Source: Thermosipho affectus (GTDB lineage: Bacteria > Thermotogota > Thermotogae > Thermotogales > Fervidobacteriaceae). Taken from it: a stretch of 64,000 nt of DNA. Both the position numbers and the translations under genes were made by a program. A model generated the notes under the pieces. The model was not told the origin of the DNA. It ran no database searches and worked only from the letters and a program-made list of their open reading frames with translations. The stretch's first letter is position 1, and each line of letters opens with the position of its first letter. Positions 1 to 64,000 of this stretch are shown one piece after another. Where the stretch lies: contig NZ_LBFC01000005.1 in the NCBI RefSeq assembly GCF_001990485.1, positions 1 through 64,000 of the forward strand. Direction: 5' to 3'.

Positions 1-45
1 GGTGCTTTTTTTATTGTTTCATTTTTGGGGTTCAGTGCACTATGA
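1..45 (+). CDS. C-terminal end of an unidentified, possibly membrane, protein (partial)
   Basis: Frame 1 from the first base is open for 14 codons and stops with TGA at 43-45. The residues are strongly hydrophobic (GAFFIVSFLGFSAL), as in the last membrane segment of a transporter or other integral membrane protein. The rest lies outside the window, so no family can be named, and chance openness over 45 bases cannot be excluded. Confidence 0.4.
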   Translation, partial: GAFFIVSFLGFSAL

Positions 46-158
46 GGGTGTTTTTTTATACTGCTATTTTCCTTCAAATTTAATATAATCGAATTTATTA
101 AAAAAAACTTAAATAAAAGTGAAAAAATTAATTTTATTGTAATTTTTTACAGAATTTA

Positions 159-167
159 TGCTATAAT
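159..167 (+). promoter_or_regulatory. Extended -10 promoter for the membrane protein gene at 241
   Basis: TG-C-TATAAT (159-167) is a full extended -10 element about 75 bases upstream of the first good start. The -35 region is poor (TTGTAA near 137), as expected for an extended -10 promoter. Stretch 46-240 contains only this promoter and AT-rich sequence. Confidence 0.55.
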
Positions 168-240
168 TCTTTGTAGATAAACTTTTAAATTCATGATAGA
201 ATTAGAATCCAAAAAACAACAAAGTGGAGGTGCTAATTTG

Positions 241-2055
241 ATGAAACGGGCTTTATTTTTTTCTTTTTTAATAATCTTCTCAATAATGGTATTTACGATT
301 AATCTGGAAAAATCAAAGGAGCTGTTCTTGTATTATATCCAAAATTTTGATAATCCCAGCGATGAATTTCTTTTGACTGTCAAAAAATCTATTGACAAAG
401 ATTTACTTTTATATAGATTTTACAAAATAGCACTAGTAGGTAGTGTTGAAAAGACAGATGTAACGAAAAAGGTTGGGGATTATCTTAATGTTATATACAA
501 GCAAACAATATCTAAAGATTACAATGAACAGCTTGCACGTGCAATGTTTTTTTCGTACCTTGAATCCTCCCTTGAAAGAAAAAAGTTTGAACCCAGCTTT
601 ATTAAATCTTCCCCAAATTTCAATCAATTTTTTAACAAATACCAGTCAAAAGTAATTTTTGCTTCCAGAAACTTCATTTCAGATCTCTTTGCAAAACATT
701 TAGGTGCAAAAATAGATCTCCCTCATGACATCGCCGCACCATATTATACATATGAATTTAAATATACACCAAAATTCAACCAACCTGAGTTTTTAGATGA
801 AATAAAAATTTTGCTTAATAATGAAGAAATAAAGAGTAAATTTAATGAATACCTTGGAGAAATAAAAAAACACCCAGATAGATTATCCTATTACATAAAT
901 AGGTACACCAGCCTTATGCAAAGAAACATTATAAAAGATATTTCCAATTTAAAAAATCATTTCTCTGAGTATTTCGCAAAGCTTCCTCCCAAAAAAACAA
1001 ATTTTTGGTGGATAAGGTGGATCATATATGTTTTAATCATACTAATTTTCTTTAAATCAAGAAAATGGAATTATGTTATTTTAACAATTTCTATTGTTGA
1101 AATACTATATTTGTTCTTAGCATTTGATGTACTTTCAAACACAGACGCAACTATATATGGGTTAATAGCCTTCTTTGCACTGATTGCTTCCATATTTATA
1201 ACACTAAAAAACAAAAAAATATTTGATATTATCATTGTTTCATTATTAGTTCTTTCATTTTTCATTCCAGCGTTTTCTACAAAAGATCTACTCATGAAAA
1301 ATCAAAAAGAATTTCAGAATTCCATATATTTTGATGAACTTACAAGCGACGTCTTAAAGGATAAATATTCTAGATTTTCAAATATTATTACCAATTTGTT
1401 GACAATTGTTAATTCAAGTATTAATAATACAGAAAGTATAGTAAATAGAATAAAAATTAACCTAAACGAAATTGATAAAAACGTAAAAACAGCTGAATAC
1501 AAAAGCATTGAAAACTTTGATAATAGAATTAAAGATTTTAAAAGCCTAAAAGATGAACTATCAAACTATGTAATTGAAGAAGATATAAACAAAAGCCAAT
1601 TTAAAAGAGCGGAAAAAGACCTAGAAAAGTTTTCAAACAAAATAGCAAAACTCTCTTCCGAAAAATTTGAAAAATTATTTGTATCAGAACTTAAAAGAAG
1701 ACTAAATTTAGAAGAAATCGCTCCATCTGTTCGTAAATTGGAAAAAATTATATCAAATACAAAAGACAAAAATAGCTTAAAAATATACTTCTATAAAACA
1801 AAATTCGGCATAATAACTTTTGTTCTTATAACAATTGGTCTATTTTTATACACTTTAAAAAACAAAAATTATTTTATTTGGATAATAGCATCGATATTGT
1901 CATCAATATTAATGCTTATAACCCCCATTAATTACATTGTCCAATTCGGTGTACCAATGTTGAAACTAAATTATACATTTACTATTCCAACATTATTTAT
2001 AATTTCCATTTTAATCTTATTTAACTCATTAAAATCTTTACCCAAAAAGGGTTAA
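241..2055 (+). CDS. Large membrane protein with central coiled coil, unknown function
   Basis: I do not recognise the family. The frame is open from ATG 193, but GGAGGTG at 226-232 sits correctly for ATG 241 (or TTG 238), giving about 604 residues. Visible in order: an N-terminal membrane segment or uncleaved signal (about 5-20), a long lysine-rich domain with no cysteine cluster (to about 250), four closely spaced membrane helices (about 256-350), a charged, helical, probably coiled-coil region (about 370-520), and three C-terminal membrane helices (about 525-600). It is followed after 23 bases by the BMP-type binding protein gene with no terminator between them, so it may be co-transcribed with the ABC transporter. 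No enzyme motif is apparent; a structural or sensory envelope protein is possible. Confidence 0.75.
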   Translation: MKRALFFSFLIIFSIMVFTINLEKSKELFLYYIQNFDNPSDEFLLTVKKSIDKDLLLYRFYKIALVGSVEKTDVTKKVGDYLNVIYKQTISKDYNEQLARAMFFSYLESSLERKKFEPSFIKSSPNFNQFFNKYQSKVIFASRNFISDLFAKHLGAKIDLPHDIAAPYYTYEFKYTPKFNQPEFLDEIKILLNNEEIKSKFNEYLGEIKKHPDRLSYYINRYTSLMQRNIIKDISNLKNHFSEYFAKLPPKKTNFWWIRWIIYVLIILIFFKSRKWNYVILTISIVEILYLFLAFDVLSNTDATIYGLIAFFALIASIFITLKNKKIFDIIIVSLLVLSFFIPAFSTKDLLMKNQKEFQNSIYFDELTSDVLKDKYSRFSNIITNLLTIVNSSINNTESIVNRIKINLNEIDKNVKTAEYKSIENFDNRIKDFKSLKDELSNYVIEEDINKSQFKRAEKDLEKFSNKIAKLSSEKFEKLFVSELKRRLNLEEIAPSVRKLEKIISNTKDKNSLKIYFYKTKFGIITFVLITIGLFLYTLKNKNYFIWIIASILSSILMLITPINYIVQFGVPMLKLNYTFTIPTLFIISILILFNSLKSLPKKG

Positions 2056-2078
2056 ACTCTTAAAAGGAGGGATATTTC

Positions 2079-3176
2079 ATGAAGAAATTACTTGTTTTCA
2101 TTTTAGCAATGTTTTTTGTGGTAAGTGCCTTTTCGTTTAAAGCAATTATGGTAACAGACACTGGAGGTCTTGGCGATAAGTCATTTAACGATGGAACTTG
2201 GGCAGGTATTCAAAGAGCCGGTGAAGATTTAGGAATAGAAACACAAGTTATTCAATCGTACGAACAAGCAGATTATATCTCAAACCTTACAAAAGCCGCT
2301 CAAGAAATACAAAAGGAACCAGATGGTGGTATCGTATATGCTGTAGGATTTATGATGACTGATGCTCTTTTCCAAGTTGCTCAACAATTTCCAGATGTAT
2401 ACTTTGCAGGAATAGACATTGCACCTCCAACAGAAGATGTTCCACCAAATGTAATATGTTTCTTATTCAAAGAACAAGAATCTGCGTTCTTGGTTGGATA
2501 TATCGCAGCCGCAACTACAAGAACGGGAAAAGTTGGATTTATAGGTGGAATTCCTATTCCTCCTGTTGAAAGATTCAGATACGGTTTTGAAATTGGTGTG
2601 AAGGTATACAACGATTTACACGGAAGAAATGTAGAAATTTTAAAGGGTTATACAAATGCATTTAGTGATCCAAAAAAAGGTAAAGACCTTGCACTTTCAC
2701 AATTTGCAGGAGGCGTAGATATTATATTCCACGCAAGTGGTGCTTGTGGTAATGGTATTATTGAAGCTGCAAAAGAAAAAATGGTATCACTCGTTGGAAA
2801 AGAAGATCTCGCAACAATTTTGGATTACGCATACTCAAACGGCGGATATTTTGCAATTGGTGTAGACGTTGATCAAGACTATATGGCACCTGGTATAGTA
2901 CTTGCAAGTGCGATGAAAGGTGTTGATACAGCATCATATCTCGGTGTAAAATGGGCATACGAAGGAAATTGGATGCCAGGTATACACAAACTTGGTCTTA
3001 AAGAAAACGGTGTAAGAATGAGTCCAATGAAATACACAAAAGGGTTAGTTACTAATGATACACTTGCAGAACTTGCATACCTTGTTACACTCATTAAAAA
3101 TGGCATACTTGTAATCCCAGAAACAGAAGAATCACTTAAATCCTTTAAGACCCCAAAAATAGCATTCCCATTCTAA
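2079..3176 (+). CDS. BMP/PnrA-family substrate-binding protein of an ABC transporter
   Basis: 365 residues starting at ATG after AAAGGAGG. A hydrophobic signal peptide (about 1-18, ending SAFSF) lacks the lipobox cysteine found in many members, so the protein is probably released into the periplasm or held by its uncleaved signal. The mature start has the family signature (VTDTGGLGDKSFNDGTW), followed by the YEQADY and GGDIIFHASGACGNG regions that line the ligand pocket in the Bmp/PnrA fold. Characterised members bind purine or other nucleosides; the ligand here is inferred. It is the first gene of a binding protein, ATPase, permease, permease operon and is separated from the ATPase by strong hairpins, which would favour more binding protein than membrane components. 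Confidence 0.9.
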   Translation: MKKLLVFILAMFFVVSAFSFKAIMVTDTGGLGDKSFNDGTWAGIQRAGEDLGIETQVIQSYEQADYISNLTKAAQEIQKEPDGGIVYAVGFMMTDALFQVAQQFPDVYFAGIDIAPPTEDVPPNVICFLFKEQESAFLVGYIAAATTRTGKVGFIGGIPIPPVERFRYGFEIGVKVYNDLHGRNVEILKGYTNAFSDPKKGKDLALSQFAGGVDIIFHASGACGNGIIEAAKEKMVSLVGKEDLATILDYAYSNGGYFAIGVDVDQDYMAPGIVLASAMKGVDTASYLGVKWAYEGNWMPGIHKLGLKENGVRMSPMKYTKGLVTNDTLAELAYLVTLIKNGILVIPETEESLKSFKTPKIAFPF

Positions 3177-3248
3177 AAGCTAAGGGGGACTCTCCCCCTG
3201 GCTTTGTTATTTTACCAAGGTAATAAAACTTTGGTAAAGTAACAAAGC
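3175..3248 (+). promoter_or_regulatory. Two overlapping hairpins between binding protein and ATPase genes
   Basis: Hairpin 1 spans 3175-3205 (core AGGGGGA/TCCCCCT, closed by AAAGC/GCTTT). Hairpin 2 pairs 3201-3218 with 3231-3248, an 18-bp stem with one G-U pair and a 12-base loop. They share GCTTT at 3201-3205, so they cannot both form fully. Neither is followed by a long T run, which suggests mRNA stabilisation or attenuation rather than a full terminator. Confidence 0.7.
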
Positions 3249-3266
3249 AGAAAGGAGGATTACATT

Positions 3267-4790
3267 GTGTATGCAGTAGAAATGGTAAACATTGTAAAAA
3301 GGTTCCCCGGAGTTTTGGCAAATGATCACGTCACCATTAGAATAAAAAAAGGCGAAATACACGCCATTGTCGGTGAAAATGGTGCTGGAAAGTCTACGCT
3401 AATGAATCAACTTTACGGATTATATCATCCAGATGAAGGTGATATCTTTATCAACGGACAAAAAGCACAAATCAAAGGACCAAAAGATGCTATTAAAAAC
3501 GGGATCGGTATGGTCCACCAGCATTTTATGCTTGTTGATACATTAACCGTTGCAGAAAATATAGTTTTAGGTAGTGAACCTACTAAAGGCATGAACTTTG
3601 ATTTAACAAAAGCAAAAAAAGATGTAAAAGAACTATCTGAAAAGTATGGATTGCTAGTTGATGTAGACGCAAAAATAGAAGATATTTCCGTAGGAATGCA
3701 ACAAAGAGTGGAAATTTTAAAAACATTGTACAGAGGAGCAAACATAATAATACTTGATGAACCTACAGCAGTATTAACACCTCAAGAAGTAGAAGAACTA
3801 TTTGAAATAATGAGAAAGTTAAAAAAAGATGGAAAAACTATTTTGTTTATCTCGCACAAACTTCATGAAGTTATGGAAATAAGTGAAAGAATAACGGTTA
3901 TGAGACTTGGAAAAGTAACTGGTGAACTTGAAACTTCAAAAACAAATCCACGAGAAATTGCAAGGCATATGGTGGGAAGGGATGTTGTATTAAGAGTTGA
4001 AAAAAAACCTCATGAACCAAAAGATGTAGTATTTGAAATAAAAAACCTTGTTGTAAATGACAATAGAGGGTTAACAGCGGTAAATAACGTCTCTTTTTCA
4101 ATAAGGAAAGGTGAAATTGTAGGAATCGCAGGTGTTGCAGGAAATGGTCAAACCGAACTTGTTGAGGCTATAACAGGTTTAAGAAAAATTAAAAGTGGTC
4201 AAATATTGTTTGAAGGTAAAGATGTTACAGGTGCAACTCCAAAGCAACTTAGGGGATTGGGACTTTCGCATATCCCTGAAGATAGATTAAAACATGGAAT
4301 CATTGAAGAATTTGAAGCATATTACAATGTTATTTTAGGTCAACACTATAAATCCCCATTTTCAAATGGGACATTTTTAAATCACAAAAACATATTTGAA
4401 TATACAAAAAATCTTATGGAAGAATTCGATGTTCGTCCAAGGAGAATAGAACATTTAGGTGGGAATTTTTCAGGTGGTAACCAACAAAAATTAGTTGTGG
4501 GACGTGAAATTAGAATGGATCCAAAGTTTCTTGTAGTTGCACAACCCACCCGTGGTCTTGATGTAGGTGCTATTGAATTCATTCACAATCAAATATTGAA
4601 TATGAGAGAAAAAGATGTTGGAATTTTGCTAATTTCAATGGAACTTGAGGAAATATTCTCGTTAAGTGATCGCATTTTGGTAATGTATGAGGGAGAAATA
4701 ATGGGTGAAGTAAAGCCAAAGGAGACTACTGTTGAAGAAGTAGGTTTAATGATGATAGGCCAAAGATTAGAAGAGGTACGGAGGGGATAA
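3267..4790 (+). CDS. ABC transporter ATPase with two nucleotide-binding domains (nucleoside/sugar type)
   Basis: 507 residues from GTG 3267, eight bases after AAAGGAGG. It is a fused double ATPase like those of simple-sugar and BMP-type nucleoside importers. Domain 1 has Walker A GENGAGKST (near residue 37), a degenerate signature (ISVGMQQR) and Walker B LDEPTAVLTP. Domain 2 has a degenerate Walker A (GVAGNGQTE), an intact signature FSGGNQQK and a matching QPTRGLDVG segment. Such asymmetry is normal for this family. It acts on the cytoplasmic face with the two permeases encoded next; one base separates its stop from the following ATG. Confidence 0.92.
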   Translation: MYAVEMVNIVKRFPGVLANDHVTIRIKKGEIHAIVGENGAGKSTLMNQLYGLYHPDEGDIFINGQKAQIKGPKDAIKNGIGMVHQHFMLVDTLTVAENIVLGSEPTKGMNFDLTKAKKDVKELSEKYGLLVDVDAKIEDISVGMQQRVEILKTLYRGANIIILDEPTAVLTPQEVEELFEIMRKLKKDGKTILFISHKLHEVMEISERITVMRLGKVTGELETSKTNPREIARHMVGRDVVLRVEKKPHEPKDVVFEIKNLVVNDNRGLTAVNNVSFSIRKGEIVGIAGVAGNGQTELVEAITGLRKIKSGQILFEGKDVTGATPKQLRGLGLSHIPEDRLKHGIIEEFEAYYNVILGQHYKSPFSNGTFLNHKNIFEYTKNLMEEFDVRPRRIEHLGGNFSGGNQQKLVVGREIRMDPKFLVVAQPTRGLDVGAIEFIHNQILNMREKDVGILLISMELEEIFSLSDRILVMYEGEIMGEVKPKETTVEEVGLMMIGQRLEEVRRG

Positions 4791-4791
4791 G

Positions 4792-5826
4792 ATGAATAAA
4801 AAAGTATCAGCAATACTCATTCCAATAATTTCTGTTTTAATTGCATTGTTAATTTCAACGATAATAATACTTCTTATTGGAAAAAATCCTTTAGTTGCAT
4901 ACTCTGCTTTAATTAGAGGATCATTTGGTTCAAAACAAGCAATTGCAGATACAATAATTAAAACCACTCCTCTAATATTAACGGGTCTTGCGGTTGGTTT
5001 TGGTTTTAGAGCTGGTGTATTTAACATTGGTGCTGAAGGTCAAATGGTTATGGGAGCGTTAATTGCTGCAACTTTTGCAGGAAATTTTGGGTTACTTCCC
5101 CCGATAATCTCCATTCCATTAACAATATTAATTGCGATGTTAGTAGGTGCAGGTTATGCTGCAATAGCTGGTTTTCTTAAGGCAAAAACTGGGGCACACG
5201 AGGTAGTTACAACAATAATGTTAAACTGGATAGCCACATACTTTGCCTCTTATATGGTTACAGGTCCTTTGAAAGTTGGATCTGGTACACCTAAAAGTCC
5301 GGAAATTGCAGATTCCGCTCAACTTCCTATCTTAATGAAAGTTGGTGCTATTGAACTGAGCGCTGGAATAATCATCGCAGTTGTCGCTGCAATATTTATG
5401 TATATTCTTCTAAACAAATCAACAACCGGTTATGAAATAAAAGCTGTAGGTTTTAATCCATATGCAGCAGAATACGGGGGAATCTCCGTTGCAAAGAATA
5501 TCGTACTTGCAATGGCAATAAGTGGCGCACTTGCAGGTCTTGCAGGCGCAACTGAATTAATGGGAGTACACCATAGATTTCTCGGTGAACTTTCCGGTGG
5601 TAAGGGATTTGACGGTATCAGTATCGCATTAATTGGTCAAAATAATCCGATAGGAATAATCTTTGCAGCACTTTTAATAGGTGCATTAAGAACGGGAAGT
5701 AATGAAATGCAATTTGTCGGGGTTCCAAAACATATGGTTATGATAATACAAGGTATAGTTATCTTTCTTGTAGCTGCCGATAGAATAGTACGCACTATTA
5801 TGATCAGAAAGAAGGTGGAAAAATGA
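4792..5826 (+). CDS. ABC transporter permease, BPD_transp_2 family (first of two)
   Basis: 344 residues, with about eight to ten hydrophobic helices. Conserved permease features are the GFRAGVFNIGAEGQMVMGA segment, GAHEVVTTIMLNWIA, and the EIKAVGFNPYAAEYGGI coupling-helix region followed by AISGALAGLAGA. It starts one base after the ATPase stop with GGAGGGG at 4780-4786. It should pair with the next permease to form the heterodimeric pore for the BMP-type binding protein. Substrate (nucleosides or related compounds) is inferred from the binding-protein family only. Confidence 0.9.
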   Translation: MNKKVSAILIPIISVLIALLISTIIILLIGKNPLVAYSALIRGSFGSKQAIADTIIKTTPLILTGLAVGFGFRAGVFNIGAEGQMVMGALIAATFAGNFGLLPPIISIPLTILIAMLVGAGYAAIAGFLKAKTGAHEVVTTIMLNWIATYFASYMVTGPLKVGSGTPKSPEIADSAQLPILMKVGAIELSAGIIIAVVAAIFMYILLNKSTTGYEIKAVGFNPYAAEYGGISVAKNIVLAMAISGALAGLAGATELMGVHHRFLGELSGGKGFDGISIALIGQNNPIGIIFAALLIGALRTGSNEMQFVGVPKHMVMIIQGIVIFLVAADRIVRTIMIRKKVEK

Positions 5827-6782
5827 GAATATTAGAGGCAATATTTCTAGTATTTGCAAACCCTCTTTTTTATAAAATTACATTAACAGCTTCAACTCCT
5901 TTAATATTTGCTTCACTTGGTGGTGTTTACAGTGAAATTACCGGCGTTGTCAACATTGCATTAGAAGGTATTATGCTCCTTGGAGCGTTTACATCTGTAG
6001 TATTTACATATTTTACTGGTAGTGTGTGGATTGGAATATTAATGGCAGTAGTCTCTGGTGTTGCCTTTGCATGGTTGCATGCTTGGGGAAGTATTAAATG
6101 GGCTGGAAACCAGGTAGTTTTGGGAACTGCATTAATACTAATTGCACAAGGTGTAACCGGATTTTTAATGGTACCAATTTTTGGAAAACCAGGACAAACT
6201 GATTTTGTTGGAAAAGTTAAAGAAATAAAGATTCCAGGTCTTTCAGATATACCTTTTATTGGAAAGATATTTGGAGAGTTAAGTCCATTTATATACATAG
6301 CGTTCATATCAGTTGCATTTTCATGGTGGCTTATATACAAAACCAAATTGGGACTTAGAATGAGAGCTGTAGGTGAAAACCCAGAAGCTGCAGATACTCT
6401 AGGTGTTAATGTCTACGGTATAAGATACTTTGGAGTTTTAATGAGTGGTGTTTGGGCAAGTCTTGCAGGTGCGTATCTTAGTATCGGTGAAGTAGGACAT
6501 TTTAGAGAATTAATGTCAGGTGGAAGAGGTTTTATTGCACTTGCAGCTATGATTTTGGGAAAATATAATCCAGTTGGTGCAATGCTTGCAAGTTTGTTAT
6601 TTGGTGCATCAAGTGCTTTTGCTAATCAAATGCAAAGTAGTTCTCTAATCCATGTTTCAGCTACAGTTAAACCATTATTTGATATGATACCATTTGTCCT
6701 TACAATAATCGTTGTTGCAGGATTCGTTGGAAAATCACGTCCACCAAAAGCTGATGGAGTACCATATGAAAAAGTATCATAA
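5823..6782 (+). CDS. ABC transporter permease, BPD_transp_2 family (second of two)
   Basis: 319 residues; its ATG overlaps the previous stop in an ATGA junction, so translation is probably coupled. Hallmarks are YSEITGVVNIALEGIMLLGAF, the coupling region LRMRAVGENPEAADTLGVNVY and the SGGRGFIALAAMILGKYNPVGA stretch near the C terminus. It completes the importer and is the last gene of the operon, followed closely by an intrinsic terminator at 6799. Confidence 0.9.
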   Translation: MRILEAIFLVFANPLFYKITLTASTPLIFASLGGVYSEITGVVNIALEGIMLLGAFTSVVFTYFTGSVWIGILMAVVSGVAFAWLHAWGSIKWAGNQVVLGTALILIAQGVTGFLMVPIFGKPGQTDFVGKVKEIKIPGLSDIPFIGKIFGELSPFIYIAFISVAFSWWLIYKTKLGLRMRAVGENPEAADTLGVNVYGIRYFGVLMSGVWASLAGAYLSIGEVGHFRELMSGGRGFIALAAMILGKYNPVGAMLASLLFGASSAFANQMQSSSLIHVSATVKPLFDMIPFVLTIIVVAGFVGKSRPPKADGVPYEKVS

Positions 6783-6798
6783 TGAAAAAGTATCAAAA

Positions 6799-6825
6799 AA
6801 AGGCTTCGGATTATCCGAAGCCTTT
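6799..6825 (+). terminator. Terminator of the BMP-type transporter operon
   Basis: A perfect 12-bp stem (6799-6810 with 6814-6825) and a three-base loop, ending in TTT and flanked by A-rich sequence, 16 bases after the last permease. Confidence 0.8.
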
Positions 6826-6846
6826 GATCTATTTATATACAAAATA

Positions 6847-6876
6847 AAAAAGACGAAGCTTGGACTTCGTCTTTTT
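6847..6876. terminator. Bidirectional terminator beside tRNA-Asp
   Basis: A stem of AGACGAAG (6851-6858) with CTTCGTCT (6865-6872), flanked by A5 and T5 so that both strands have a U tract. It lies four bases beyond the encoded CCA end of tRNA-Asp and terminates that minus-strand transcript. Confidence 0.8.
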
Positions 6877-6879
6877 AAT

Positions 6880-6957
6880 TGGCGGGGACGACGGGATTTG
6901 AACCCGCGGCCACCGGTGTGACAGACCGGCGTGATAACCAGGCTTCACCACGTCCCC
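6880..6957 (-). tRNA. tRNA-Asp (anticodon GTC), copy 1
   Basis: 78 bases on the minus strand including an encoded CCA (plus-strand TGG at 6880-6882). The acceptor stem is GGGGACG/CGTCCCC, the T arm carries GGTTCAAATCC, and the anticodon stem CCGGT/ACCGG encloses CTGTCAC with GTC as anticodon. It is identical base for base to the copy at 7043-7120. Confidence 0.95.
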
Positions 6958-6972
6958 AACTCTGGTAAGGAA

Positions 6973-7001
6973 ATTTTATCACGATATTCTAAACTTGTCA
7001 A
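6973..7001 (-). promoter_or_regulatory. Promoter of tRNA-Asp copy 1
   Basis: Minus strand: TTGACA (6996-7001), 17-base spacer, TAAAAT (6973-6978), placed about 16 bases before the mature tRNA. Confidence 0.75.
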
Positions 7002-7014
7002 TTATCCTCTATCA

Positions 7015-7039
7015 AAGGCAAAGCCCAATGCTTTGCCTT
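7015..7039 (-). terminator. Hairpin downstream of tRNA-Asp copy 2
   Basis: A perfect 10-bp stem (7015-7024 with 7030-7039) and a five-base loop, three bases past the CCA of copy 2. The following minus-strand sequence is only weakly T-rich, so termination may be partial. Confidence 0.6.
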
Positions 7040-7042
7040 ATC

Positions 7043-7120
7043 TGGCGGGGACGACGGGATTTGAACCCGCGGCCACCGGTGTGACAGACCGGCGTGATAA
7101 CCAGGCTTCACCACGTCCCC
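7043..7120 (-). tRNA. tRNA-Asp (anticodon GTC), copy 2
   Basis: An exact duplicate of the 78-base copy at 6880-6957, with encoded CCA, the same acceptor stem and anticodon GTC. Only about five flanking bases beyond the 5' end are shared (AACTC on the plus strand), so the duplicated unit is essentially the gene itself. Confidence 0.95.
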
Positions 7121-7150
7121 AACTCATCTTTTTTACAAAGACCATTATTT

Positions 7151-7179
7151 ATTTTGCCATATACTCTTTGTTTTGTCAA
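7151..7179 (-). promoter_or_regulatory. Promoter of tRNA-Asp copy 2
   Basis: Minus strand: TTGACA (7174-7179), 17-base spacer, CAAAAT (7151-7156) preceded by TGG, giving an extended -10. Confidence 0.65.
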
Positions 7180-7207
7180 CATATCTTTTAGTAAAATTTT
7201 AGTTAAT

Positions 7208-7915
7208 TTATCCTTCGTTTTTTACTAATTCATTAATCTTTCCTTTATCAAATAAAAACTTTGCTATATATAGAAAAGGAGTGTCAGCAGCTGCTACTAT
7301 CCATTTGAAAAAATATGTTGTCCACAAAATACTCCAAAACACATTTAACTCATAAACACCCCAAAACGCTATAAAACAAAACACAAAACTATCAATAAGC
7401 TGTGAAATCATTGTTGATAAATTATTTCTTATCCATAGATATTTTGTTTGAGGAAATTTCTTTTTCCATATATGAAAGGCCCAGATATCGTGCATTTGCG
7501 AAAGCCAATATGCAGAAAGTGATGCAATAACTATTCTTGGCATAAAAGAAAAAATGGTAACCAACGCTTCCTGTGAAAAATCAGATGCATCTGGTTTAAA
7601 CAACAATGCAATTTGCATCATTATTGTCATGGTAATTAAACTCAAAAAACCAACCAAAACTGCCTTTCTTGCTTCCTTTTTCCCATAATTTTCGGAAAGG
7701 ATATCAGTAACCAAAAATGTAGTTCCGTAAACTATATTCCCCAATGTTGCAACAAATCCAAATAACTCTACCGTCTTAATAACTTGGATATTTGCAATAA
7801 TAGTTGCCAAAGTAGTCCAAATAAACAATCCAGTCTTACCAAAATACTTGTAAAAAATTAATATACCGGAAAAGTTAGCAACCATCAATACTATCCAAAG
7901 GATTTCGTTACTCAC
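7208..7915 (-). CDS. Queuosine precursor transporter, YhhQ/VUT family
   Basis: About 235 residues with six or seven membrane helices. It matches the COG1738 (YhhQ) family, with the GNIVYGTTFLVTDILSENYGKKEA motif and a charged WRNNLSTMISQLIDSFVF segment. Characterised relatives import queuine or pre-queuosine bases for tRNA modification. GTG 7915 is preferred over TTG 7918 because GGAGGT lies six bases from the GTG. It is last in the clpC-radA-degV-yhhQ run. queA, a queuosine biosynthesis gene, is also in the window (53359-54363), so the cell both makes queuosine and may salvage its precursors. Confidence 0.85.
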   Translation of the reverse strand: MSNEILWIVLMVANFSGILIFYKYFGKTGLFIWTTLATIIANIQVIKTVELFGFVATLGNIVYGTTFLVTDILSENYGKKEARKAVLVGFLSLITMTIMMQIALLFKPDASDFSQEALVTIFSFMPRIVIASLSAYWLSQMHDIWAFHIWKKKFPQTKYLWIRNNLSTMISQLIDSFVFCFIAFWGVYELNVFWSILWTTYFFKWIVAAADTPFLYIAKFLFDKGKINELVKNEG

Positions 7916-7927
7916 CAAAATACCTCC

Positions 7928-8794
7928 TTATTCTAATATTTCTATCCCAAAACCAGCCATTCCAATTCCCACATGTGTCGAAATTACCTTTCCAGTACTC
8001 GACTTATCAAAATAAACTACTTGGTATCTTTCTTTTATTAATTTGTACATTTCATCAACATGTTCTCCTCCATTGCAATGTATACCCGTTAAACCAATCT
8101 TTTTTCCTATTTTTACTCCTTCTTCCTCCATCTTAGTCAAAATCATATTATAAGCCTTTTTATACCCTCTAACCTTATCAAAAGGTATTAATTCACCCTC
8201 ATCATTAATATAAATACCAACTTTTATCTTCAGTAAATTCCCGACAAATCCAGAAAATCTACTAACTCTTCCACCTTTAACCAATGAATTAAAATCAGAT
8301 ACAAAAAAGATCGCATGAAACTTCTTATTTTTTCTTGCATCAATAATTTTCTTTTCAACTTCTTCTAAATCCAGACCAGCATCTAGCAACTCCCTTGCAT
8401 ATCTTGCCATGTTGGAAATAATTGAAGATGCCATTCTTGTATCTATAACCTTTATTGGTATATCAAATTCTTGAGATGCAAGTAATGCTGAATTGTATGT
8501 ACCTGATATTTTTGTAGATATTGTTAAAACCAAAATCCCTTCATATCCTTCTTCTATAGCTCTCATATATGCATTTTGAAACTGCACAATTGATGGCTGA
8601 GATGTTTTTGGCAATTCTTGTGCGCTTAAAAGTTTCTCGTAAAATTTTTTCAATTCTTTTTCATTTCTTGTATCATCTGGTTCGCTTTCACCACTTATCC
8701 AATTAATATGTAGCGGTACAATTTCAATATCATACTTTTCAAGCCAACTTTCCGGAATATCAGATGTACTATCTAAGATAATCTTTGTCTTCAT
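7928..8794 (-). CDS. DegV family fatty-acid-binding protein
   Basis: 288 residues, the usual length. It opens with the family signature IILDSTSDIPES, has TSQPS near residue 60 and the LTISTKISGTYNSA motif, and ends with HVGIGMAGFGIEIL. DegV proteins bind a fatty acid and, where studied, present it to a fatty-acid kinase that feeds phospholipid synthesis; no kinase partner is adjacent here. The start follows GGAGGGG by a good distance, and the gene begins two bases after radA ends, so it is in the same transcript. Confidence 0.9.
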   Translation of the reverse strand: MKTKIILDSTSDIPESWLEKYDIEIVPLHINWISGESEPDDTRNEKELKKFYEKLLSAQELPKTSQPSIVQFQNAYMRAIEEGYEGILVLTISTKISGTYNSALLASQEFDIPIKVIDTRMASSIISNMARYARELLDAGLDLEEVEKKIIDARKNKKFHAIFFVSDFNSLVKGGRVSRFSGFVGNLLKIKVGIYINDEGELIPFDKVRGYKKAYNMILTKMEEEGVKIGKKIGLTGIHCNGGEHVDEMYKLIKERYQVVYFDKSSTGKVISTHVGIGMAGFGIEILE

Positions 8795-8796
8795 AT

Positions 8797-10119
8797 TTAC
8801 CCCTCCTCTAAAATCTTTCTATGCAATTCTTTAATATTTCTAACCTTTAATATTTTATCACCTTTAATATTTTCATCATAAGGAATTATAAATCTTTCAA
8901 ATCCAGCTTTTTTCGCATTTTCAATTCTTTTTGCCAAATCCCGTACTTTTCTAACACTACCATCCAAACCTACCTCTCCAATAACCACCATTTTACCCAA
9001 ATACTTATTAAATAACGAAGATAGTATAGAAGCAGCAATTGCAAGATCACTTGCCGGATCTGTAATTTTAATACCACCTGATACATTTAAATAAATATCA
9101 TGTGCATCTATTGGCAAATTTAAATGTTTTGAAATTACTGCACTTAATATTATCAACTTTCTTACATCAACTCCATGTGAAATCCTTCTTGAAGTAGCTA
9201 TTTTATCTCTTGATACAAGACTTTGAATCTGAACCAAAATAGGTTTTGTTCCCTCATACAAACAAGAAATAATATTTCCCGGCATTTCACTCTCTTCGAT
9301 AAAAACCTTATTTTTCAATTCTTCAAGACCCGTACTCTTCATTTGAAAAACGGCTATTTCCCCACTAGGTCCAAATCTATTTTTTAAAACTCTTAATATA
9401 CGAAAATCCGTTGTTTTTTCCCCCTCAAAATAAATAACGGTATCCACTATATGCTCAACTAATTTAGGACCAGCTATATTACCTTCTTTGTTTACATGCG
9501 CAATCAATAAAACGGAAATTTTTCTTTCCTTTGAGTACTTTCTGATTTTCTCTACAACGGTCCTTAACTGCAAAATTCCACCTGGAACACCTTCAACTTT
9601 ATTTGAAAAAATAGTTTGTATAGAATCAAACACGATAAATATAGGAGAAATTTTTTCTATATTCACAAAAATAGATTCTAGTTCATTATCAGTAGTAACA
9701 TACAAACTTTCATTTTTCACATTTAATCTTTTAGATCTTAGGGCAATTTGTTCTATGCTTTCTTCACCACTAACATACAAAACCTTTCCAACTTTTGAAA
9801 TTAAATAACTAATTTGAAGTGCAAGCGTACTTTTTCCAACACCAGGCTCCCCACCTAAGAGAATAACTTGTCCTGGTACAATTCCCCCACCAAACAATCC
9901 ATCCAATTCTTCTTTACTTGTTTTAATCCTTTCAATCTTCAAAATATTTAAATCATCACTAAGCAAAAAAATGCGGGACCCTTTCCCCGCATTTATTTTC
10001 TCTTTCACTTCAAATTCCTTTGCACTATCCCAAGCATTACAAACGGGACATCTACCAAACCATTTTGGTGATTCATACCCACAACTGTCGCAAACATATA
10101 CTTTTTTGGCTTTACTCAT
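8797..10119 (-). CDS. radA: DNA repair protein RadA (Sms)
   Basis: 440 residues, full length. The N-terminal zinc finger is CDSCGYESPKWFGRCPVCNAWDS (residues 10-32). Then come the Walker [11 protein letters not shown] of the RecA-like motor, the RadA-specific KNRFG motif and a C-terminal Lon-protease-like domain with GEVGLDGSVRKV. RadA is a hexameric helicase that drives branch migration in recombination. Its start lies inside the last codons of clpC (8-base overlap), a gene pair conserved in many Gram-positives and here without ctsR-mcsAB. Confidence 0.95.
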   Translation of the reverse strand: MSKAKKVYVCDSCGYESPKWFGRCPVCNAWDSAKEFEVKEKINAGKGSRIFLLSDDLNILKIERIKTSKEELDGLFGGGIVPGQVILLGGEPGVGKSTLALQISYLISKVGKVLYVSGEESIEQIALRSKRLNVKNESLYVTTDNELESIFVNIEKISPIFIVFDSIQTIFSNKVEGVPGGILQLRTVVEKIRKYSKERKISVLLIAHVNKEGNIAGPKLVEHIVDTVIYFEGEKTTDFRILRVLKNRFGPSGEIAVFQMKSTGLEELKNKVFIEESEMPGNIISCLYEGTKPILVQIQSLVSRDKIATSRRISHGVDVRKLIILSAVISKHLNLPIDAHDIYLNVSGGIKITDPASDLAIAASILSSLFNKYLGKMVVIGEVGLDGSVRKVRDLAKRIENAKKAGFERFIIPYDENIKGDKILKVRNIKELHRKILEEG

Positions 10120-12568
10120 TCTTTACCTTTACCTTCTTTTCTCTCTTTTTCTTAAACACAATTTTTCCTCTTTCATATGAACATAAAATAATGTCATTTT
10201 CTTTAAATTTTCCCTTTAACAATTCCTCTGATAGAGGATCCTCTATATATCTTTGAATAGTTCTCTTCAAAGGTCTTGCACCATATGCCGGTTCATATCC
10301 TTCCTGTACCAAAAAGTCTTTTGCACTTTTTGTTAATTCAAGTTTCAATCCTTTTGATTCTAACCTACTTCTAATATCTTTCAACAAAATATCTATAATT
10401 TCTCTAATGTGCTTTTCAGTTAGCTTGTGGAATACTACAATTTCATCTATTCTATTTAAAAATTCCGGTCTAAATGTTTTCTTTACTTCTTCAATAACCT
10501 TGGATTTCATTTCACTAAATTCCGCATTTAAATCTTCACTGTCGACAAATCCTAAAGATTTTTTACCTGAAACTATTTGGGCTCCTCCAATATTACTAGT
10601 CATTATAATTATTGCGTTTCTAAAATCTACGATGTGCCCCTGAGAATCTGTTAGTCTTCCATCATCCATTATTTGCAGTAACAAATTAAATACATCTGGA
10701 TGTGCTTTCTCAATCTCGTCAAATAAAATAACCGAAAATGGTCTTCTTCTTACCTTCTCCGTAAGAGTACCTCCTTCTTCGTAACCCACATAACCAGGAG
10801 GCGCACCTATTAACCTAGAAACTGAGAACTTTTCCATATACTCACTCATATCAAACCTTATTAACGCCTTTTCATCCCCAAACAAATATTCAGCTAACGT
10901 CTTTGCAAGTTCAGTTTTTCCTACCCCAGTAGGTCCAAGAAACAAGAAAACGCCAACTGGCCTTCTTGGATCTTTCAAACCACTGCGAGCACGTCTTATA
11001 GATCTAGCAATTGCCTTTACAGCTTCATCTTGACCTACCACTCTATTGTGAAGTGCTTCTTCAAGCTTTAATAACTTTTCGCTTTCTTCTTCTTCAAGTT
11101 TCTTTAAAGGAATACCTGTCCAATTTGCCACAACCTCTTCAATATCTTGAACATCTACTACTATGACACTGGTTTCTACTTTTTCCTTCCACTCTTCGTA
11201 CTTTCTAGTATACTCTGATTTCAATTGCTGTTCTTCCTCTTTTAATTTTGCCGCTTCCTCGTAATTTTGGTTTGCCACTGCTATTTCCTTTTGAAGTTTA
11301 ATATTCTCAATTTTATTTTTATAAATATACAAATCATTCGGCATAACAAACGCCTTTAACCTTGCACGTGCTCCCGCTTCATCTATAACATCTATAGCCT
11401 TATCAGGCAAGAAGTGATCACTAATATATCTTTGTGATAAATACACCGCCGCTTCTAGTGCTTCATCAGTGTATTTTACTTTGTGATGCAACTCATATTT
11501 TGGCTTTAACCCTCTTAATATTTCAATTGTCATCTGTGCAGATGGTTCTTGAACGTAAATCTTTTGAAATCTTCTTTCAAGAGCTGCATCTTTTTCAATA
11601 AACATTCTGTACTCATCTGGAGTAGTTGCCCCGATACACTTTACCTCACCTCTTGCAAGTGCAGGTTTTAATATATTTGCCGCATCAACGGCCCCTTCTG
11701 CAGAGCCTGCACCTACAATCATATGAATCTCATCTATAAACAATATTATATCCTTTTCATTTTTCAAAACTTGCAAAAGTTTTTTCATCCTCTTTTCAAA
11801 CTCACCACGATATTTTGTACCTGCAACAAGAGATGCCACATCCAAAGAAAAAATAGTTTTTCCCTTTAAAGGTTCTGGAACCTCACCTGCAACTATTCTT
11901 TGAGCAAGTCCCTCAACAATTGCCGATTTTCCAACACCTGGTTCTCCAATCAATACGGGATTGTTTTTCTTCCTCCTAACAAGTACTTGCATAACCCTCT
12001 CAATTTCCAAATCTCTACCTATTACCGGATCAAGTTCTCCTTTCAACGCTAAAGCTGTAAGATTAACACCAAACCCTTCAAGTTGTCTTGTTCTTTTAAC
12101 AATTTCATTTTCCAAATCCAAATAATCTGATTCCTCATCCGTCATATTTCCAGATAACTCCCTTCTTAATTGTTGAATATTAATTCCCATTTTTCTTAAA
12201 ATATGTACCGCTATACCTTCTCCTTCTTTTAAAATACCCAAAAAGAGATGAAAAGGTCTTATCTTATCATCACCCATATCTTTTGCTTCTTCATAAGCTA
12301 TCTCGGTAACTCTCTTTGCTCTAGGAGTCATCTGAGGAGACATTATAAATCCCCTCATTCCCATACCAACTATTGAAATTATTTCATTTCTAATCTTCGA
12401 ATAAGAAATTCCATATCCTTCTAATATTTTCCTTAATCTTTTATCATTCAATTTTAAAATTGCAAGCAACAAATGTTCCGTCCCAACATATGAATGTCCT
12501 AATTCTTTTGCTTCTTCTTGAGCTGTTACAAAAACCTCGGCGGACTCTTCCGAAAACTTATCAAACAT
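10112..12568 (-). CDS. clpC: Clp protease ATP-binding subunit ClpC
   Basis: 818 residues from the ATG at 12568, chosen because GGAAGGTG precedes it; an upstream in-frame start at 12595 would place nine unlikely residues before the conserved FDKFSEES. Domains: two N-terminal repeats (about 1-145), AAA1 with GEPGVGKSA, a middle coiled-coil segment rich in K and E (about 400-480, the ClpC/ClpB-type M domain), AAA2 with GPTGVGKTE, and the D2-small domain. It should unfold substrates for ClpP, whose gene is not in the window. A sigma-70 promoter directly upstream (12605-12633) overlaps the end of the convergently read region of the next gene. I see no CtsR heptad repeats. Confidence 0.95.
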
Positions 12569-12604
12569 ATATTTCACCTTCCTTTCTGTCCGCACCTTAT
12601 TTAA

Positions 12605-12633
12605 ATTATACCTTAAATAAACGAAAATATCAA
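12605..12633 (-). promoter_or_regulatory. Promoter of the clpC-radA-degV-yhhQ operon
   Basis: Minus strand TTGATA (12628-12633), 17-base spacer, TATAAT (12605-12610). It starts only seven bases from the stop codon of the upstream minus-strand gene, so clpC has its own promoter rather than relying on read-through. Confidence 0.75.
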
Positions 12634-12639
12634 TTTTTA

Positions 12640-14868
12640 TTAATTTGATAATATATTTTCAATAAACACCTTATCGTACTCAAAATCATAGTCTGAAAAA
12701 ATGGATTTTCCCAAAACAATTACTTCTCCATTCCCAATTACTTCTTTTGCAGCAAGTACGATTTTTTTCACAACTTTTGCATCACCATTTCCATCACTAT
12801 CTTCATTATACGCCGTATCTGAAGAAATTAATACTATGGCATTATAACCTACTATTAAAGAACAAGGACTATAAAATCTTACACCATTTACCAAGATTTT
12901 ATACTTTGCTCCATAGTTATTAACATCATCGAGAACTTGATCATCATTAAATCTTATACTTGAACCCAAATATTCTAAAATTTCGTTTAAAGTTCCAGTA
13001 TTTCCACCATTTCTAAAATCACTCTTTGAAGTTATAATAACTTTTCCACCGTTTTGAATAAATATTTTTATGTTATAAATCTCATCTTGTGTATAGCTTT
13101 TACCATTTTGAATTATTAAAATATCACCACTTTTATTAATCTTTTGGATATATTCTACTTCAAAACCTTTCTCCTTTAAAAAAGATTCAAATTTTGTCAA
13201 TTTTTCTTTCCCATAATCATTTCCATGCCCAATATCTATTAAAACCCTTTTAGAAACATTCGAAAAAACACCAAAATATTTATCTAAATCCTCTAAGTTC
13301 ATTACCGTAGCATTTAAAAGTTTTCTGTATATTTCAAAATAATTTTCATCGCTTCCCTTTATTAAAATTATCTTTCCTTTAAATTCCTTTAAAGCTTTTA
13401 GTTCTGGACTTAAAAGATCTTTTGAAAAATCGAATCCGTCAATTTTGGGCGTAGAAATAATCAATATATCAACATTTTCAAGATTATTCAAAAATCTCTT
13501 TGGGTATAAAACCTTGTATCCATTTCTTCTAAGTATTTCTGCAAATTTTTTCAAATAATCCAAATGATCATTTTCATGCAAAGTATCTATTACAACAGTC
13601 TTTTTATAACTTTTTATAAATACTTTAAGTGATTGAACAAAGATCCCATCCACGTAAAACTCTACTTTATTGCTTCCAGATGATAATTCTAAATCTAAAA
13701 TTTTATGTCTATTCTCATAAGCATTTAGTAAAACATCTTCAGAATACAATAATTTATTATTCACCTTGATTCCCAAATGTACATCCTTTTCTTTAGGAAT
13801 TATATTGTAAATATCAAAAGATAATTTTCCATTAAAATAATTACAATTGTTTACGTAGACATCGCTACTCTTTTGAAAAAATATTGGTGCAGTTACAATT
13901 TCATCACCATCAGACTGTTTTACATAAACATAATACCATTCATAACCATCTGGTATCTTAATTTTAACATCCGTTGCATAATCATTTAAATTTGGAAATG
14001 CACTAACGATTGTGCCACTTTGTGATACAATCGCAAAATAAGTTAATATATCATCATCTTTATACTTGAAATGTAAAATCGCTTCATCTGGGCTTTCTAC
14101 AATATCTCCCATAATATAATTTTTATAACTAAATGAAACCTTCACGTTTTTATCCTCAGTACCAAATGTGTGTCTACTCCAAAGTGCTCCCATTACATCT
14201 TCATATGTCAAAGTATTCGAAATAATACCTGTTCTTCCTTCATTTGCACTTCCCCAATTTGCCTTGTGATTATCTTGACCAACAGTTGCACCTAAATGCC
14301 ATCCCTTATTTAACGCCAAATTATAATTTTTTAACATTTCATTACTAATAACATCTCCTTGTTTCCAATTTCCATTTCCCACTTCAATTAAATTCATATA
14401 TTTATCCGCTTCTGGATAATATTCAAAATCATTAAAGTTCCCGAAAATCTTGATAGGATGGTTAAACTGCCCCAACTTCTTGTGCTTGATTATCCACTTG
14501 TAAAAATCTTCTGCAGAAGGCACATTATTTCTGTCAACCCATTCTAAAGATTCATAAACATTAATATGGCCTATTCCAGAAGTCCATTCAAAACCTTGTA
14601 GTGCAATAAACTTTCCTTCTATTGTTGCATTTTCAGCCGCTTTTTTAGTCAAAAAAGGTTTAGTCTTCCCATCTATTAACTGAGTAAAATAATACGCATG
14701 ATCAGTTACAGCCTGAACATCAACATAACTTTTCGCATAATTATACGCATCTTCAGGCAATAACTTTCCATCTGAATAAGAAGTATGTGCATGTAAATTA
14801 CCGTAATATATATTTGCAAATGAAAAAAACGTAGCTAAAACCAAAAACAATACTACTATTTTTTTCAT
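12640..14868 (-). CDS. Secreted PHP-domain metallohydrolase with C-terminal glutaminase-like domain
   Basis: 742 residues after GAGGTGAGACT. A signal peptide (about 1-18) indicates export. The PHP domain begins at once with NLHAHTSYSDG (HxH metal ligands), followed by VTDHAYY, GFEWTS and GATVGQDNH, resembling the CehA/McbA branch of PHP phosphoesterases. A beta-sandwich-like middle region (about 300-420) and a C-terminal domain with DIGHGNDYGKEKL and QNGGKVIITSKSDF resemble DUF4350-like or glutamine-amidotransferase-like folds seen in extracellular proteins. Most likely role: phosphodiester or phosphate-ester hydrolysis outside the cytoplasm, perhaps for phosphate scavenging; substrate unknown. 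Confidence 0.8.
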   Translation of the reverse strand: MKKIVVLFLVLATFFSFANIYYGNLHAHTSYSDGKLLPEDAYNYAKSYVDVQAVTDHAYYFTQLIDGKTKPFLTKKAAENATIEGKFIALQGFEWTSGIGHINVYESLEWVDRNNVPSAEDFYKWIIKHKKLGQFNHPIKIFGNFNDFEYYPEADKYMNLIEVGNGNWKQGDVISNEMLKNYNLALNKGWHLGATVGQDNHKANWGSANEGRTGIISNTLTYEDVMGALWSRHTFGTEDKNVKVSFSYKNYIMGDIVESPDEAILHFKYKDDDILTYFAIVSQSGTIVSAFPNLNDYATDVKIKIPDGYEWYYVYVKQSDGDEIVTAPIFFQKSSDVYVNNCNYFNGKLSFDIYNIIPKEKDVHLGIKVNNKLLYSEDVLLNAYENRHKILDLELSSGSNKVEFYVDGIFVQSLKVFIKSYKKTVVIDTLHENDHLDYLKKFAEILRRNGYKVLYPKRFLNNLENVDILIISTPKIDGFDFSKDLLSPELKALKEFKGKIILIKGSDENYFEIYRKLLNATVMNLEDLDKYFGVFSNVSKRVLIDIGHGNDYGKEKLTKFESFLKEKGFEVEYIQKINKSGDILIIQNGKSYTQDEIYNIKIFIQNGGKVIITSKSDFRNGGNTGTLNEILEYLGSSIRFNDDQVLDDVNNYGAKYKILVNGVRFYSPCSLIVGYNAIVLISSDTAYNEDSDGNGDAKVVKKIVLAAKEVIGNGEVIVLGKSIFSDYDFEYDKVFIENILSN

Positions 14869-14970
14869 AGTCTCACCTCAAAATTTTATTTTTCCTTGCC
14901 AAATAATTATAACCTAATTTTGGAATGTAAAAAAAAAAATTATGCTACAATATTGTAAAGGGGGGATAAT

Positions 14971-15441
14971 ATGTGGCTTATCTTAAGTGATTCGCATGAT
15001 AATTTAACAAAGGCAAAGGAAATAGAGAAGATTATTTCCAAATATTCAATTGAAGCAGTCTTTCACTGTGGCGATTTTGTTGCACCATTTATACTACCGT
15101 ACTTTTTAAAAGAACAATTTTACGGTGTTTTTGGGAATAACGATGGGGAAAAATTGCTGTTATCTCAAAAATCAAATTATAGAATAAAACCAGGACCATA
15201 TGAAATAACACTTAATAATTTTAAAATATTGATAATGCACGAGCCATACGCGTTAAATGCGGCAAAAAATAGCGATTTATATGATTTTGTATTCTTTGGC
15301 CATACTCATGAATTACTAGCGGAAAAACACAACAACACACTTATAATCAATCCCGGCGAATCATCTGGTTGGCTCACAGGAAAGGCAACTGCTTTTATTT
15401 TAGAACCTTTGACAAAAAAATATGAAATTCTAAACATTTGA
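14971..15441 (+). CDS. YfcE/MJ0936-type metallophosphodiesterase
   Basis: 156 residues, typical for this small family. All metal-binding motifs are present in order: SDSHDN (D-x-H), HCGDF (GD), GNNDG (GNxD), MHEP and GHTHE (GHxH). Relatives hydrolyse phosphodiesters with a di-metal centre in the cytoplasm; the natural substrate is unclear. The start is ATG 14971 after a GGGGGGAT site. It is divergent from the PHP-domain protein gene, with a TGCTACAAT extended -10 close upstream. No obvious terminator follows. Confidence 0.88.
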   Translation: MWLILSDSHDNLTKAKEIEKIISKYSIEAVFHCGDFVAPFILPYFLKEQFYGVFGNNDGEKLLLSQKSNYRIKPGPYEITLNNFKILIMHEPYALNAAKNSDLYDFVFFGHTHELLAEKHNNTLIINPGESSGWLTGKATAFILEPLTKKYEILNI

Positions 15442-15584
15442 GATACTAAAATACAAATGCTTTAAAATTGACAAAATAATTTTTCAAGATTAAATTCACT
15501 TATGAAAAGAAATCTTTTAATTTTTTAAATTTTGAAAACAACAAATTAAGTTTTAAAGAAAAAATAATACAGATTAATGAAAAG

Positions 15585-15593
15585 TGATATAAT
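15585..15593 (+). promoter_or_regulatory. Extended -10 promoter of corA
   Basis: TG-A-TATAAT at 15585-15593. Transcription would begin near 15600, giving a leader that carries the 19-codon ORF at 15628 before corA. No Mg-sensing M-box-like structure is visible in 15442-15627, which is otherwise AT-rich and empty. Confidence 0.65.
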
Positions 15594-15627
15594 TTAGAAA
15601 GGCCAATATATAGGAGGTGAAAAGGTA

Positions 15628-15687
15628 ATGAGTAGTGATAGTTTCAGTTGCAGTTACTCAGACGAACCTTTGCCACGACCACCGTAA
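15628..15687 (+). CDS. Putative proline-rich leader peptide of corA
   Basis: A 19-codon ORF, MSSDSFSCSYSDEPLPRPP, with a strong ribosome binding site (TAGGAGGTGA, 15611-15620). It ends 25 bases before the corA ATG. The last six codons are CCT-TTG-CCA-CGA-CCA-CCG, so the peptide ends P-L-P-R-P-P directly before the stop, an arrangement that tends to slow elongation or termination. Proline-sensing leader ORFs control Mg transporters in enterobacteria (mgtL of mgtA; corL of corA), but no homology is implied. The ORF, its Shine-Dalgarno and position are seen; regulation is inferred. Confidence 0.6.
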   Translation: MSSDSFSCSYSDEPLPRPP

Positions 15688-15712
15688 AAAATATATAGAG
15701 GAGGTAATAAAA

Positions 15713-16639
15713 ATGGTAAAATTTTACACCACAAAAGAAAACAAAATTGTGGAAGTTGAAAAATTTGTTGAGAACTCTCTAATCAAAGTTATTGATCCTT
15801 CCGCTGATGAAATTCATATGCTTTCAAGTTTATTGCAATTTGACCCGGATTTTGTATACGACTCACTTGATGATGACGAAAGGGCACGTATTGAAGTAGA
15901 TGAAGATACCGTATTAATAATCCTAAAAATTCCTAAGAAGTTCGATAGTAGCTCAAAGATTCCTTATCGAACTGTATCAGTTGGTATAATTATTGGAAAA
16001 AATTATACCATTTTTTCCTCAAAAGAACCCGTAGAATTTATAGAACATATGATCAAAAATAGTAAATTTGATATCAACAAAAAGAGCCGCATGATCTTTC
16101 AAATTTTTCTCATAAATGCGAAGGTTTTTCTTGCATATTTAAAGGAAATAAATAAAACCATTAGCATTATTGAAGAAGAATTACATAGATCAATGAAAAA
16201 TAAAGAGCTTGAAGAAATGATGTACCTTGAAAAAAGTTTGGTATATTTTACTACTTCACTAAGATCAAATGAAATAATGATGGAAAAATTACTTAGGGGA
16301 AATATTATAAAAATTTATGAAGAGGATAAAGATGTTTTAGAAGATGCCATTATCGAAAACAGGCAAGCAATAGAGGTTTCAAATATATACAGTGACATTT
16401 TGGCAGGGATGATGGATTCATATGCCTCTGTTATTTCAAATAATTTAAATATTGTCATGAAAATATTAACAGTTGTTACTATATTAATGCAGATTCCGAC
16501 AATAATAACTAGTTTCTACGGCATGAACGTGAAATTACCAATCCAGCATAATTCCTTGGCTTATTTATATATAATCATATGGTCCATTGGAACTGTGGCA
16601 CTCACACTTGTTTGGTTTAAAAAGAAAAAATGGTTATAA
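15713..16639 (+). CDS. corA: Magnesium/cobalt channel CorA
   Basis: 308 residues from ATG 15713, after GAGGAGGTAATAAAA; the frame is open further upstream to 15635 but that part overlaps the leader ORF and has no ribosome binding site. The large N-terminal cytoplasmic domain is followed by a long stalk helix and two C-terminal membrane helices. The YGMN signature of the selectivity loop is present (TSFYGMNVKLP), and the protein ends in basic WFKKKKWL as in pentameric CorA channels. A proline-rich leader peptide precedes it and a strong bidirectional hairpin follows. Confidence 0.95.
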   Translation: MVKFYTTKENKIVEVEKFVENSLIKVIDPSADEIHMLSSLLQFDPDFVYDSLDDDERARIEVDEDTVLIILKIPKKFDSSSKIPYRTVSVGIIIGKNYTIFSSKEPVEFIEHMIKNSKFDINKKSRMIFQIFLINAKVFLAYLKEINKTISIIEEELHRSMKNKELEEMMYLEKSLVYFTTSLRSNEIMMEKLLRGNIIKIYEEDKDVLEDAIIENRQAIEVSNIYSDILAGMMDSYASVISNNLNIVMKILTVVTILMQIPTIITSFYGMNVKLPIQHNSLAYLYIIIWSIGTVALTLVWFKKKKWL

Positions 16640-16640
16640 T

Positions 16641-16665
16641 CTCCTTTCAGCCAAGCTGAAAGGAG
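16641..16665. terminator. Bidirectional terminator between corA and threonine aldolase
   Basis: A perfect 11-bp stem (16641-16651 with 16655-16665) and a CAA loop, squeezed between the stop codons of two convergent genes. U tracts are short (ATTAATT). Confidence 0.7.
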
Positions 16666-16666
16666 A

Positions 16667-17680
16667 TTAATTGAAAAACTTTGCCATGGTTTCTACAACA
16701 TAATCAATATCCTCTCTTTTTATCCAATAATGTGTAACAAACCTAAACACTCCGTCCTCTGGCGGGTTTATTTTTATGTTGTTTTTTAAAAGATACTCAA
16801 TAAATTCATTTGTGGAAAAATTCTTATCAATCTTGAAAAATACCATGTTTATTTCAACCTTTTCGACAATTTCTATAAAGGCAAAATTACTCAACCTTTT
16901 TGCCAAATATCTTGCGTTTTCATGATCTTCTTCCAATCTAAAACGCATTTTTTCTAATGCAACAATGCCCGCCGCAGCTAATATTCCCACTTGCCGCATA
17001 CCACCGCCCATTATTTTACGCTTTTTTCTCGCCCTTTCAATAAACTCCTTGTTTCCAACCAAAAGTGAACCAACAGGTGCACATAACCCTTTTGAAAGAC
17101 AGATATTTATAGAATCAGCATATTTTGCAATTTCTTTTGGTTCCACCTTTAGAAAGGTTGACGCATTAAACAATCTTGCTCCATCTAGATGAATAGGAAT
17201 ATTTCCTGCTATTTCTCTTATTTTTTTAAAGTTATCCAAAGGTATTACATTCCCATTTGAATGGGCATTTTCAAGACAAATCAATCCTGTTCTGGGATAG
17301 TGTATATCTTCAACCTTCCTTATCTTACTCTCTAAAACTTCAGGAATCATCGCACCTTTTTTTGTCTCAACTGTTCTTAGCTGCACACCTGCAATTACAG
17401 CAGCAGCACCTGCTTCATGCTGGACTATATGATAGTTGTCACCGATAATAACCTCATCTCCTCTTTGACAATGGGTAAACAAAGCAAGTTGATTTGCAAA
17501 AGTACCACTTGGAACAAACAAGGAAGCTTCTTTTCCCAATATATCTGCACATAACTTTTCAAGCTTGTTTACCGTTGGATCATCCATATATACATCATCT
17601 CCAACTTCTGCGTATGCCATTGCCTTTCTCATCTCTTCTGTAGGTTTTGTTACTGTATCACTTCTTAAATCTATGTACAT
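16667..17680 (-). CDS. Low-specificity L-threonine aldolase
   Basis: 337 residues starting after AAGGAGGTGTTCTA. It is a fold-type I PLP enzyme: DLRSDTVTKPTEEMR at the N terminus, GDDVYMDDPTVN, the EHENAHSNGN-like stretch CLENAHSNGN, DGARLFNA, and the PLP lysine in SKGLCAPVGS. It splits L-threonine or L-allo-threonine to glycine and acetaldehyde in the cytoplasm. A terminator just upstream separates it from the preceding minus-strand gene, so it probably has its own promoter in the 17681-17697 region or reads from partial read-through. Confidence 0.93.
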   Translation of the reverse strand: MYIDLRSDTVTKPTEEMRKAMAYAEVGDDVYMDDPTVNKLEKLCADILGKEASLFVPSGTFANQLALFTHCQRGDEVIIGDNYHIVQHEAGAAAVIAGVQLRTVETKKGAMIPEVLESKIRKVEDIHYPRTGLICLENAHSNGNVIPLDNFKKIREIAGNIPIHLDGARLFNASTFLKVEPKEIAKYADSINICLSKGLCAPVGSLLVGNKEFIERARKKRKIMGGGMRQVGILAAAGIVALEKMRFRLEEDHENARYLAKRLSNFAFIEIVEKVEINMVFFKIDKNFSTNEFIEYLLKNNIKINPPEDGVFRFVTHYWIKREDIDYVVETMAKFFN

Positions 17681-17697
17681 TAGAACACCTCCTTATC

Positions 17698-17723
17698 AAA
17701 AAAGGCCGAGGATTTCCTCGGCC
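17698..17723 (-). terminator. Terminator after the anchored LPP20-like protein gene
   Basis: Minus strand: GGCCGAGGA (17715-17723) and its complement (17704-17712) with a two-base apex, followed by a run of six T. A strong intrinsic terminator. Confidence 0.85.
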
Positions 17724-17744
17724 ATATAAACATTTAATTTAAAA

Positions 17745-18428
17745 TTATTCTCCTTCCAATGGGGTACCTTTTGATGCCTCATCAAGAACAGAATTCAACG
17801 CTTTGAAGAAGTCTACTCCTTGTTTTCCCAATTTTCCCACTGTTTGACTTACAAGTGCTTGAGATTCAAGGATTGATAACAGATTTGTTGGATCGTAGAA
17901 ATACAAAACGTGTAATTCAACAATATTTCCCTTTCTTACTTCCCAACTTGCATATTTTAAAGCTCCACTCACAATAGCATTCGCCATAACCTTAGTAATT
18001 CCTTTATAAGCACTAACGGCTGCCTCAACAAGCTGTTGACTTGCTTTTTCTTCGTTGTTATTTGTCTGTACACTTTGTAATTGTCCTTCAACAACTTTTC
18101 TAAAGGTTTCAACTTTTGCATTTAAAAATTCCGCAATTTTACCTAAAGCTTGCGTCCTTGCTGCATTCTCTGCAATTGACATATTTACTCCGCCACCAAC
18201 ATTTACTCCTTCAAAAAGGAAAAGTCTCCCTTCACGTGCAAGTTGCGCAACTTTTGCTTCGTATGAATAACTTACTTGCACATTTTCTGCTTCTTTAGGT
18301 AATTTCCATATCCTAATCCCTTGCGCTTCAATATACCTATCCTTTGGTAATAAAAAGAATATAGCTCCAACAACCAACGCAGCAGCTAAAACACCCACAC
18401 CTATCCACAATAACATGTTGTTTTCCAT
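17745..18428 (-). CDS. Membrane-anchored LPP20-like protein, function unknown
   Basis: 227 residues after GAGGAGGTGATACC. One N-terminal membrane helix (about 5-27, LLWIGVGVLAAALVVGAIFFLL) anchors a soluble domain outside the cytoplasm. The segment SIAENAARTQALGKIAEFLNAKVETF, with later helices and an ELHVLYFYDP strand, resembles the LPP20/FlgP-type fold found in envelope and flagellar-basal-body proteins. It lacks a lipobox cysteine. It lies 36 bases after the radical SAM gene and may be the last gene of the long recG operon. The family assignment is by pattern only. Confidence 0.7.
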   Translation of the reverse strand: MENNMLLWIGVGVLAAALVVGAIFFLLPKDRYIEAQGIRIWKLPKEAENVQVSYSYEAKVAQLAREGRLFLFEGVNVGGGVNMSIAENAARTQALGKIAEFLNAKVETFRKVVEGQLQSVQTNNNEEKASQQLVEAAVSAYKGITKVMANAIVSGALKYASWEVRKGNIVELHVLYFYDPTNLLSILESQALVSQTVGKLGKQGVDFFKALNSVLDEASKGTPLEGE

Positions 18429-18463
18429 GGTATCACCTCCTCAGGAAATATTATAACATTAAG

Positions 18464-19405
18464 TTATTTAATTACAAAATTATATCCATATTTTAATTGC
18501 TCATTTTCCATCAAATGTTTTTGTACATACTGCCCACAATTACTACCTATTTTATTTTCCTCCAACTCTCCAATACTTATTATAACATCATACCCATTAC
18601 TCTTTAGTTTATCCACAAAATATTTGTGATTAACTGGCATAAAAGTCTCAAGATCAATATCTGACTCTAATCCATTCTTTGTAGCAGAATAAGTGGGATT
18701 TACAGGCGTGATTTTTATTAAAAACTTATCCTTATCAAAATACTTAATTATCACATCTGGATCAACTATATTCTGCTTTGCAAGTGCAAAATTCAATGTG
18801 ACTTTTCTATCTTTTCCCTTCACAAACATTTCTCCATATTCTGCAATTTTTCCAAAATCCCACTTTTTAATGGGAATAATTTTATCGCGTTGTTTTAAAT
18901 CTGTTGAATGAATAGAAAACTGCAACTGAAAACGACCTCTATAGTGTTTTTCTTTTAATCTAAATAATCTTTCAAAAAATTCATCAGTCCCCACTGGTGC
19001 AACTGTTGAAATAGATGGCATTAATCCAGGTGCGTTTAAAATACCAGGAAGTTCTTCTAAGACATCCAATACACCTTCATTTAAAGCGGGCTCTCCCATC
19101 CTTGCAAATTGAATTTTAAATTTTTTAACGGGCACATTTCTACCATACCTTGTATCTACCAAAAATAATATTTGCTCAATTATTTCTTCCTTTGACAACT
19201 TTCCATTGTAAAATCCCCCAGCATCGCACATTAAACAACCTACTGGACAACCGTTCAACGTGGAAACTATCAACACCCACTTTTCATCCCTTGGTATTGG
19301 AGGTTGTATAGATTCCACAAATTCCACAATGTTTCCCTTTGAAGTCTTTGCAAGGTATACATATGCAACTTTTTCATTACCAAATCTCTTTAATATTTTC
19401 AACAC
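18464..19405 (-). CDS. RlmN/Cfr-like radical SAM protein, substrate unknown
   Basis: 313 residues, starting at GTG 19405 (or TTG 19402) inside the end of the preceding gene. The cluster motif is CPVGCLMC (CxxxCxxC). The surrounding blocks follow RlmN and Cfr: ARMGEPALN matches GMGEPLLN, SISTVAP matches ISTVG, QFSIHSTD matches the SLHA region, and IGSNCGQYV keeps the C-terminal cysteine used for the methyl-adenine intermediate. It is shorter than RlmN and lacks the usual N-terminal helical RNA-binding domain, so it is probably not the housekeeping rRNA enzyme. It belongs to an overlapping operon with another radical SAM protein and an FAD oxidoreductase. Confidence 0.8.
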   Translation of the reverse strand: MLKILKRFGNEKVAYVYLAKTSKGNIVEFVESIQPPIPRDEKWVLIVSTLNGCPVGCLMCDAGGFYNGKLSKEEIIEQILFLVDTRYGRNVPVKKFKIQFARMGEPALNEGVLDVLEELPGILNAPGLMPSISTVAPVGTDEFFERLFRLKEKHYRGRFQLQFSIHSTDLKQRDKIIPIKKWDFGKIAEYGEMFVKGKDRKVTLNFALAKQNIVDPDVIIKYFDKDKFLIKITPVNPTYSATKNGLESDIDLETFMPVNHKYFVDKLKSNGYDVIISIGELEENKIGSNCGQYVQKHLMENEQLKYGYNFVIK

Positions 19406-20184
19406 CCATCCCTCCTCAAAATCTTCATTCCTACCATAATACCATCACCTACTGCAATTGATGCTTGTCTGTAATTTGGATGCGCAACATCACCTATCAG
19501 ATGGACATTCTTTGCTCTTAAAAAAGATAAATCTATCTTTCGCCCTATAGCAAGTAAAAGTGCATCAAAACGATAAATATTTTCTTTTGTCCTTATTTTA
19601 ATAAAGTCATTAAAATTTAAAACTTCTTCAATTTTTTCACCCAAACGCATCTTAATTTTAAGAGATTTTGCTATATTATAAAGTCTTGGCAATGCCTTAA
19701 TTTTTTTACTTCTAGAAAATAAAACAACATTTTTTCCTTGAAGTCTTGCCCTAATTGCGCCATCAAATGCCACATCACCTGCTCCATAGATTGCCAAATT
19801 TTTAGACCTTGGAAGATCTCTATACTCATACACAACCTTATCATTTTCAAATTCCTTTATTCTATTTGGTACAGTTCCAGTGGCAATTATTATTTCATCG
19901 AAAAAATAATTGTCTTTTTTGGTAATTATCTTGTTCTCTTCTACTATAACGACTTCATCTTTAATAACTTCAACATTGTATAAATTCAAAAATGACACCA
20001 TATTTTTCACAACATCTTTTCCAGATGCTGGCTTAAAAATGGGAATATTTTCCACTCTCCAAGCATTGATTAACATTCCGCCAAGTTGTTTCTTTTCAAA
20101 AATTGTACAATCTATTCCATACCTTTTTAAAAAAACTGCAGCAGAAATCCCTGCAGGGCCTCCCCCCACTATTCCAACGCGCAT
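19399..20184 (-). CDS. FAD/NAD(P)-dependent oxidoreductase, thioredoxin-reductase-like
   Basis: 261 residues after GGAGGAAATTTT. The N-terminal FAD-binding GGGPAGISAAVFLKR and a second dinucleotide site, YGAGDVAFDGAIRARLQG, are clear, as is the late AIGRKIDL and HLIGDVAH FAD motif. The redox-active CxxC of thioredoxin reductase is missing, and the protein is about 50 residues shorter, so it may pass electrons to ferredoxin, flavodoxin or a partner enzyme. Sandwiched between two radical SAM genes, it is a candidate source of reducing electrons for their Fe-S clusters. It overlaps both neighbours by a few bases. Confidence 0.8.
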   Translation of the reverse strand: MRVGIVGGGPAGISAAVFLKRYGIDCTIFEKKQLGGMLINAWRVENIPIFKPASGKDVVKNMVSFLNLYNVEVIKDEVVIVEENKIITKKDNYFFDEIIIATGTVPNRIKEFENDKVVYEYRDLPRSKNLAIYGAGDVAFDGAIRARLQGKNVVLFSRSKKIKALPRLYNIAKSLKIKMRLGEKIEEVLNFNDFIKIRTKENIYRFDALLLAIGRKIDLSFLRAKNVHLIGDVAHPNYRQASIAVGDGIMVGMKILRRDGC

Positions 20185-20723
20185 AAAATTTCCTCCGTTG
20201 AGGAAATAATTGCAAATCCATGAGCTAGTGATTTCAACGACGAAAAATGATAAAATTCATTTTTATCCCAAAGCGCATCTTCTACCATAACAATATTAAA
20301 TCCCCTTACAAATCCGCTTCTAGCCGTTGTTTCACAACAAAGATGAGTCATAACTCCAGTTATTATCAAATCAGTTATACTTTCTTTTTTTAAATAATCC
20401 TCCAAATCCGTTTTATAGAATGCATCATATGTATCTTTTTTTACTATTTTTTCCACAACAAAATATGGGTCTATACTCTCCACTACATTTCCCCACCATC
20501 TTCTCATATTCTCCGAAGCTCCCACGTGCAATGTCGAAACAATGGGATATCCTTTTTCTTTAAATTTATCTACTAACTTCTCTATATTTTCAAAAATGTT
20601 TTCAATCCCACTCAAATAAGCTGGGCTTTTTTCATCAAAAAAATAGCTTTGAACATCTATAATTAACAAAGAAGGTCTATTTAAAATGAGGGGATGTTTT
20701 TTTCGCTCTCTATAAAAATTCAT
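20169..20723 (-). CDS. Isochorismatase-family cysteine hydrolase
   Basis: 184 residues. The catalytic triad is visible: Asp in LLIIDVQSYF, Lys in VKKDTYDAFYKT, and Cys in VMTHLCCETTAR. Relatives hydrolyse isochorismate, nicotinamide or N-carbamoyl compounds, so the fold does not fix the substrate; the WWG and HVGASENMRRW segment is not one I can tie to nicotinamidase. Its start overlaps the stop of the upstream radical SAM gene and its end overlaps the FAD oxidoreductase, so the four genes are very probably translated together. Confidence 0.85.
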   Translation of the reverse strand: MNFYRERKKHPLILNRPSLLIIDVQSYFFDEKSPAYLSGIENIFENIEKLVDKFKEKGYPIVSTLHVGASENMRRWWGNVVESIDPYFVVEKIVKKDTYDAFYKTDLEDYLKKESITDLIITGVMTHLCCETTARSGFVRGFNIVMVEDALWDKNEFYHFSSLKSLAHGFAIISSTEEILCALE

Positions 20724-21610
20724 TCTAATAACTCCTTTACCATATTTTCCAAATCTTTATTATACTCAAAGAAATTATATGGGATATCTCCAGGTTTTTC
20801 GTTATAATAAGGCCTTGTGCAATGTTTACATCCAGATGTTAAAAAGGCCCTTCCCAAATTTTCTTCGTACCTATAATTTATCTTTTCCAACATATTTCCT
20901 TTAAACACAAAAGTATCCATTGAAACTTCCTTTTCAAAAATTAGATACCTTGCCAATTGAATCTTTCTATACCTATTTCTATCTGGAGGTATTTTATCTT
21001 CTAATTTAGTCCCTTTTATCGGAGTAAACGCAAATAATGCAACATTTACACCAAAATTTTTCATGTTATAAAAGAAATCAATCAATTCTTTATCACTTTC
21101 TCCCATTCCAACAATAACATGAGTGGTTATTCTACCAGGATATTTTTCTGCAGCACTCTTTATCAAATTCATTAACTTCTTAAAATCTCCTCCTCTAATC
21201 TTACTAAATAACCTTTCATTAACCACATCAACTGATAAACCAATTGAATCAATTCCAAGCGAAAAATAACTATCTATTTCTTCTAAAGTTAGTGCCCTTA
21301 CTGAAACAGAAATTACCTTTCCCTTTAAAATTTTTAAAACTTCTTCTAAATCCCTTCTATATCCTCTATAACTTACAACCTGCAAACATATTCTCTTTAC
21401 ATTTATATTTTTTAAATCATCACTTGAAACCTTTTTCCAAACAACTCTAGATAAAAACTTATTATCCACATCCACACTTCTTGCATGGGAACAAAATCCA
21501 CAATCAAAAACACACCTACCATCAAGCATAAAATAGGCTGTATCCATCTCAATTTTTTTCTTTACATGACCCAAAAGACCTAGTGTTCCATAAGATGCTC
21601 TCAATACCAT
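20720..21610 (-). CDS. BioB-like radical SAM protein with auxiliary C-terminal CxxC
   Basis: 296 residues from ATG 21610, chosen for its GAGGTGAATAAT site; the frame is open to 21631. The radical SAM motif is CVFDCGFC (CxxxCxxC). A TIM-barrel-like body follows with ISVSVRALT, IGLSVDVVNE and HVIVGMGESD, as in biotin-synthase relatives. The C terminus carries SGCKHCTRPYYNEKPGDIPYN, a second cysteine pair that could hold an auxiliary Fe-S cluster. This recalls sulfur-inserting enzymes such as biotin synthase and the archaeal LipS-type lipoyl synthases, but that is a hypothesis. No biotin or lipoate gene is next to it. Confidence 0.8.
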   Translation of the reverse strand: MVLRASYGTLGLLGHVKKKIEMDTAYFMLDGRCVFDCGFCSHARSVDVDNKFLSRVVWKKVSSDDLKNINVKRICLQVVSYRGYRRDLEEVLKILKGKVISVSVRALTLEEIDSYFSLGIDSIGLSVDVVNERLFSKIRGGDFKKLMNLIKSAAEKYPGRITTHVIVGMGESDKELIDFFYNMKNFGVNVALFAFTPIKGTKLEDKIPPDRNRYRKIQLARYLIFEKEVSMDTFVFKGNMLEKINYRYEENLGRAFLTSGCKHCTRPYYNEKPGDIPYNFFEYNKDLENMVKELLE

Positions 21611-21620
21611 ATTATTCACC

Positions 21621-23942
21621 TCAACTAACATCTAAAAATTCTATTCTTTCCCTATACAATGTCTTTACATGCTCTATCAATTTTCTGTATGCATCCATAT
21701 TTTCCACTATATACTTTGCATCTTCCCTTGCCTTTACAATAATATCTATATCATTTACTATATCTGCTACTTTAAATTCAGGAAGCCCATGTTGTTTTAC
21801 TCCTAAAAACTCTCCCGGCCCCCTTAATTTTAAATCATATTCAGAAATTTTAAAACCATTGTTTGTCGATGCGAAAAAGTTCAACCTTTCCAAAGTTTCT
21901 CTTGAAACATTTCCCACAGTAAGAAAACAATAAGATTGTTTATCTCCCCTTCCCACTCTTCCTCGAAGTTGGTGAAGTTGCGCAAGTCCAAACCTTTCTG
22001 CGTTTTCAATTACAATCACAGTAGCTTGAGGTACATCTATTCCTACTTCAATAACACTTGTCGAAACAAGGATTTTTATCTCACCTTTTAAAAATCTATA
22101 CATCGTCTCATCTTTTTCAAAATCACTCATTTTACCATGAATCAATGCAATAGGAATATTCTTAAAGATTTCATCCTTTAATTTTTCATACATAGTAACC
22201 GCTGCTTTTACGGAAAGCTTTTCCGATTCATCGATTAAAGGATATACTATATACGCCTGTCCACCATTTTCAATTTCTTGCACAACAAATTTATACACAT
22301 CTTCTATTTTTGTTTGATGAACCACAAATGTCTTTATAGGTTTTCTTCCTTTTGGCATTTCATCAATTATAGATACATCTAAATCTCCATAAACAGAAAG
22401 GGAAAGGGTTCTTGGAATAGGCGTTGCAGTCATAACTAACGTATCCACCAATTTTCCTTTGGTAATAAGTTCTTTTCTTTGTCTTACACCAAATCTATGT
22501 TGCTCATCAATTACCACTAATCCTAGATTTTTAAAATGTACATCCTCTTGTATAAGTGCATGTGTTCCAACTATTACATCTATATCTCCATCTTTTAACA
22601 TTTGTTTTATTCTATTTTTTTCAGAACTAGAAGTTGCTCCTAAAAGCAATGCTACTTTTATTTTAAATCTTGATAGATGGTCATATATCTTTTTGTAATT
22701 TTGTATAGCTAAAATCGATGTTGGCACCATTACCGCAGATTGAAACCCTGCTTCATGGTTATCCAAAATTGCAAGCTCTGAAACTATAGTTTTTCCAGAA
22801 CCTACATCTCCCTGCAACAATCTATTCATAGGTTTATTAGATTTCAAATCCTCTTGTATCTCTTTATACGCTTTTAATTGCGCATTGGTTAATTTAAATG
22901 GGAGTTCTTCTAATAATTTTGAAGAGTAAATTCCGTCAAAATTCTTCGAGATTCCTCCAACAAATTCACTTTCCTTTTTTGTTAATAAAAAAGCAATCTG
23001 TAAATACAACAACTCTTCGTATGCCAGTCTAAATCGTGCCATTTTTTGATGGTATACACTCCTTGGAATGTGCATACCTGTATATGCTTGATATATATCC
23101 AATAACTCCCTTTTTTTCCTTATATCTTCAGGTATAACTTCTTTATAATTATAAATGTTATAAAGGTTTTCTTTAACAACCTTTCGAATGACATGTTGCT
23201 TTATCCCTTCGGTAAGCGAATAAATAGGAATAATTTCCCTTTTTGAACTTTTTACCATCTCAATTTCTGGATTGTGTATTTCAAGAGCACCGTAAAAGCC
23301 CTTTTTTACAGTTCCAAAGACAAACACTTTTTTGCGCAAAAAAGTCTTTAAGATATTTTCCATAAAATCTTGATTAAACCATTTTAAAAGAATTTGATAC
23401 ATTCCATCTGCCAAAACAGCACTAACTATTGAAACACCACTTTTTTTTATTTTTTCAACTGAAGTTAAAACCCCGGTAGTAACTATTTTTTCATCTTCTT
23501 TAATTATGGAAAGTGGAATTATTTTTCTTCTATCTTCATAATCACGTGGAAAGTAATTTAGCAAATCTTCCACCGTATTTATTCCCAATTTTTTCAATTT
23601 TTCAGCCCTCTTTGGACCTACACCTTTTAAATATTTCACAGACATTTTAAGTGATTTTAAATTTTCAAACTTTTCCACCTTATATACCAAATACATTTTC
23701 CTAAATCTTTTTACCATACCCGGAATATAACTCATGCGTTTTTCTATTCGCTCTTTTGGCAATTTTTTCATAGCAATTATATAATCATAAAAATCCTGAA
23801 GTTTATTTGAAACTTCAGGAATACTCACAAGAGGATCATCTATTTTTTTCATGTTTTCTTCAAAAAACTCAATTAATTCTCCAAAATCTTTTATATTTTC
23901 CACATAATCCAAAAATTCCTCGATTAAAAATGGAATATACAA
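21621..23942 (-). CDS. recG: ATP-dependent DNA helicase RecG
   Basis: 773 residues from TTG 23942, five bases after AGGAGGG. An N-terminal extension of about 100 residues precedes a helix-hairpin-helix-like YLKGVGPKRAEKLKKLGI, the OB-fold wedge domain (LTSVEKIKK...), and the helicase core with Walker A GDVGSGKT, DEQH box, TATPIPRT and QLRGRVGRGDKQ. The extension is typical of Thermotogales RecG. RecG remodels stalled forks and Holliday junctions. It starts two bases from the ABC ATPase gene end. Confidence 0.95.
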   Translation of the reverse strand: MYIPFLIEEFLDYVENIKDFGELIEFFEENMKKIDDPLVSIPEVSNKLQDFYDYIIAMKKLPKERIEKRMSYIPGMVKRFRKMYLVYKVEKFENLKSLKMSVKYLKGVGPKRAEKLKKLGINTVEDLLNYFPRDYEDRRKIIPLSIIKEDEKIVTTGVLTSVEKIKKSGVSIVSAVLADGMYQILLKWFNQDFMENILKTFLRKKVFVFGTVKKGFYGALEIHNPEIEMVKSSKREIIPIYSLTEGIKQHVIRKVVKENLYNIYNYKEVIPEDIRKKRELLDIYQAYTGMHIPRSVYHQKMARFRLAYEELLYLQIAFLLTKKESEFVGGISKNFDGIYSSKLLEELPFKLTNAQLKAYKEIQEDLKSNKPMNRLLQGDVGSGKTIVSELAILDNHEAGFQSAVMVPTSILAIQNYKKIYDHLSRFKIKVALLLGATSSSEKNRIKQMLKDGDIDVIVGTHALIQEDVHFKNLGLVVIDEQHRFGVRQRKELITKGKLVDTLVMTATPIPRTLSLSVYGDLDVSIIDEMPKGRKPIKTFVVHQTKIEDVYKFVVQEIENGGQAYIVYPLIDESEKLSVKAAVTMYEKLKDEIFKNIPIALIHGKMSDFEKDETMYRFLKGEIKILVSTSVIEVGIDVPQATVIVIENAERFGLAQLHQLRGRVGRGDKQSYCFLTVGNVSRETLERLNFFASTNNGFKISEYDLKLRGPGEFLGVKQHGLPEFKVADIVNDIDIIVKAREDAKYIVENMDAYRKLIEHVKTLYRERIEFLDVS

Positions 23943-23944
23943 TT

Positions 23945-24622
23945 TTACCCTCCTGTTGATACTATCTTTCCACTATCCATCCTAATTATCCTATGAGCTT
24001 TTTTGGCAACGTTTGGATCGTGAGTTACTATAACAAAAGTTGTACCTAACTGTCTATTCATATCCAATATGATTTCCATAATTTCTTCACTGTTCTTTGT
24101 ATCTAACGCCCCTGTAGGCTCATCTGCCCACACTATTTTGGGATTATTTATCAGTGCACGTGCAATTGCAATCCTCTGTTGCTCGCCACCAGACATCTCA
24201 TTAGGATATGCATATGCCCTGTGGCTAATATGCAATCTTTCAAGCCACTCAAGCGCTTTTTTTCTTATCTCCCGTATACCAAATTTTTTTGAGATCAAAA
24301 GTGGAAGCTCAACGTTTTCAACCGCATTTAATACTGGAATTAAATTAAAAAATTGGAATATAAATCCCATATATTTGGAACGAAAAATAGTTTTCTCATC
24401 TTCTTTCATTTTCACAAGATCTTTTCCAAGAACTTTTATACTTCCTGAGGTAGGTTCATCAAGCCCTGAAAGACAATTTAAAAGTGTAGTTTTTCCACAT
24501 CCAGAAGGCCCTAAAACCGCAACTATTTCTCCTTCTTCTATCTCCAAATCTACACCCTTTAAGGCTTCTATTTTTTCATTTTTTCCATATAATTTTGTTA
24601 ATTTTTTTGCTTTAACAATCAT
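23945..24622 (-). CDS. ABC transporter ATPase, LolD/MacB type, without an adjacent permease
   Basis: 225 residues from ATG 24622, eight bases after GGAGTGA; the upstream in-frame GTG 24631 overlaps that site. Walker A GPSGCGKTT, Q-loop in FIFQFFNLIPV, signature MSGGEQQRIAIARAL, Walker B WADEPTGALD and the H-loop VIVTHDP are all intact, and the family is the MacB/LolD/FtsE-like group that serves FtsX-fold permeases. No permease is encoded beside it, so its partner must be elsewhere. It leads the operon that continues into recG and reads from a symmetrical divergent promoter region. Confidence 0.9.
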   Translation of the reverse strand: MIVKAKKLTKLYGKNEKIEALKGVDLEIEEGEIVAVLGPSGCGKTTLLNCLSGLDEPTSGSIKVLGKDLVKMKEDEKTIFRSKYMGFIFQFFNLIPVLNAVENVELPLLISKKFGIREIRKKALEWLERLHISHRAYAYPNEMSGGEQQRIAIARALINNPKIVWADEPTGALDTKNSEEIMEIILDMNRQLGTTFVIVTHDPNVAKKAHRIIRMDSGKIVSTGG

Positions 24623-24632
24623 TTTCTTCACT

Positions 24633-24668
24633 CCATGTTATAATTTCTCATGTAATATTATAACATGG
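24633..24668. promoter_or_regulatory. Palindromic divergent promoter/operator between ABC ATPase and thiN
   Basis: Arms CCATGTTATAA (24633-24643) and TTATAACATGG (24658-24668) form a perfect 11-bp inverted repeat around 14 bases. Each arm contains TATAAC, a plausible -10 for one of the two divergent genes, so both transcripts would have very short 5' leaders. Confidence 0.6.
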
Positions 24669-24678
24669 GAGGGATAAC

Positions 24679-25290
24679 GTGAAAGCAACAATAATATTAA
24701 ATGGAAACGCAAAAGAAACATTGTACATTAACTCGGACATAATAATTGCAGCAGATGGAGGAGCAAAAGTTTTAAAGGAAAGGGGTATTCTTCCAAATGT
24801 CATTATAGGAGACTTAGATTCTTTGGATAATGATACTTTGGAATATTTCAAAAAAAATAACGTTGAAATCATTGAATACCCGAAAGAAAAAGATGAAACG
24901 GACTGTGAAATAGCAATTAAATACGCATTTGAAAATGGATACGACGAAATCGAAATATTAAATTTTTTTGGAGAAAGACTTGATATGATACTTGCTTTAT
25001 TTGGATTGATGAAAAAATTTGACACAAAAATTTTGTTAAGATCTGAAAAATTAGAATGTTCCATTATCAAAAATACATTTGAAAAAAATGTGAAAATAGG
25101 AGAAATCTGGTCTTTTATTCCAATTTGTAATGCAAAATTCAAACTAGATGGTTTCAAATACACATTTGACGGGGAAATGAACATAAAAAATCCCATTGGA
25201 ATTAGTAATGAAACTAATTCTAAAAATATAAAAGTACAAGTTTTTGAAGGAGAGGTGATTTATTTTAGATGGTTGAAAAAACCGTTGTGA
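24679..25290 (+). CDS. Thiamine diphosphokinase
   Basis: 203 residues from GTG 24679 after GGGAGGGATAAC. Family motifs: ADGGAKVLKERGILPNVIIGDLDSL at the N terminus (catalytic GDxDS), YPKEKDETDCEIAI, and a G-E-R-L-D-M segment where canonical enzymes have GGRxDH. It converts thiamine to thiamine diphosphate with ATP. Its end overlaps the start of dxr by 22 bases, linking it to the gene for the pathway that supplies isoprenoids; DXP is also a thiamine precursor. Confidence 0.88.
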   Translation: MKATIILNGNAKETLYINSDIIIAADGGAKVLKERGILPNVIIGDLDSLDNDTLEYFKKNNVEIIEYPKEKDETDCEIAIKYAFENGYDEIEILNFFGERLDMILALFGLMKKFDTKILLRSEKLECSIIKNTFEKNVKIGEIWSFIPICNAKFKLDGFKYTFDGEMNIKNPIGISNETNSKNIKVQVFEGEVIYFRWLKKPL

Positions 25291-26321
25291 TTCTAGGTGC
25301 TACAGGTTCAATTGGCATTCAAACATTAGACGTAATAAAAAAACTAAAAGGATATAAGGTAACTGGAGTTGTATTTGGGCAAAATAAAAAACTTGGGGAA
25401 AAAATTGTAAAAGAATACAATGTAAATTTTTATTACTCACAAGTATTATCAAATGTCTCTTCCATAGAGGAACTTTTGGAAAAAACAACCCCAGATATAG
25501 TTGTTGCGGCAATTCCTGGGTTTAATGGTGTTATATCCACATTCCAAGCAATTAAATTCACAAAAAGACTTGCCCTTGCCACAAAAGAGGCCTTAGTTTG
25601 TGCAGGACCATTGTTAAAAAAAGCTTGTAAAGATGTAGAATTAATACCAGTTGATAGCGAGCATTCTGCCATCTTTCAGATTTTTGATGAAAACGTAGAA
25701 AAAATATTAATAACCGCATCAGGTGGCGCAATAAGAGAATATGATAACATAGAAAACCTCACTCCAAAAGAAATATTAAAACACCCTGTATGGAATATGG
25801 GACAAAAAATAACAGTCGACTCATCAACTATGATAAATAAAGCCTTTGAAGTAATTGAAGCATATGAATTATTTGAATTAGACACAATAGATGTATTAAT
25901 ACACCCCACGGGCACAGTTCATGGTGCAGTTTTCTTGAAAGACGGTACAGTAAAAATACACTTTGGATTCCCTGATATGAAAATACCAATTTCATATGCA
26001 CTGACTTATCCAAAGAGAATGTATATAAACCTAAATTGGCCAGAGTTTAAAGGGGAAAATTTTATTTTTACAGAGGTAAGTGAAGAAAAATACCCCGCTT
26101 TTTTTTATGGTAAAAAAATTATTAAAGATCTTGCAAAAAGAGTAGCATTTAACGCAGCAGATGAAGTTGCAGTAAATATGTTTTTGGAAAGTAAAATAAA
26201 GTTTCACAATATCTCAAAGATAGTTATAGACACCTGTGAAAAAATAAATGGCAAAATAAGGGATTTAGAAGATGTTTTTGAAGTAGATAAACTTGCAAGG
26301 CAAATTGCAAATAATTTTTGA
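25269..26321 (+). CDS. dxr: 1-deoxy-D-xylulose 5-phosphate reductoisomerase
   Basis: 350 residues, somewhat shorter than the roughly 390 of other bacteria, as usual in Thermotogales. NADPH-binding GATGSIGIQTLDVI, ATKEALV, metal-binding DSEHSAIFQ, ASGGAIREY and HPVWNMGQKITVDSSTMINKAFEVIEA are all present. It makes 2-C-methyl-D-erythritol 4-phosphate, the committed step of non-mevalonate isoprenoid synthesis. The cobalamin riboswitch promoter begins just after its stop. Confidence 0.95.
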   Translation: MVEKTVVILGATGSIGIQTLDVIKKLKGYKVTGVVFGQNKKLGEKIVKEYNVNFYYSQVLSNVSSIEELLEKTTPDIVVAAIPGFNGVISTFQAIKFTKRLALATKEALVCAGPLLKKACKDVELIPVDSEHSAIFQIFDENVEKILITASGGAIREYDNIENLTPKEILKHPVWNMGQKITVDSSTMINKAFEVIEAYELFELDTIDVLIHPTGTVHGAVFLKDGTVKIHFGFPDMKIPISYALTYPKRMYINLNWPEFKGENFIFTEVSEEKYPAFFYGKKIIKDLAKRVAFNAADEVAVNMFLESKIKFHNISKIVIDTCEKINGKIRDLEDVFEVDKLARQIANNF

Positions 26322-26323
26322 TG

Positions 26324-26332
26324 TGTTATAAT
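26324..26332 (+). promoter_or_regulatory. Extended -10 promoter of the cobalamin-controlled operon
   Basis: TG-T-TATAAT (26324-26332) starts two bases after the dxr stop, about ten bases before the expected transcription start and 18 before the riboswitch. Confidence 0.7.
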
Positions 26333-26349
26333 TTACGTGAAATACATTT

Positions 26350-26495
26350 CTTCTAAAAAAAGGGAAGCCGGTGGAAATCCGGCACGGGGACGCCACCGTA
26401 ACCGGGGACGAAATCAGTACAAATGCCACTGGGGAAAACCTGGGAAGGCGCTGAAAGTAGGATGAACCGGGAGTCGGGATACCTTTTTTTAGAAG
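26350..26495 (+). promoter_or_regulatory. Cobalamin (B12) riboswitch aptamer
   Basis: All landmarks of the class are readable: GGGAAGCCGGTG near the start, the P5 stem ACGG/CCGT with its loop around 26388-26395, the B12 box core GCCACTG (26425-26431), GGGAAGGCG, and GAGTCGGGATACC at the end. The closing P1 helix is a perfect 14-bp pairing of 26350-26363 with 26482-26495. It precedes a BtuF-like binding protein and a BtuC-like permease, the expected regulon. Confidence 0.95.
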
Positions 26496-26502
26496 GAGAA
26501 AG

Positions 26503-26535
26503 CCACCTTTACGGTCCCTAAAGGTGGTCGATTTC
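26503..26535 (+). terminator. P13/terminator hairpin of the cobalamin riboswitch
   Basis: A perfect 9-bp stem (26503-26511 with 26519-26527) followed by a T-rich TCGATTTCTTTT. Its loop contains GTCCC (26514-26518), complementary to GGGAC at 26387-26391 in the P5 loop region, the expected L5-L13 kissing pair. Ligand binding would thus stabilise the hairpin and reduce read-through; the ribosome binding site at 26549 onward is outside it. Confidence 0.7.
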
Positions 26536-26562
26536 TTTTAAATATAACCAGGAGGTGAAGAT

Positions 26563-27444
26563 ATGAAAAAACTAGGGGTTTTGTTTTTAGTTGTTCTTAG
26601 CTTTATTGCATTTTCAATTTCTATTGTAGATGATGCAGGAAGACTGGTTGTCTTTGAAAAAACGCCTGAAAAAGTCGTTTCTGCAGCACCAAGTTCAACT
26701 AAATTTTTATTAAAACTTGGATTAGACAAAAAAATAGTCGGAGTTACAGATTGGGATAGCTTTAACGCAGAAAAGATTGGAAATATGGTACCTTTAAACA
26801 TTGAAAAAATTTTGTCTTTAAACCCAGATGTTGTGATTATCTTTGGCGGGTTTCAACTTCCAGAAGTTGAAAAATTAGAAAAATTTGGAATAAAAACATT
26901 GGTACTTAATCCCGTTTCCTTAAATGATGTAGCAAGAGACGTAATGTTACTTGGAAGTGTGTTTGGCAAGGAAAAAGAAGCAAAAATGATAAAAGATGAA
27001 ATTTTATCAAAATTGAAAGATTATGGTACAAAAACTGCAAAAATTCCACTTAATGAAAGACCAAAAGTATTCTTTACAATTACAGTACCCAACGATGAAA
27101 CAAAAGATTTATGGACTGCAGGAACGGGCTCCTACATAAACGAACTCATTACTATTGCTGGTGGAGTAAATATCTGTGCACCATACACAGGAAATAACGG
27201 TTGGTTCTCTGTAAATTGGGAATTCTTAACTATAAACAACCCAGATGTAATAATAATAGCAGGATATGGTGATCCAAATCAAATAAAAGAAAAGATAAAG
27301 GGAAATAAACTCTTTTCATCTTTAAAAGCCGTTAAAAATGACAAAGTATTAATTATTGATGGAAATGATATTAGCTCAATCTCACCCAATATAGTAAAAT
27401 ACCTTGATATATTCTATAATTTCTTTTACGGAGGAAATAAATGA
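26563..27444 (+). CDS. Cobalamin-type ABC transporter substrate-binding protein (BtuF-like)
   Basis: 293 residues after AGGAGGTGAAGAT. Signal peptide about 1-18 without a lipobox. The mature protein has the TroA/BtuF fold hallmarks: KVVSAAPSSTKFLLKLGLDKKIVGVTDW, NPDVVIIFGGF, and a second-lobe GNNGWFSVNWEFLTINNPDVIIIAGYG. Iron-siderophore binding proteins share this fold; the cobalamin riboswitch upstream makes corrinoid uptake much the most likely role. It overlaps the permease by four bases. Confidence 0.88.
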   Translation: MKKLGVLFLVVLSFIAFSISIVDDAGRLVVFEKTPEKVVSAAPSSTKFLLKLGLDKKIVGVTDWDSFNAEKIGNMVPLNIEKILSLNPDVVIIFGGFQLPEVEKLEKFGIKTLVLNPVSLNDVARDVMLLGSVFGKEKEAKMIKDEILSKLKDYGTKTAKIPLNERPKVFFTITVPNDETKDLWTAGTGSYINELITIAGGVNICAPYTGNNGWFSVNWEFLTINNPDVIIIAGYGDPNQIKEKIKGNKLFSSLKAVKNDKVLIIDGNDISSISPNIVKYLDIFYNFFYGGNK

Positions 27445-28418
27445 AAAAATTTCTTAATCCTAAAACTGGGAGGATTATCCTTCCAGTTTTCTTTCTTTTA
27501 ATTTTATTCTTAAATCTTTCAATAGGTAGTGTCAAATTACCAGTTTCTTATATATTCAATGCTCCAAATGAAAGAATTAAATTTTTAATATGGAATGTAA
27601 GATTCCCCAGAATTTTAATGGGAATAATTTCTGGTTCAATATTAGCTTTAGTAGGAAATATTTTTCAAACAATAATGAAAAATCCATTAGTTGATCCATA
27701 CCTTATTGGTACATCTTCTGGCGCAGGATTTGGCGCAGTACTTGCAATATACGCTGCAGTTTCACTCAACAAAATATTCAGTGTAAACTTTTTCTCTTTT
27801 TTATTTTCCATAATAGCCTCACTTCTTGCCATCCTCCTTGCAAAAAGAAAAAATATAATCCCTATAACGCATCTTATTTTATCCGGTGTTTTAATAAGTA
27901 CAATATTTTCTTCCGCTACTATATTGTTAATTAGTCTATCGAGAAAAACTCTTACAAGTGCCCATATTTGGTTGTTTGGAAGTCTTTCAGGGATAACATT
28001 GGATGATCTTATCCTTCCATTTTCTGCACTAATTATTCTTTTTTTATCTGGATATATAAAAAATAAAGAATTAGATGCTATAGCATTAGGTGAGGAAGAA
28101 GCAAAACTTCTTGGTGTTGAAACTGAAAAAATCAAGTGGTTTTTTTATCTACTAGGTTCTTTTTCAATTTCTGTCATAGTATCAAAAACTGGAATTATAG
28201 GTTTTGTAGGATTGATAATCCCTCATGCTGCAAGGATTTTAACAGGTCCCAAACATAAATACAGCTTAATGGGTAGTGCATTACTTGGTGGAATATTCCT
28301 CTCTATTTCAGATACAATCGCTAGAACAATTGCCTCACCTATTGAGATTCCAATAGGTGTTATCACTTCTTTTATTGGTGCACCACTTATGTTTATCCTT
28401 TTAAAAACTAAAAAATAA
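27441..28418 (+). CDS. FecCD/BtuC-family ABC permease, probably for cobalamin
   Basis: 325 residues with about ten membrane helices. Family motifs are RFPRILMG-like VRFPRILMGIISG, NPLVDPYLIGTSSGAGFGAVLA, the LSGVLISTIFSS helix, and GFVGLIIPHAARILTGPKHK, which contacts the ATPase. It pairs with the BtuF-like protein. No BtuD-like ATPase follows: the next gene is a HAD phosphatase. Confidence 0.9.
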   Translation: MKKFLNPKTGRIILPVFFLLILFLNLSIGSVKLPVSYIFNAPNERIKFLIWNVRFPRILMGIISGSILALVGNIFQTIMKNPLVDPYLIGTSSGAGFGAVLAIYAAVSLNKIFSVNFFSFLFSIIASLLAILLAKRKNIIPITHLILSGVLISTIFSSATILLISLSRKTLTSAHIWLFGSLSGITLDDLILPFSALIILFLSGYIKNKELDAIALGEEEAKLLGVETEKIKWFFYLLGSFSISVIVSKTGIIGFVGLIIPHAARILTGPKHKYSLMGSALLGGIFLSISDTIARTIASPIEIPIGVITSFIGAPLMFILLKTKK

Positions 28419-28443
28419 TGTATAATTCTATTGAGGTGATTAC

Positions 28444-29250
28444 ATGAAATTAATGTCAAAAAATGCCTTAGAAAAACTAAAAAAGGTAAAGTTATTTGTT
28501 TTAGATATCGACGGTACATTTTCACTTAGTGGAAATTTATTACCAGGCTCAATATCTTTTGCAGAAAAAACAAAAAAACTAAATAAAAATTTTGTCTTTT
28601 TAACAAATAACTCAAACAAATCTACAGAGTCTTATCTAAAAGAATTTTCAAAAAATGGACTATCTATAACAGAAAATCAAATTTTCACAGCAGGTATTGA
28701 AACGGCAGAATATCTTTTTGATAAATTTGGTCCTAAAAAGGTTTTCATTGTCGGAAATAATGAAATAAAAAATATTTTTAAAAAAGTAGGACATACAATC
28801 GTGGAAACTTCAGAACCTGAAGTCGTAATTGTAACTTTTGATAACACACTTAATTATGAAAAACTTGCTAAAGCTTCTTCCTACGTCTCTAAAGGTAAAC
28901 TCTTTGTATTAACAAACCCAGACTTAAACTGTCCATCAAGCATTGGCCCAATACCAGATACAGGGGCAATAGCAAGTGTAATAACCAAAGCAACAGGAAA
29001 AAAACCGGATATTGTTTTTGGAAAACCAGATCCTTTAATTTTAGAAATGATAATGAAAAAAAATAACGTAGTAAAGGAAGAAACTTGTGTTATCGGTGAT
29101 AGATTATACACCGATATATTATTGGGAAAAAGAGCAGGTGTTCTAACTATTTTGGTTCTAACTGGAGAGGCTAAAGAAAGTGATATTACAAATATAAAAC
29201 CTGATATAATTGCAAAGGATATCGGTGAAATTTCACAACACATCAGGTGA
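28444..29250 (+). CDS. HAD-IIA family sugar/aryl phosphatase (NagD-like)
   Basis: 268 residues after GAGGTGATTAC. HAD motif I is LDIDGTF (DxDGT), motif II NNSNKS, motif III K in KPDIVFGKPDP, and motif IV GDRLYTDILLGKRAG. The cap domain sits between motifs II and III as in NagD and 4-nitrophenylphosphatases. It dephosphorylates small molecules such as nucleotides or sugar phosphates; the natural substrate is unknown. It is probably read from the cobalamin-regulated promoter together with the sigma factor gene that follows after six bases. Confidence 0.88.
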   Translation: MKLMSKNALEKLKKVKLFVLDIDGTFSLSGNLLPGSISFAEKTKKLNKNFVFLTNNSNKSTESYLKEFSKNGLSITENQIFTAGIETAEYLFDKFGPKKVFIVGNNEIKNIFKKVGHTIVETSEPEVVIVTFDNTLNYEKLAKASSYVSKGKLFVLTNPDLNCPSSIGPIPDTGAIASVITKATGKKPDIVFGKPDPLILEMIMKKNNVVKEETCVIGDRLYTDILLGKRAGVLTILVLTGEAKESDITNIKPDIIAKDIGEISQHIR

Positions 29251-29256
29251 TAAAAA

Positions 29257-29877
29257 GTGATAAAATACAATCTTAGGATGAAAAGAGTTGAAAAATTAGT
29301 TGAACTTGCACAAAGCGGATTAATTGAAGCATTAGAATTGATAATTGAAAAGTATTATCCAATGGTCGTAAAAATATCATCAAAATATTATGCTCCATGG
29401 GCAGAATTTGAAGACATAATCCAAAATGGTCTTATCGGACTTATCAAAGCCGTTTTTTACTTTGACTCTGAAAAAAGTTCTTTTAATTCCTTTGCATGGA
29501 GAAGCATAGAAAGCGAAATTAAAACTTTTATAACATATCTAAATAGAAGAAAAAATAAAATCCTTTCAGAATCATCGAGCATAGATAGTCTAAATGAAGC
29601 AGAGGGATCAGAACAAGCAGATTATTCACTAGAAGATAAGAACTCAAGTGTTATAAAAAACGCATTTATTCAAATAATAAAAGAAAAAATCATGAACTAT
29701 CTCAAAGATATAGAAATAGATATTTTTGAAATGTGGTTGGAAGGCTACACATACAAAGAAATCGAAAAAAAGCTAAACATAAATTTAAAAAAAATAGATA
29801 ACACTGTACAAAAAATTAAAAGGATCGGAAAAACAAAAATTGACAAATTCATACTGGATCAAATTTTCTCTAATTAA
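29257..29877 (+). CDS. Sigma-70 family RNA polymerase sigma factor (SigH/ECF-like)
   Basis: 206 residues from GTG 29257; AGGTGAT, overlapping the previous stop, fits this start. Region 2 is clear (EDIIQNGLIGLIKAVFYFDSEKSSFNSFAWRSIESEIKTFI), matching the -10 binding and core-binding helices of SigH-like factors. The linker is acidic and serine-rich, and region 4 is weaker (YKEIEKKLNINLKKIDNTVQKIKRIGK). No anti-sigma gene is adjacent. It ends a run with btuF, btuC and the HAD gene, so B12 supply could affect its level if the transcript is continuous. Confidence 0.82.
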   Translation: MIKYNLRMKRVEKLVELAQSGLIEALELIIEKYYPMVVKISSKYYAPWAEFEDIIQNGLIGLIKAVFYFDSEKSSFNSFAWRSIESEIKTFITYLNRRKNKILSESSSIDSLNEAEGSEQADYSLEDKNSSVIKNAFIQIIKEKIMNYLKDIEIDIFEMWLEGYTYKEIEKKLNINLKKIDNTVQKIKRIGKTKIDKFILDQIFSN

Positions 29878-29942
29878 CCCTCATTCCCCCCTAAATATAG
29901 ACATTTCATAAAATTATTTTCACAACTAATAAAAAAATAAAG

Positions 29943-29963
29943 AGACCGGAAAATAACCGGTCT
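29943..29963 (-). terminator. Terminator of tmRNA
   Basis: Minus strand stem AGACCGG (29957-29963) with CCGGTCT (29943-29949), then T-rich CTTTATTTTTTTATT. It lies four bases past the tmRNA CCA end. Confidence 0.85.
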
Positions 29964-29967
29964 TATC

Positions 29968-30326
29968 TGGTGGAGGCGGCGGGAATCGAACCCGCGTCCG
30001 AAAGCAGAACCCTCCGAGCTTCTCCGAGCGCAGTCCGTGTTTTTTATTCGGAGCCAAGATGCCCACGGACAGGCTTCTTGACTCCTATCCTCCCTCTAAT
30101 TTCGCGGCTTTGAGTGGAAGGAAGACTCAAAGCCACTAGACCGGTTATGTCACGCCCTATCCAGAACCCCGGTCAAATCCTGGTAGGACGGCAGCTTTTT
30201 AAATTAAGCTGCTAATGCTAATTCTTCATTGGCATTTATCTTTTCCCCGTGCTTTTTTACGAGAAGCACGGAAAACTCGGCTCGCTTCTCGGAGGATTCC
30301 ACCCCCGTCGAAACCAGTTCGCCCCC
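29968..30326 (-). ncRNA. ssrA: tmRNA (transfer-messenger RNA)
   Basis: 359 bases on the minus strand. The 5' end GGGGGCGAACTGGTTTCGACG pairs with the 3' end CGCCTCC-A-CCA, giving a 7-bp acceptor stem with one G-U pair, and the T arm GGTTCGATTCC is present with encoded CCA. The tag frame reads GCC AAT GAA GAA TTA GCA TTA GCA GCT TAA, giving ANEELALAA and stop, at about 30203-30232. This short tag resembles the known Thermotoga tag. The intervening stems correspond to the usual pseudoknots. tmRNA rescues stalled ribosomes with SmpB. Confidence 0.95.
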
Positions 30327-30359
30327 TCAATATGGGACCTTAAACGTAATTTTTTGTTC

Positions 30360-30384
30360 AAAAAAAGGTCCCATTCTGGGGACC
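30360..30384 (-). terminator. Terminator of tRNA-Leu
   Basis: Minus strand: GGTCCC (30379-30384), six-base loop, GGGACC (30367-30372), then seven T. The stem begins directly after the tRNA CCA. Confidence 0.85.
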
Positions 30385-30472
30385 TGGTGCCGAGGGCGGG
30401 ACTTGAACCCGCACGGGCTATACGCCCACATGGCCCTCAACCATGCGTGTCTGCCTATTCCACCACCTCGGC
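30385..30472 (-). tRNA. tRNA-Leu (anticodon GAG)
   Basis: 88 bases on the minus strand with encoded CCA. Acceptor GCCGAGG/CCCTCGGC-type pairing, a long variable arm (GTGGGCGTATAGCCCGT), T arm GGTTCAAGTCC, and anticodon stem CATGG/CCATG enclosing TTGAGGG, anticodon GAG. Confidence 0.95.
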
Positions 30473-30483
30473 TCACAATTCCT

Positions 30484-30512
30484 ATTATATCATTAAACAT
30501 TAATTCCGTCAA
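30484..30512 (-). promoter_or_regulatory. Promoter of tRNA-Leu
   Basis: Minus strand TTGACG (30507-30512), 17-base spacer, TATAAT (30484-30489), 12 bases before the mature tRNA. Confidence 0.85.
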
Positions 30513-30695
30513 CATTATTTTATGATTTTTTCGCGTGTGTTCTTCACACAATTCATAAAATTTTACCAATCACTTTAAAAAAATAAATATATCTCAAATA
30601 CTTTTAAAAAATATATTAAAACAAAAAATCAAAAATTTTTTCTAAAATATTCTAACTAAAATAATAAAAAAACAAAAATGGGGTATAAAAAATCC

Positions 30696-30730
30696 ATTTC
30701 CATCCTTTTCAGAAAAAATATCTTTCCAAC
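30696..30730. repeat. Solitary degenerate CRISPR-repeat-like sequence, copy A
   Basis: Minus strand begins GTTGGAAAGATA and ends GGATGGAAAT, with a weak central CTGAAAAG palindrome. It matches copy B (32324-32359) at most positions with one gap. Alone, without spacers, it can only be called repeat-like. Confidence 0.4.
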
Positions 30731-31088
30731 TACATGGGGAAAGAAGGTGCCAATTTACATAAAATGGAAAAATCCAAATAGTTTTTTGACTTCCATACAA
30801 GCAAAAAAACACAGAAAAAGACACAAAAGATAAAAAAAGGCAATTGAAAATTGAATTTACTAGCCAATATGAAACTAATCAGCTACCCAAATGTTAAAAA
30901 ATGTTCTATAAATCACAACTATCATTTTACAACCTTTGGTCAAAATTTAGGAGTTGTTGGAGTAAATAGTGAATATACCTAAGCTCATAAAAAGTAAAAG
31001 AAAAAGCATAAATTGAAAAACTTTTTTCTGAAATATTGTTTATTAATAACGCATGTCTTGGTTAATATTAGCAATATAAACAATAACA

Positions 31089-32147
31089 TTAAATATGAAT
31101 TATATAAACCAGCACTCCTATTCCAAAAAACACAAAACCGTAAAAGTGGAATTTTAACAGGAATGATTTTGCTCTTCCATATTTCATTTTGTAAAGCCTG
31201 TACGTTATCAGGTTTGCCATAGAACTGATCAAAGTTCCACATCCCCCAACATTTACACCCCATAACAACGCTTTCCAATCTTTGGTAAAATCTGCAAAAA
31301 GTAATGCACTAGGAACATTACTCACTACTTGACTTCCCAACGCTGAGAAAAAAAATACTTCAAGTGATCCGTTAAGTTCGAATTTTAAAATATGCATTAG
31401 ATTGTCCGTAAAACCAAAAAATGCGAAGAACGTAGCTAACAAGAGATAATCAACCATTAAACTTCTTCTATCATACAAAATAGCATAGAGAACAGGCACT
31501 CCTCCAATTTCTATAGGCAAAATTTTTAATACAGAAAGGGCAAATAACAGAAAAGAAATCAAATAAACATACGCCTTGGTACTATGTTTTTTTATCTCCA
31601 ATGCTTTACTTCTCTTTGCTCTACATTTTCCCACAAAGCTGAACAGCAGTATCACAATAAGTGTTATACCGCTGAACGGTGCGATAGTTTTAACAAACTC
31701 CAGAGGATGAAGATTGTAATAGTAATAAATGAATATGTTCTGAGGGTTTCCAAAAGGTGTAAGTGAAGATGCGACGTTGGCTGTAATAGTTTCTAAAACT
31801 ACAATAAGTTCCTTCCTTTCAATTTTCATTGATAAGGTTAGAGGTATCACTACAAAAAGTGCAACATCATTCGTTACAAACATAGAAAGCAGCGCTGCAA
31901 AAAATATCAATTTCTGTGGCAAATAACGTTTCTGCGAAAGTTTTAAAGAAACATTGTGAAAAAAGCCACTCTTTTCAAGACCTTTGACCATCACGAGAAA
32001 TACAAAAAGAACGTAAAGGACCTTGAAATCGGCAAGATTGTACATGGGAAAACGCTTCAGCCAGAGACTTGTCACGACCAATCCCGAAAGAGTAAGTATA
32101 AAAAACCACTCATCCAACAAGTTTGATACAAATATCTTTATGTTCAT
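31089..32147 (-). CDS. SLC13/ArsB-type (ion transporter superfamily) permease
   Basis: 352 residues with roughly ten membrane helices. The two inverted-half hallmarks are visible: FVTNDVALFVVIPLTL with TPFGNPQNIFIYYYY in the first half, and VVSNVPSALLFADF with GGCGTLISSMANLI in the second. These motifs fit ArsB, NhaD and dicarboxylate carriers alike, so the substrate (arsenite, Na+/H+, organic acid) is open; no arsR or other ars gene is adjacent. It is short for ArsB (about 420). Its sequence is visibly less AT-rich than its neighbours, and it sits alone between two non-coding stretches, suggesting recent acquisition. Confidence 0.82.
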   Translation of the reverse strand: MNIKIFVSNLLDEWFFILTLSGLVVTSLWLKRFPMYNLADFKVLYVLFVFLVMVKGLEKSGFFHNVSLKLSQKRYLPQKLIFFAALLSMFVTNDVALFVVIPLTLSMKIERKELIVVLETITANVASSLTPFGNPQNIFIYYYYNLHPLEFVKTIAPFSGITLIVILLFSFVGKCRAKRSKALEIKKHSTKAYVYLISFLLFALSVLKILPIEIGGVPVLYAILYDRRSLMVDYLLLATFFAFFGFTDNLMHILKFELNGSLEVFFFSALGSQVVSNVPSALLFADFTKDWKALLWGVNVGGCGTLISSMANLITYRLYKMKYGRAKSFLLKFHFYGFVFFGIGVLVYIIHI

Positions 32148-32323
32148 ACATCGCCTCCATTATCCATCCGTTACCATACTCCTCTTCCAGTAAACCACAA
32201 ACTACTTTTCTTCATCCCTCTTTCTCATTACAGATTTTGAAAAAGATAGTTAGATCCTCCTATCAAATTGTCGAAATGGCAGAAAAGACCATAATCTCGA
32301 ATAAATACAAGAAATCCCAAAGA

Positions 32324-32359
32324 ATTTTCATCTCTTTCAGGAAAGAGTACCTTTCCAAC
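32324..32359. repeat. Solitary CRISPR-repeat-like sequence, copy B
   Basis: 36 bases; minus strand begins GTTGGAAAGGTA and ends GATGAAAAT, with a perfect central palindrome CTCTTTC-CT-GAAAGAG. Start, end and palindrome are as in typical CRISPR repeats, but there is only one copy here and its partner is 1.6 kb away. Confidence 0.45.
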
Positions 32360-32469
32360 TCTTACGTTCTTCAACCCGCATGAATACTTTTATTTCAACT
32401 CATTTTTTCCGTACCTATTCCCATCCTATCATTTTTTTGCAAAATGTCCCTCTTTTTTCTTTCACTTTC

Positions 32470-32524
32470 CATTTATTTATGCGGTTCCCAGACCTTTTTT
32501 CGGTTTTCATTTATTCATACGGTT
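32470..32524. repeat. Short direct repeat, two imperfect copies
   Basis: CATTTATTTATGCGGTT (32470-32486) and CATTTATTCATACGGTT (32508-32524) differ at two of 17 positions, with start points 38 bases apart. Function unknown. Confidence 0.5.
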
Positions 32525-32743
32525 TCACAAAATTCTTAATTCAGACCAAATAAATATGGATTAAATATTATTTGCTATTGTGTTATTGTTTTATTTTCAT
32601 CTATGCATCCACATAATTATATAATACTTCTTACTTTTTTCAAGTTTTTTACACTTAATATTCTTGGATTCTATAATTAAAATTCTTTCTTTAATTTTCT
32701 TATTAGATATGATAAAACAACCACATCTAAAAGTCATGTTTAT

Positions 32744-33193
32744 TTATAAAACTCTATTTAACTTTGCCATTTCTAATGCTACCATAGCAGCCTCAAATCC
32801 TTTATTTCCCAGTTTTGCCCCAGATCTATTTATTGCTTGTTCCAAAGTATCCGCAGTTATTATACCAAATGATATTGGTACTTTTCCTTCCAAGTTTAAT
32901 TGCATCACTGCCTTTGAAATTTCATTTGCCACAACATCAAAATGATACGTTTCACCCCTTATTATTGCCCCCAAAGCTATTATTGCATCATAATTCTTGT
33001 TAATCATTTTTTTTAACACAAATCCTATTTCCATACTACCTGGTACCTTTATGATATCAATATTATTTACTCCATGCCTTTTTAAACAATCTAGTGCACC
33101 TTCCAATAACATTTTGGTGATTTGTGAATTAAATCTTGAAACAACTACACCAATTTTTAATCCCTCACATCTTTCAAAATTACCTTCAATCAT
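32744..33193 (-). CDS. ribH: 6,7-dimethyl-8-ribityllumazine synthase
   Basis: 149 residues, full length. Typical blocks: VVSRFNSQITKMLLEGALDCLKRHGV, VPGSMEIGFVLKK, ALGAIIRGETYHFDVVANE (catalytic His and phosphate site) and SFGIITADTLEQAINRSG. It condenses the RibA-derived pyrimidine with the RibB product. It is the last gene of ribD-E-BA-H and its start overlaps the ribBA stop. Confidence 0.95.
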   Translation of the reverse strand: MIEGNFERCEGLKIGVVVSRFNSQITKMLLEGALDCLKRHGVNNIDIIKVPGSMEIGFVLKKMINKNYDAIIALGAIIRGETYHFDVVANEISKAVMQLNLEGKVPISFGIITADTLEQAINRSGAKLGNKGFEAAMVALEMAKLNRVL

Positions 33194-34311
33194 ACTTTCT
33201 CTCCTTTCAATTTTATTTTATGACCCATTTTATTAACCTTAGTTTTCAAATATTTTTCATTGTATTTATTTATATTCCCATAAATTGAAACTGTTTCAAC
33301 TTTAATACCGTATTTTTCCAACTCAATCTCTTTTCTTGGGTTATTAGTAAGCAACTTTATCCTCTTTACACCAAGTTTTTCCAAAATTAAATATGCTATG
33401 TAATAATCTCTTTCATCTTCTCTAAAACCTAAAATTAAATTGGCATCAACTGTATCAAAACCTCTATCTTGTAATTCATAAGATTTAATTTTATTGTTTA
33501 ATCCTATACCTCTTCCTTCTTGCCTTAAATAAATTAAAATTCCGCCATTTTTTGAAATTATCTTCAAAGATTTTTCAAGTTGATCACCACAATCACACCT
33601 AAGTGAATGAAAAATATCTCCTGTTGCACATTCAGAATGAATCCTAACAAATGGAATATCAAAAAATGGTCTTTTTACAATTGCAACGTGTTCTTTTTTA
33701 TCATAATTGTTTTTAAAAGTATAAATTTCAAAATTTTCATCAAATTTTGTGGGAAGTTTTACTTTAGTTTCAATTTGGAATACTTCTTTGTTATATTCTT
33801 TGTATAAATCTTTAATATCTACAATTTCTAAATTGTACTTCTTTGAAAATGCCATAATATATTTAAAATCGTGTGAATTTCCATCATTATTAAGCATTTC
33901 TATTATTACCCCATATGGTGAAAAACCCAATTTCTTTGATAAAAATGTAGCAGCTTCAGTGTGTCCCCATCTTTCTTCCTTTGCACCAAGTAAAAACACA
34001 TGCCCGGGATAAAAAAAGTGTGAAATATCAACCCCCTCACTTACTTTTTTTATTGTCCTACACCTCTCAACAGCAGAAATACCCGTTCCTTTTCCATAAT
34101 CAACTGGTATAAAAAAATTAGTTTTTGCTCCATTATTTGGTAGTCTAAAAAAACCTTTACCTAATAAATTTTCTTCATCTGTGGCAAGGCAAAGTAATCC
34201 CCTACCTTCTTTTAAGAAAAAATTTATTACCTTCTCATCACATACTTGCGCTGGAATAAATAAATCCCCCTCTAATTCCCTTTCACTATCAATTAATATG
34301 AATGGTTTCAA
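33190..34311 (-). CDS. ribBA: Bifunctional DHBP synthase / GTP cyclohydrolase II
   Basis: 373 residues. The N-terminal half is RibB-like: DSERELEGDL corresponds to the acidic catalytic loop, and PGHVFLLGAKEERWGHTEAATFL to the second metal-binding region. The C-terminal half is RibA: IHSECATGDIFHSLRCDCGDQL carries the three zinc cysteines, followed by RQEGRGIGLNNKI and DLGF-like DTVDANL. The RibB acidic loop departs a little from the usual DDExREDEGD form, so its activity should not be taken for granted. It overlaps both ribE and ribH by four bases. Confidence 0.92.
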   Translation of the reverse strand: MKPFILIDSERELEGDLFIPAQVCDEKVINFFLKEGRGLLCLATDEENLLGKGFFRLPNNGAKTNFFIPVDYGKGTGISAVERCRTIKKVSEGVDISHFFYPGHVFLLGAKEERWGHTEAATFLSKKLGFSPYGVIIEMLNNDGNSHDFKYIMAFSKKYNLEIVDIKDLYKEYNKEVFQIETKVKLPTKFDENFEIYTFKNNYDKKEHVAIVKRPFFDIPFVRIHSECATGDIFHSLRCDCGDQLEKSLKIISKNGGILIYLRQEGRGIGLNNKIKSYELQDRGFDTVDANLILGFREDERDYYIAYLILEKLGVKRIKLLTNNPRKEIELEKYGIKVETVSIYGNINKYNEKYLKTKVNKMGHKIKLKGEKV

Positions 34312-34856
34312 TTCTCTCCCCTCCCATATCTTGCAAAAATATCTATTTCATAGTTTACAAACTCACCAACTCTTAAATATTTTAAATTTGTATTTTCAAA
34401 AGTATGGTATATTACTTGTACTTCAAAAACATCTAAACTTACATTTGAAATAGTTAAACTTATACCATTTAAAGCTATTGACCCCTTTCTTACGACTGCA
34501 TATCTTTCTTTTGGAAGAGAAAAATACATATAAATACTTGAATTTTTCCTAATGCTTTTCACAAATCTTATCATTCCATCAACATGTCCCAACACAAAAT
34601 GACCATTCACCCTATCACCAATTTTTAATGCGCGCTCAATATTTAAATATCTTGAAAAGGAAATATTTGTAACTTTTTTAGTTTCGTCTCCTATATCAAA
34701 ATAATATTTATTTCCAACACTTTCTTTGACAGTCAAACAAGCGCCATTAACACTTACACTTTCACCAATCTTACATTCAAATGGTAATTCTATCTCAATA
34801 ACACTTTCTTTAAATATAAATCTATCAGTACAAAATTCGACAATTCCACTAAACAT
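34308..34856 (-). CDS. ribE: Riboflavin synthase, alpha subunit
   Basis: 182 residues, two lumazine-binding repeats. The start MFSGIVE, GACLTV at the end of the first repeat's SVSVNGACLTV, GHFVLGHVDG and the second-repeat counterpart GSIALNGISLTI mark the family. It dismutates two lumazine molecules to riboflavin. Its start overlaps the ribD stop region by 8 bases. Confidence 0.94.
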   Translation of the reverse strand: MFSGIVEFCTDRFIFKESVIEIELPFECKIGESVSVNGACLTVKESVGNKYYFDIGDETKKVTNISFSRYLNIERALKIGDRVNGHFVLGHVDGMIRFVKSIRKNSSIYMYFSLPKERYAVVRKGSIALNGISLTISNVSLDVFEVQVIYHTFENTNLKYLRVGEFVNYEIDIFARYGRGEN

Positions 34857-35862
34857 TTCTTACTACCTCCAAATAAATTTCATTGTTTAATTTTAAAACC
34901 TTTCTAATATTAAAAGCTCTTTTCTCATCAACAAATTTTTTCACACCTTTAAACGGTGAAAGCCCATTTCCAAAAAATTTTGTGGAATAAAATAGATGCA
35001 TTTCATCCGCATAATCAAAAAATTGAGATAAAACATCTGCTCCACCTTCAATTAAAACTGAATCAATTCCCAAACTGTACAACCTTTTTAAAATACTTTC
35101 TGGATCTGTTTCAGGGTAACATTCCATTTTATTTATACAATTTTTCGAAAAAACTATAGTCCTTGCGGTTTCATCATATATATTAAGTTCTTTTCCAAAG
35201 GTAATTCCATTTTTATCTAATACAACTCTTACAGGGTTTCTCCCTCCATTTCTACAAGTTAATCTAGGGTTATCCTTTAATACTGTATTAGCCCCAACCA
35301 TAATACTTGAGAAAAAATTTCTCAAAGAATGCGAAATTTCAAAATTTTCTTTTGTAATCCACTTTGAATTTCCCAAAGAATCTGTTATAAACCCATCTAA
35401 AGTCATTGCTACCTTTAAAGCAACATACGGAATTTTTTGAGTAATATACTTTAAAAAAACCCTATTAAGATATCTTGCTTCATCTTTAAGAAGCCCAATA
35501 TGTACTTCTATACCGTTTTCCCTCAATTTTTTTACACCTTTTCCATTAACTAGTGGATTTGGATCAAGGATGGAAATATAAACCTTTGAAATTCCAGAAG
35601 AAATTATTAAATCAGTACATGGAGGTGTTTTTCCATGGTGGGAACAAGGTTCAAGGTTAACGTATAATTCACTATTCCTAAGATCCTCTTTCGCATTTAA
35701 AATGGCATTTCTTTCTGCATGAAAACCTCCGTATTTTTCATGATAACCCGTACTTATAACTTTCCCATTTTTTACAATTACCGCACCTACTAGTGGATTT
35801 GGCGAAACTTTTCCAATACCTTTCTTTGCAAGCTCAATGGCAAGCTTCATGTATTCTTCCAA
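34849..35862 (-). CDS. ribD: Riboflavin biosynthesis deaminase/reductase
   Basis: 337 residues from TTG 35862, which lies seven bases after the AGGAGGG that the riboswitch controls; ATG 35850 is a weaker choice. The frame is open to 35925 but that part belongs to the riboswitch. The deaminase domain has HAERNAI and the zinc ligands EPCSHHGKTPPCTD; the reductase domain has VALKVAMTLDGFITDSLGNSKWIT and VLIEGGADVLSQF. It does the second and third steps of riboflavin synthesis. Confidence 0.94.
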   Translation of the reverse strand: MEEYMKLAIELAKKGIGKVSPNPLVGAVIVKNGKVISTGYHEKYGGFHAERNAILNAKEDLRNSELYVNLEPCSHHGKTPPCTDLIISSGISKVYISILDPNPLVNGKGVKKLRENGIEVHIGLLKDEARYLNRVFLKYITQKIPYVALKVAMTLDGFITDSLGNSKWITKENFEISHSLRNFFSSIMVGANTVLKDNPRLTCRNGGRNPVRVVLDKNGITFGKELNIYDETARTIVFSKNCINKMECYPETDPESILKRLYSLGIDSVLIEGGADVLSQFFDYADEMHLFYSTKFFGNGLSPFKGVKKFVDEKRAFNIRKVLKLNNEIYLEVVRNV

Positions 35863-35869
35863 GAAAAAT

Positions 35870-35923
35870 CCCTCCTTTACTAGGAGGGAGAGGTAAATGC
35901 ATACTATTGCATTGTCCTCTCCC
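35870..35923 (-). promoter_or_regulatory. Expression platform of the FMN riboswitch (SD sequestor/anti-sequestor)
   Basis: Minus strand: GGGAGAGG (35916-35923) can pair with CCTCTCCC (35886-35893), or be held in aptamer helix P1. CCCTCCT (35882-35888) can pair with the ribD Shine-Dalgarno AGGAGGG (35870-35876). The two pairings share CCC at 35886-35888, so FMN binding would free the CCCTCCT strand to mask the ribosome binding site. This predicts translational repression. Confidence 0.75.
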
Positions 35924-36025
35924 ATCCGGACTTTAACCGTCGGCTCCGGAATTTCACCGGATCAACCCTTAACGGGCTCGCGGGCTTTCACCGCCGGTCG
36001 GGACTCTCACCCTGCCCCGAGGACT
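35914..36025 (-). promoter_or_regulatory. FMN riboswitch (RFN element) aptamer
   Basis: Minus strand shows the conserved blocks in order: GGGGCAGGGTGA, GACCGGCGGT, AAGCCCGCGAGC, GATCCGGTGAAATTCCGG, GCCGACGGT and AAGTCCGGATGGGAG. P1 pairs GTCCTC (36019-36024) with GAGGAC (35914-35919). It precedes ribD, as expected. Confidence 0.96.
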
Positions 36026-36033
36026 CTAAATAT

Positions 36034-36061
36034 ATTATACAACAAACTACTTAGAATTCAA
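36034..36061 (-). promoter_or_regulatory. Promoter of the riboflavin operon
   Basis: Minus strand TTGAAT (36056-36061), 16-base spacer, TATAAT (36034-36039), ending a few bases before the aptamer. The -35 lies inside the 3' end of the chemoreceptor gene. Confidence 0.7.
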
Positions 36062-37730
36062 ATTTATTTACTTGTTCTCTTAAGCTTAATACTTCATTGG
36101 ACAATACTTTTATACTTTCTAAAAGTTCTTTTGCTATATCCAAGCTCTTATCTGCTACATTGTACACATCATCCGATTTTCTTTCCACATCTTGTGTTTG
36201 TTTTAAAATTTCAGTTGCAGCACTATTCATTTCTTCAACTGACGCATTTTGTTCCTGTGAATGTGCTGCAAGTACATCTACAACGGAAGATAATTTGTTA
36301 AACGACTCAAAAATATCATTAAAGACCTTAGAAAGTTGCTTCATACTCTCTTGAGATACATTAAACTCCTTATTCATTTCTTCTGTCTCTACATTTATTC
36401 CATTTGTTTTTTTATCTAAATTTTTAATTGTTTCAGAAATAGTATTTGTTGCTTCTTTAGTTTCTTCCGCTAATTTTCTAATTTCATCTGCAACAACGGC
36501 AAATCCCTTCCCTGCTTCCCCGGCACGGGCTGCTTCAATGGCGGCATTTAACGCAAGTAAATTTGTTTGTTCTGCAATCTCTCTAATTGTTATTACTATC
36601 TTTTCTATATCTTTTGTTAAGTTAAGAAAATCCTCTATCTTTGTGTTTAACATTTTATATCTTTTCACAACATTTTCATTGATATTCTTTACTTTATCTA
36701 AACTTTCAATACCCATTTTAGAATTTTCTACCAACTTATTGTTAATCTCCAATGTTTCAGAAGCCGTACTATTCAATACAGTCGCTTGATTTGCTAACTC
36801 CTCCAAACTTGCGGTAATTTCCTGAACCGCCGCACTTATCTTTTCAACTGAAACCTTTTGTATCCTCGCACTTTTCTCTGTATTTTTAATAAAATCCAAC
36901 AATTTTTCAAATCCATCACTTGCAGACCCTGAAACTTCACTTGATTTTTCAGAAGCATTGTTAACATCAACCAATATTTCTTTTAATCCTCTAATCATAT
37001 TAGACAACTGCAATGATATATCTTTAAACTCATCATTCGAATTGATATTAAACCTGTAATTAAGTTTACCTTTCGAATAATATCTCATAGCATCCTTTAT
37101 AATATCAACAGGCTTTAAAATAATTTTATTTAAAACATACAAAAACACGGCAAGTAATATATTCAAGATAATACTAATAGTTGAAACCTTCCAACTATTT
37201 TGGCTTGTGAGAACTCCTTTAAAATACAAATATCTAATCATAATAGGTCCAATCCACAGTGAAACAGAAAGAACTGAAATTAAAACTTTCGTAGAAATAC
37301 CTATTTTAAATTTATCAAAATTTTCCTTAATTTCTTCAAAATTTAAAACTCTTGAATACAACAACAAAAACAAAGCAACAATATTAACATTAATTGCTAT
37401 TGCCCCACTTAATCTTAACGCTAAAGCCTCAGAAGGAAGCTCTCTAATCTTCTCTGCAAATAATCCAACAAATGTTGCTGCTAAAAAGTTAACTAAAAAC
37501 AAAACAATAGATGAAAATACGGGAATATTAAATTTTGCATTTTTAGCATTCCAGTAAACTAAGAATACTGTTGGAAAACCAAAAATTACAAGTGAAATCA
37601 AATAACCTGTAAGAAAAATCGATACAGGATAATTTCTAAGCCCAGAAAAAACATAGTAAGAAAACATCAAAAAAGGAAAATCAAGCACCAACAAAATAAA
37701 AAGGGTTAAATTTGCAACTTTTCTTTCCAT
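36051..37730 (-). CDS. Methyl-accepting chemotaxis protein with multi-span N terminus
   Basis: 559 residues. Unlike the usual two-helix receptor with a periplasmic ligand domain, the N-terminal 220 residues form about six membrane helices with only short loops, so any signal is likely sensed in or near the membrane. A HAMP-like segment follows ([25 protein letters not shown]), then the signalling domain with the hairpin tip [38 protein letters not shown]. There is no C-terminal CheR-tether pentapeptide. No che genes are nearby. Confidence 0.92.
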
Positions 37731-37837
37731 TTTTTCACCCTCTTAGATAGATTTTTTTATTTTATTTTAACAATTTACAAAAATTCTTAAGTTAATTTTG
37801 TATAAAAAAGAAAATCACAGAAATGTAACAATATATT

Positions 37838-38248
37838 TTACACTTGTTTTTTTAATGCAAGTTCTAATGTCTTCCAAGAAAGCAAAAAGCATTTTATTCT
37901 CATAGGATAGTTTCTTATATCTTCAAGTTCTTTTACAATCCCCAATTTTTCTTTTTCAAAATCTTCACCTTTTACCATCGCATAGACATTTTTCAAAATA
38001 TCTAATGCTTCATCTTTATCTTTTCCAATTACACTTTCAAGCATTATATTTGCCGATGCCTGGCTTATTGCACAACCTATACCTTCAAATTTTCCATCAA
38101 CAATCTTTCCATTTTCAAACTTTAGATAAAGTGTTATTTCATCACCACAAGATAAATTTTTTCCTTCCTCTACAACATCGGCATCTTTAAGCTTTCCCTT
38201 GTATTTTTTTAATTTAGAATAATCCATAATAAGTTCAGAATACATCAA
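37838..38248 (-). CDS. sufU: SufU-type iron-sulfur scaffold / sulfur-transfer protein
   Basis: 136 residues. Three conserved cysteines bind zinc or sulfur: [18 protein letters not shown] and [11 protein letters not shown]. This matches SufU, which accepts sulfur from SufS in bacteria lacking SufE. The start overlaps the sufS end by 14 bases, and it is the last gene of sufC-B-D-S-U. Confidence 0.92.
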
Positions 38249-39476
38249 ACCACTCCTTTATCTTATTGATTGCCATCGCCAATATATCAATTTCTTCTAG
38301 AGTGTTGTATGCATAAAAGCTTGCCCTACAAGTACTATTTGGAAATACATCTAAACAACTTTGAGTCTTTAATATTTTCATAAGTGGTTGTGCACAATGG
38401 TGGCCGCTTCTAACTGCTATACCAAATTTTTCATCCAACAAATGTGCAACATCATGCGGATGTACACCGTTAATATTAAAGCTTACAATTCCCAACTGAT
38501 TTTCATTTAATGGTCCGTATAATTCTACATCTTTTATCTTACTTAACTTTTCAATTGCATATTGCGTTAATTTTTTTATGTGCTCTTCTAAATTCTCAAA
38601 ACCAACACCTTCTAAATACTCCAAAGCAAATAATAATCCAGCAATTCCCCCAATATTTGGAGTTCCCGCTTCAAATTTGTATGGAAGCACATTAAACGTT
38701 ACATTATCTAATCCCACTTTATCAATCATTTCACCACCGTATAAAAATGGTTCCATCTTTTCTAAAAATCCCTTTTTTCCCCACAAAACCCCAACACCAC
38801 TTGGTCCCAACATTTTATGGGCTGAAAAGGCCAAAAAATCTATACCTAACTTTTTAACATCTATTTTTTTGTGAGGAATGTACTGAGCACCATCTACCAA
38901 CAATATTGCATTTGGAAATTTTTCCCTAATTTTTTCTATATCTATAACCTGTCCTGTGACATTTGATTGGAAAGTTACAGCAATTATTTTTGGTTCTTTT
39001 TTTACATTAAAATCTTCAATCTTTAACTCGCCAAATCTTCCCGTTGGAGCGACCACATCTACATGAAAGTTGTGTAATTTTGAAAGTCTAATCCAAGGCA
39101 CAAAATTTGCATGATGTTCGACCAGAGTAACCAACACACTATCACTACTACTTAACATACCTGATCTTACAAAACTTTCTACAACAAGATTTATAGACAT
39201 TGTAGTTCCAGAAGTAAATATTATTTCCTCTTCTCTTGCGTTAAGAAACTTTGCAAGCTTTTCTCTCGTATACTCTAGCATCTGAGTTGACTCAGATGCT
39301 AAAGTATGTACCGCTCTATGAACATTTGCATAATTGTTTAAATAAAAATTTGATAACCTTTCAATAACAAGTTTTGGTTTCAAAGTGCTTGCAGCACTAT
39401 CAAAGTAAATTAGTTTATTTCCATTTATTTTTCTATCCAAAGCAGGAAAATCATCCCGTATACTCCTCGAGAGCAT
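38235..39476 (-). CDS. sufS: SufS-type cysteine desulfurase
   Basis: 413 residues. PLP lysine in [28 protein letters not shown], and the catalytic-loop cysteine in [18 protein letters not shown] place it in the SufS group II desulfurases. It releases sulfur from cysteine as a persulfide for SufU. It overlaps sufD by 26 bases. Confidence 0.95.
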
Positions 39477-40578
39477 CTTTTACCAGCCCCTCCACACTGA
39501 AATTAGATAACTCATTTATAAGTGTTTCAAAGATACCATTTAAAATATACTTTTTCGCCTCTTTCTCGCTAAATCCCCTACTCATTAAATAAAAAACAGC
39601 CATTTCATCTAGCGGCGAAGAACTTGCAGCATGTGAAGCCGTAACTTCATTTTCGTCTACTAACAAGCTTGGAATTGCCTCCATTTTTGAATTCTTTGAA
39701 AGAAGGATACACTTTTCAGATTCTTCTGCTTCACTATTTTTGGCACCTTTTTTCAAATCAAGTATACCACGAAAGACAACTTTTGCATTATCCATTAAAG
39801 CTCCTTCAGCATTTACAGAACCTTTATTCTCCATACCAACAAATCTTAAAAGATACAACAAATCAAATATTGCATTATTTTTACCCAAAAAGTAAGGTTT
39901 TACTTCTACATTTGCCTTTTCACCATTCATCTTTATTCCTAAATACCCAGCAACTTTTCCTGAACCAATATATATGTCCCTAACAACCACACTTGAATTA
40001 TTTCCCGTCCAAATAAACATGTTATCCACACTAAAAGACAATTTTTGAGTAACATGTATATTGTACAAAGTAAGACTTGCTCCATCATTTACAATAAACC
40101 TTGCCGTGTTGTTAGAAAATTTATCCGTATTAATTATTCTAACAAGGCTAAATTTTCCATCTATATTATAAACATCGTTTGTAATTTCATTATTATATTC
40201 CTTTTTCAATTCAAGTTTGTCATTTACCGTTAAATAATCTCCTTTTGAGGAAAACACATCTGAAAGAAGCACAAATTTTCTATGTGTCCCTTCAAAATCA
40301 TCTATATTTATATCAAAATTCACATCTTTAAAATAATCTACGTACTTGTACTCTGGTAAATTTATACTATTAAGTTTTAATCTTCTCCACTTTGGAAAAC
40401 CAATTTCCTTGTATTCTCTGTATTTATTCTCTATATACTTTCTTAAATATTTATTGTCAATATTTTTCAACACTGAGGATATACTTTTATAATCTTCGTT
40501 GAAAAATTCCTCTGGTTTTGATACAACGGTAATTTCATCTTTTAAAATTAATTCTAATGTTTTTTCCATATATAACAC
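39451..40578 (-). CDS. sufD: SufD-like Fe-S assembly protein
   Basis: 375 residues, a paralogue of the adjacent SufB. The C-terminal region has the shared family block [35 protein letters not shown], where SufB has GHEARIGRIKDEQIFYLMSRGLSETEAKS. The N-terminal half is divergent. SufD pairs with SufB and SufC2 to form the scaffold. It is two bases from sufB. Confidence 0.9.
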
Positions 40579-40579
40579 C

Positions 40580-41971
40580 TCACCCTATAGATGATTCTAT
40601 TTCCATTTCTATTAACCTATTTAACTCGACTGCATACTCAAATGGCAAACTACTTACAATAGGTTCAATAAATCCCTTGACTATCATGCTCTTTGCCTCT
40701 GTTTCACTTAATCCCCTAGACATTAGATAAAAAATTTGTTCATCTTTTATTCTACCTATCCTTGCTTCATGCCCTATATCCGCATCATTGTTGTAAACCT
40801 CAATAATCGGAACTGTATCACTCTTTGAATTATTATCAAGCATCAGAGCTGTACATTGTACGTGTGACTTACTCTTCCTTGCATCTTTTGCAACCCTTAA
40901 AAGACCTCTATAAAACGCCCAGCCACCACCTACGCTAATACTTCTTGCATCAATGGTAGAGCTTGTATACGGTGCAAGGTGAACTACTTTCGAACCAGTA
41001 TCCATGTGTTGCCCTGGGCCTGCATAGGTAATACCTAAACTTTCTGCTTTTGCACCTTTTCCTTTTAAAATAGTCATAGGATATAGCATTGTCTTCATAC
41101 TACCTAAAGATCCAGAAACCCAAGACATAACTCCATCTTCTTCTACAATTGAGCGTTTTGTATTTAAGTTATAAGTATTTTTACTCCAATTTTGTATTGT
41201 CATATACTTAACCTTTGCATGTTTTTTTACATAAATTTCCACCATACCCGTATGCAAATTAATTACGTTATATCTTGGTGCAGAACAACCTTCTATAAAA
41301 GTAACTTCAGAACCTTCATCTGCAACAATTATTGTATGCTCAAGCTGGCTCATCCCTGGATTACTCATGAGAAAATATGCCTGAAGAGGCATAGGTACTT
41401 TTACTCCTTTTGGAACATACAAAAATGTTCCACCACTCCAAATAGCACCGTGCAATGCCGCAAATTTATGATCATGTGCCGGGACTAGTTTCATAAAATA
41501 TTCTTTTACAAGATCAGGATACTTTTTTACAGCACTTTCCATATCGAGAAAAATAATACCCAAACCTTCCAACTCTTTCTTTATATTCTGATACACTATT
41601 TCAGAATCAAATTGGGCTCCCACACCAGCAAAATATTTTCTTTCGGCTTCTGGAATACCCAACTTATCAAATGCCTTTTTAATTTCTTCTGGAACTTCAT
41701 CCCAAGTTGTATTTTTAGAAGCTTTAGGTTTTATATAAGGAATTATCTTATTCAAATCAAGTCCTGAAATATCCACGCCAAACCTAGGATTATGCCATTT
41801 TTGAAAAATCTCCAACGACCTTAATCTATGTTCTCTCATCCATTTTGGTTCTTCCTTAATATCTGAAATTTCCTCAATTATCTCAGAAGTTAATCCGGGT
41901 AAACTTACATATTCTGGTTCAATCTCGGCAATATAGTTAAACTTTTCTTCATTACTCTTCATATCAAACAT
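40580..41971 (-). CDS. sufB: Fe-S cluster assembly scaffold SufB
   Basis: 463 residues. The long beta-helix core and markers are intact: GAQFDSEIVYQNIKKEL, FLYVPKGVKVPMPLQAYF, EGCSAPRY (cluster-related Cys), NWSKNTYNLNTKR, and GHEARIGRIKDEQIFYLMSRGLSE. It receives sulfur and builds the cluster with SufC and SufD. It starts four bases after sufC. Confidence 0.96.
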   Translation of the reverse strand: MFDMKSNEEKFNYIAEIEPEYVSLPGLTSEIIEEISDIKEEPKWMREHRLRSLEIFQKWHNPRFGVDISGLDLNKIIPYIKPKASKNTTWDEVPEEIKKAFDKLGIPEAERKYFAGVGAQFDSEIVYQNIKKELEGLGIIFLDMESAVKKYPDLVKEYFMKLVPAHDHKFAALHGAIWSGGTFLYVPKGVKVPMPLQAYFLMSNPGMSQLEHTIIVADEGSEVTFIEGCSAPRYNVINLHTGMVEIYVKKHAKVKYMTIQNWSKNTYNLNTKRSIVEEDGVMSWVSGSLGSMKTMLYPMTILKGKGAKAESLGITYAGPGQHMDTGSKVVHLAPYTSSTIDARSISVGGGWAFYRGLLRVAKDARKSKSHVQCTALMLDNNSKSDTVPIIEVYNNDADIGHEARIGRIKDEQIFYLMSRGLSETEAKSMIVKGFIEPIVSSLPFEYAVELNRLIEMEIESSIG

Positions 41972-41975
41972 AATT

Positions 41976-42719
41976 TCACCCCACTATTGTTGTATAACCT
42001 TTTTTCTCAATCTCGTCTGCCAAAGAAAAGTTTCCACTTCTCACTATCTGTCCATTTGTGTATACGTGCACCCTATCTACATCTAAATAATTTAAAATTC
42101 TCTTGTAATGTGTAATGATTAATACACTTGTCCCCATTTTTCTAATTTTATTTATTTGAGAAGCAACTATCCTTAATGCATCCACATCAAGTCCAGAATC
42201 AATTTCATCTAAGATTAAAAGCCTTGGTTTTAAAAATCTTGCCTGTAAAATCTCTCCCTTTTTCTTTTCACCACCAGAAAATCCCACATTCAAAAACCTA
42301 TTTAAAAAATTATCAGATACCACAAGCTCGCTTAAAATAGATTGTATTCTTTCATTTAAAACTTTGTATGACTCGCTATCACCGTGAATTTTTCTATAAG
42401 CTGTTAAAAGAAAATTGTTAAATTTTACCCCATCAATTTCATATGGGTTTTGAAAAGTCATAAAAATACCCTTTTTAGCACGTTCATCTGTTGTAAGATC
42501 TTTAATACTTTCACCATCAAAGAGTATATCTCCTTGATCTACTTTATATTTTGGATTTCCCATAATAACATTTGCAAGTGTAGACTTTCCCGAACCGTTT
42601 GGCCCCATTATAGCGTGTAACTCTCCAGTAGAAATCTCAAGATTTACACCATTTAATATCTTTACATCTTCATCTCTAACAGATACGTGTAAATTTTTAA
42701 CCTCTAATATTTTTTTCAT
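41976..42719 (-). CDS. sufC: Fe-S assembly ATPase SufC
   Basis: 247 residues. Walker A GPNGSGKSTL, the SufC-type signature FSGGEKKKGEILQ, and Walker B LLILDEIDSGLD are complete. This is a soluble ABC ATPase that drives the SufBD scaffold, not a transporter. It is the first gene of the operon and lies behind a consensus promoter with an inverted repeat. Confidence 0.96.
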   Translation of the reverse strand: MKKILEVKNLHVSVRDEDVKILNGVNLEISTGELHAIMGPNGSGKSTLANVIMGNPKYKVDQGDILFDGESIKDLTTDERAKKGIFMTFQNPYEIDGVKFNNFLLTAYRKIHGDSESYKVLNERIQSILSELVVSDNFLNRFLNVGFSGGEKKKGEILQARFLKPRLLILDEIDSGLDVDALRIVASQINKIRKMGTSVLIITHYKRILNYLDVDRVHVYTNGQIVRSGNFSLADEIEKKGYTTIVG

Positions 42720-42733
42720 AAGTATATACCTCC

Positions 42734-42755
42734 TTAATTAGTCTTTCCTAATTAA
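42734..42755. promoter_or_regulatory. Inverted repeat at the suf transcription start, candidate operator
   Basis: TTAATTAG (42734-42741) and CTAATTAA (42748-42755) form a perfect 8-bp inverted repeat around six bases. It abuts the -10 element and covers the predicted +1, where a repressor would block initiation. In other bacteria suf operons are controlled by Fe-S-sensing Rrf2 regulators; the link is inference. Confidence 0.5.
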
Positions 42756-42784
42756 AGTATAACATATTAATTTTTTTAGGTCAA
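42756..42784 (-). promoter_or_regulatory. Promoter of the suf operon
   Basis: Minus strand TTGACC (42779-42784), 17-base spacer, TATACT (42756-42761). Confidence 0.82.
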
Positions 42785-42868
42785 CAAAAATAAAGAAACA
42801 TCAAAAACACCTAAATTATTTAAAAATTTTTTACATTCCATAAAACTTAAAGCAAGGAGGGAATCCGC

Positions 42869-43117
42869 ATGAAACTAACCGGAAAAATTCTTATATTAAT
42901 AACAACATTAGTTCTAGGAAGTTTTTTAGTATTAACACTTATAACAAATAAAACTGTGAGTAAATCCTTAATTCAAAGTTATGACGAAAAATTAACAGCT
43001 GTAGTTAAAAAAACAAATTTTGTCCTTAGTAAATATTTTGAATCAATTCATATAACATCATACAATTTGTCAGTTATGAATTTAGAACCTTTCATACGTA
43101 TTAAAAAAGGCTATTAA
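42869..43117 (+). pseudogene. Truncated methyl-accepting chemotaxis protein (N-terminal fragment)
   Basis: 82 codons from ATG after AAGGAGGGAATCCGC. The start MKLTGKILILITTLVLGSFLVLTLITNKTVSKSLIQSYDEKLTAVVKKTNFVLSKYF is the first membrane helix and the beginning of the periplasmic domain of a chemoreceptor, but the frame ends after residue 82 with no second helix, HAMP or signalling domain. The next 130 bases show no continuation in any plus frame. The ribosome binding site is intact, so a short peptide could still be made. Confidence 0.7.
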
Positions 43118-43255
43118 TTAAAACAACTTCACATCTAACTTTTTTTATTCCTTTTACAATAACATCTCGAAGTTCAGTACAAATAAAAGTCTCCAAGTAA
43201 TTGTTGAAAAATTTTTTAAACATCTTTATTTTCACCTTTTATTTGAAGAAATAAA

Positions 43256-43288
43256 AAAATGGCTTCGGCAAAATACCGAAGCCATTTT
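43256..43288. terminator. Bidirectional terminator after groEL
   Basis: A stem of 43256-43268 with 43276-43288 (13 bp, including GGCTTCGG/CCGAAGCC) and a seven-base loop, with A/T tracts on both sides. It terminates groESL and separates it from the chemoreceptor fragment. Confidence 0.8.
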
Positions 43289-43328
43289 ATTTGAAAAATC
43301 AATAATTTCTTAATTTTCAAAATTCTTA

Positions 43329-45237
<1,909 letters not shown>

Positions 45238-45262
45238 ATCCTTACCCCCTTTCAAAATTTTA

Positions 45263-45289
45263 TTGTCACTCTTAAGCGTTGACTGCTAA
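45263..45289 (-). promoter_or_regulatory. Degenerate CIRCE (HrcA operator) of groESL
   Basis: Minus strand TTAGCAGTC, nine bases, GAGTGACAA. Compared with TTAGCACTC-N9-GAGTGCTAA the left arm has one mismatch and the right arm two, with the exact nine-base spacing. It covers the predicted transcription start. Confidence 0.65.
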
Positions 45290-45293
45290 TTTT

Positions 45294-45321
45294 AGTTTAC
45301 CAAAAATATCGAAAATGTTAA
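45294..45321 (-). promoter_or_regulatory. Promoter of groESL
   Basis: Minus strand TTAACA (45316-45321), 16-base spacer, TAAACT (45294-45299), immediately upstream of the CIRCE. Confidence 0.55.
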
Positions 45322-45417
45322 GCTCTATTTTGGACAAATATAAGAAACTAACAAATATTATTTTTAAATAAGTGCATATTTCTTTGTATTTCTCACTTTT
45401 ACATAACAAAAAAAAGG

Positions 45418-45440
45418 AAGGGAGGCATCTAGCCTCCCTT
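45418..45440 (-). terminator. Terminator of tRNA-Ala
   Basis: Minus strand: 9-bp stem AAGGGAGGC/GCCTCCCTT (45432-45440 with 45418-45426), then CC and a run of nine T. Confidence 0.88.
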
Positions 45441-45441
45441 C

Positions 45442-45517
45442 TGGTGGAGCCGATGGGATTCGAACCCACTGCCTCTACCGTGCCATGGTAGCGCTCTCCC
45501 AATTGAGCTACGGCCCC
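45442..45517 (-). tRNA. tRNA-Ala (anticodon GGC)
   Basis: 76 bases on the minus strand with encoded CCA. GGGGCCG/CGGCTCC acceptor, T arm GGTTCGAATCC, anticodon stem CTACC/GGTAG enclosing ATGGCAC with GGC. Confidence 0.95.
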
Positions 45518-45528
45518 TAACCAAGTAT

Positions 45529-45557
45529 AATTTATCATATTTTAAACATTTAGTCAA
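45529..45557 (-). promoter_or_regulatory. Promoter of tRNA-Ala
   Basis: Minus strand TTGACT (45552-45557), 17-base spacer, TAAATT (45529-45534), 12 bases before the tRNA. Confidence 0.65.
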
Positions 45558-45562
45558 TATGC

Positions 45563-46069
45563 TTAATTTTTATTTGTAGGACAAACCTTTTGACACATTC
45601 CACAACTTACACATTTTTTCTCATCTATTGTTAATTTTAAAGGTGCTACCTTTCCACCTACAGTTAGTAAAGTACCGTACGGGCACAACTTTTTGTGCCA
45701 AAATTCTTCTTCAAAAAACAAGGTAATAAGCGTGGCAAATCCAATAACGTACAACAAAACGTTTAATTTTACTTTTAAAAGCCTTGTTCCAACAAACAAC
45801 ATAATAAAAGCAACAAGCATAACATACCTTAATATATTGATCTTAGGCGCTTTGAATCTTTTTATATTCAATTTCTTATAAATAAAGTTTATAGGCTTAA
45901 ATATTGTGTTAATTGGGCATATAAAGCCACAATAGAATCTTCCGAAGAAAAGTGATAAAAACAAACTAATTCCAAATATAAAAATCCATTTTAATAAAAT
46001 ATTATTTTTCAACAACCAAAAAAACAAAACAAAAAATACGATCTCCATAATATACATAAATTTTCTCAT
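45563..46069 (-). CDS. Membrane-bound NapH-like 4Fe-4S protein
   Basis: 168 residues from ATG 46069, eight bases after AAGGTGG; the frame is open to 46111. About four membrane helices carry a cysteine pair motif FYCGFICPINTIFKP (CxxxCP), a second KKLCPYGTLL, and a C-terminal single 4Fe-4S site CVSCGMCQKVCPTNKN. The arrangement is that of NapH/CcoG-type quinol or electron-transfer proteins, cut short after the first ferredoxin-like cluster. The redox partner is unknown. It stands alone upstream of tRNA-Ala. Confidence 0.85.
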   Translation of the reverse strand: MRKFMYIMEIVFFVLFFWLLKNNILLKWIFIFGISLFLSLFFGRFYCGFICPINTIFKPINFIYKKLNIKRFKAPKINILRYVMLVAFIMLFVGTRLLKVKLNVLLYVIGFATLITLFFEEEFWHKKLCPYGTLLTVGGKVAPLKLTIDEKKCVSCGMCQKVCPTNKN

Positions 46070-46169
46070 TACAAACACCACCTTCTTAACTTTTGATTGC
46101 ACTTTTTGCATCTCAAGTATTATACCATACTAAAATTCTGTGTTAGAATAGTAGTAAGGGGGAGAAAAC

Positions 46170-46550
46170 TTGGATATCTTTTCAAGAATTAAACCTAATG
46201 TAAACACAAACGAACTTTCTACAGACACACTTGCGTATATTGGTGATGCAGTGTTTAATTTGTATGTTAAATTACACTATTTTAAAAAAACCTCTGTAAA
46301 AAAACTACACAAAAATACACAATCTGTAGTAAACAGAAATTATCAATCAATACTCCTTGACAAAATCCTTCCCCACCTAAGTGACGAAGAATTTTCCTAT
46401 GTAAAAAGAGGGATTAATAGCAAAGGTGCTGGAAAATACGGTAATGATCCCGCATATCGTAAAAGCACAGGTTTTGAAGTATTAATTGGCTTTCTTTATC
46501 TCAAAGATGAAGAAAGACTTTACAAATTACTTTCGGAGGTGTTAGAATGA
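46170..46550 (+). CDS. mrnC: Mini-ribonuclease 3 (MrnC)
   Basis: 126 residues from TTG 46170 after GGGGGAGAAAAC. It is an RNase III catalytic domain without the double-stranded RNA-binding domain: LSTDTLAYIGDAVFNLYVK carries the conserved aspartate, and KAL-like RGINSKGAGKYGNDPAYRKSTGFEVLIGFLYL the second acidic motif. It matures 23S rRNA in Firmicutes. A TGTTAGAAT extended -10 lies upstream (46140-46148). Its stop overlaps the next start. Confidence 0.92.
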   Translation: MDIFSRIKPNVNTNELSTDTLAYIGDAVFNLYVKLHYFKKTSVKKLHKNTQSVVNRNYQSILLDKILPHLSDEEFSYVKRGINSKGAGKYGNDPAYRKSTGFEVLIGFLYLKDEERLYKLLSEVLE

Positions 46551-48265
46551 GCCGCTCAATCATTATCGATGGTTCTGTTATTTACACCAATTACAGTCAA
46601 ATTATGGGACATAAAAAATTCGAGGCACTTTTAAAAGAATTCATTGAAATTCTCGTCGAAAAAAATAGTCCACTACTACAAGCCCTTTCCCCTTTTAAAT
46701 TTGGAGATGAGTATGATACAAAAAGAATAGCTGAATACTTTAATCTTCTTACTATGAGAAATTTAAAAGAATTATCCCATATTTTAAGTTACACTAATCC
46801 CGTACAATTGGAAAAATTTATAGAAGCGTTTTATACTTTCTGGCGCTCAAAACACAGATTTATGATTCGTAATGAAAAATATGTAAATGATTACAACAGA
46901 AGGGCAAGCGTAGAATATACTATGACAATGGTCGCTGATCAATTTAAGGCTGTTATTAAAAATTTATACCGGCAATTATTATCCAATATAACCAATGAAT
47001 TTCCCAAAGTTATGAGACAACTTCCAAGTGGAGCTCAAGCAATGTTTTTATACGACTATGTCAAATGTGAAAACTTCAATTTGAACTGGATGGAGAAAAT
47101 TCCCACAATTTGGGGAGCAATTTTTGACCCACCTGCAATATTCTACACGAAATCCAACAAAAGAAAGGGAATTATACCCGTAGTTGAAAAAAATATAATA
47201 GATAAAATTGAGTTATCTTCCAATGAATGGTTTAGAATACCGATATTTGTAGGAAAACTACTATTTTTTAACTTTGTTCACAAAGATTTTCTTGCTCACG
47301 GTGCAGGATTGGCAAATCTATTTGAAATTGCCTCCCCAAAAGATATCAAAAACAGAAAACCCGATGGCATAATTATTTTTGGAATTTCACCAGACAAAAT
47401 ACCAGATTACACAGACGAATGGAAAAATGCTGTAGTCTTCAAAGAAAAAAATCTATACGTTGGAGTTATCCCAAATTTAGATGAAAACGATTATTTTGGA
47501 TATATGAAAAAAACAACACTTACTGTTCACAACCTCATTATGATAGACAATGGAAAACTTCCAATACATGGTTCCATGGCAAAAATCACTCTAAAATCCG
47601 GGAAAAGTGCTGTTGCAATGTTCTTAGGAGACAGTGGAGCAGGAAAGAGTGAAACTTTAGAAGCACTAAATAGGTTAGATGAAGTAGCAGATGTAAATAT
47701 TATCATCGATGATATGGGAAGTCTAAGTATAGAAAACAACAAAGTCGTGGCATATGGAACTGAAACAGGAGCATTTGTAAGACTTGATGACCTTCCACCA
47801 GGTTATGCATACCACACTATGGACAGAAGTATATTTATGAATCCAGATAAAATAAATGCAAGAGTCATTGTTCCTTTTAACAATTACAAAGAAATAGTTA
47901 CACCAACAAAAATCGATTTCTTGTTTTATGCTAACAACTACACAGAAGTTAAAAATAACGAGGAAAGAATAAAATTTTTTGACTCGTATGAAGAAGCACT
48001 AAAAGTCTTTTCTGAAGGGAAAAGGATGGCAAAAGGCACAACCGCTGAAATTGGAATCACCACTTCTTATTTTTCAAATCCATTTGGTGCAATTCAGATG
48101 CGAGAAAAACATGAAAAGATAGCTGAGAAATTCTTTAAAAAACTATTTGAAACGGAGGTGAAAGTAGGTGAAATAAGGACGATGCTTGGGATAAAAGGAT
48201 ATGAAAAGAAAGGTACTATCCTTGCTGCAAAAGCATTACTAAAATTAATTGAAAAGAAGGGGTGA
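46547..48265 (+). CDS. PEPCK/HPr-kinase-like P-loop protein, function unknown
   Basis: 572 residues, start overlapping the mrnC stop. The C-terminal half carries a P-loop GDSGAGKSETLEAL (near residues 364-377) closest in form to HPr kinase (GDSGIGKSE), followed by IIIDDMGSL, GAFVRLDDL and GITTSYFSNPFGA, which recall PEP carboxykinase. The N-terminal 300 residues resemble nothing I can name; the segment KHRFMIRNEKYVND is basic. It could be a nucleotide-dependent kinase or an inactive homologue. The overlapping run mrnC-this-tldD-tldE suggests a shared role in RNA or peptide maturation, which is only a guess. Confidence 0.7.
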   Translation: MSRSIIIDGSVIYTNYSQIMGHKKFEALLKEFIEILVEKNSPLLQALSPFKFGDEYDTKRIAEYFNLLTMRNLKELSHILSYTNPVQLEKFIEAFYTFWRSKHRFMIRNEKYVNDYNRRASVEYTMTMVADQFKAVIKNLYRQLLSNITNEFPKVMRQLPSGAQAMFLYDYVKCENFNLNWMEKIPTIWGAIFDPPAIFYTKSNKRKGIIPVVEKNIIDKIELSSNEWFRIPIFVGKLLFFNFVHKDFLAHGAGLANLFEIASPKDIKNRKPDGIIIFGISPDKIPDYTDEWKNAVVFKEKNLYVGVIPNLDENDYFGYMKKTTLTVHNLIMIDNGKLPIHGSMAKITLKSGKSAVAMFLGDSGAGKSETLEALNRLDEVADVNIIIDDMGSLSIENNKVVAYGTETGAFVRLDDLPPGYAYHTMDRSIFMNPDKINARVIVPFNNYKEIVTPTKIDFLFYANNYTEVKNNEERIKFFDSYEEALKVFSEGKRMAKGTTAEIGITTSYFSNPFGAIQMREKHEKIAEKFFKKLFETEVKVGEIRTMLGIKGYEKKGTILAAKALLKLIEKKG

Positions 48266-48269
48266 AATA

Positions 48270-49658
48270 GTGTTAAGTAAAGATCTGATAAAAGACATTA
48301 TAGGCACAGTTTTAAAATACGGTGGTGACTTTGCAGAAGTATTTATTGAAAACAAATACGAAAACAGAATAGAACTTGCAGATGGTTTTATTCAAAAAGC
48401 AAATACAAATAACATTTCGGGAATAGGTATACGGGGGTTTTTGGGAAATAAAGCTATATACGCATACACAAACATCTTTGAAAGGGACAATCTTCTATCT
48501 GTAGCCAAAAGAGTTGGAGAGGCACTTTCCGAAACAAAAGTTTCCAACTTAAAGTTGGACTTTGATGACAAAAAAATAAAAAACAGACATCTAATACATT
48601 TTTATCCAATGGAAATTGATAAAACAGAAAAGGCTAAAATAATGAAAACGGCATACCATGCAGCCAAAAATTTCTCGAATTTAATAAAGCAAGTACTTGT
48701 TTGGTACTGGGAGTATGATCAAGAAATTTTAGTTGCAAATTCAGAAGGTACCTGGGCAGAAGATAGAAGGGTCAAAACAAGGTTAATGATAAACACCGTC
48801 GCAGAACATAATGGAAATATGGAGCGTGGATTTTATGGACCAGGGGCTGGTATGGGATTTGAATTTTTTAATACTATCGATGTAGAAGAAGCCGCAAAAA
48901 GAGCGGCAAGAATAGCCGTTAGAATGGTAGATGCCGAACCTGCACCAGCTGGGAAAATGCCTGTAGTTATCTCAAATGAATTCGGTGGAGTTATCTTCCA
49001 CGAAGCGGTAGGACATGCACTTGAAGCAACTTCTGTAGCAAAAGGTGCTTCAGTATTTGCTGGAAAGTTAGGACAAAAAGTTGCGGCAGAATGTGTATCT
49101 GCAGTTGATGATGCAACAATTCCAAATGGATGGGGTTCTGCAAATGTGGATGATGAGGGAACACCAACAAGAAGAAATCTTTTAATCGATAAAGGTATAC
49201 TTGTTGGATATCTAATAGATAAACTTGGAGCAAGAAGAATGAATATGGAAAGTACCGGTAGTGCTAGAAGACAAGACTATACATTTGCACCTACTTCAAG
49301 AATGAGCAACACATTTATACTCCCTGGAAAATACTATCCCGAAGAGATTATAGCTGCTACCGAGTATGGACTTTATGCGAAAACAATGGGAGGAGGCTCT
49401 GTAATGCCTGGTACAGGTGAGTTTAACTTTGCTGTAATGGAGGCCTATTTGATAGAAAATGGAAAAATTACAAAACCTGTGAAAGGTGCAACCCTTATTG
49501 GAAAAGGCTATGAAATTATACAAAAAATAGATATGGTAGGTAACGACATAGCAAGAGGTCAAGGGGTTTGTGGTTCAATATCCGGCGCTGTACCCGCAGA
49601 TGTGGGACAACCTACAATCAGAGTTTCAGAAATACTTGTCGGGGGGCGAAATAAATGA
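48270..49658 (+). CDS. tldD: Metalloprotease TldD
   Basis: 462 residues from GTG 48270, chosen for the AAGGGGTGA site at 48257-48265. The zinc motif HEAVGHALEA (HExxxH) is intact. Other blocks: GIGIRGFLGNKAIYAYTN, MGGGSVMPGTGEFNFAV and GICGSISGAVPADVGQP-like GVCGSISGAVPADVGQP. TldD/TldE heterodimers clip unfolded or modified peptides, as in microcin and CcdA processing. The tldE start overlaps its stop. Confidence 0.95.
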   Translation: MLSKDLIKDIIGTVLKYGGDFAEVFIENKYENRIELADGFIQKANTNNISGIGIRGFLGNKAIYAYTNIFERDNLLSVAKRVGEALSETKVSNLKLDFDDKKIKNRHLIHFYPMEIDKTEKAKIMKTAYHAAKNFSNLIKQVLVWYWEYDQEILVANSEGTWAEDRRVKTRLMINTVAEHNGNMERGFYGPGAGMGFEFFNTIDVEEAAKRAARIAVRMVDAEPAPAGKMPVVISNEFGGVIFHEAVGHALEATSVAKGASVFAGKLGQKVAAECVSAVDDATIPNGWGSANVDDEGTPTRRNLLIDKGILVGYLIDKLGARRMNMESTGSARRQDYTFAPTSRMSNTFILPGKYYPEEIIAATEYGLYAKTMGGGSVMPGTGEFNFAVMEAYLIENGKITKPVKGATLIGKGYEIIQKIDMVGNDIARGQGVCGSISGAVPADVGQPTIRVSEILVGGRNK

Positions 49659-50962
49659 ATTTAAAAGAATTTAAAGATAAACTTTTTGCGCTTGCAAAGA
49701 AAAATGGTTTCGAAGCACAAGTAGAATTTTCTGAAAAAATGGAATTTATGGTTTCATATGCAAACGATGATATTGATCAGTATAAAGATGCATCAAATTC
49801 TAGAGTAACTATAAAAATACTAAAAGATGGAAAGATAGGAAAGAGCTTTTCCGAAAGATTTGACGATCCAGAAGCTTTATTCAACGAAGCACTTTCTAAT
49901 TGGAAAATAACAGATACAGAAGATGAAAATTTCTTTTACGATGGAAAAGGAAAATACCTTGAAATGAAAACTTATGATGGAAATTTCGAAAAAACTCCTG
50001 TTAAGGAAAAACTTGACTTTGTAAAAAAACTTTACAACAGCGCAAAATGTGATGAAAGAATTGTAACAGTACCAAATGCCGTATTTCAAAATTTAAAAAT
50101 TTCAAAGTCAATTTCAAATACTCTTGGATTAGATATTTCATCCACAATGGATGGTGGATTTTCATATGCTATATCAATATCAAAAGATGATAACACACAT
50201 TCTGGATTTTGGTTTGAAATAGGCAAAAGATTTGAAGATTTATCTCCAGAACAAATTGGTAAAAAAGCTTGTAAAGAAGCTTTAAGCCTTTTAGGGGCAA
50301 AACCTGTAAAATCTGGCAAATATAGAGTAATAATCAGAAATACCGCATTTGAAGAGCTTTTAGGACTTTTAAAGAGTATGATTTCCGCCGAAAATGTCCA
50401 AAAAAATATATCTCCACTAAAGGGAAAAATAAATGAAAAGATTGGAAACACTATTTTAAACATTAAAGATCTGCCATATGTTGAAGGAAGTATAAATAAC
50501 AGACCATTTGATGATGAAGGTGTTCCAACAAAAGAAACAGTTATAATTGAAAATGGTGTTTTAAAAAGCTACCTATACGATTTAAAAACTGCAAAAAAGG
50601 ATAACGTTGAATCTACTGGAAATAGTTTAAATGGATCAATTGAACCAATAAATTTGGTAATAGAAAGTGGTAATTATTCATTTAATGAACTTGTAAACAA
50701 ACTAGATAACGGCATTATAATAATCAGCATTGATGGTATGCATTCAGGTGCAAATCCCGTGTCCGGAAATTTCTCATTAGGTGCAAGAGGATACAAAGTT
50801 GAAAACGGAGAAATTGTACATGCAGTTGAACAAATCACTATATCTGGTAACTTCATAGATTTACTAAATAAAATTGAAAGTGTGGGAAACGATTCTAAAG
50901 ATTTTGGTGGTGTAATAACCCCCAGTATCTTAATTAGTGAACTCGATATTGCAGGAGAATAA
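49655..50962 (+). CDS. TldE/PmbA, partner of TldD
   Basis: 435 residues. A catalytically silent relative of TldD: it has YANDDIDQYKDASNSRVTIKI, RGYKVENGEIVHAVEQITISGNF and NPVSGNFSLGARG, but no HExxxH. It forms the complex with TldD. Its ATG overlaps the tldD stop, and a strong terminator follows. Confidence 0.93.
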   Translation: MNLKEFKDKLFALAKKNGFEAQVEFSEKMEFMVSYANDDIDQYKDASNSRVTIKILKDGKIGKSFSERFDDPEALFNEALSNWKITDTEDENFFYDGKGKYLEMKTYDGNFEKTPVKEKLDFVKKLYNSAKCDERIVTVPNAVFQNLKISKSISNTLGLDISSTMDGGFSYAISISKDDNTHSGFWFEIGKRFEDLSPEQIGKKACKEALSLLGAKPVKSGKYRVIIRNTAFEELLGLLKSMISAENVQKNISPLKGKINEKIGNTILNIKDLPYVEGSINNRPFDDEGVPTKETVIIENGVLKSYLYDLKTAKKDNVESTGNSLNGSIEPINLVIESGNYSFNELVNKLDNGIIIISIDGMHSGANPVSGNFSLGARGYKVENGEIVHAVEQITISGNFIDLLNKIESVGNDSKDFGGVITPSILISELDIAGE

Positions 50963-50963
50963 G

Positions 50964-50990
50964 GTCCACGACAAAGTCGTGGACTTTTTT
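50964..50990 (+). terminator. Terminator of the mrnC-tldE operon
   Basis: A perfect 9-bp GC-rich stem (50964-50972 with 50976-50984), three-base loop and T6, directly after the tldE stop. Confidence 0.92.
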
Positions 50991-51049
50991 ATTTACAAAA
51001 CTTAAGTTTTAGATTAAAATAGGTATAGCAACCACAAGGGGGGAAAGTT

Positions 51050-52117
51050 GTGAAATTTCCCAGGTTAGTTATTAGTTTAAAAAAAATAGAAGAAAATGCA
51101 AAAAAAGTATTAGACATGTTAAACAAACACAATATAGAACTTGTCGCTGTTACGAAATTGGTATTGGGTGATCCAAAAATTGCTAAAACACTTAAAGATG
51201 TGGGAATCCAAAAAATTGGTGAATCAAGACTTGATAATATTGAAAAAATGATCAAAAACAAAATTTCAGGTCCATTTCAACTTCTTAGAATACCTATGCT
51301 TTCAGAACTTGATAAAGCAGTCCTTTTGGTTGATGAAATATTAATTTCCGATGAAACAACTGCATTAAAAATTGATGAAATAGCACAAAAATATGATAAA
51401 AATATTGAATTGATATACATGATAGATGTGGGAGATTTAAGAGAAGGTGTATGGTTTGAAAATGCATGTAAAACAATTGAAAATATAGCCAAAAAGCTTA
51501 AAATGGCAAAATTAAGTGGCATTGGAACAAATGTAGGATGTTTTGGTGGTATACTCCCAACAAAAGATAATTTAAACACACTTGTTGGAATTAAAAAATA
51601 TTTAGATGATAAATTAAACACTAATTTAAAAATTTCCGGCGGAAGTACTGTAACACTAAAATTAATTGAAAGTGGAGAACTTCCCGAAAAAATCAATCAA
51701 TTTAGAATTGGAGAAGGTATCTTACTTGGAACAGATGCAACCGGTCATAGAGATATCCCCTATTTATCTCAAAACACGGTCATATTAGAAGCAGAAGTAA
51801 TTGAAGTTGATTACAAACCATCTGTACCAGTAGGGAAAATAGGAAGAGATTCAATGGGAAGAATTCCAGAATTTGAAGACAAGGGATGGCGAAAAAGAAT
51901 TATTCTTGCAATAGGAGAACAAGATATAGATCCAAATGGATTAAAACCTTTCGACAAAAGACTTGAAGTTTTGCACGCCTCAAGTGATCACACAATAATA
52001 GATTACACCGAATCTGAAGTGAATTATAAAATTGGAGATATATTAAAATTCAAATTATCATATGGAGCAGCACTACGTGCATTTACAAGCCCTTTTGTAA
52101 AAAAAATATACCAATAA
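51050..52117 (+). CDS. Alanine/ornithine-type PLP racemase
   Basis: 355 residues from GTG 51050 after GGGGGGAAAGTT. Fold-type III PLP enzyme: the lysine is in LVAVTKLVLGDP, with IDVGDLREGVW, GIGTNVGCFGG, SGGSTVTLKL and GEGILLGTD following the ornithine racemase (Orr) pattern rather than the classical Alr. In Thermotoga, whose peptidoglycan contains D-lysine, an enzyme of this group has been proposed to racemise lysine; the same role is reasonable here but not shown. It is a single gene between two terminators. Confidence 0.85.
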   Translation: MKFPRLVISLKKIEENAKKVLDMLNKHNIELVAVTKLVLGDPKIAKTLKDVGIQKIGESRLDNIEKMIKNKISGPFQLLRIPMLSELDKAVLLVDEILISDETTALKIDEIAQKYDKNIELIYMIDVGDLREGVWFENACKTIENIAKKLKMAKLSGIGTNVGCFGGILPTKDNLNTLVGIKKYLDDKLNTNLKISGGSTVTLKLIESGELPEKINQFRIGEGILLGTDATGHRDIPYLSQNTVILEAEVIEVDYKPSVPVGKIGRDSMGRIPEFEDKGWRKRIILAIGEQDIDPNGLKPFDKRLEVLHASSDHTIIDYTESEVNYKIGDILKFKLSYGAALRAFTSPFVKKIYQ

Positions 52118-52146
52118 AAAAACTCTCTGGCCAACAGAGAGGTTTA
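52115..52146. terminator. Bidirectional terminator between racemase and recombinase-like genes
   Basis: CTCTCTG (52123-52129) with CAGAGAG (52135-52141), five-base loop, A-run on one side and TTT on the other, between convergent genes. Confidence 0.7.
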
Positions 52147-53244
52147 TATTTCGTCTAATTCCAAAAATGCAACCCTTAATTTTCCAACCAAAAATATGAA
52201 AAAGTTCTCCTTATTTCTCCTTTTTACCTCATAACCTAAGTTTTCTATAAATTCTTGCCACTTATCAAGATTTCTAACTAAAAACAATGTATTTAATCTT
52301 GAAAATTTTTCTCCTCTTTTAATATAAGCTGTTCTGGAAACTATATAGGCACTCCCAACTTTTCTTACGGGAATGGATAATTTATTAAAAAATTCCAAAA
52401 CAGGATTTAAGTTATCCACCACCTCAATAGAAAGGATAGTTCTTAGATCACCACTTTCTGATATGTAGCGTGCTATATCCTCAATTGTTTTAGTAGAACT
52501 ATATTTAAATAAATCCATAACATATGGCAAGGAAGGTTGTGCTATTACTTGCCTTGCAACTGCAACGTTTCTAAGTATTTCCACAGAAAGAGGTTTTTTC
52601 AATCTTAAATCTACCTTTTTCTGAAGACCTCTTAACATTAAAGCAAGATAAGAGGGTTTAACAGGTAAACCTTCCGATGTTGAAATCAAATATTCATCCT
52701 TTCCCTCATACTTTTTTAACCATTTATCAATAGGTGGGACAATCTCAACAACAAAATTCCCATTTTCCAAATAAATCTCATTTCCTTTAATATCCGTACC
52801 CTTTAATTTTACAATCTCACCGGATTTTAACCCTAGTAAACCTGCAAGTCCAACTAGCAAAACATACTTTTCATTACCTTTTTTTGCCATCTTCTCTGCT
52901 TCTTTATACAATTTCCAAAAATCCAAATAATTTATCATCTCATATTCTGCTTTCTTATAAGGCACTTTCAAATCTTCAACTACTTCGGAATAAACAAGCG
53001 GGTAAAATCTTTGCAAAAAAGATCTCAATGGCACAAAATACTGTCTCCAAGCCGTCGGTTTATAACTTTCCTTTATTTTCTTTAACCACTTCTTTACAGA
53101 ATCTGTATTTACATTCCCCTCAACAAATTCCAGAAAAGATTCGACCATTGTCATATAATTTCTTTTCGTACTTTCAGATATATTTTGTTTTTCTATGTAT
53201 TCTATAAATTTATCAAGTTCATATTTTACTTTCAATTCTGGCAC
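52144..53244 (-). CDS. Tyrosine-recombinase-like protein with eroded active site
   Basis: 366 residues. The N-terminal 90 residues form a core-binding domain (FIEYIEKQNISESTKRNYMTMVESFLEFVEG). The catalytic domain is recognisable but changed: the first Arg (GLRxSE) is Lys in GLKSGEIVKL, the HxLRH box reads SVEILRNVAV, the GHxS box reads KYSSTKTIEDIARY. Only one Arg and possibly the Tyr remain. About 100 extra residues follow with an SRTAYIKRGEKF stretch. It may be a DNA-binding protein that no longer recombines. No att-like repeats or phage genes are near. Confidence 0.75.
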   Translation of the reverse strand: MPELKVKYELDKFIEYIEKQNISESTKRNYMTMVESFLEFVEGNVNTDSVKKWLKKIKESYKPTAWRQYFVPLRSFLQRFYPLVYSEVVEDLKVPYKKAEYEMINYLDFWKLYKEAEKMAKKGNEKYVLLVGLAGLLGLKSGEIVKLKGTDIKGNEIYLENGNFVVEIVPPIDKWLKKYEGKDEYLISTSEGLPVKPSYLALMLRGLQKKVDLRLKKPLSVEILRNVAVARQVIAQPSLPYVMDLFKYSSTKTIEDIARYISESGDLRTILSIEVVDNLNPVLEFFNKLSIPVRKVGSAYIVSRTAYIKRGEKFSRLNTLFLVRNLDKWQEFIENLGYEVKRRNKENFFIFLVGKLRVAFLELDEI

Positions 53245-53358
53245 CTCCAGAAAAATTTATTAACATTTTGATTATATCATATCAATATTGCGAAATTATT
53301 ATGTTTTATTTTTCAAAAGTTACAATTCGCTTTGCTAATCTTTCTCTAAGGTAACATT

Positions 53359-54363
53359 TTAGTAAATAAAACATGCATCACCCAACGAAAAAAATCTATA
53401 TTTCATTTTTACAGCAATATTATACGCATCTAAAATGAACTCTCTACCTGCAAATGCGGAAACAAGCATAAGTAAAGTAGACTTTGGTAAATGAAAATTT
53501 GTAATTATAGCATCTGTTAATTTAAATTCAAATGGCGGATATATGAAAATATCGGTTTTACCATGATAACTTTCTTTTTTATCCAACCTTGCAATAGTTT
53601 CTAGGGTCCTAACACTAGTTGTTCCAACTGCAATAATTCTTCCGCCGTTTTTTCTGGTATCGTTAATCTTTTTCACGGTTTCCTTTGGTACGTAATACCT
53701 TTCAGAATGCATCTTATGCTCTCTAACATCCTCAACTTTAACAGGTCTAAAAGTTCCCAACCCAACATGTAAAACTAAATCCGCAAACTCTACTCCGTTT
53801 TCTTTTATCTTTTCTAAAAGTTCATCGGTAAAATGAAGTCCAGCAGTTGGTGCAGCTACGGAACCTTTTTCTCTTGAGTATATTGTCTGATATCTCTCAA
53901 ATGGAATTTGATTTTTTATATATGGAGGTAAAGGTGCCATTCCTAATCTGAATAAATCATCATCTGAAAAATTGAACTCTAATATCCTTGCACCCTCTTG
54001 TGCCCAATCTTTACATATGCAATATCGATCATCATCAAAATATATTTTTGTTCCTTTTTTTACTTTACTTCCCGGTTTAACCAGTGCTTCCCAAACACCT
54101 TCTGAAATTTTTTCAAGTAACAAGATTTCTATTTTTGCACCGGTAGCCTTTTTTCCATAAAGTCTTGCTGGAATTACTTTTGTAACATTTCTTACAAGTA
54201 AATCCCCTTCTTTTAAATATTCAATAATATCTCTAAATATCTTATGCTCAATTTCTCTTGTCCTTCTATTTAAAACCATAAGTCTTGATGAATCTCTAGG
54301 TTCTACAGGTGATTGGGCTATTAATTCTTCAGGCAAAAAGTAATCAAAATTACTTACATTCAA
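53359..54363 (-). CDS. queA: S-adenosylmethionine:tRNA ribosyltransferase-isomerase (QueA)
   Basis: 334 residues. It starts at once with the family sequence FDYFLPEELIAQSPVEPRDSSRLMV; then GSKVKKGTKI, PLPPYI, YQTIYSREKGSVAAPTAGLHFT, LHVGLGTFRPV and TNFHLPKSTLLMLVSAFAG. It makes epoxyqueuosine in tRNA, the penultimate step of queuosine synthesis. A GGGAGGGG site precedes the start. Confidence 0.96.
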   Translation of the reverse strand: MNVSNFDYFLPEELIAQSPVEPRDSSRLMVLNRRTREIEHKIFRDIIEYLKEGDLLVRNVTKVIPARLYGKKATGAKIEILLLEKISEGVWEALVKPGSKVKKGTKIYFDDDRYCICKDWAQEGARILEFNFSDDDLFRLGMAPLPPYIKNQIPFERYQTIYSREKGSVAAPTAGLHFTDELLEKIKENGVEFADLVLHVGLGTFRPVKVEDVREHKMHSERYYVPKETVKKINDTRKNGGRIIAVGTTSVRTLETIARLDKKESYHGKTDIFIYPPFEFKLTDAIITNFHLPKSTLLMLVSAFAGREFILDAYNIAVKMKYRFFSLGDACFIY

Positions 54364-54386
54364 CTAAATCCCCTCCCAGTAAAAGT

Positions 54387-54411
54387 ATGGGGAGGTTTTA
54401 AACCTCCCCAT
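54387..54411 (-). terminator. Hairpin between rpsO and queA
   Basis: A perfect 12-bp stem (54387-54398 with 54400-54411) with a one-base centre; on the minus strand it is followed only by ACTTTTACTGG. Its CCTCCCC arm could also pair with the queA ribosome binding site GGGAGGGG just downstream, so it may attenuate rather than fully terminate. Confidence 0.65.
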
Positions 54412-54420
54412 CTTTAACTA

Positions 54421-54675
54421 TTATTTTCTCAAACCTAATTTGTGAATTACCTCTTTGTATGCTTCCGGATTCTTATTTCTTAAATATTTTAATATCTTTC
54501 TTCTTCTTCCAACTAACTTCATAAGTCCTCTTCTTGAATGATAATCTTTGGGATGTTTCTTCAAATGTTCAGTTAAATGTTTGATCCTTGCAGTTAATAA
54601 TGCTACCTGAACCTCTGCGCTACCAGTATCTCCTTCATGGATTTGAAATTCCTTAATGATCTCCTCTTTGTTCAT
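54421..54675 (-). CDS. rpsO: 30S ribosomal protein S15
   Basis: 84 residues. [56 protein letters not shown] is a standard S15 sequence. It binds the 16S central-domain three-way junction and in many bacteria represses its own mRNA. The 65-base leader carries two similar hairpins. Confidence 0.97.
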
Positions 54676-54698
54676 ATCTTACACCTCCACAACTTATT

Positions 54699-54739
54699 CC
54701 CGCTACCAAGTAGGGGCATCACCCTCAACCGAGTAGGGG
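54699..54739 (-). promoter_or_regulatory. Structured leader of rpsO with two similar hairpins
   Basis: On the minus strand, two 18-base units, 54722-54739 (CCCCTACTCGGTTGAGGG) and 54699-54716 (CCCCTACTTGGTAGCGGG), agree at 14 of 18 positions, are separated by five bases, and can each fold into a small CCC/GGG stem. The predicted transcript begins at about 54741, so the leader is essentially these two units plus the ribosome binding site. Confidence 0.55.
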
Positions 54740-54747
54740 TCACATAT

Positions 54748-54776
54748 ATGATAACTTAAAAAGTTCGTTAAGTCAA
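54748..54776 (-). promoter_or_regulatory. Promoter of rpsO
   Basis: Minus strand TTGACT (54771-54776), 17-base spacer, TATCAT (54748-54753). Confidence 0.75.
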
Positions 54777-55019
54777 TAGCTTCAAAGATTTTTTTAATAG
54801 ATTTCAAGTTGTACAGCGACACAATTTTGATATTTTAAATAATTATTTCCATTATTTGGTATATGAATTACAAAATTACATAATATTAGTTAAATATACA
54901 CATGTTTTATCAATGCCATTTCCCTAAAAATATTATAAATAAATGAAAGTTTAAACACCAAACTTTTCAAGTACTTCTTCAAACAAATAATTGATCTTCC
55001 AGGGGAACTAATAATTTTA
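54777..55019. other. AT-rich intergenic region upstream of cas6
   Basis: No gene, array or repeat is visible between the rpsO promoter and the cas6 promoter; the sequence is AT-rich with a few scattered A/T inverted repeats. Confidence 0.6.
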
Positions 55020-55028
55020 TGGTATATT
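55020..55028 (+). promoter_or_regulatory. Extended -10 promoter of cas6-WYL
   Basis: TG-G-TATATT (55020-55028), 36 bases upstream of the cas6 ATG. No consensus -35 element is present. Confidence 0.55.
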
Positions 55029-55064
55029 ATTCATGAAAGATACTTTAATATAGGAGGAAGAAAT

Positions 55065-55796
55065 ATGATAGAAACATACGTCTTTTTCAAAGTAAAAAAT
55101 GACTTTATTATAGAAAACTCGTCTGAAAAATTACACGGATTATTTTTCAAAATACTAAAAAATACCCAAATAAATACAGAAAAATTACATTCCCAAAAAA
55201 ATAAACCATTTTCACTCTCACCAGTCTATGAATATGGTTATGATAAATCTATTACAAAATTTTCCAAAAACAAGTATTTCTTTTTTCGCATTGCTTCTAT
55301 ACAAGATGATTTGATACTTTCATTTGTAAAAGCCCTTACATTAAATAGCACAGAATTATTTCTCGATAAATATCCCATCTACATCGATGAAGTTATAACG
55401 GAAACATACCAAAATAAAGATATTCAAAATGAAATTACCATAAATTTTGTTTCACCTGTAACTTTTAGGGGACCAAATAATATAAATATCCCCATCCCAG
55501 ATCCTTTACACATTATAAATTTTCTAAAAAAATATGGAATAAACGATATAGACTATCCTAAAATTACATATATTGAAGGAAAATCTCACGTAATGAAATA
55601 CTCCTCCTTTAAACTGATTGGTTTTGTTGGAAAAATGAAAATAAAAACACATACCCCTAAATCTTACCTAATATTACACTATCTTGGAACTGGTTATTCT
55701 CATGCAAAAGGAATGGGAGTTACTATAATTGATGCTGCAACAACAGCCAATCAAAAAATTCGATATATTTGGAAAAGGTGGGGAATAAATGCGTAA
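55065..55796 (+). CDS. cas6: CRISPR repeat endoribonuclease Cas6
   Basis: 243 residues after AGGAGGAAGAAAT. It has the two-ferredoxin-fold RAMP organisation: the N terminus MIETYVFFKVKNDF, the SPVYE strand, and near the C terminus the glycine-rich loop LGTGYSHAKGMGVTII, hallmark of the family. Cas6 cuts the array transcript within each repeat to give crRNAs. It is the first gene of the CRISPR region and overlaps the WYL regulator gene by 8 bases; the effector genes follow under a separate promoter. Confidence 0.9.
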   Translation: MIETYVFFKVKNDFIIENSSEKLHGLFFKILKNTQINTEKLHSQKNKPFSLSPVYEYGYDKSITKFSKNKYFFFRIASIQDDLILSFVKALTLNSTELFLDKYPIYIDEVITETYQNKDIQNEITINFVSPVTFRGPNNINIPIPDPLHIINFLKKYGINDIDYPKITYIEGKSHVMKYSSFKLIGFVGKMKIKTHTPKSYLILHYLGTGYSHAKGMGVTIIDAATTANQKIRYIWKRWGINA

Positions 55797-56748
55797 AAAA
55801 TATCTTCGAATATTAAAAATAATAATATACATTCTAAACCAAAAAGAAGTAACAACCAAAGAACTCTCTGAAAAATTCAATGTAAGCATCAGAACTATCC
55901 AAAGAGACTTACACGAAATAGAAAACTTAGGTATAAGTTTAGAAAGAGAAATAGATGGCACAGTAAGAATATTAGAAAACAATCAATTACATCTCAAAGG
56001 TTTAAATTTAAACTTAGAAGAAAAAAAAATACTACTTTTGATGATGAATCTTTCAGAAAAATATTTATATGATTTATTCACAGATACAATAAACGAAGTT
56101 AAAATAAAATTTATTAATTCTTTAGAACCACAGATGAAAGAATTAAATAAAAAAAGATCTACGTTATATAGATTTCTAAAACAAAGACACGAAAACATAA
56201 AATTATGGATAGTAAATTCCATAGAACGTGCCATTTTAGAACAAAGAAAAATAAAAATAAGATACAATCATCCAAAAAAAGGAGAAGAAGAATACGAATT
56301 ATCACCCTATTTATTTTTATTTTCAAAAAATCATTGGTATCTATTTGCACTTGAATCGAAAAAAAACTTTGAAGGTCTTTTCAGATTATCAAGAATCAAA
56401 AAAGTTATATATCTAAACGACAAATTTAAACCTCCAAAAGATTTAGAAGAAAAAATAAATTCAATTTGGGAAACACAATATTCCACTAGAAGATATACTA
56501 TAAAAATTAAATTTAGCAAAGAAGTCGCACAATTAATAAAAGATACAGCAAGACATCCTTCACAAATTATACAAGAATTAGAAAACGGTGAAATATTATA
56601 CACTGTTAAAGTAAGCGGTTACAAAGAAATATTATACTGGATACTTAGTTGGGGAAAGGATGCTGAATTAATAGAACCAAAATGGATGAGAGAAAAAATA
56701 AAAGAAGAAATATACAAAATGCAGAAAAAATATAACAACAACCTCTGA
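55789..56748 (+). CDS. WYL-domain transcriptional regulator of the CRISPR locus
   Basis: 319 residues. An N-terminal helix-turn-helix (KEVTTKELSEKFNVSIRTIQRDLHEIENLGI) is followed by a WYL domain (RKIKIRYNHPKKGEEEYELSPYLFLFSKNHWYLFALE) and a C-terminal WCX-like part ending in AELIEPKWMREKIKEEI. WYL proteins bind ligands or nucleic acids; one (Sll7009) has been reported as a negative regulator of a type I-D locus in Synechocystis. The translational overlap with cas6 supports a role in controlling this system. It is extremely lysine-rich and AT-rich like the other genes here. Confidence 0.9.
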   Translation: MRKKYLRILKIIIYILNQKEVTTKELSEKFNVSIRTIQRDLHEIENLGISLEREIDGTVRILENNQLHLKGLNLNLEEKKILLLMMNLSEKYLYDLFTDTINEVKIKFINSLEPQMKELNKKRSTLYRFLKQRHENIKLWIVNSIERAILEQRKIKIRYNHPKKGEEEYELSPYLFLFSKNHWYLFALESKKNFEGLFRLSRIKKVIYLNDKFKPPKDLEEKINSIWETQYSTRRYTIKIKFSKEVAQLIKDTARHPSQIIQELENGEILYTVKVSGYKEILYWILSWGKDAELIEPKWMREKIKEEIYKMQKKYNNNL

Positions 56749-56826
56749 TACTAAATAGTAACCACTTTGTTTCTTAAAATTAATGTATACAGACAAATAA
56801 AGTGTCGTTAGCAATTGGTGTAAAAC

Positions 56827-56856
56827 TTGATTTATAAAAAAGATATTTGTTATAAT
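56827..56856 (+). promoter_or_regulatory. Promoter of the cas10d-csc2-csc1-cas3-cas4/1 operon
   Basis: TTGATT (56827-56832), 18-base spacer, TATAAT (56851-56856) preceded by TGT (extended -10). It shows that the effector operon has its own start, separate from cas6-WYL. Confidence 0.75.
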
Positions 56857-56886
56857 ACAAGTAAACCAAAGATTAGGAGTGATAGC

Positions 56887-59256
56887 ATGAATGTAAATTT
56901 AAGAAAATTCCTAATAAAAATTCTACAAAACTATCCTCAGAAACACACAAGCGGTTTAAAAAAAGGTATCCCGTTTTCTATACATTTTGCTAATGTTGGG
57001 CTTATTGCATATCAAATATCCGAAATTTTGCGAAAAATTGGATATTTTAATTTAGAAGATAGTCACACTGTTTTTATTGCAGCCGTAATTCACGATATGA
57101 ATAAAATAACCAATACTTCTATGAGAACAGCAGCTATTAGAGAAAACATAATAAAAGTATTAAAAGAGAACTTTTCAGAAAACGAGGATTTCTGGAAAGA
57201 CAAAATCGATACCATTCAAAACATAATACCTTTACACTCAGTTGACAATCCTGTTGGTTCTAAACTATATATTTCTCAAAAAGAAAAAGTTATGGCAAAA
57301 ATTATCCAGTTTTCCGATACATTTGATTTATTGGATAGTGCTAACCTTGAATACGATCACAACATTTACAAAAAGCTTTTAAATCTTTTAGAAGAACTAA
57401 ATTATTACGTCCCTGAATTTAAATACAACTATCTTGTTTATCATTATTTTAATGACTACAGGGGGGTGTTAACAAATTATATAACCGACGAGATTATAAA
57501 TAAATTTAAAACTACTGTTTTGGCAGTTCCCATTGCAAGATTCAACGATGGAGTAGTCTATTTATGTAACAAAGAAAAATACATTCCAGAATTATTATTT
57601 GAAGACATAGTTCTCGAAACACCAAAAAAAGTTTTCCACAAAATATTTTCAATGGATTATACTTTGCAAAAAAAAGGTAATGAAGTATATTTAAGAGAAG
57701 GGATATTTAACTTTTCTTTAGACGATGCGTTAACCCACATTATTTTCGTTATCAACAATTTGAAAACTTCAGATAGAAATAAAGTTTTAAAAAAAATCAC
57801 TGAAGACTACTTAAAAAAATATTTTGGGAATAAAACAAAGAAAACTATGGAAATATATGAAGAATTCGATTTGATTTTTAATTCAACCAAAGAAATCGAA
57901 ACTATAAAAGAAAAATTAATAAACCTAATAAAAAAACACGAAACACAAAGAAAAATCAAAAATACTTATGTAGACGAGCTAAAAAAATACATTGAAACAC
58001 GCTTGCATCTATCCAATTTACAAAAAAATAATATCTCTACATTCACCATCAACAAATACGGAAAAAATCCTAAAAAAGTTTGTTCAATTTGTGGAAGTGA
58101 ATTTGAAGTTTCAGAAGCTATGTCTGCTGAACTTCCAAGAGGAATAAAACCTCAACTTTTTAGTAATATTCTTCCAGCAAACAAAACAATGGATCCAAAA
58201 AGAAATATCTGTTCAATTTGTAAATTACAATTTATAGCAAACAAAAATAAAAGTTATTCAGCTGATGAAAAAAACGTATATTATGTCCTTATTCCGTATA
58301 ATTATTTTCCAGATGAACTTATAAACGAAATAAAAGAAGAATATATATCAATAAAGTCAAATAGTACTAAAGAAAATAAAAGTAAAGACAACGAAAATAT
58401 CCTTTCGATGTTGGGTATAGAAAGTGAAACAATCGAAGATGGACTATTTGATTATACAAATATAAATATTCCAATAATTAATCCTATAAGATATAAAAAC
58501 TCAAAAAAATACTCTGAAACAGTGTTTATAGCATATGCCAAAGCACTTTATATTCAAAAAAACTTTCCCGTCAAAATCCTTATTACAGGGTATCCACAAC
58601 TTTTAGATGAAGACATACGATTTAGTGAAGATATATTAATTCAAGATCTATCTTTCAAACTCAAAAAAACTTCATCTGAAAGGATATTAAAACTTTATGA
58701 AATATTTAGAAATAATCCCAAAAACTTCTTTGCCAATAAAAACAATTATTTTTACAAAATTTCCACATCTGAACCATTAACAGCCTTTTCAACATATATA
58801 ACAAAAGTATTTGAAACCAAAAAAGATAAAAAGGTAATACTAAATATATTTGAGGCATTATTTGGGGGTGAAAAAATGGAGTATGCAAAAAAGATAAGCG
58901 AATTCATTTTAAAACAACAAGAAAACATATTTAACGCTTCAAAACATCAAATAGTAAAATACTTTGACGTATGCAAAGAAGTATTAAAAAAATTTGAACC
59001 ACAAATTGAATCAGAAGAAGACTTAAAAGCACAATTGTTTTCCAGAATAGAAAATTTAGTCAACAAACCTATAAAAAAAGAAGAGATAATGAATTATATA
59101 GACAACTTTGTTGAATTTGTAAAAGAATTAGAAAATAAAAATCTAGATAAAGGAAGAAAAAAACTCCTCTTAAACTGGAAAAAATATAGGGATTTAATCT
59201 ACGGTTACGTATGGAAAATATATTTTGAAAATAAGGAGGCGAAAAACAATGGATAA
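56887..59256 (+). CDS. Type I-D CRISPR effector large subunit Cas10d (Csc3)
   Basis: 789 residues from ATG 56887 after AGGAGTGAT; the frame is open to 56827 but that part is promoter. An N-terminal HD nuclease domain has H33 (SIHFANVG) and H69-D70 in IHDMNK. The middle has a zinc ribbon CSICG (C399, C402) with CSICK (C442, C445). The rest resembles the Cas10d palm and helical regions without a recognisable GGDD cyclase motif. In type I-D the HD domain on Cas10d, not on Cas3, cuts the target, and the neighbouring Cas3 indeed lacks HD. It is the first gene of the effector operon and overlaps csc2. Confidence 0.9.
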   Translation: MNVNLRKFLIKILQNYPQKHTSGLKKGIPFSIHFANVGLIAYQISEILRKIGYFNLEDSHTVFIAAVIHDMNKITNTSMRTAAIRENIIKVLKENFSENEDFWKDKIDTIQNIIPLHSVDNPVGSKLYISQKEKVMAKIIQFSDTFDLLDSANLEYDHNIYKKLLNLLEELNYYVPEFKYNYLVYHYFNDYRGVLTNYITDEIINKFKTTVLAVPIARFNDGVVYLCNKEKYIPELLFEDIVLETPKKVFHKIFSMDYTLQKKGNEVYLREGIFNFSLDDALTHIIFVINNLKTSDRNKVLKKITEDYLKKYFGNKTKKTMEIYEEFDLIFNSTKEIETIKEKLINLIKKHETQRKIKNTYVDELKKYIETRLHLSNLQKNNISTFTINKYGKNPKKVCSICGSEFEVSEAMSAELPRGIKPQLFSNILPANKTMDPKRNICSICKLQFIANKNKSYSADEKNVYYVLIPYNYFPDELINEIKEEYISIKSNSTKENKSKDNENILSMLGIESETIEDGLFDYTNINIPIINPIRYKNSKKYSETVFIAYAKALYIQKNFPVKILITGYPQLLDEDIRFSEDILIQDLSFKLKKTSSERILKLYEIFRNNPKNFFANKNNYFYKISTSEPLTAFSTYITKVFETKKDKKVILNIFEALFGGEKMEYAKKISEFILKQQENIFNASKHQIVKYFDVCKEVLKKFEPQIESEEDLKAQLFSRIENLVNKPIKKEEIMNYIDNFVEFVKELENKNLDKGRKKLLLNWKKYRDLIYGYVWKIYFENKEAKNNG

Positions 59257-60220
59257 AATAAAGGAATTATTAAAAGGTGGGTACGTAGAAGATGGATCTT
59301 TTCCTTTAAAACCTTTGGGAAAGTATATTCATATTATACTCCGGACAAGAACACTTTCTGAGACAATATTTCGAACAGATGAGGGATTAACAATTGAAAC
59401 AGTAAAAGCTGGAATAAATGATAACAATGAAATTCAAAGAGTAATAATGAGCAAAAGAAAAAGAATAGCTGCAGAAAGAAGAATTGGAAGAGAATTTTTA
59501 ATGAATTATAAATTAAAAGATGAAAGTTGTGAGATTAACCAAAGTATGTGTGGAAGATGTCTAGATTGCACTGTCTATGGTTTTGCAGCTGGAGAAAAAG
59601 GAAAAGAAACAGAAGGGGCACTAAAAAGTAGGGTGATTACAGAAAACGCATACTCTATACTTCCATATGAGATGATAAGTGATGTCAGGACATTTAACGC
59701 ACTTAGCGAACTAGGGACAATGATGGAAAAAAAGGAAAAAAAGGAAAAAATAGAATTAACAATGAGACAATCTCTAGGAGAAAATGAATATATAAAACCA
59801 GAAGTCGATTTCATTGACATTGAAACATTAAAAGACCTTAGATTCGCAGAAGTTTTATACGCTTTAGGTAATATACTAAGAACCAAAAGATACGGGGCTA
59901 TGGATTCAAGATTGGGAAAGGTAAAAAATGAAATAATAGCAATAATAATCTCTGATGCTGAAATTTTTGGTTCTCTTGAATTAACTAAAAAAGTCTGGGA
60001 TAAATTAGAAGTTAAAGAACATATATTAGAAGAAAATATAGTAGATGAAAAAATTTTAGAATCAGTTAAGGAATTACTAGATGGTGAATTTTGTAAATAT
60101 AAAATAGTCGAAAAAAATGATTTAAAAGTATTAAAAGACGAAATTAAAAGTATCTATCTAAAACCAGAAGATAACTTGATATCATTATTTAAAAATGTCA
60201 AATCGATATTTGACAAATAA
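59249..60220 (+). CDS. Type I-D Cas7-family backbone protein Csc2
   Basis: 323 residues from ATG 59249 after AAGGAGG, starting inside the end of cas10d. The family blocks are KPLGKYIHIILRTRTLSETIFRTDEGL, MSKRKRIAAERRIGREFL, the cysteine cluster CEINQSMCGRCLDCTVYGFA, and SRVITENAYSILPY. Csc2 subunits polymerise along the crRNA. A stable hairpin lies between this gene and csc1. Confidence 0.93.
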   Translation: MDKIKELLKGGYVEDGSFPLKPLGKYIHIILRTRTLSETIFRTDEGLTIETVKAGINDNNEIQRVIMSKRKRIAAERRIGREFLMNYKLKDESCEINQSMCGRCLDCTVYGFAAGEKGKETEGALKSRVITENAYSILPYEMISDVRTFNALSELGTMMEKKEKKEKIELTMRQSLGENEYIKPEVDFIDIETLKDLRFAEVLYALGNILRTKRYGAMDSRLGKVKNEIIAIIISDAEIFGSLELTKKVWDKLEVKEHILEENIVDEKILESVKELLDGEFCKYKIVEKNDLKVLKDEIKSIYLKPEDNLISLFKNVKSIFDK

Positions 60221-60223
60221 ACT

Positions 60224-60250
60224 CTATCCCCGTGTATCGTGCGGGGATAG
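60224..60250 (+). promoter_or_regulatory. Hairpin between csc2 and csc1
   Basis: CTATCCCCG (60224-60232) and CGGGGATAG (60242-60250) form a perfect 9-bp stem with a nine-base loop. No T run follows, so it is more likely an mRNA-stability or processing element than a terminator. Confidence 0.65.
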
Positions 60251-60268
60251 AATTTGAGGGGTGATTCC

Positions 60269-60961
60269 ATGAAGATATATAAAGCAACTCTTGAGACTCT
60301 TGAACCGCTCTTTTTTGCTACAAAAGAATTGGGTGATACCTATGTTACTGAACCTTATATATCAAATTATTCTTTAGCATATACCATATTATCTTTGTAT
60401 GATTATGTAAGACATAATATCCCCACATACAAAGAAGACTTAAAAGATTTAAACGTGTACATTACACCAGCAAAATTTGTAAACTTTAGATGGCAAATGG
60501 AAAATTTTAATTCAACGGGCGAGGGGTATTATTTAAAAATGCTTCAAAATAATTATTCCAATTCTCCAAAACGAAATAATGACAGAGCAAAAAACATACC
60601 TCAAATTGGGAAATTAAAACTAATTTCCTCTGAAAGTATAGCAAAATTCTATGTGATAGATTACTCAAACAATCTAAAATTACCAAAGTATATAAGATTG
60701 GGAAAATTTAACACAAAGTGTCACATAGATTATGAAGAAATTTCTAACATAGAATTAAAAGAAGGAACCTTCTTTTGTAAACAACCACTCAACGTCCTTG
60801 ATCTTCCAAAAAATATGAAACTTTTGTCTTTCAAGATTATTCCCATAAAACCTGTACAAATAATTGAAAAAGCTAAGTTAAGTGGAAATTTCATTTCCAT
60901 AGACAACGATAACATACCGCTTAACATGCACTTTTTTGGAGGGAATTTCAATGAAAATTAA
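60269..60961 (+). CDS. Type I-D Cas5-family protein Csc1
   Basis: 230 residues from ATG 60269 after GAGGGGTGAT. Csc1 markers: ATLETLEPLFFATKELGDTYVTEPYISNYSLAYTIL, YITPAKF and the RLGKFNTKCHIDYE segment. It binds the 5' handle of the crRNA in the effector complex. Its end overlaps the cas3 start by 11 bases. Confidence 0.92.
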   Translation: MKIYKATLETLEPLFFATKELGDTYVTEPYISNYSLAYTILSLYDYVRHNIPTYKEDLKDLNVYITPAKFVNFRWQMENFNSTGEGYYLKMLQNNYSNSPKRNNDRAKNIPQIGKLKLISSESIAKFYVIDYSNNLKLPKYIRLGKFNTKCHIDYEEISNIELKEGTFFCKQPLNVLDLPKNMKLLSFKIIPIKPVQIIEKAKLSGNFISIDNDNIPLNMHFFGGNFNEN

Positions 60962-62984
60962 AAGTCTTGAAATTCCTGTCATCTACGATAAATATGTAAA
61001 ATTCATTCCATTCCATCAAATTGAAACTGCTGAAAAATTAAAAAAATACGATATAGTATTCAATACGTATCCTACAGGCTCGGGTAAAACCAGAGCATTA
61101 CTTAATTCTATCAAAGAATTAACCCCTAAAAAAGTATTAATTATTGCACCAATCAATGTTTTAATAGATCAATACGAAGAAAAAGTAAAACAATTTGTCA
61201 AATCCGAAAAGCTTGAATATGAAGTTGTAACCTTTACATCTTCAAGAATAAAAGAAACAAAAGAAACTTTCGAATCAAATCAACAATTTGTAAGAAAAGT
61301 CCTTGAAAAAAAATCAAAAACTATAATAATATCAAACCCAGACATTGTCTATCTCATATTACTTCAATTTTATGGAAATAATTACAACATTAAAAGAACT
61401 ATGGTTGCAGATTTACTATCAGAAATAGACTTCTTTGCATTTGACGAATTTCACTATTATGATCCCATTCGTAGTTTTCTTGCAATTACATTACTTTTTA
61501 CATATCACCAGATTAAAAGCAAAAATAACGAAACAAAAAAATTTCTCTTCTTATCCGCAACTCCATCTAATACAATTATTAAAGTATTAAAACACTTAAA
61601 TCTAAATTGGTACGAAGTAAAACTCGATGAAGGTCATAACAAATCCAAAGAAAAGTCACTTTCAGAAATAAATTTAGATTTTTCGTTTGGCTCATTAGAA
61701 GATAACATAGATAAGGTAATAAACGAAATAAATAACTATACAAGTGAAAATGGAAAAATTATAATTATTTCAAACTCTCTAAGAAGAATATGGATTTTAA
61801 AGGATAAACTTAACACCTTAGGAGTTGATGCTGGGATAATTATAGGGCCGATAAAATCAAAAGAAGAAAGAAAAAGGAATTTACAAAAAAAGGTAATACT
61901 TGCAACACCTACGGTAGATATAGGATATGATTTTGAAGAAGTTAGACTTTTAATATTCGAAGCTTTTAATCCAGATGAGTTTTTGCAACGTTTGGGAAGA
62001 GCAGGTAGAACTTTGGGAAAAACACTAAATTTTACTCCCAAAGTTATTGCATTTTTACCAAAGACTGTAAAATACAAGTTTGAACAAATATTCCAAGACA
62101 AAAACACTATTACACGAAAAGAACTGGAATCAAAAATAAAAGAGATTTTTTCATCACATAACCTTGATTTTGAACAACTTTACAGAGGACCATTTGTCCT
62201 ACAAATAGCATTCTTTCTTTATAATTTTGAAAAACTTTTCGTCAAAGATGATAAATTTTTCGAAGACTACAAGAAAAACTTCTTAAACCTTTATAAAATT
62301 CCAGTTGATTACACAGTTTTAAAAAATAAATATTTACCATATTTTATAATTTATGTCTATGAAACTCTAAAACAAATTAGCGAAGACAAAGCAAATAAAT
62401 TTATTGAATTTGATTTCAATAAAAAGATACTAAAAAATTTCATCGAAAGAAAAATAGCCGAAAGGCTAATAAATACTAAAAAAATCAATTATTACTTTAA
62501 AGGAATCAAACAATTCTTCGATAATTATATACTAAATTTTAGAATTAACGATATAACAAATGTAAAAGTTGTAGACAAACAAAAAACATTTGGTATAGAA
62601 AAATTTGATTATTCATTAATATTCATACTTGAAAATGCCAACATAGAGAGAATTGATAAAAATACTATATATATCAACGGTATAAGTAGGAAAGAAAAAA
62701 TACACTTTGAAGTTCCAAAAATAATCAACAAAGAATTTTTTGTAACATACCTGACAATCAATGAAGAATTTATAGGACTAGAAGAAAATAATAAATTTTT
62801 AAAAGCTGTCTTCCTTCTAAACAACAAAACAGAAGCCATTGCAAGAAGCTTTGGGTTTTATCCTTCAAGAATCATAATGGGTTCAGAAAAAAAGAAAGCA
62901 CTTTTTGGAGAGCAAGCACTAATAGCAAAAACGTTATTTTCCACGGAAAAACCATGGGATTTTGAAATACTTCCCATTGTCTGA
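60951..62984 (+). CDS. Type I-D Cas3 helicase without HD domain
   Basis: 677 residues from ATG 60951 after GGAGGG. Superfamily 2 helicase motifs: YPTGSGKTRALL (Walker A), a DEFH box (FDEFHYYDP), LSATPSN, ATPTVDIGYDF, and QRLGRAGRT (motif VI). No HD nuclease domain is present, as expected for I-D. It should unwind DNA for Cas10d to cut. Seventeen bases separate it from the Cas4-Cas1 gene. Confidence 0.92.
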   Translation: MKIKSLEIPVIYDKYVKFIPFHQIETAEKLKKYDIVFNTYPTGSGKTRALLNSIKELTPKKVLIIAPINVLIDQYEEKVKQFVKSEKLEYEVVTFTSSRIKETKETFESNQQFVRKVLEKKSKTIIISNPDIVYLILLQFYGNNYNIKRTMVADLLSEIDFFAFDEFHYYDPIRSFLAITLLFTYHQIKSKNNETKKFLFLSATPSNTIIKVLKHLNLNWYEVKLDEGHNKSKEKSLSEINLDFSFGSLEDNIDKVINEINNYTSENGKIIIISNSLRRIWILKDKLNTLGVDAGIIIGPIKSKEERKRNLQKKVILATPTVDIGYDFEEVRLLIFEAFNPDEFLQRLGRAGRTLGKTLNFTPKVIAFLPKTVKYKFEQIFQDKNTITRKELESKIKEIFSSHNLDFEQLYRGPFVLQIAFFLYNFEKLFVKDDKFFEDYKKNFLNLYKIPVDYTVLKNKYLPYFIIYVYETLKQISEDKANKFIEFDFNKKILKNFIERKIAERLINTKKINYYFKGIKQFFDNYILNFRINDITNVKVVDKQKTFGIEKFDYSLIFILENANIERIDKNTIYINGISRKEKIHFEVPKIINKEFFVTYLTINEEFIGLEENNKFLKAVFLLNNKTEAIARSFGFYPSRIIMGSEKKKALFGEQALIAKTLFSTEKPWDFEILPIV

Positions 62985-63000
62985 AAATGGGGTGTTAAAA

Positions 63001-64000
63001 TGTTTCCAGAAATACCTATTTATTCAATAAATGCATATTTATACTGTGAATATAGATATTTTCTCGAAGAAGTTGTTGGAATATTTAAGGAAAATGCCCA
63101 TATATCAGAAGGAAAATACATAAATGAAAAAGAAAGTAAAAACATCTCAACTAAAAATTGGAAAAAAACATCAAAAATATTTGTTTCATCAGAAGAGTAT
63201 GGGATTTATGGATATATAGATAATGTAATAAAAACACCTGATAAAATTAAGATTGTAGAAATAAAAAAAGGTTCTGCCAAAAAGCCTTATGAAAATGATA
63301 TAATGCAAATAATTGCGTATATGATAGCCTATTCTGAAACTTTTGAAATAAAAAAAGAAAGTATAATAGGAGAATTAAATTATAAAGGTTCAAATACAAA
63401 ATTTAGAGTTAAGTTAACGGATAATAGACTCAATAAATTAAAAAATATAATTGACAATATATACGCAATAAAATCTGATAAAATTCGACCTATCCCAAAA
63501 TATAGGAAAAAATGCAAAGATTGTAGTTTATTTGAAATATGTCAACCAATCAATAATGAAAAAGTAAAAATAATGCCTCGTATCGTTGAAAAACAACCTA
63601 TTTTTTTATTTAGCCATGGAATATTCATAGGAAAAAAAGGAGAAAGTTTTCTATTTACTTTAAACAACGAAAAAAACGTGATTCCAGCATACAAAATTTC
63701 ATCAATAAATATTTTTGGAATTTTTACAATATCAAGACAAGCAGTCGAATTGGCAGCAAAATACTCCATACCAATAATTATTAATAATTCAATTTGCAAA
63801 AACATAACTACCATAAATATACCATTTTCAAAAAATAATTTCTTACGAAAAAAACAAGTAGAATTATCTAGCGATGAAAAATTGAAATTAGAGCTCTCAA
63901 AAAAAATGATAATTGGAAAAATAAGAAATATGGAAATCACTTTGAAAAAGAAAAATATAAAAATTAATTATACACCATATATTTATAAAATAAATAAAGC
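63001..64000 (+). CDS. Cas4-Cas1 fusion, truncated by the window end
   Basis: 333 codons from ATG 63001 after GGGGTG; the frame is open to the end of the window. Residues 1-about 185 are Cas4: C16 (YLYCEYRYF), GIYGYIDN, EIKKG, QIIAYMIAY, and C172, C175, C181 in KKCKDCSLFEIC. After a short linker, from about residue 195, Cas1 begins (PIFLFSHGIFIGKKGESFLFTL, ISSINIFGIFTISRQAVELAAKYSIPIII). The active-site residues of Cas1 lie beyond the window. The product should process prespacers and integrate them, probably with a Cas2 encoded further right. Confidence 0.9.

Follow-up and report, generated by a model that had tools for sequence, protein, structure and literature searches.

Candidate leader peptides ending in Pro-Pro-stop upstream of corA and mgtE Mg2+ channel genes in Thermotogota

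A leader ORF at the corA locus

How is the corA gene of Thermosipho affectus controlled, and what part does the 19-codon ORF between its predicted promoter and its start codon play? Mg2+-sensing leader peptides that act through ribosome instability are established in Enterobacteria. The window analyzed here is the whole 64,000-nucleotide stretch of contig NZ_LBFC01000005.1, and its corA locus has the following features (f and g numbers are the family and genus labels of the search tool; f1 is the family of this genome):

15585..15593, + strand: predicted extended -10 element TGnTATAAT, read by eye
15612..15619, + strand: leader Shine-Dalgarno sequence (SD) AGGAGGTG; GGAGGTG in the leaders of f1 homologues
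15628..15687, + strand: leader ORF of 19 codons, ATG at 15628 and stop TAA at 15685-15687, encoding MSSDSFSCSYSDEPLPRPP-stop
15661..15687, + strand: conserved core DEPLPRPP-stop (acidic pair, prolines, Pro-Pro-stop), found in 16 of 103 genomes and always before corA
15688..15712, + strand: spacer of 25 nt from leader stop to corA, containing the corA SD GGAGG at 15700-15704
15713..16639, + strand: corA, Mg2+ channel of 308 aa, ATG at 15713 (Pfam PF01544, E 1.1e-53; matches to PDB CorA chains)

The first-pass annotation had described a lone 19-codon ORF with a good ribosome binding site that lies between the promoter and corA and ends in PLPRPP-stop. Its coordinates and SD were confirmed, and the short leader ORF before corA is real. 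Transcription is predicted to start near 15600 on the basis of the extended -10 element. A consensus promoter scan did not list this TGnTATAAT box, but a TATAAT box precedes the uORF at most loci of f1 and g32. The leader is the sole SD-led ORF between the box and corA. A single CorA was found in this genome and MgtE was not found there, which places the leader on the only channel of either family found.

Known riboswitches were considered as the control element. An Rfam search at corA found no riboswitch, and the M-box (RF00380) exceeded its gathering score in none of the 103 Thermotogota genomes and nowhere in the window, while the same search was positive in B. subtilis and L. lactis. On the strength of these two results, corA was judged to have neither an M-box nor any other known riboswitch. 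Elsewhere in the window, FMN and cobalamin riboswitches score above the Rfam gathering score at 35910-36028 (- strand) and 26313-26504 (+ strand), respectively. The window also carries a tmRNA gene (29968-30326, - strand) adjoining a tRNA (30388-30472), and tmRNA could be a rescuer of ribosomes stalled on the leader. In the titles and abstracts searched, which take in few subscription journals, no leader of corA or mgtE was described for either Thermotogota or Spirochaetes.

Conservation of the leader on two channel families

Conservation was assessed in a phylum set of 103 Thermotogota genomes, where the contigs of named relatives belong to Thermosipho MAGs. Genome counts take related genomes as separate, and independent support lies in the spread of the leader over many genera and over two families of genes. 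All nine f1 corA orthologues searched have the leader, with the peptides MSSDSFSCSYSDEPLPRPP, MESYGSYSDEPLPRPP, MSSDSFSRYSDEPLSRPP (two), MNSESYPSSYSDEPLPRPP, MSSESYTSSYSDEPLPRPP (two), MSGESYTSSYSEEPLPRPP, and MNSESFSSYSDDPLPRPP. The leader is also present in 7/7 genomes of genus g32, as MDYFSCSEDPLSRPP and variants. In these 16 of 16 orthologues, [DE][DE]PL[PS]RPP-stop lies 20-27 nt upstream of corA. As a 27-nt pattern, [DE][DE]PLxRPP-stop matched in 16 of the 103 phylum genomes (nine f1 and seven g32) and once in the genome of the window, and the reversed pattern gave no match in the 103 genomes. The genes upstream of the leader vary between loci (for example, between this genome, most other f1 genomes, and g32).

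Substitutions at the leader end track the reading frame, with synonymous codon changes. In f1, the last 11 codons have 20 amino-acid changes among 68 codon-difference pairs, compared to a column-shuffle mean of 55 (0 of 2000 shuffles), and the same region in g32 has 5 of 33 (p 0.0015). For both remaining frames, p exceeded 0.6 in the same test. The ORF has the sequence features of a leader peptide: it is short and SD-led, lies between promoter and gene, and is conserved as a peptide.

At a cut-off of E below 1e-60, 41 genomes of the wider set have a corA orthologue, and an SD-led leader was found in 33 of them when looser versions are counted. These are the 16 from f1 and g32, g36 (MDSSSSSKDVVSLPP), two from f7 (MESASNTEIPLRPP and a relative ending MPTRPP, the start of which is ambiguous), and 14 of 15 from family f9 (MELYSSESEPPL, MELYSSEGDLPP, and similar, with MDIYSSESAMPN lacking PP). 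The conservation check proposed in the first-pass annotation was thus passed strongly, with 16/16 close orthologues, synonymous change, and 33/41 across the phylum. Together with the absence of the M-box from all 103 genomes, this supports its view that a proline-containing leader peptide would control corA in the stead of an M-box.

Eight of the 41 orthologues lack the leader (six f3 genomes, G024, and G037). In a maximum-likelihood tree of 75 CorA proteins, on which the leader labels of spirochaete rows were assigned by eye, the leaderless f3 clade is sister to f1 and lies inside the leader-bearing group, so loss of the leader in f3 is the simpler reading. At the leaderless locus of G024 (L081), the upstream CDS ends in NEYSPLGEVP-stop about 38 nt before corA, which is strikingly leader-like. 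The tree also places the CorA of a contig labelled as a Thermococci archaeon (L005) among Thermotogota CorA, and this contig is probably mis-binned. The leader was not seen at the deltaproteobacterial, Bacilli, Bacteroidales, and Chloroflexi corA loci scanned or at more distant CorA loci (L056, L106-L114), and a universal association with corA was rejected on this account.

MgtE was found in 54 of the 103 genomes. The 160 nt upstream of mgtE were examined at 57 of 61 matched places (L171-L225 among them). An SD-led uORF ending in Pro-Pro-stop is present at 39 of the 57, one more has a weaker SD, and 17 have no such leader. Dinucleotide shuffling gave a mean of 0.025 and a maximum of 1, and the reverse complements gave none. 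Examples are MEGTSSSLSLPP, MESTSSSFSLPP, MDSTGSFFEFSDLPP, MEYPSYSSNKPP, MDYPSCCNPLNKPP, and MGDDCPSSRPP, and the shortest type is the 8-residue MESTSLPP of genus g13. The leader stop lies 11-33 nt from mgtE, and residue 2 is D or E in 37 of 40 leaders. Changes in the f2 mgtE leaders track the reading frame (p 0.0025); the g34 and g13 groups, small for such a test, gave p 0.014-0.07.

A pattern that makes no reference to the gene (GGAGGTG, 36-60 nt, CCNCCNTAR, 4-28 nt, GGAGG) gave 24 matches, 21 of them before corA or mgtE, compared to four for the reversed control. In a looser version, 19 of 34 rows lie before mgtE; its reversed control also has many matches, so it is less specific. At the level of sequence comparison, corA and mgtE, which encode unrelated Mg2+ channel families, are shown to carry the same kind of leader in Thermotogota, linked to Mg2+ channels. 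The finding is broader than the first-pass annotation, as the Pro-Pro-stop leader also precedes mgtE and related acidic/proline leaders precede spirochaete corA.

In Spirochaetes, an SD-led uORF with two acidic residues followed by proline was found at 28 of 51 corA upstreams (shuffle mean 0.5, maximum 2; reverse complement 1), for example, MDEGGSIKPLPR, MDDGSYPLPENK, MSTLDDGGSITPLPRNP, and MPDPDSSSRHDIQPYPRTPP. The acidic/PLP motif of these leaders is at the N terminus. Loci L115-L168 have a conserved leader of the form MD[DE]G[GS]S..PLP or MxxxDDGGS.., and the leader spacing is either about 3-15 nt or about 40-115 nt. Some spirochaete mgtE loci have acidic/proline uORFs when read by eye, and an identical 35-residue uORF (MESEKLYYFTINILNKKEKTLPIPSGRCSMLLDKL) lies upstream of mgtE in four genomes (L286, L289, L295, and L297).

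What is conserved was examined by a tally of residues and codons in 59 leaders (19 corA and 40 mgtE). Pro-Pro immediately precedes the in-frame stop in all 59. It is encoded by nine codon pairs, which argues for selection on the peptide, and the stops used are TAA, TAG, or TGA. The core ends in R-P-P-stop in 18 of 19 corA leaders and in L/K/Q/R-P-P-stop in the 40 mgtE leaders.

The conserved unit could instead be RNA, in which CCNCC of the proline codons pairs with the GGAGG of the channel gene as an anti-SD and the reading frame is incidental. These stretches pair in some folds, the CCTCC of g13 mgtE leaders is fully complementary to GGAGG, and a sequestering hairpin is predicted at f9 corA. 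However, just 7 of the 59 leaders have the complementary T at the decisive position, opposite the A of GGAGG, and anti-SD pairing was therefore rejected as the conserved feature. Changes also track the reading frame, Pro-Pro always abuts an in-frame stop, and f1 and g32 have no strong common fold. RNA as the conserved unit is very unlikely on this evidence. As far as codon usage can show, the conserved object is the peptide or its termination, under amino-acid selection; RNA pairing may be additional to it in g13 (CCTCC) and f9.

The f9 leader stops 71-90 nt before corA. In a consensus fold of nine aligned f9 loci, the stretch after the leader stop pairs with the corA SD and start in a predicted hairpin. 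Read in the +1 frame, through a slip at CTT TGA, CCT TGA, or AAT TGA, the f9 loci L091-L094, L096, L097, and L099-L103 would in most cases encode D-L-S-R-P-L-[RK]-P-P-S. This frame has 31 changes of 85 compared to a shuffle mean of 67 (column shuffles p 0.001-0.002, from seven distinct sequences), the remaining frames gave p above 0.8, and f9 group B was not significant in the same +1 test (p 0.1). The frameshift is no more than suggestive, because this stretch also supplies one arm of the hairpin predicted to cover the corA start. The conserved +1 frame may reflect a programmed frameshift or be a by-product of the hairpin, and a paused ribosome in f9 might turn corA on rather than off.

A candidate Mg2+ switch at the channel start

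We consider it probable (about 0.6) that the ORF is a cis-acting regulatory leader peptide, in which slow release at Pro-Pro-stop or abortion of translation at low Mg2+ sets access to the channel start. We infer that ribosomes pause, that Mg2+ is the signal, in which direction it acts, and that occlusion is the output step. A ribosome translating the 19-codon leader would meet acidic residues and then prolines (SDEPLPR), followed by Pro-Pro-stop, where peptide release would be slow. A pause there would leave the stop codon (15685-15687) in the A site, and the ribosome would cover about 12 nt downstream, a footprint described in part of PMC4833913, and reach about 15699. Such a ribosome would abut the corA SD (15700-15704), so that 30S loading would be blocked. 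At low Mg2+, ribosomes would drop off or clear the acidic/proline stretch, leaving the corA SD free and corA translated. With ample Mg2+, the leader would be completed, and the paused ribosome would keep the SD covered and corA held down.

Passages of PMC11282234 describe ribosome drop-off at EPDP of MgtL when Mg2+ is low, and passages of PMC8092293 describe control of mgtB translation by the acidic codons of mgtQ. In portions of these two sources and of PMC11552253, Mg2+-dependent drop-off is opposed by bL31 or EttA. The precedent for drop-off, together with the reach of a paused ribosome to the corA SD, favors a switch at the level of translation. Leaders at two unrelated Mg2+ channel families favor Mg2+ as the signal among Mg2+, proline, and translation status, and the arrangement suggests that the ribosome itself may be the magnesium gauge. 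Against the mechanism, the leader is absent at the 8/41 corA and 17/57 mgtE loci noted above, and many mgtE leaders (e.g., MESTSLPP) have one acidic residue, weaker than the EPDP of MgtL.

The Thermotogota leaders have proline as their constant residue, and excerpts of PMC3641672 report that mgtL and mgtP respond to proline limitation. A shortage of prolyl-tRNA could thus stall the ribosome at proline codons and alter channel expression. However, the targets are Mg2+ channels rather than proline genes, and several mgtE leaders have just two terminal prolines (MESTSLPP), which is few for an attenuator. An acidic residue 2 and a Pro-Pro adjoining the stop would also be unnecessary, and we regard proline sensing as rather improbable.

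Short leader genes near structural genes have been proposed to act by translational coupling or re-initiation (PMC4833913, in part), and the leader could boost channel translation in this way with no sensing. The distances differ, with a peak at 10-11 bp in the data excerpted from that paper compared to about 20-33 nt here, and a reviewer's comment printed with it places Thermotogae at the minimum for the 10-11 bp distance. The channel genes also have strong SDs of their own, and coupling would not require a conserved Pro-Pro-stop or peptide sequence. This explanation is unlikely.

Transcription attenuation through Rho is known for mgtA and enterobacterial corA, with corL and mgtL of E. coli acting via Rho in the part of PMC11552253 consulted, and for CruR, which combines a C-terminal RAPP motif with Rho (PMC9426467, in part). 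Here, an intrinsic terminator scan of the leader region, including the leader-to-gene spacer, found none. A rut site would not fit into the spacer of only 20-33 nt that separates the leader from the gene, which makes Rho attenuation less likely, and we consider it quite unlikely at these genes.

Returning to the Mg2+-responsive leader peptide, a wider reading is possible, at somewhat under even odds. Acidic residues followed by prolines, often with a Pro-Pro-stop, would then form a general Mg2+ code in nascent peptides, used on the unrelated CorA and MgtE channels in at least two phyla outside Enterobacteria, Thermotogota and Spirochaetes. The ribosome, rather than the M-box, would be the main sensor of cytoplasmic Mg2+ in these lineages; f9 would possibly add a +1 frameshift (CTT TGA) to a PL[RK]PP core within the hairpin at the corA start. 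If true, Mg2+ sensing by ribosomes is a widespread device that any transporter can acquire. At 8 residues, MESTSLPP is small enough for in vitro tests of the effect of Mg2+ on Pro-Pro termination.

Comparison with known systems

The M-box (ykoK) riboswitch regulates Mg2+ transport genes in other bacteria, and the 103 Thermotogota genomes lack it. In E. coli and Salmonella, corL is also a leader ORF before corA, and its translation opposes corA expression; it differs in having one conserved proline and in acting via Rho and RNA structure (portions of PMC11552253). The mgtQ uORF of Salmonella mgtB is likewise acidic (8 aa, SD AGGAGG) and controls translation of a Mg2+ transporter. It works through alternative stem-loops, and its proline is dispensable as an amino acid (both from passages of PMC8092293), whereas no such stem-loops are apparent in the f1 leaders and PP-stop is their constant part. 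For mutually exclusive stem-loops of the mgtQ type, f1 and g32 gave no strong common fold, and f9 has the predicted sequestering hairpin.

RAPP-type arrest peptides (ApdP, ApdA) and CruR share a C-terminal R-P-P in a uORF, and CruR is metal-responsive (copper). In contrast, the leaders described here are 8-19 aa long, have R followed directly by PP-stop with no Ala or Gly, and have no metal-binding CXXC. The RAPP-type core (R-A-P-P, R-G-P-P, or R-A-G-P) is accordingly absent from them.

MgtL, which precedes mgtA in Enterobacteria (NC_000913), is also a short leader before a Mg2+ importer gene, and both MgtL and the peptide of this locus (SDEPLPRPP) have acidic residues followed by PLPR. MgtL carries its acidic/proline motif at residues 2-9, acts from far upstream via Rho, and lacks a Pro-Pro-stop, whereas here the motif closes the peptide and lies about 25 nt from the gene. 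Gene, motif position, and spacing all differ from what descent from the MgtL family would predict, and from sequence the resemblance to E. coli MgtL is compositional only. The spirochaete corA leaders are closer to MgtL (as translated from NC_000913) in having the acidic/PLP motif at the N terminus. The composition associated with intrinsic ribosome destabilization, acidic residues and proline within the first 30 residues, is found in the leaders, as the peptides are under 20 aa.

Follow-up and report, generated by a model that had tools for sequence, protein, structure and literature searches.

The window analysed here comprises 64,000 nucleotides and corresponds to bases 1-64000 of a contig of 67,981 bases (G000:C5), so that its right flank could also be read. 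Its right end carries a type I-D CRISPR-Cas operon (Table 1) with a complete class 1 effector. This includes a diverged Cas10d large subunit whose HD domain (residues 52-142) was matched below threshold (0.0023), Csc2/Cas7d and Csc1/Cas5d proteins scoring far above their cut-offs, and a Cas3' helicase of the I-D kind without an HD domain of its own, no HD family being found on the protein by Pfam. Every effector gene upstream of the adaptation genes is of I-D type, with no Csb1/Csb2/Csx17-type effector of I-G among them. A 366-aa protein encoded on the minus strand some 2 kb ahead of the cas operon (52144-53244) carries a phage-integrase N-terminal SAM-like domain and gave no catalytic-domain match.

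Table 1. Features of the I-D locus (window coordinates, continued on the contig beyond 64000)
Feature	Position	Strand	Remarks
cas6	55065..55796	+	243 aa; TIGR01877, 58.2 bits, just below the cut-off of 58.65
HTH-WYL-WCX transcriptional regulator	55789..56748	+	domain matches
cas10d/csc3	56827..59256	+	809 aa, diverged; PADLOC Cas10_Id 8e-34; 7SBA Cas10d 2.7e-4
csc2/cas7d	59225..60220	+	TIGR03157, 3.7e-60
csc1/cas5d	60254..60961	+	TIGR03159, 3.3e-44
cas3' helicase, type I-D	60936..62984	+	TIGR03158, 4.7e-42
cas4-cas1 fusion gene	63000..64000 in window, ends 64550	+	codons 1-333 inside window
Cas4 domain	63009..63551	+	residues 4-184; C16, C172, C175, C181; D74, E87, K89, Q103
Cas4/Cas1 linker	63552..63596	+	about 15 residues; includes ATG codon 192 (63573)
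Cas1 N-terminal domain	63597..64000	+	catalytic domain follows at 64001-64547 of the contig
cas2	64547-64831 on contig		first 4 nt shared with the end of the fusion gene

The reading frame that opens with the ATG at 63000 is still open at the last base of the window and closes at 64550 of the contig, which rules out a stop or frameshift shortly beyond the edge. It encodes a single Cas4-Cas1 polypeptide of 516 aa, on which Pfam places Cas_Cas4 at residues 9-182 (2.3e-19) and Cas_Cas1 at residues 202-467 (3.7e-79). The NCBIfam model cas4g_cas1g (NF049935) spans residues 5-514 (5.4e-109), with a score of 365.1 bits that falls under the model's cut-off of 560 bits. We aligned 11 fusions drawn from I-D, I-G, III-A and I-B-like loci. 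Across this set, the four Fe-S cysteines of the Cas4 half are invariant, as are D74, K89 and Q103 of its PD-(D/E)XK nuclease site, and E87 is nearly so. Invariant too are E344, H408, D420 and E423 of the Cas1 half, which we take to be its active site from the Glu-His-acidic triad of the family. Cas4 is thus followed by Cas1 in one polypeptide with both active sites intact. The preliminary description had proposed such a fusion within an I-D operon and had placed the four Cas4 cysteines correctly; both points hold on the complete gene, with both Pfam families in one frame and the I-D genes upstream.

The Cas1 active-site residues, cas2 and a CRISPR array, which the same description had proposed to look for to the right of the window, are all present there. 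The array is preceded by a leader of 188 nt with a consensus promoter (TTGACA-17-TAGTAT) just ahead of the first repeat, and contains 40 identical copies of a 36-nt repeat, GTTAAAAAACCTAATTCCATAAAATGGAATTCAAAC, separated by 39 spacers of 34-40 nt that are all distinct. Searches for their protospacers in phages and in the genomes of the phylum gave no usable match. At the end of the contig (67940-67981), a 41st repeat is broken by sequence that starts IS21-family elements in relatives. Because another contig of the genome (G000:C6:1-280) begins with the complementary half of the broken repeat followed by two further copies, the array most likely runs on from one contig to the other across an IS21 copy. 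The putative IS21-family element has TG...CA ends and what looks like a duplication of 5 bp (AAATG). At the start of C6, the distal end of the array adjoins a gene recognized by eye as prolyl-tRNA synthetase-like.

Two further CRISPR loci were observed in the same genome. One (G000:C24, L005:8867-13757) has cas1-cas2 beside an MpAgo-type Argonaute of 655 aa and a TPR-primase (AEP-TOTE) protein, which is a CRISPR-associated Argonaute/primase arrangement. The other (G000:C2, L006:4132-12672) is a type III-A locus (Csm1) whose cas1 is flanked by two different cas2 genes. It also encodes a SAVED-domain protein with neighbours of 250 aa and 222 aa, the latter sigma factor-like by eye and with no Pfam match; together these perhaps form a CalpL-T-S signalling set.

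To see how widely the fusion occurs, we surveyed 103 genomes of the phylum of the window (Thermotogota), six of which encode Csc2, at seven loci in all. In six of these loci (G000, G058, G060, G026 and two in G101), Cas4 and Cas1 form one uninterrupted frame beside Csc2, and the five fusions outside the window are 36-47% identical to that of the window. Their recurrence shows that the fusion is neither a chance event nor an assembly error. Away from these six loci, no uninterrupted fusion was found in the 103 genomes. The one I-D locus of the phylum without the fusion (L163, G031:C224) has separate cas4 and cas1 genes. Its Csc2/Csc1 are 77% identical to those of an archaeal locus (L188), which suggests that it was acquired independently, by recent transfer from archaea. 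Within the genus of the window, Csc2 occurs in only this genome among the four sampled.

Outside the phylum, Poribacteria gave Csc2 matches in 31 of 85 genomes, 30 of them above the cut-off. A full-length fusion was found in 18 of these 30, and in 15 it shares a contig with Csc2 within several kilobases, as counted by comparing the positions of the Csc2 and fusion matches. Genomes with Csc2 in Bacillota (11 of 398), in an archaeal phylum (17 of 345) and in Chloroflexota (33 of 350) showed no fused I-D locus, and the genes are separate in all cyanobacterial I-D loci retrieved. For the search of contigs for fusions, a single-protein query gave nothing and an alignment query worked. Two candidates were rejected on inspection: in a Bacillota genome (G397, open frame 612), cas4 and cas1 are separate ORFs, and in a Csc2-bearing member of Methanotrichaceae (G107), the fusion lies on another contig, the I-D cas1 and cas4 being separate. 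The fusion is therefore the normal state of I-D loci in the phylum of the window and in Poribacteria, and no oddity of one genome. That the two genes are usually separate in I-D, as initially stated, is true of most other I-D lineages (Bacillota, archaea, Chloroflexota, cyanobacteria). Among related Thermotogota, the fusion is routine in I-D loci (six of seven), the very outcome that the preliminary description had named as telling against its reading.

We addressed the origin of the fusion with trees that included no V-B sequences. In the tree of concatenated Cas4 and Cas1, the fusions of the phylum form one clade (100/99) outside that of I-G (100/98), and this clade adjoins two I-D loci of Bacillota in which cas4 and cas1 are separate (88/83). 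Analysed alone, the Cas4 half is nearest to the separate-gene I-D Cas4 of Bacillota (96/85), and the Cas1 half leans weakly to I-G (76/77). The effector tree of Csc2 and Csc1 again unites the fused loci of the phylum (100/99). We found no support here for the proposal that the fusion reflects an exchange of modules between subtypes, given a clade of its own outside I-G, a Cas4 half grouping with I-D and effectors in a single clade. Most likely, the fusion of the phylum is a lineage trait made by joining the neighbouring I-D cas4 and cas1 genes in place, with no import from I-G.

Poribacteria appear to have followed another route. Their fusions group in the concatenated tree with two from Peptococcaceae, L089 and L096 (96/81), and the effector tree splits their loci into two distant groups (L092 and L150 versus L078 and L099). 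Because closely related fused Cas4-Cas1 modules are paired with both of these effector lineages, an exchange of adaptation modules within I-D in Poribacteria is well supported. As to the gene neighbourhoods, the fusion lies beside a type III-A effector in L089 (Peptococcaceae UBA3933) and beside an I-B-like effector in L096 (Desulfofundulus). In a further poribacterial locus (L088), it stands beside a mixed-type Cas3 and several large proteins without a family match. Tentatively, and with a little less than even confidence, we propose that I-D gained a fused Cas4-Cas1 at least twice, in place in the phylum of the window and by adoption of a module in Poribacteria, so that adaptation in these systems would proceed without a Cas4-free Cas1-Cas2 half complex.

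A less likely but still credible alternative, the module exchange of the preliminary description, is that the fused module was taken from I-G-type modules, or goes back with them to a single ancient fusion, and that I-D effectors were attached later. The Cas1-only tree, which sets the clade of the phylum beside I-G, would fit this history, as would the AU test, which does not reject all fusions as a single clade (p = 0.223), and the swapping of fused modules elsewhere among I-D, III-A and I-B-like effectors. However, no tree nests the fusions of the phylum within I-G, the Cas4 half sides with separate-gene I-D Cas4, the clade of the fused loci reaches as deep in the effector tree as in that of the adaptation proteins, and an exclusive union with the poribacterial fusions is rejected (p = 0.027). 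Since the Cas1-only tree leans to I-G and a single origin is not rejected, joining in place is the better supported origin and not the sole option.

As for function, the closest match by sequence among solved structures is the Cas4/Cas1 fusion of Geobacter sulfurreducens (7MI4), aligned end to end over residues 2-513 (3.3e-46). A Foldseek search with an AlphaFold model (pLDDT 74.6) likewise returned 7MI4/7MI5 on top over both domains; the linker and cysteine region of this model are poorly predicted, and its domains are arranged with little certainty (rmsd about 10). In I-G fusions, choosing the PAM and cutting it off at a later step is the task of Cas4 and integration that of Cas1, with spacers inserted in a defined orientation (PMC10274657). 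By analogy with the Geobacter enzyme, the fusion most likely acts as a PAM-selecting prespacer processor and integrase. Very probably, this is a complete I-D locus in which adaptation relies on Cas4 and Cas1 joined in one polypeptide. The fusion would be a trait of the lineage, and the enzyme would form a complex and follow steps like those of Geobacter. The fusion, its intact catalytic residues and domain architecture, the operon, leader and array, and their conservation were seen directly; how the complex is built and in which order it acts we infer from the Geobacter and Methanosarcina Cas4/1 enzymes. Every Cas1 would carry its own Cas4 along in a (Cas4/1)4-Cas2(2) complex. The Cas4 domain would recognize the PAM on one end of the prespacer, keeping that end uncut while Cas1 integrates the opposite end next to the leader; Cas4 would then remove the PAM, and Cas1 would join the freed end at the spacer side, giving the spacer orientation that the I-D effector requires. 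The fixed Cas4:Cas1 ratio suggested earlier follows from the fusion itself as 1:1 synthesis, and by the same analogy it may influence PAM selection.

A different product would arise if translation also began inside the gene, at ATG codon 192, or if the linker were cleaved, so that the fusion gave free Cas1 as well and with it a Cas4-free Cas1-Cas2 half complex like the one proposed for the I-D system of Synechocystis. The separate-gene I-D model does employ Cas1-Cas2 without Cas4 (PMC10212523), the phylum's fusions have a methionine at the linker position of codon 192 in five of six cases, and the relative G101 has AAGAGGAAAATA, a possible ribosome site, ahead of it. However, we found no Shine-Dalgarno-like sequence before the linker ATG in the window, G058 or G060, G026 has no start codon at this position, and in other fusions the position is merely the residue ahead of a conserved proline. 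The check for an internal start proposed in the preliminary description thus yielded one methionine with no conserved ribosome site, which makes such a start unlikely and free Cas1 improbable. That the locus is instead decaying, with an intact adaptation gene and an array no longer extended, is very improbable: the putative IS21-like insertion in the leader-distal array, the lack of protospacers in phages or the phylum and the presence of Csc2 in one of four genomes of the genus would fit, but the 40 repeats before the insertion are all identical, the spacers are all distinct, and the leader, promoter and every cas gene are intact.

We compared the single-polypeptide Cas4-Cas1 enzyme of the window with known systems. 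The I-G (formerly I-U) Cas4/1 proteins of G. sulfurreducens (7MI4, 7MI5) and Methanosarcina barkeri (PMC10274657) share with it the order of domains, the Cas4 cysteines and nuclease residues, the Cas1 active site, the short linker and a cas2 gene directly downstream, at about 25-30% identity. In contrast to them, it belongs to an I-D operon, lies outside the I-G clade and scores 365 bits against the 560-bit cut-off of the I-G model. I-D loci of Poribacteria (L078, L092, L099, L150 and others) likewise have a fused Cas4-Cas1 in an I-D operon; these fusions fall on a different branch, with the III-A and I-B-like fusions of Peptococcaceae. Two of them (L078:9884-11638 and L092:9986-11620) reach 606 and 624 bits with cas4g_cas1g, above its cut-off, so that naming a subtype from a Cas4-Cas1 fusion misleads.

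We found no description of an I-D Cas4-Cas1 fusion in the literature searched, the scope of which did not extend to Almendros 2019, the main paper on Cas4-Cas1 fusions, or Haverkamp 2018, a study of Thermosipho; a prior mention is possible. Fusions have been listed for I-B, I-U and V, and the modules of I-A, I-B and I-D are known to shuffle widely (Hudaiberdiev 2017, PMC5704561). I-D Cas4 has been treated as a single protein, and its loss alters spacer length in unfused I-D and not in fused I-G (PMC9419969). In the literature searched, I-D Cas4 is described as a protein of its own, and we regard the fusion as a variant of a known enzyme that has so far been little described.

The I-D system of Synechocystis PCC 6803 (pSYSA) has the same effector set, homologous Cas4 and Cas1 and the order cas4-cas1-cas2; it makes Cas4 and Cas1 as two proteins, whereas the locus of the window has them fused. 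Both Cas1(2):Cas4(1) and Cas1(2):Cas2(2) complexes have been reported for it (PMC10212523), the second of which a 1:1 fusion would make impossible unless free Cas1 were present. Adaptation in I-D is modelled on Synechocystis, for which these two asymmetric complexes are proposed, and a natural 1:1 fusion lets the need for asymmetry be tested. A fused I-D system, from a source that may be thermophilic and would then give stable proteins, would also part the effect of fusion from that of subtype on spacer length.
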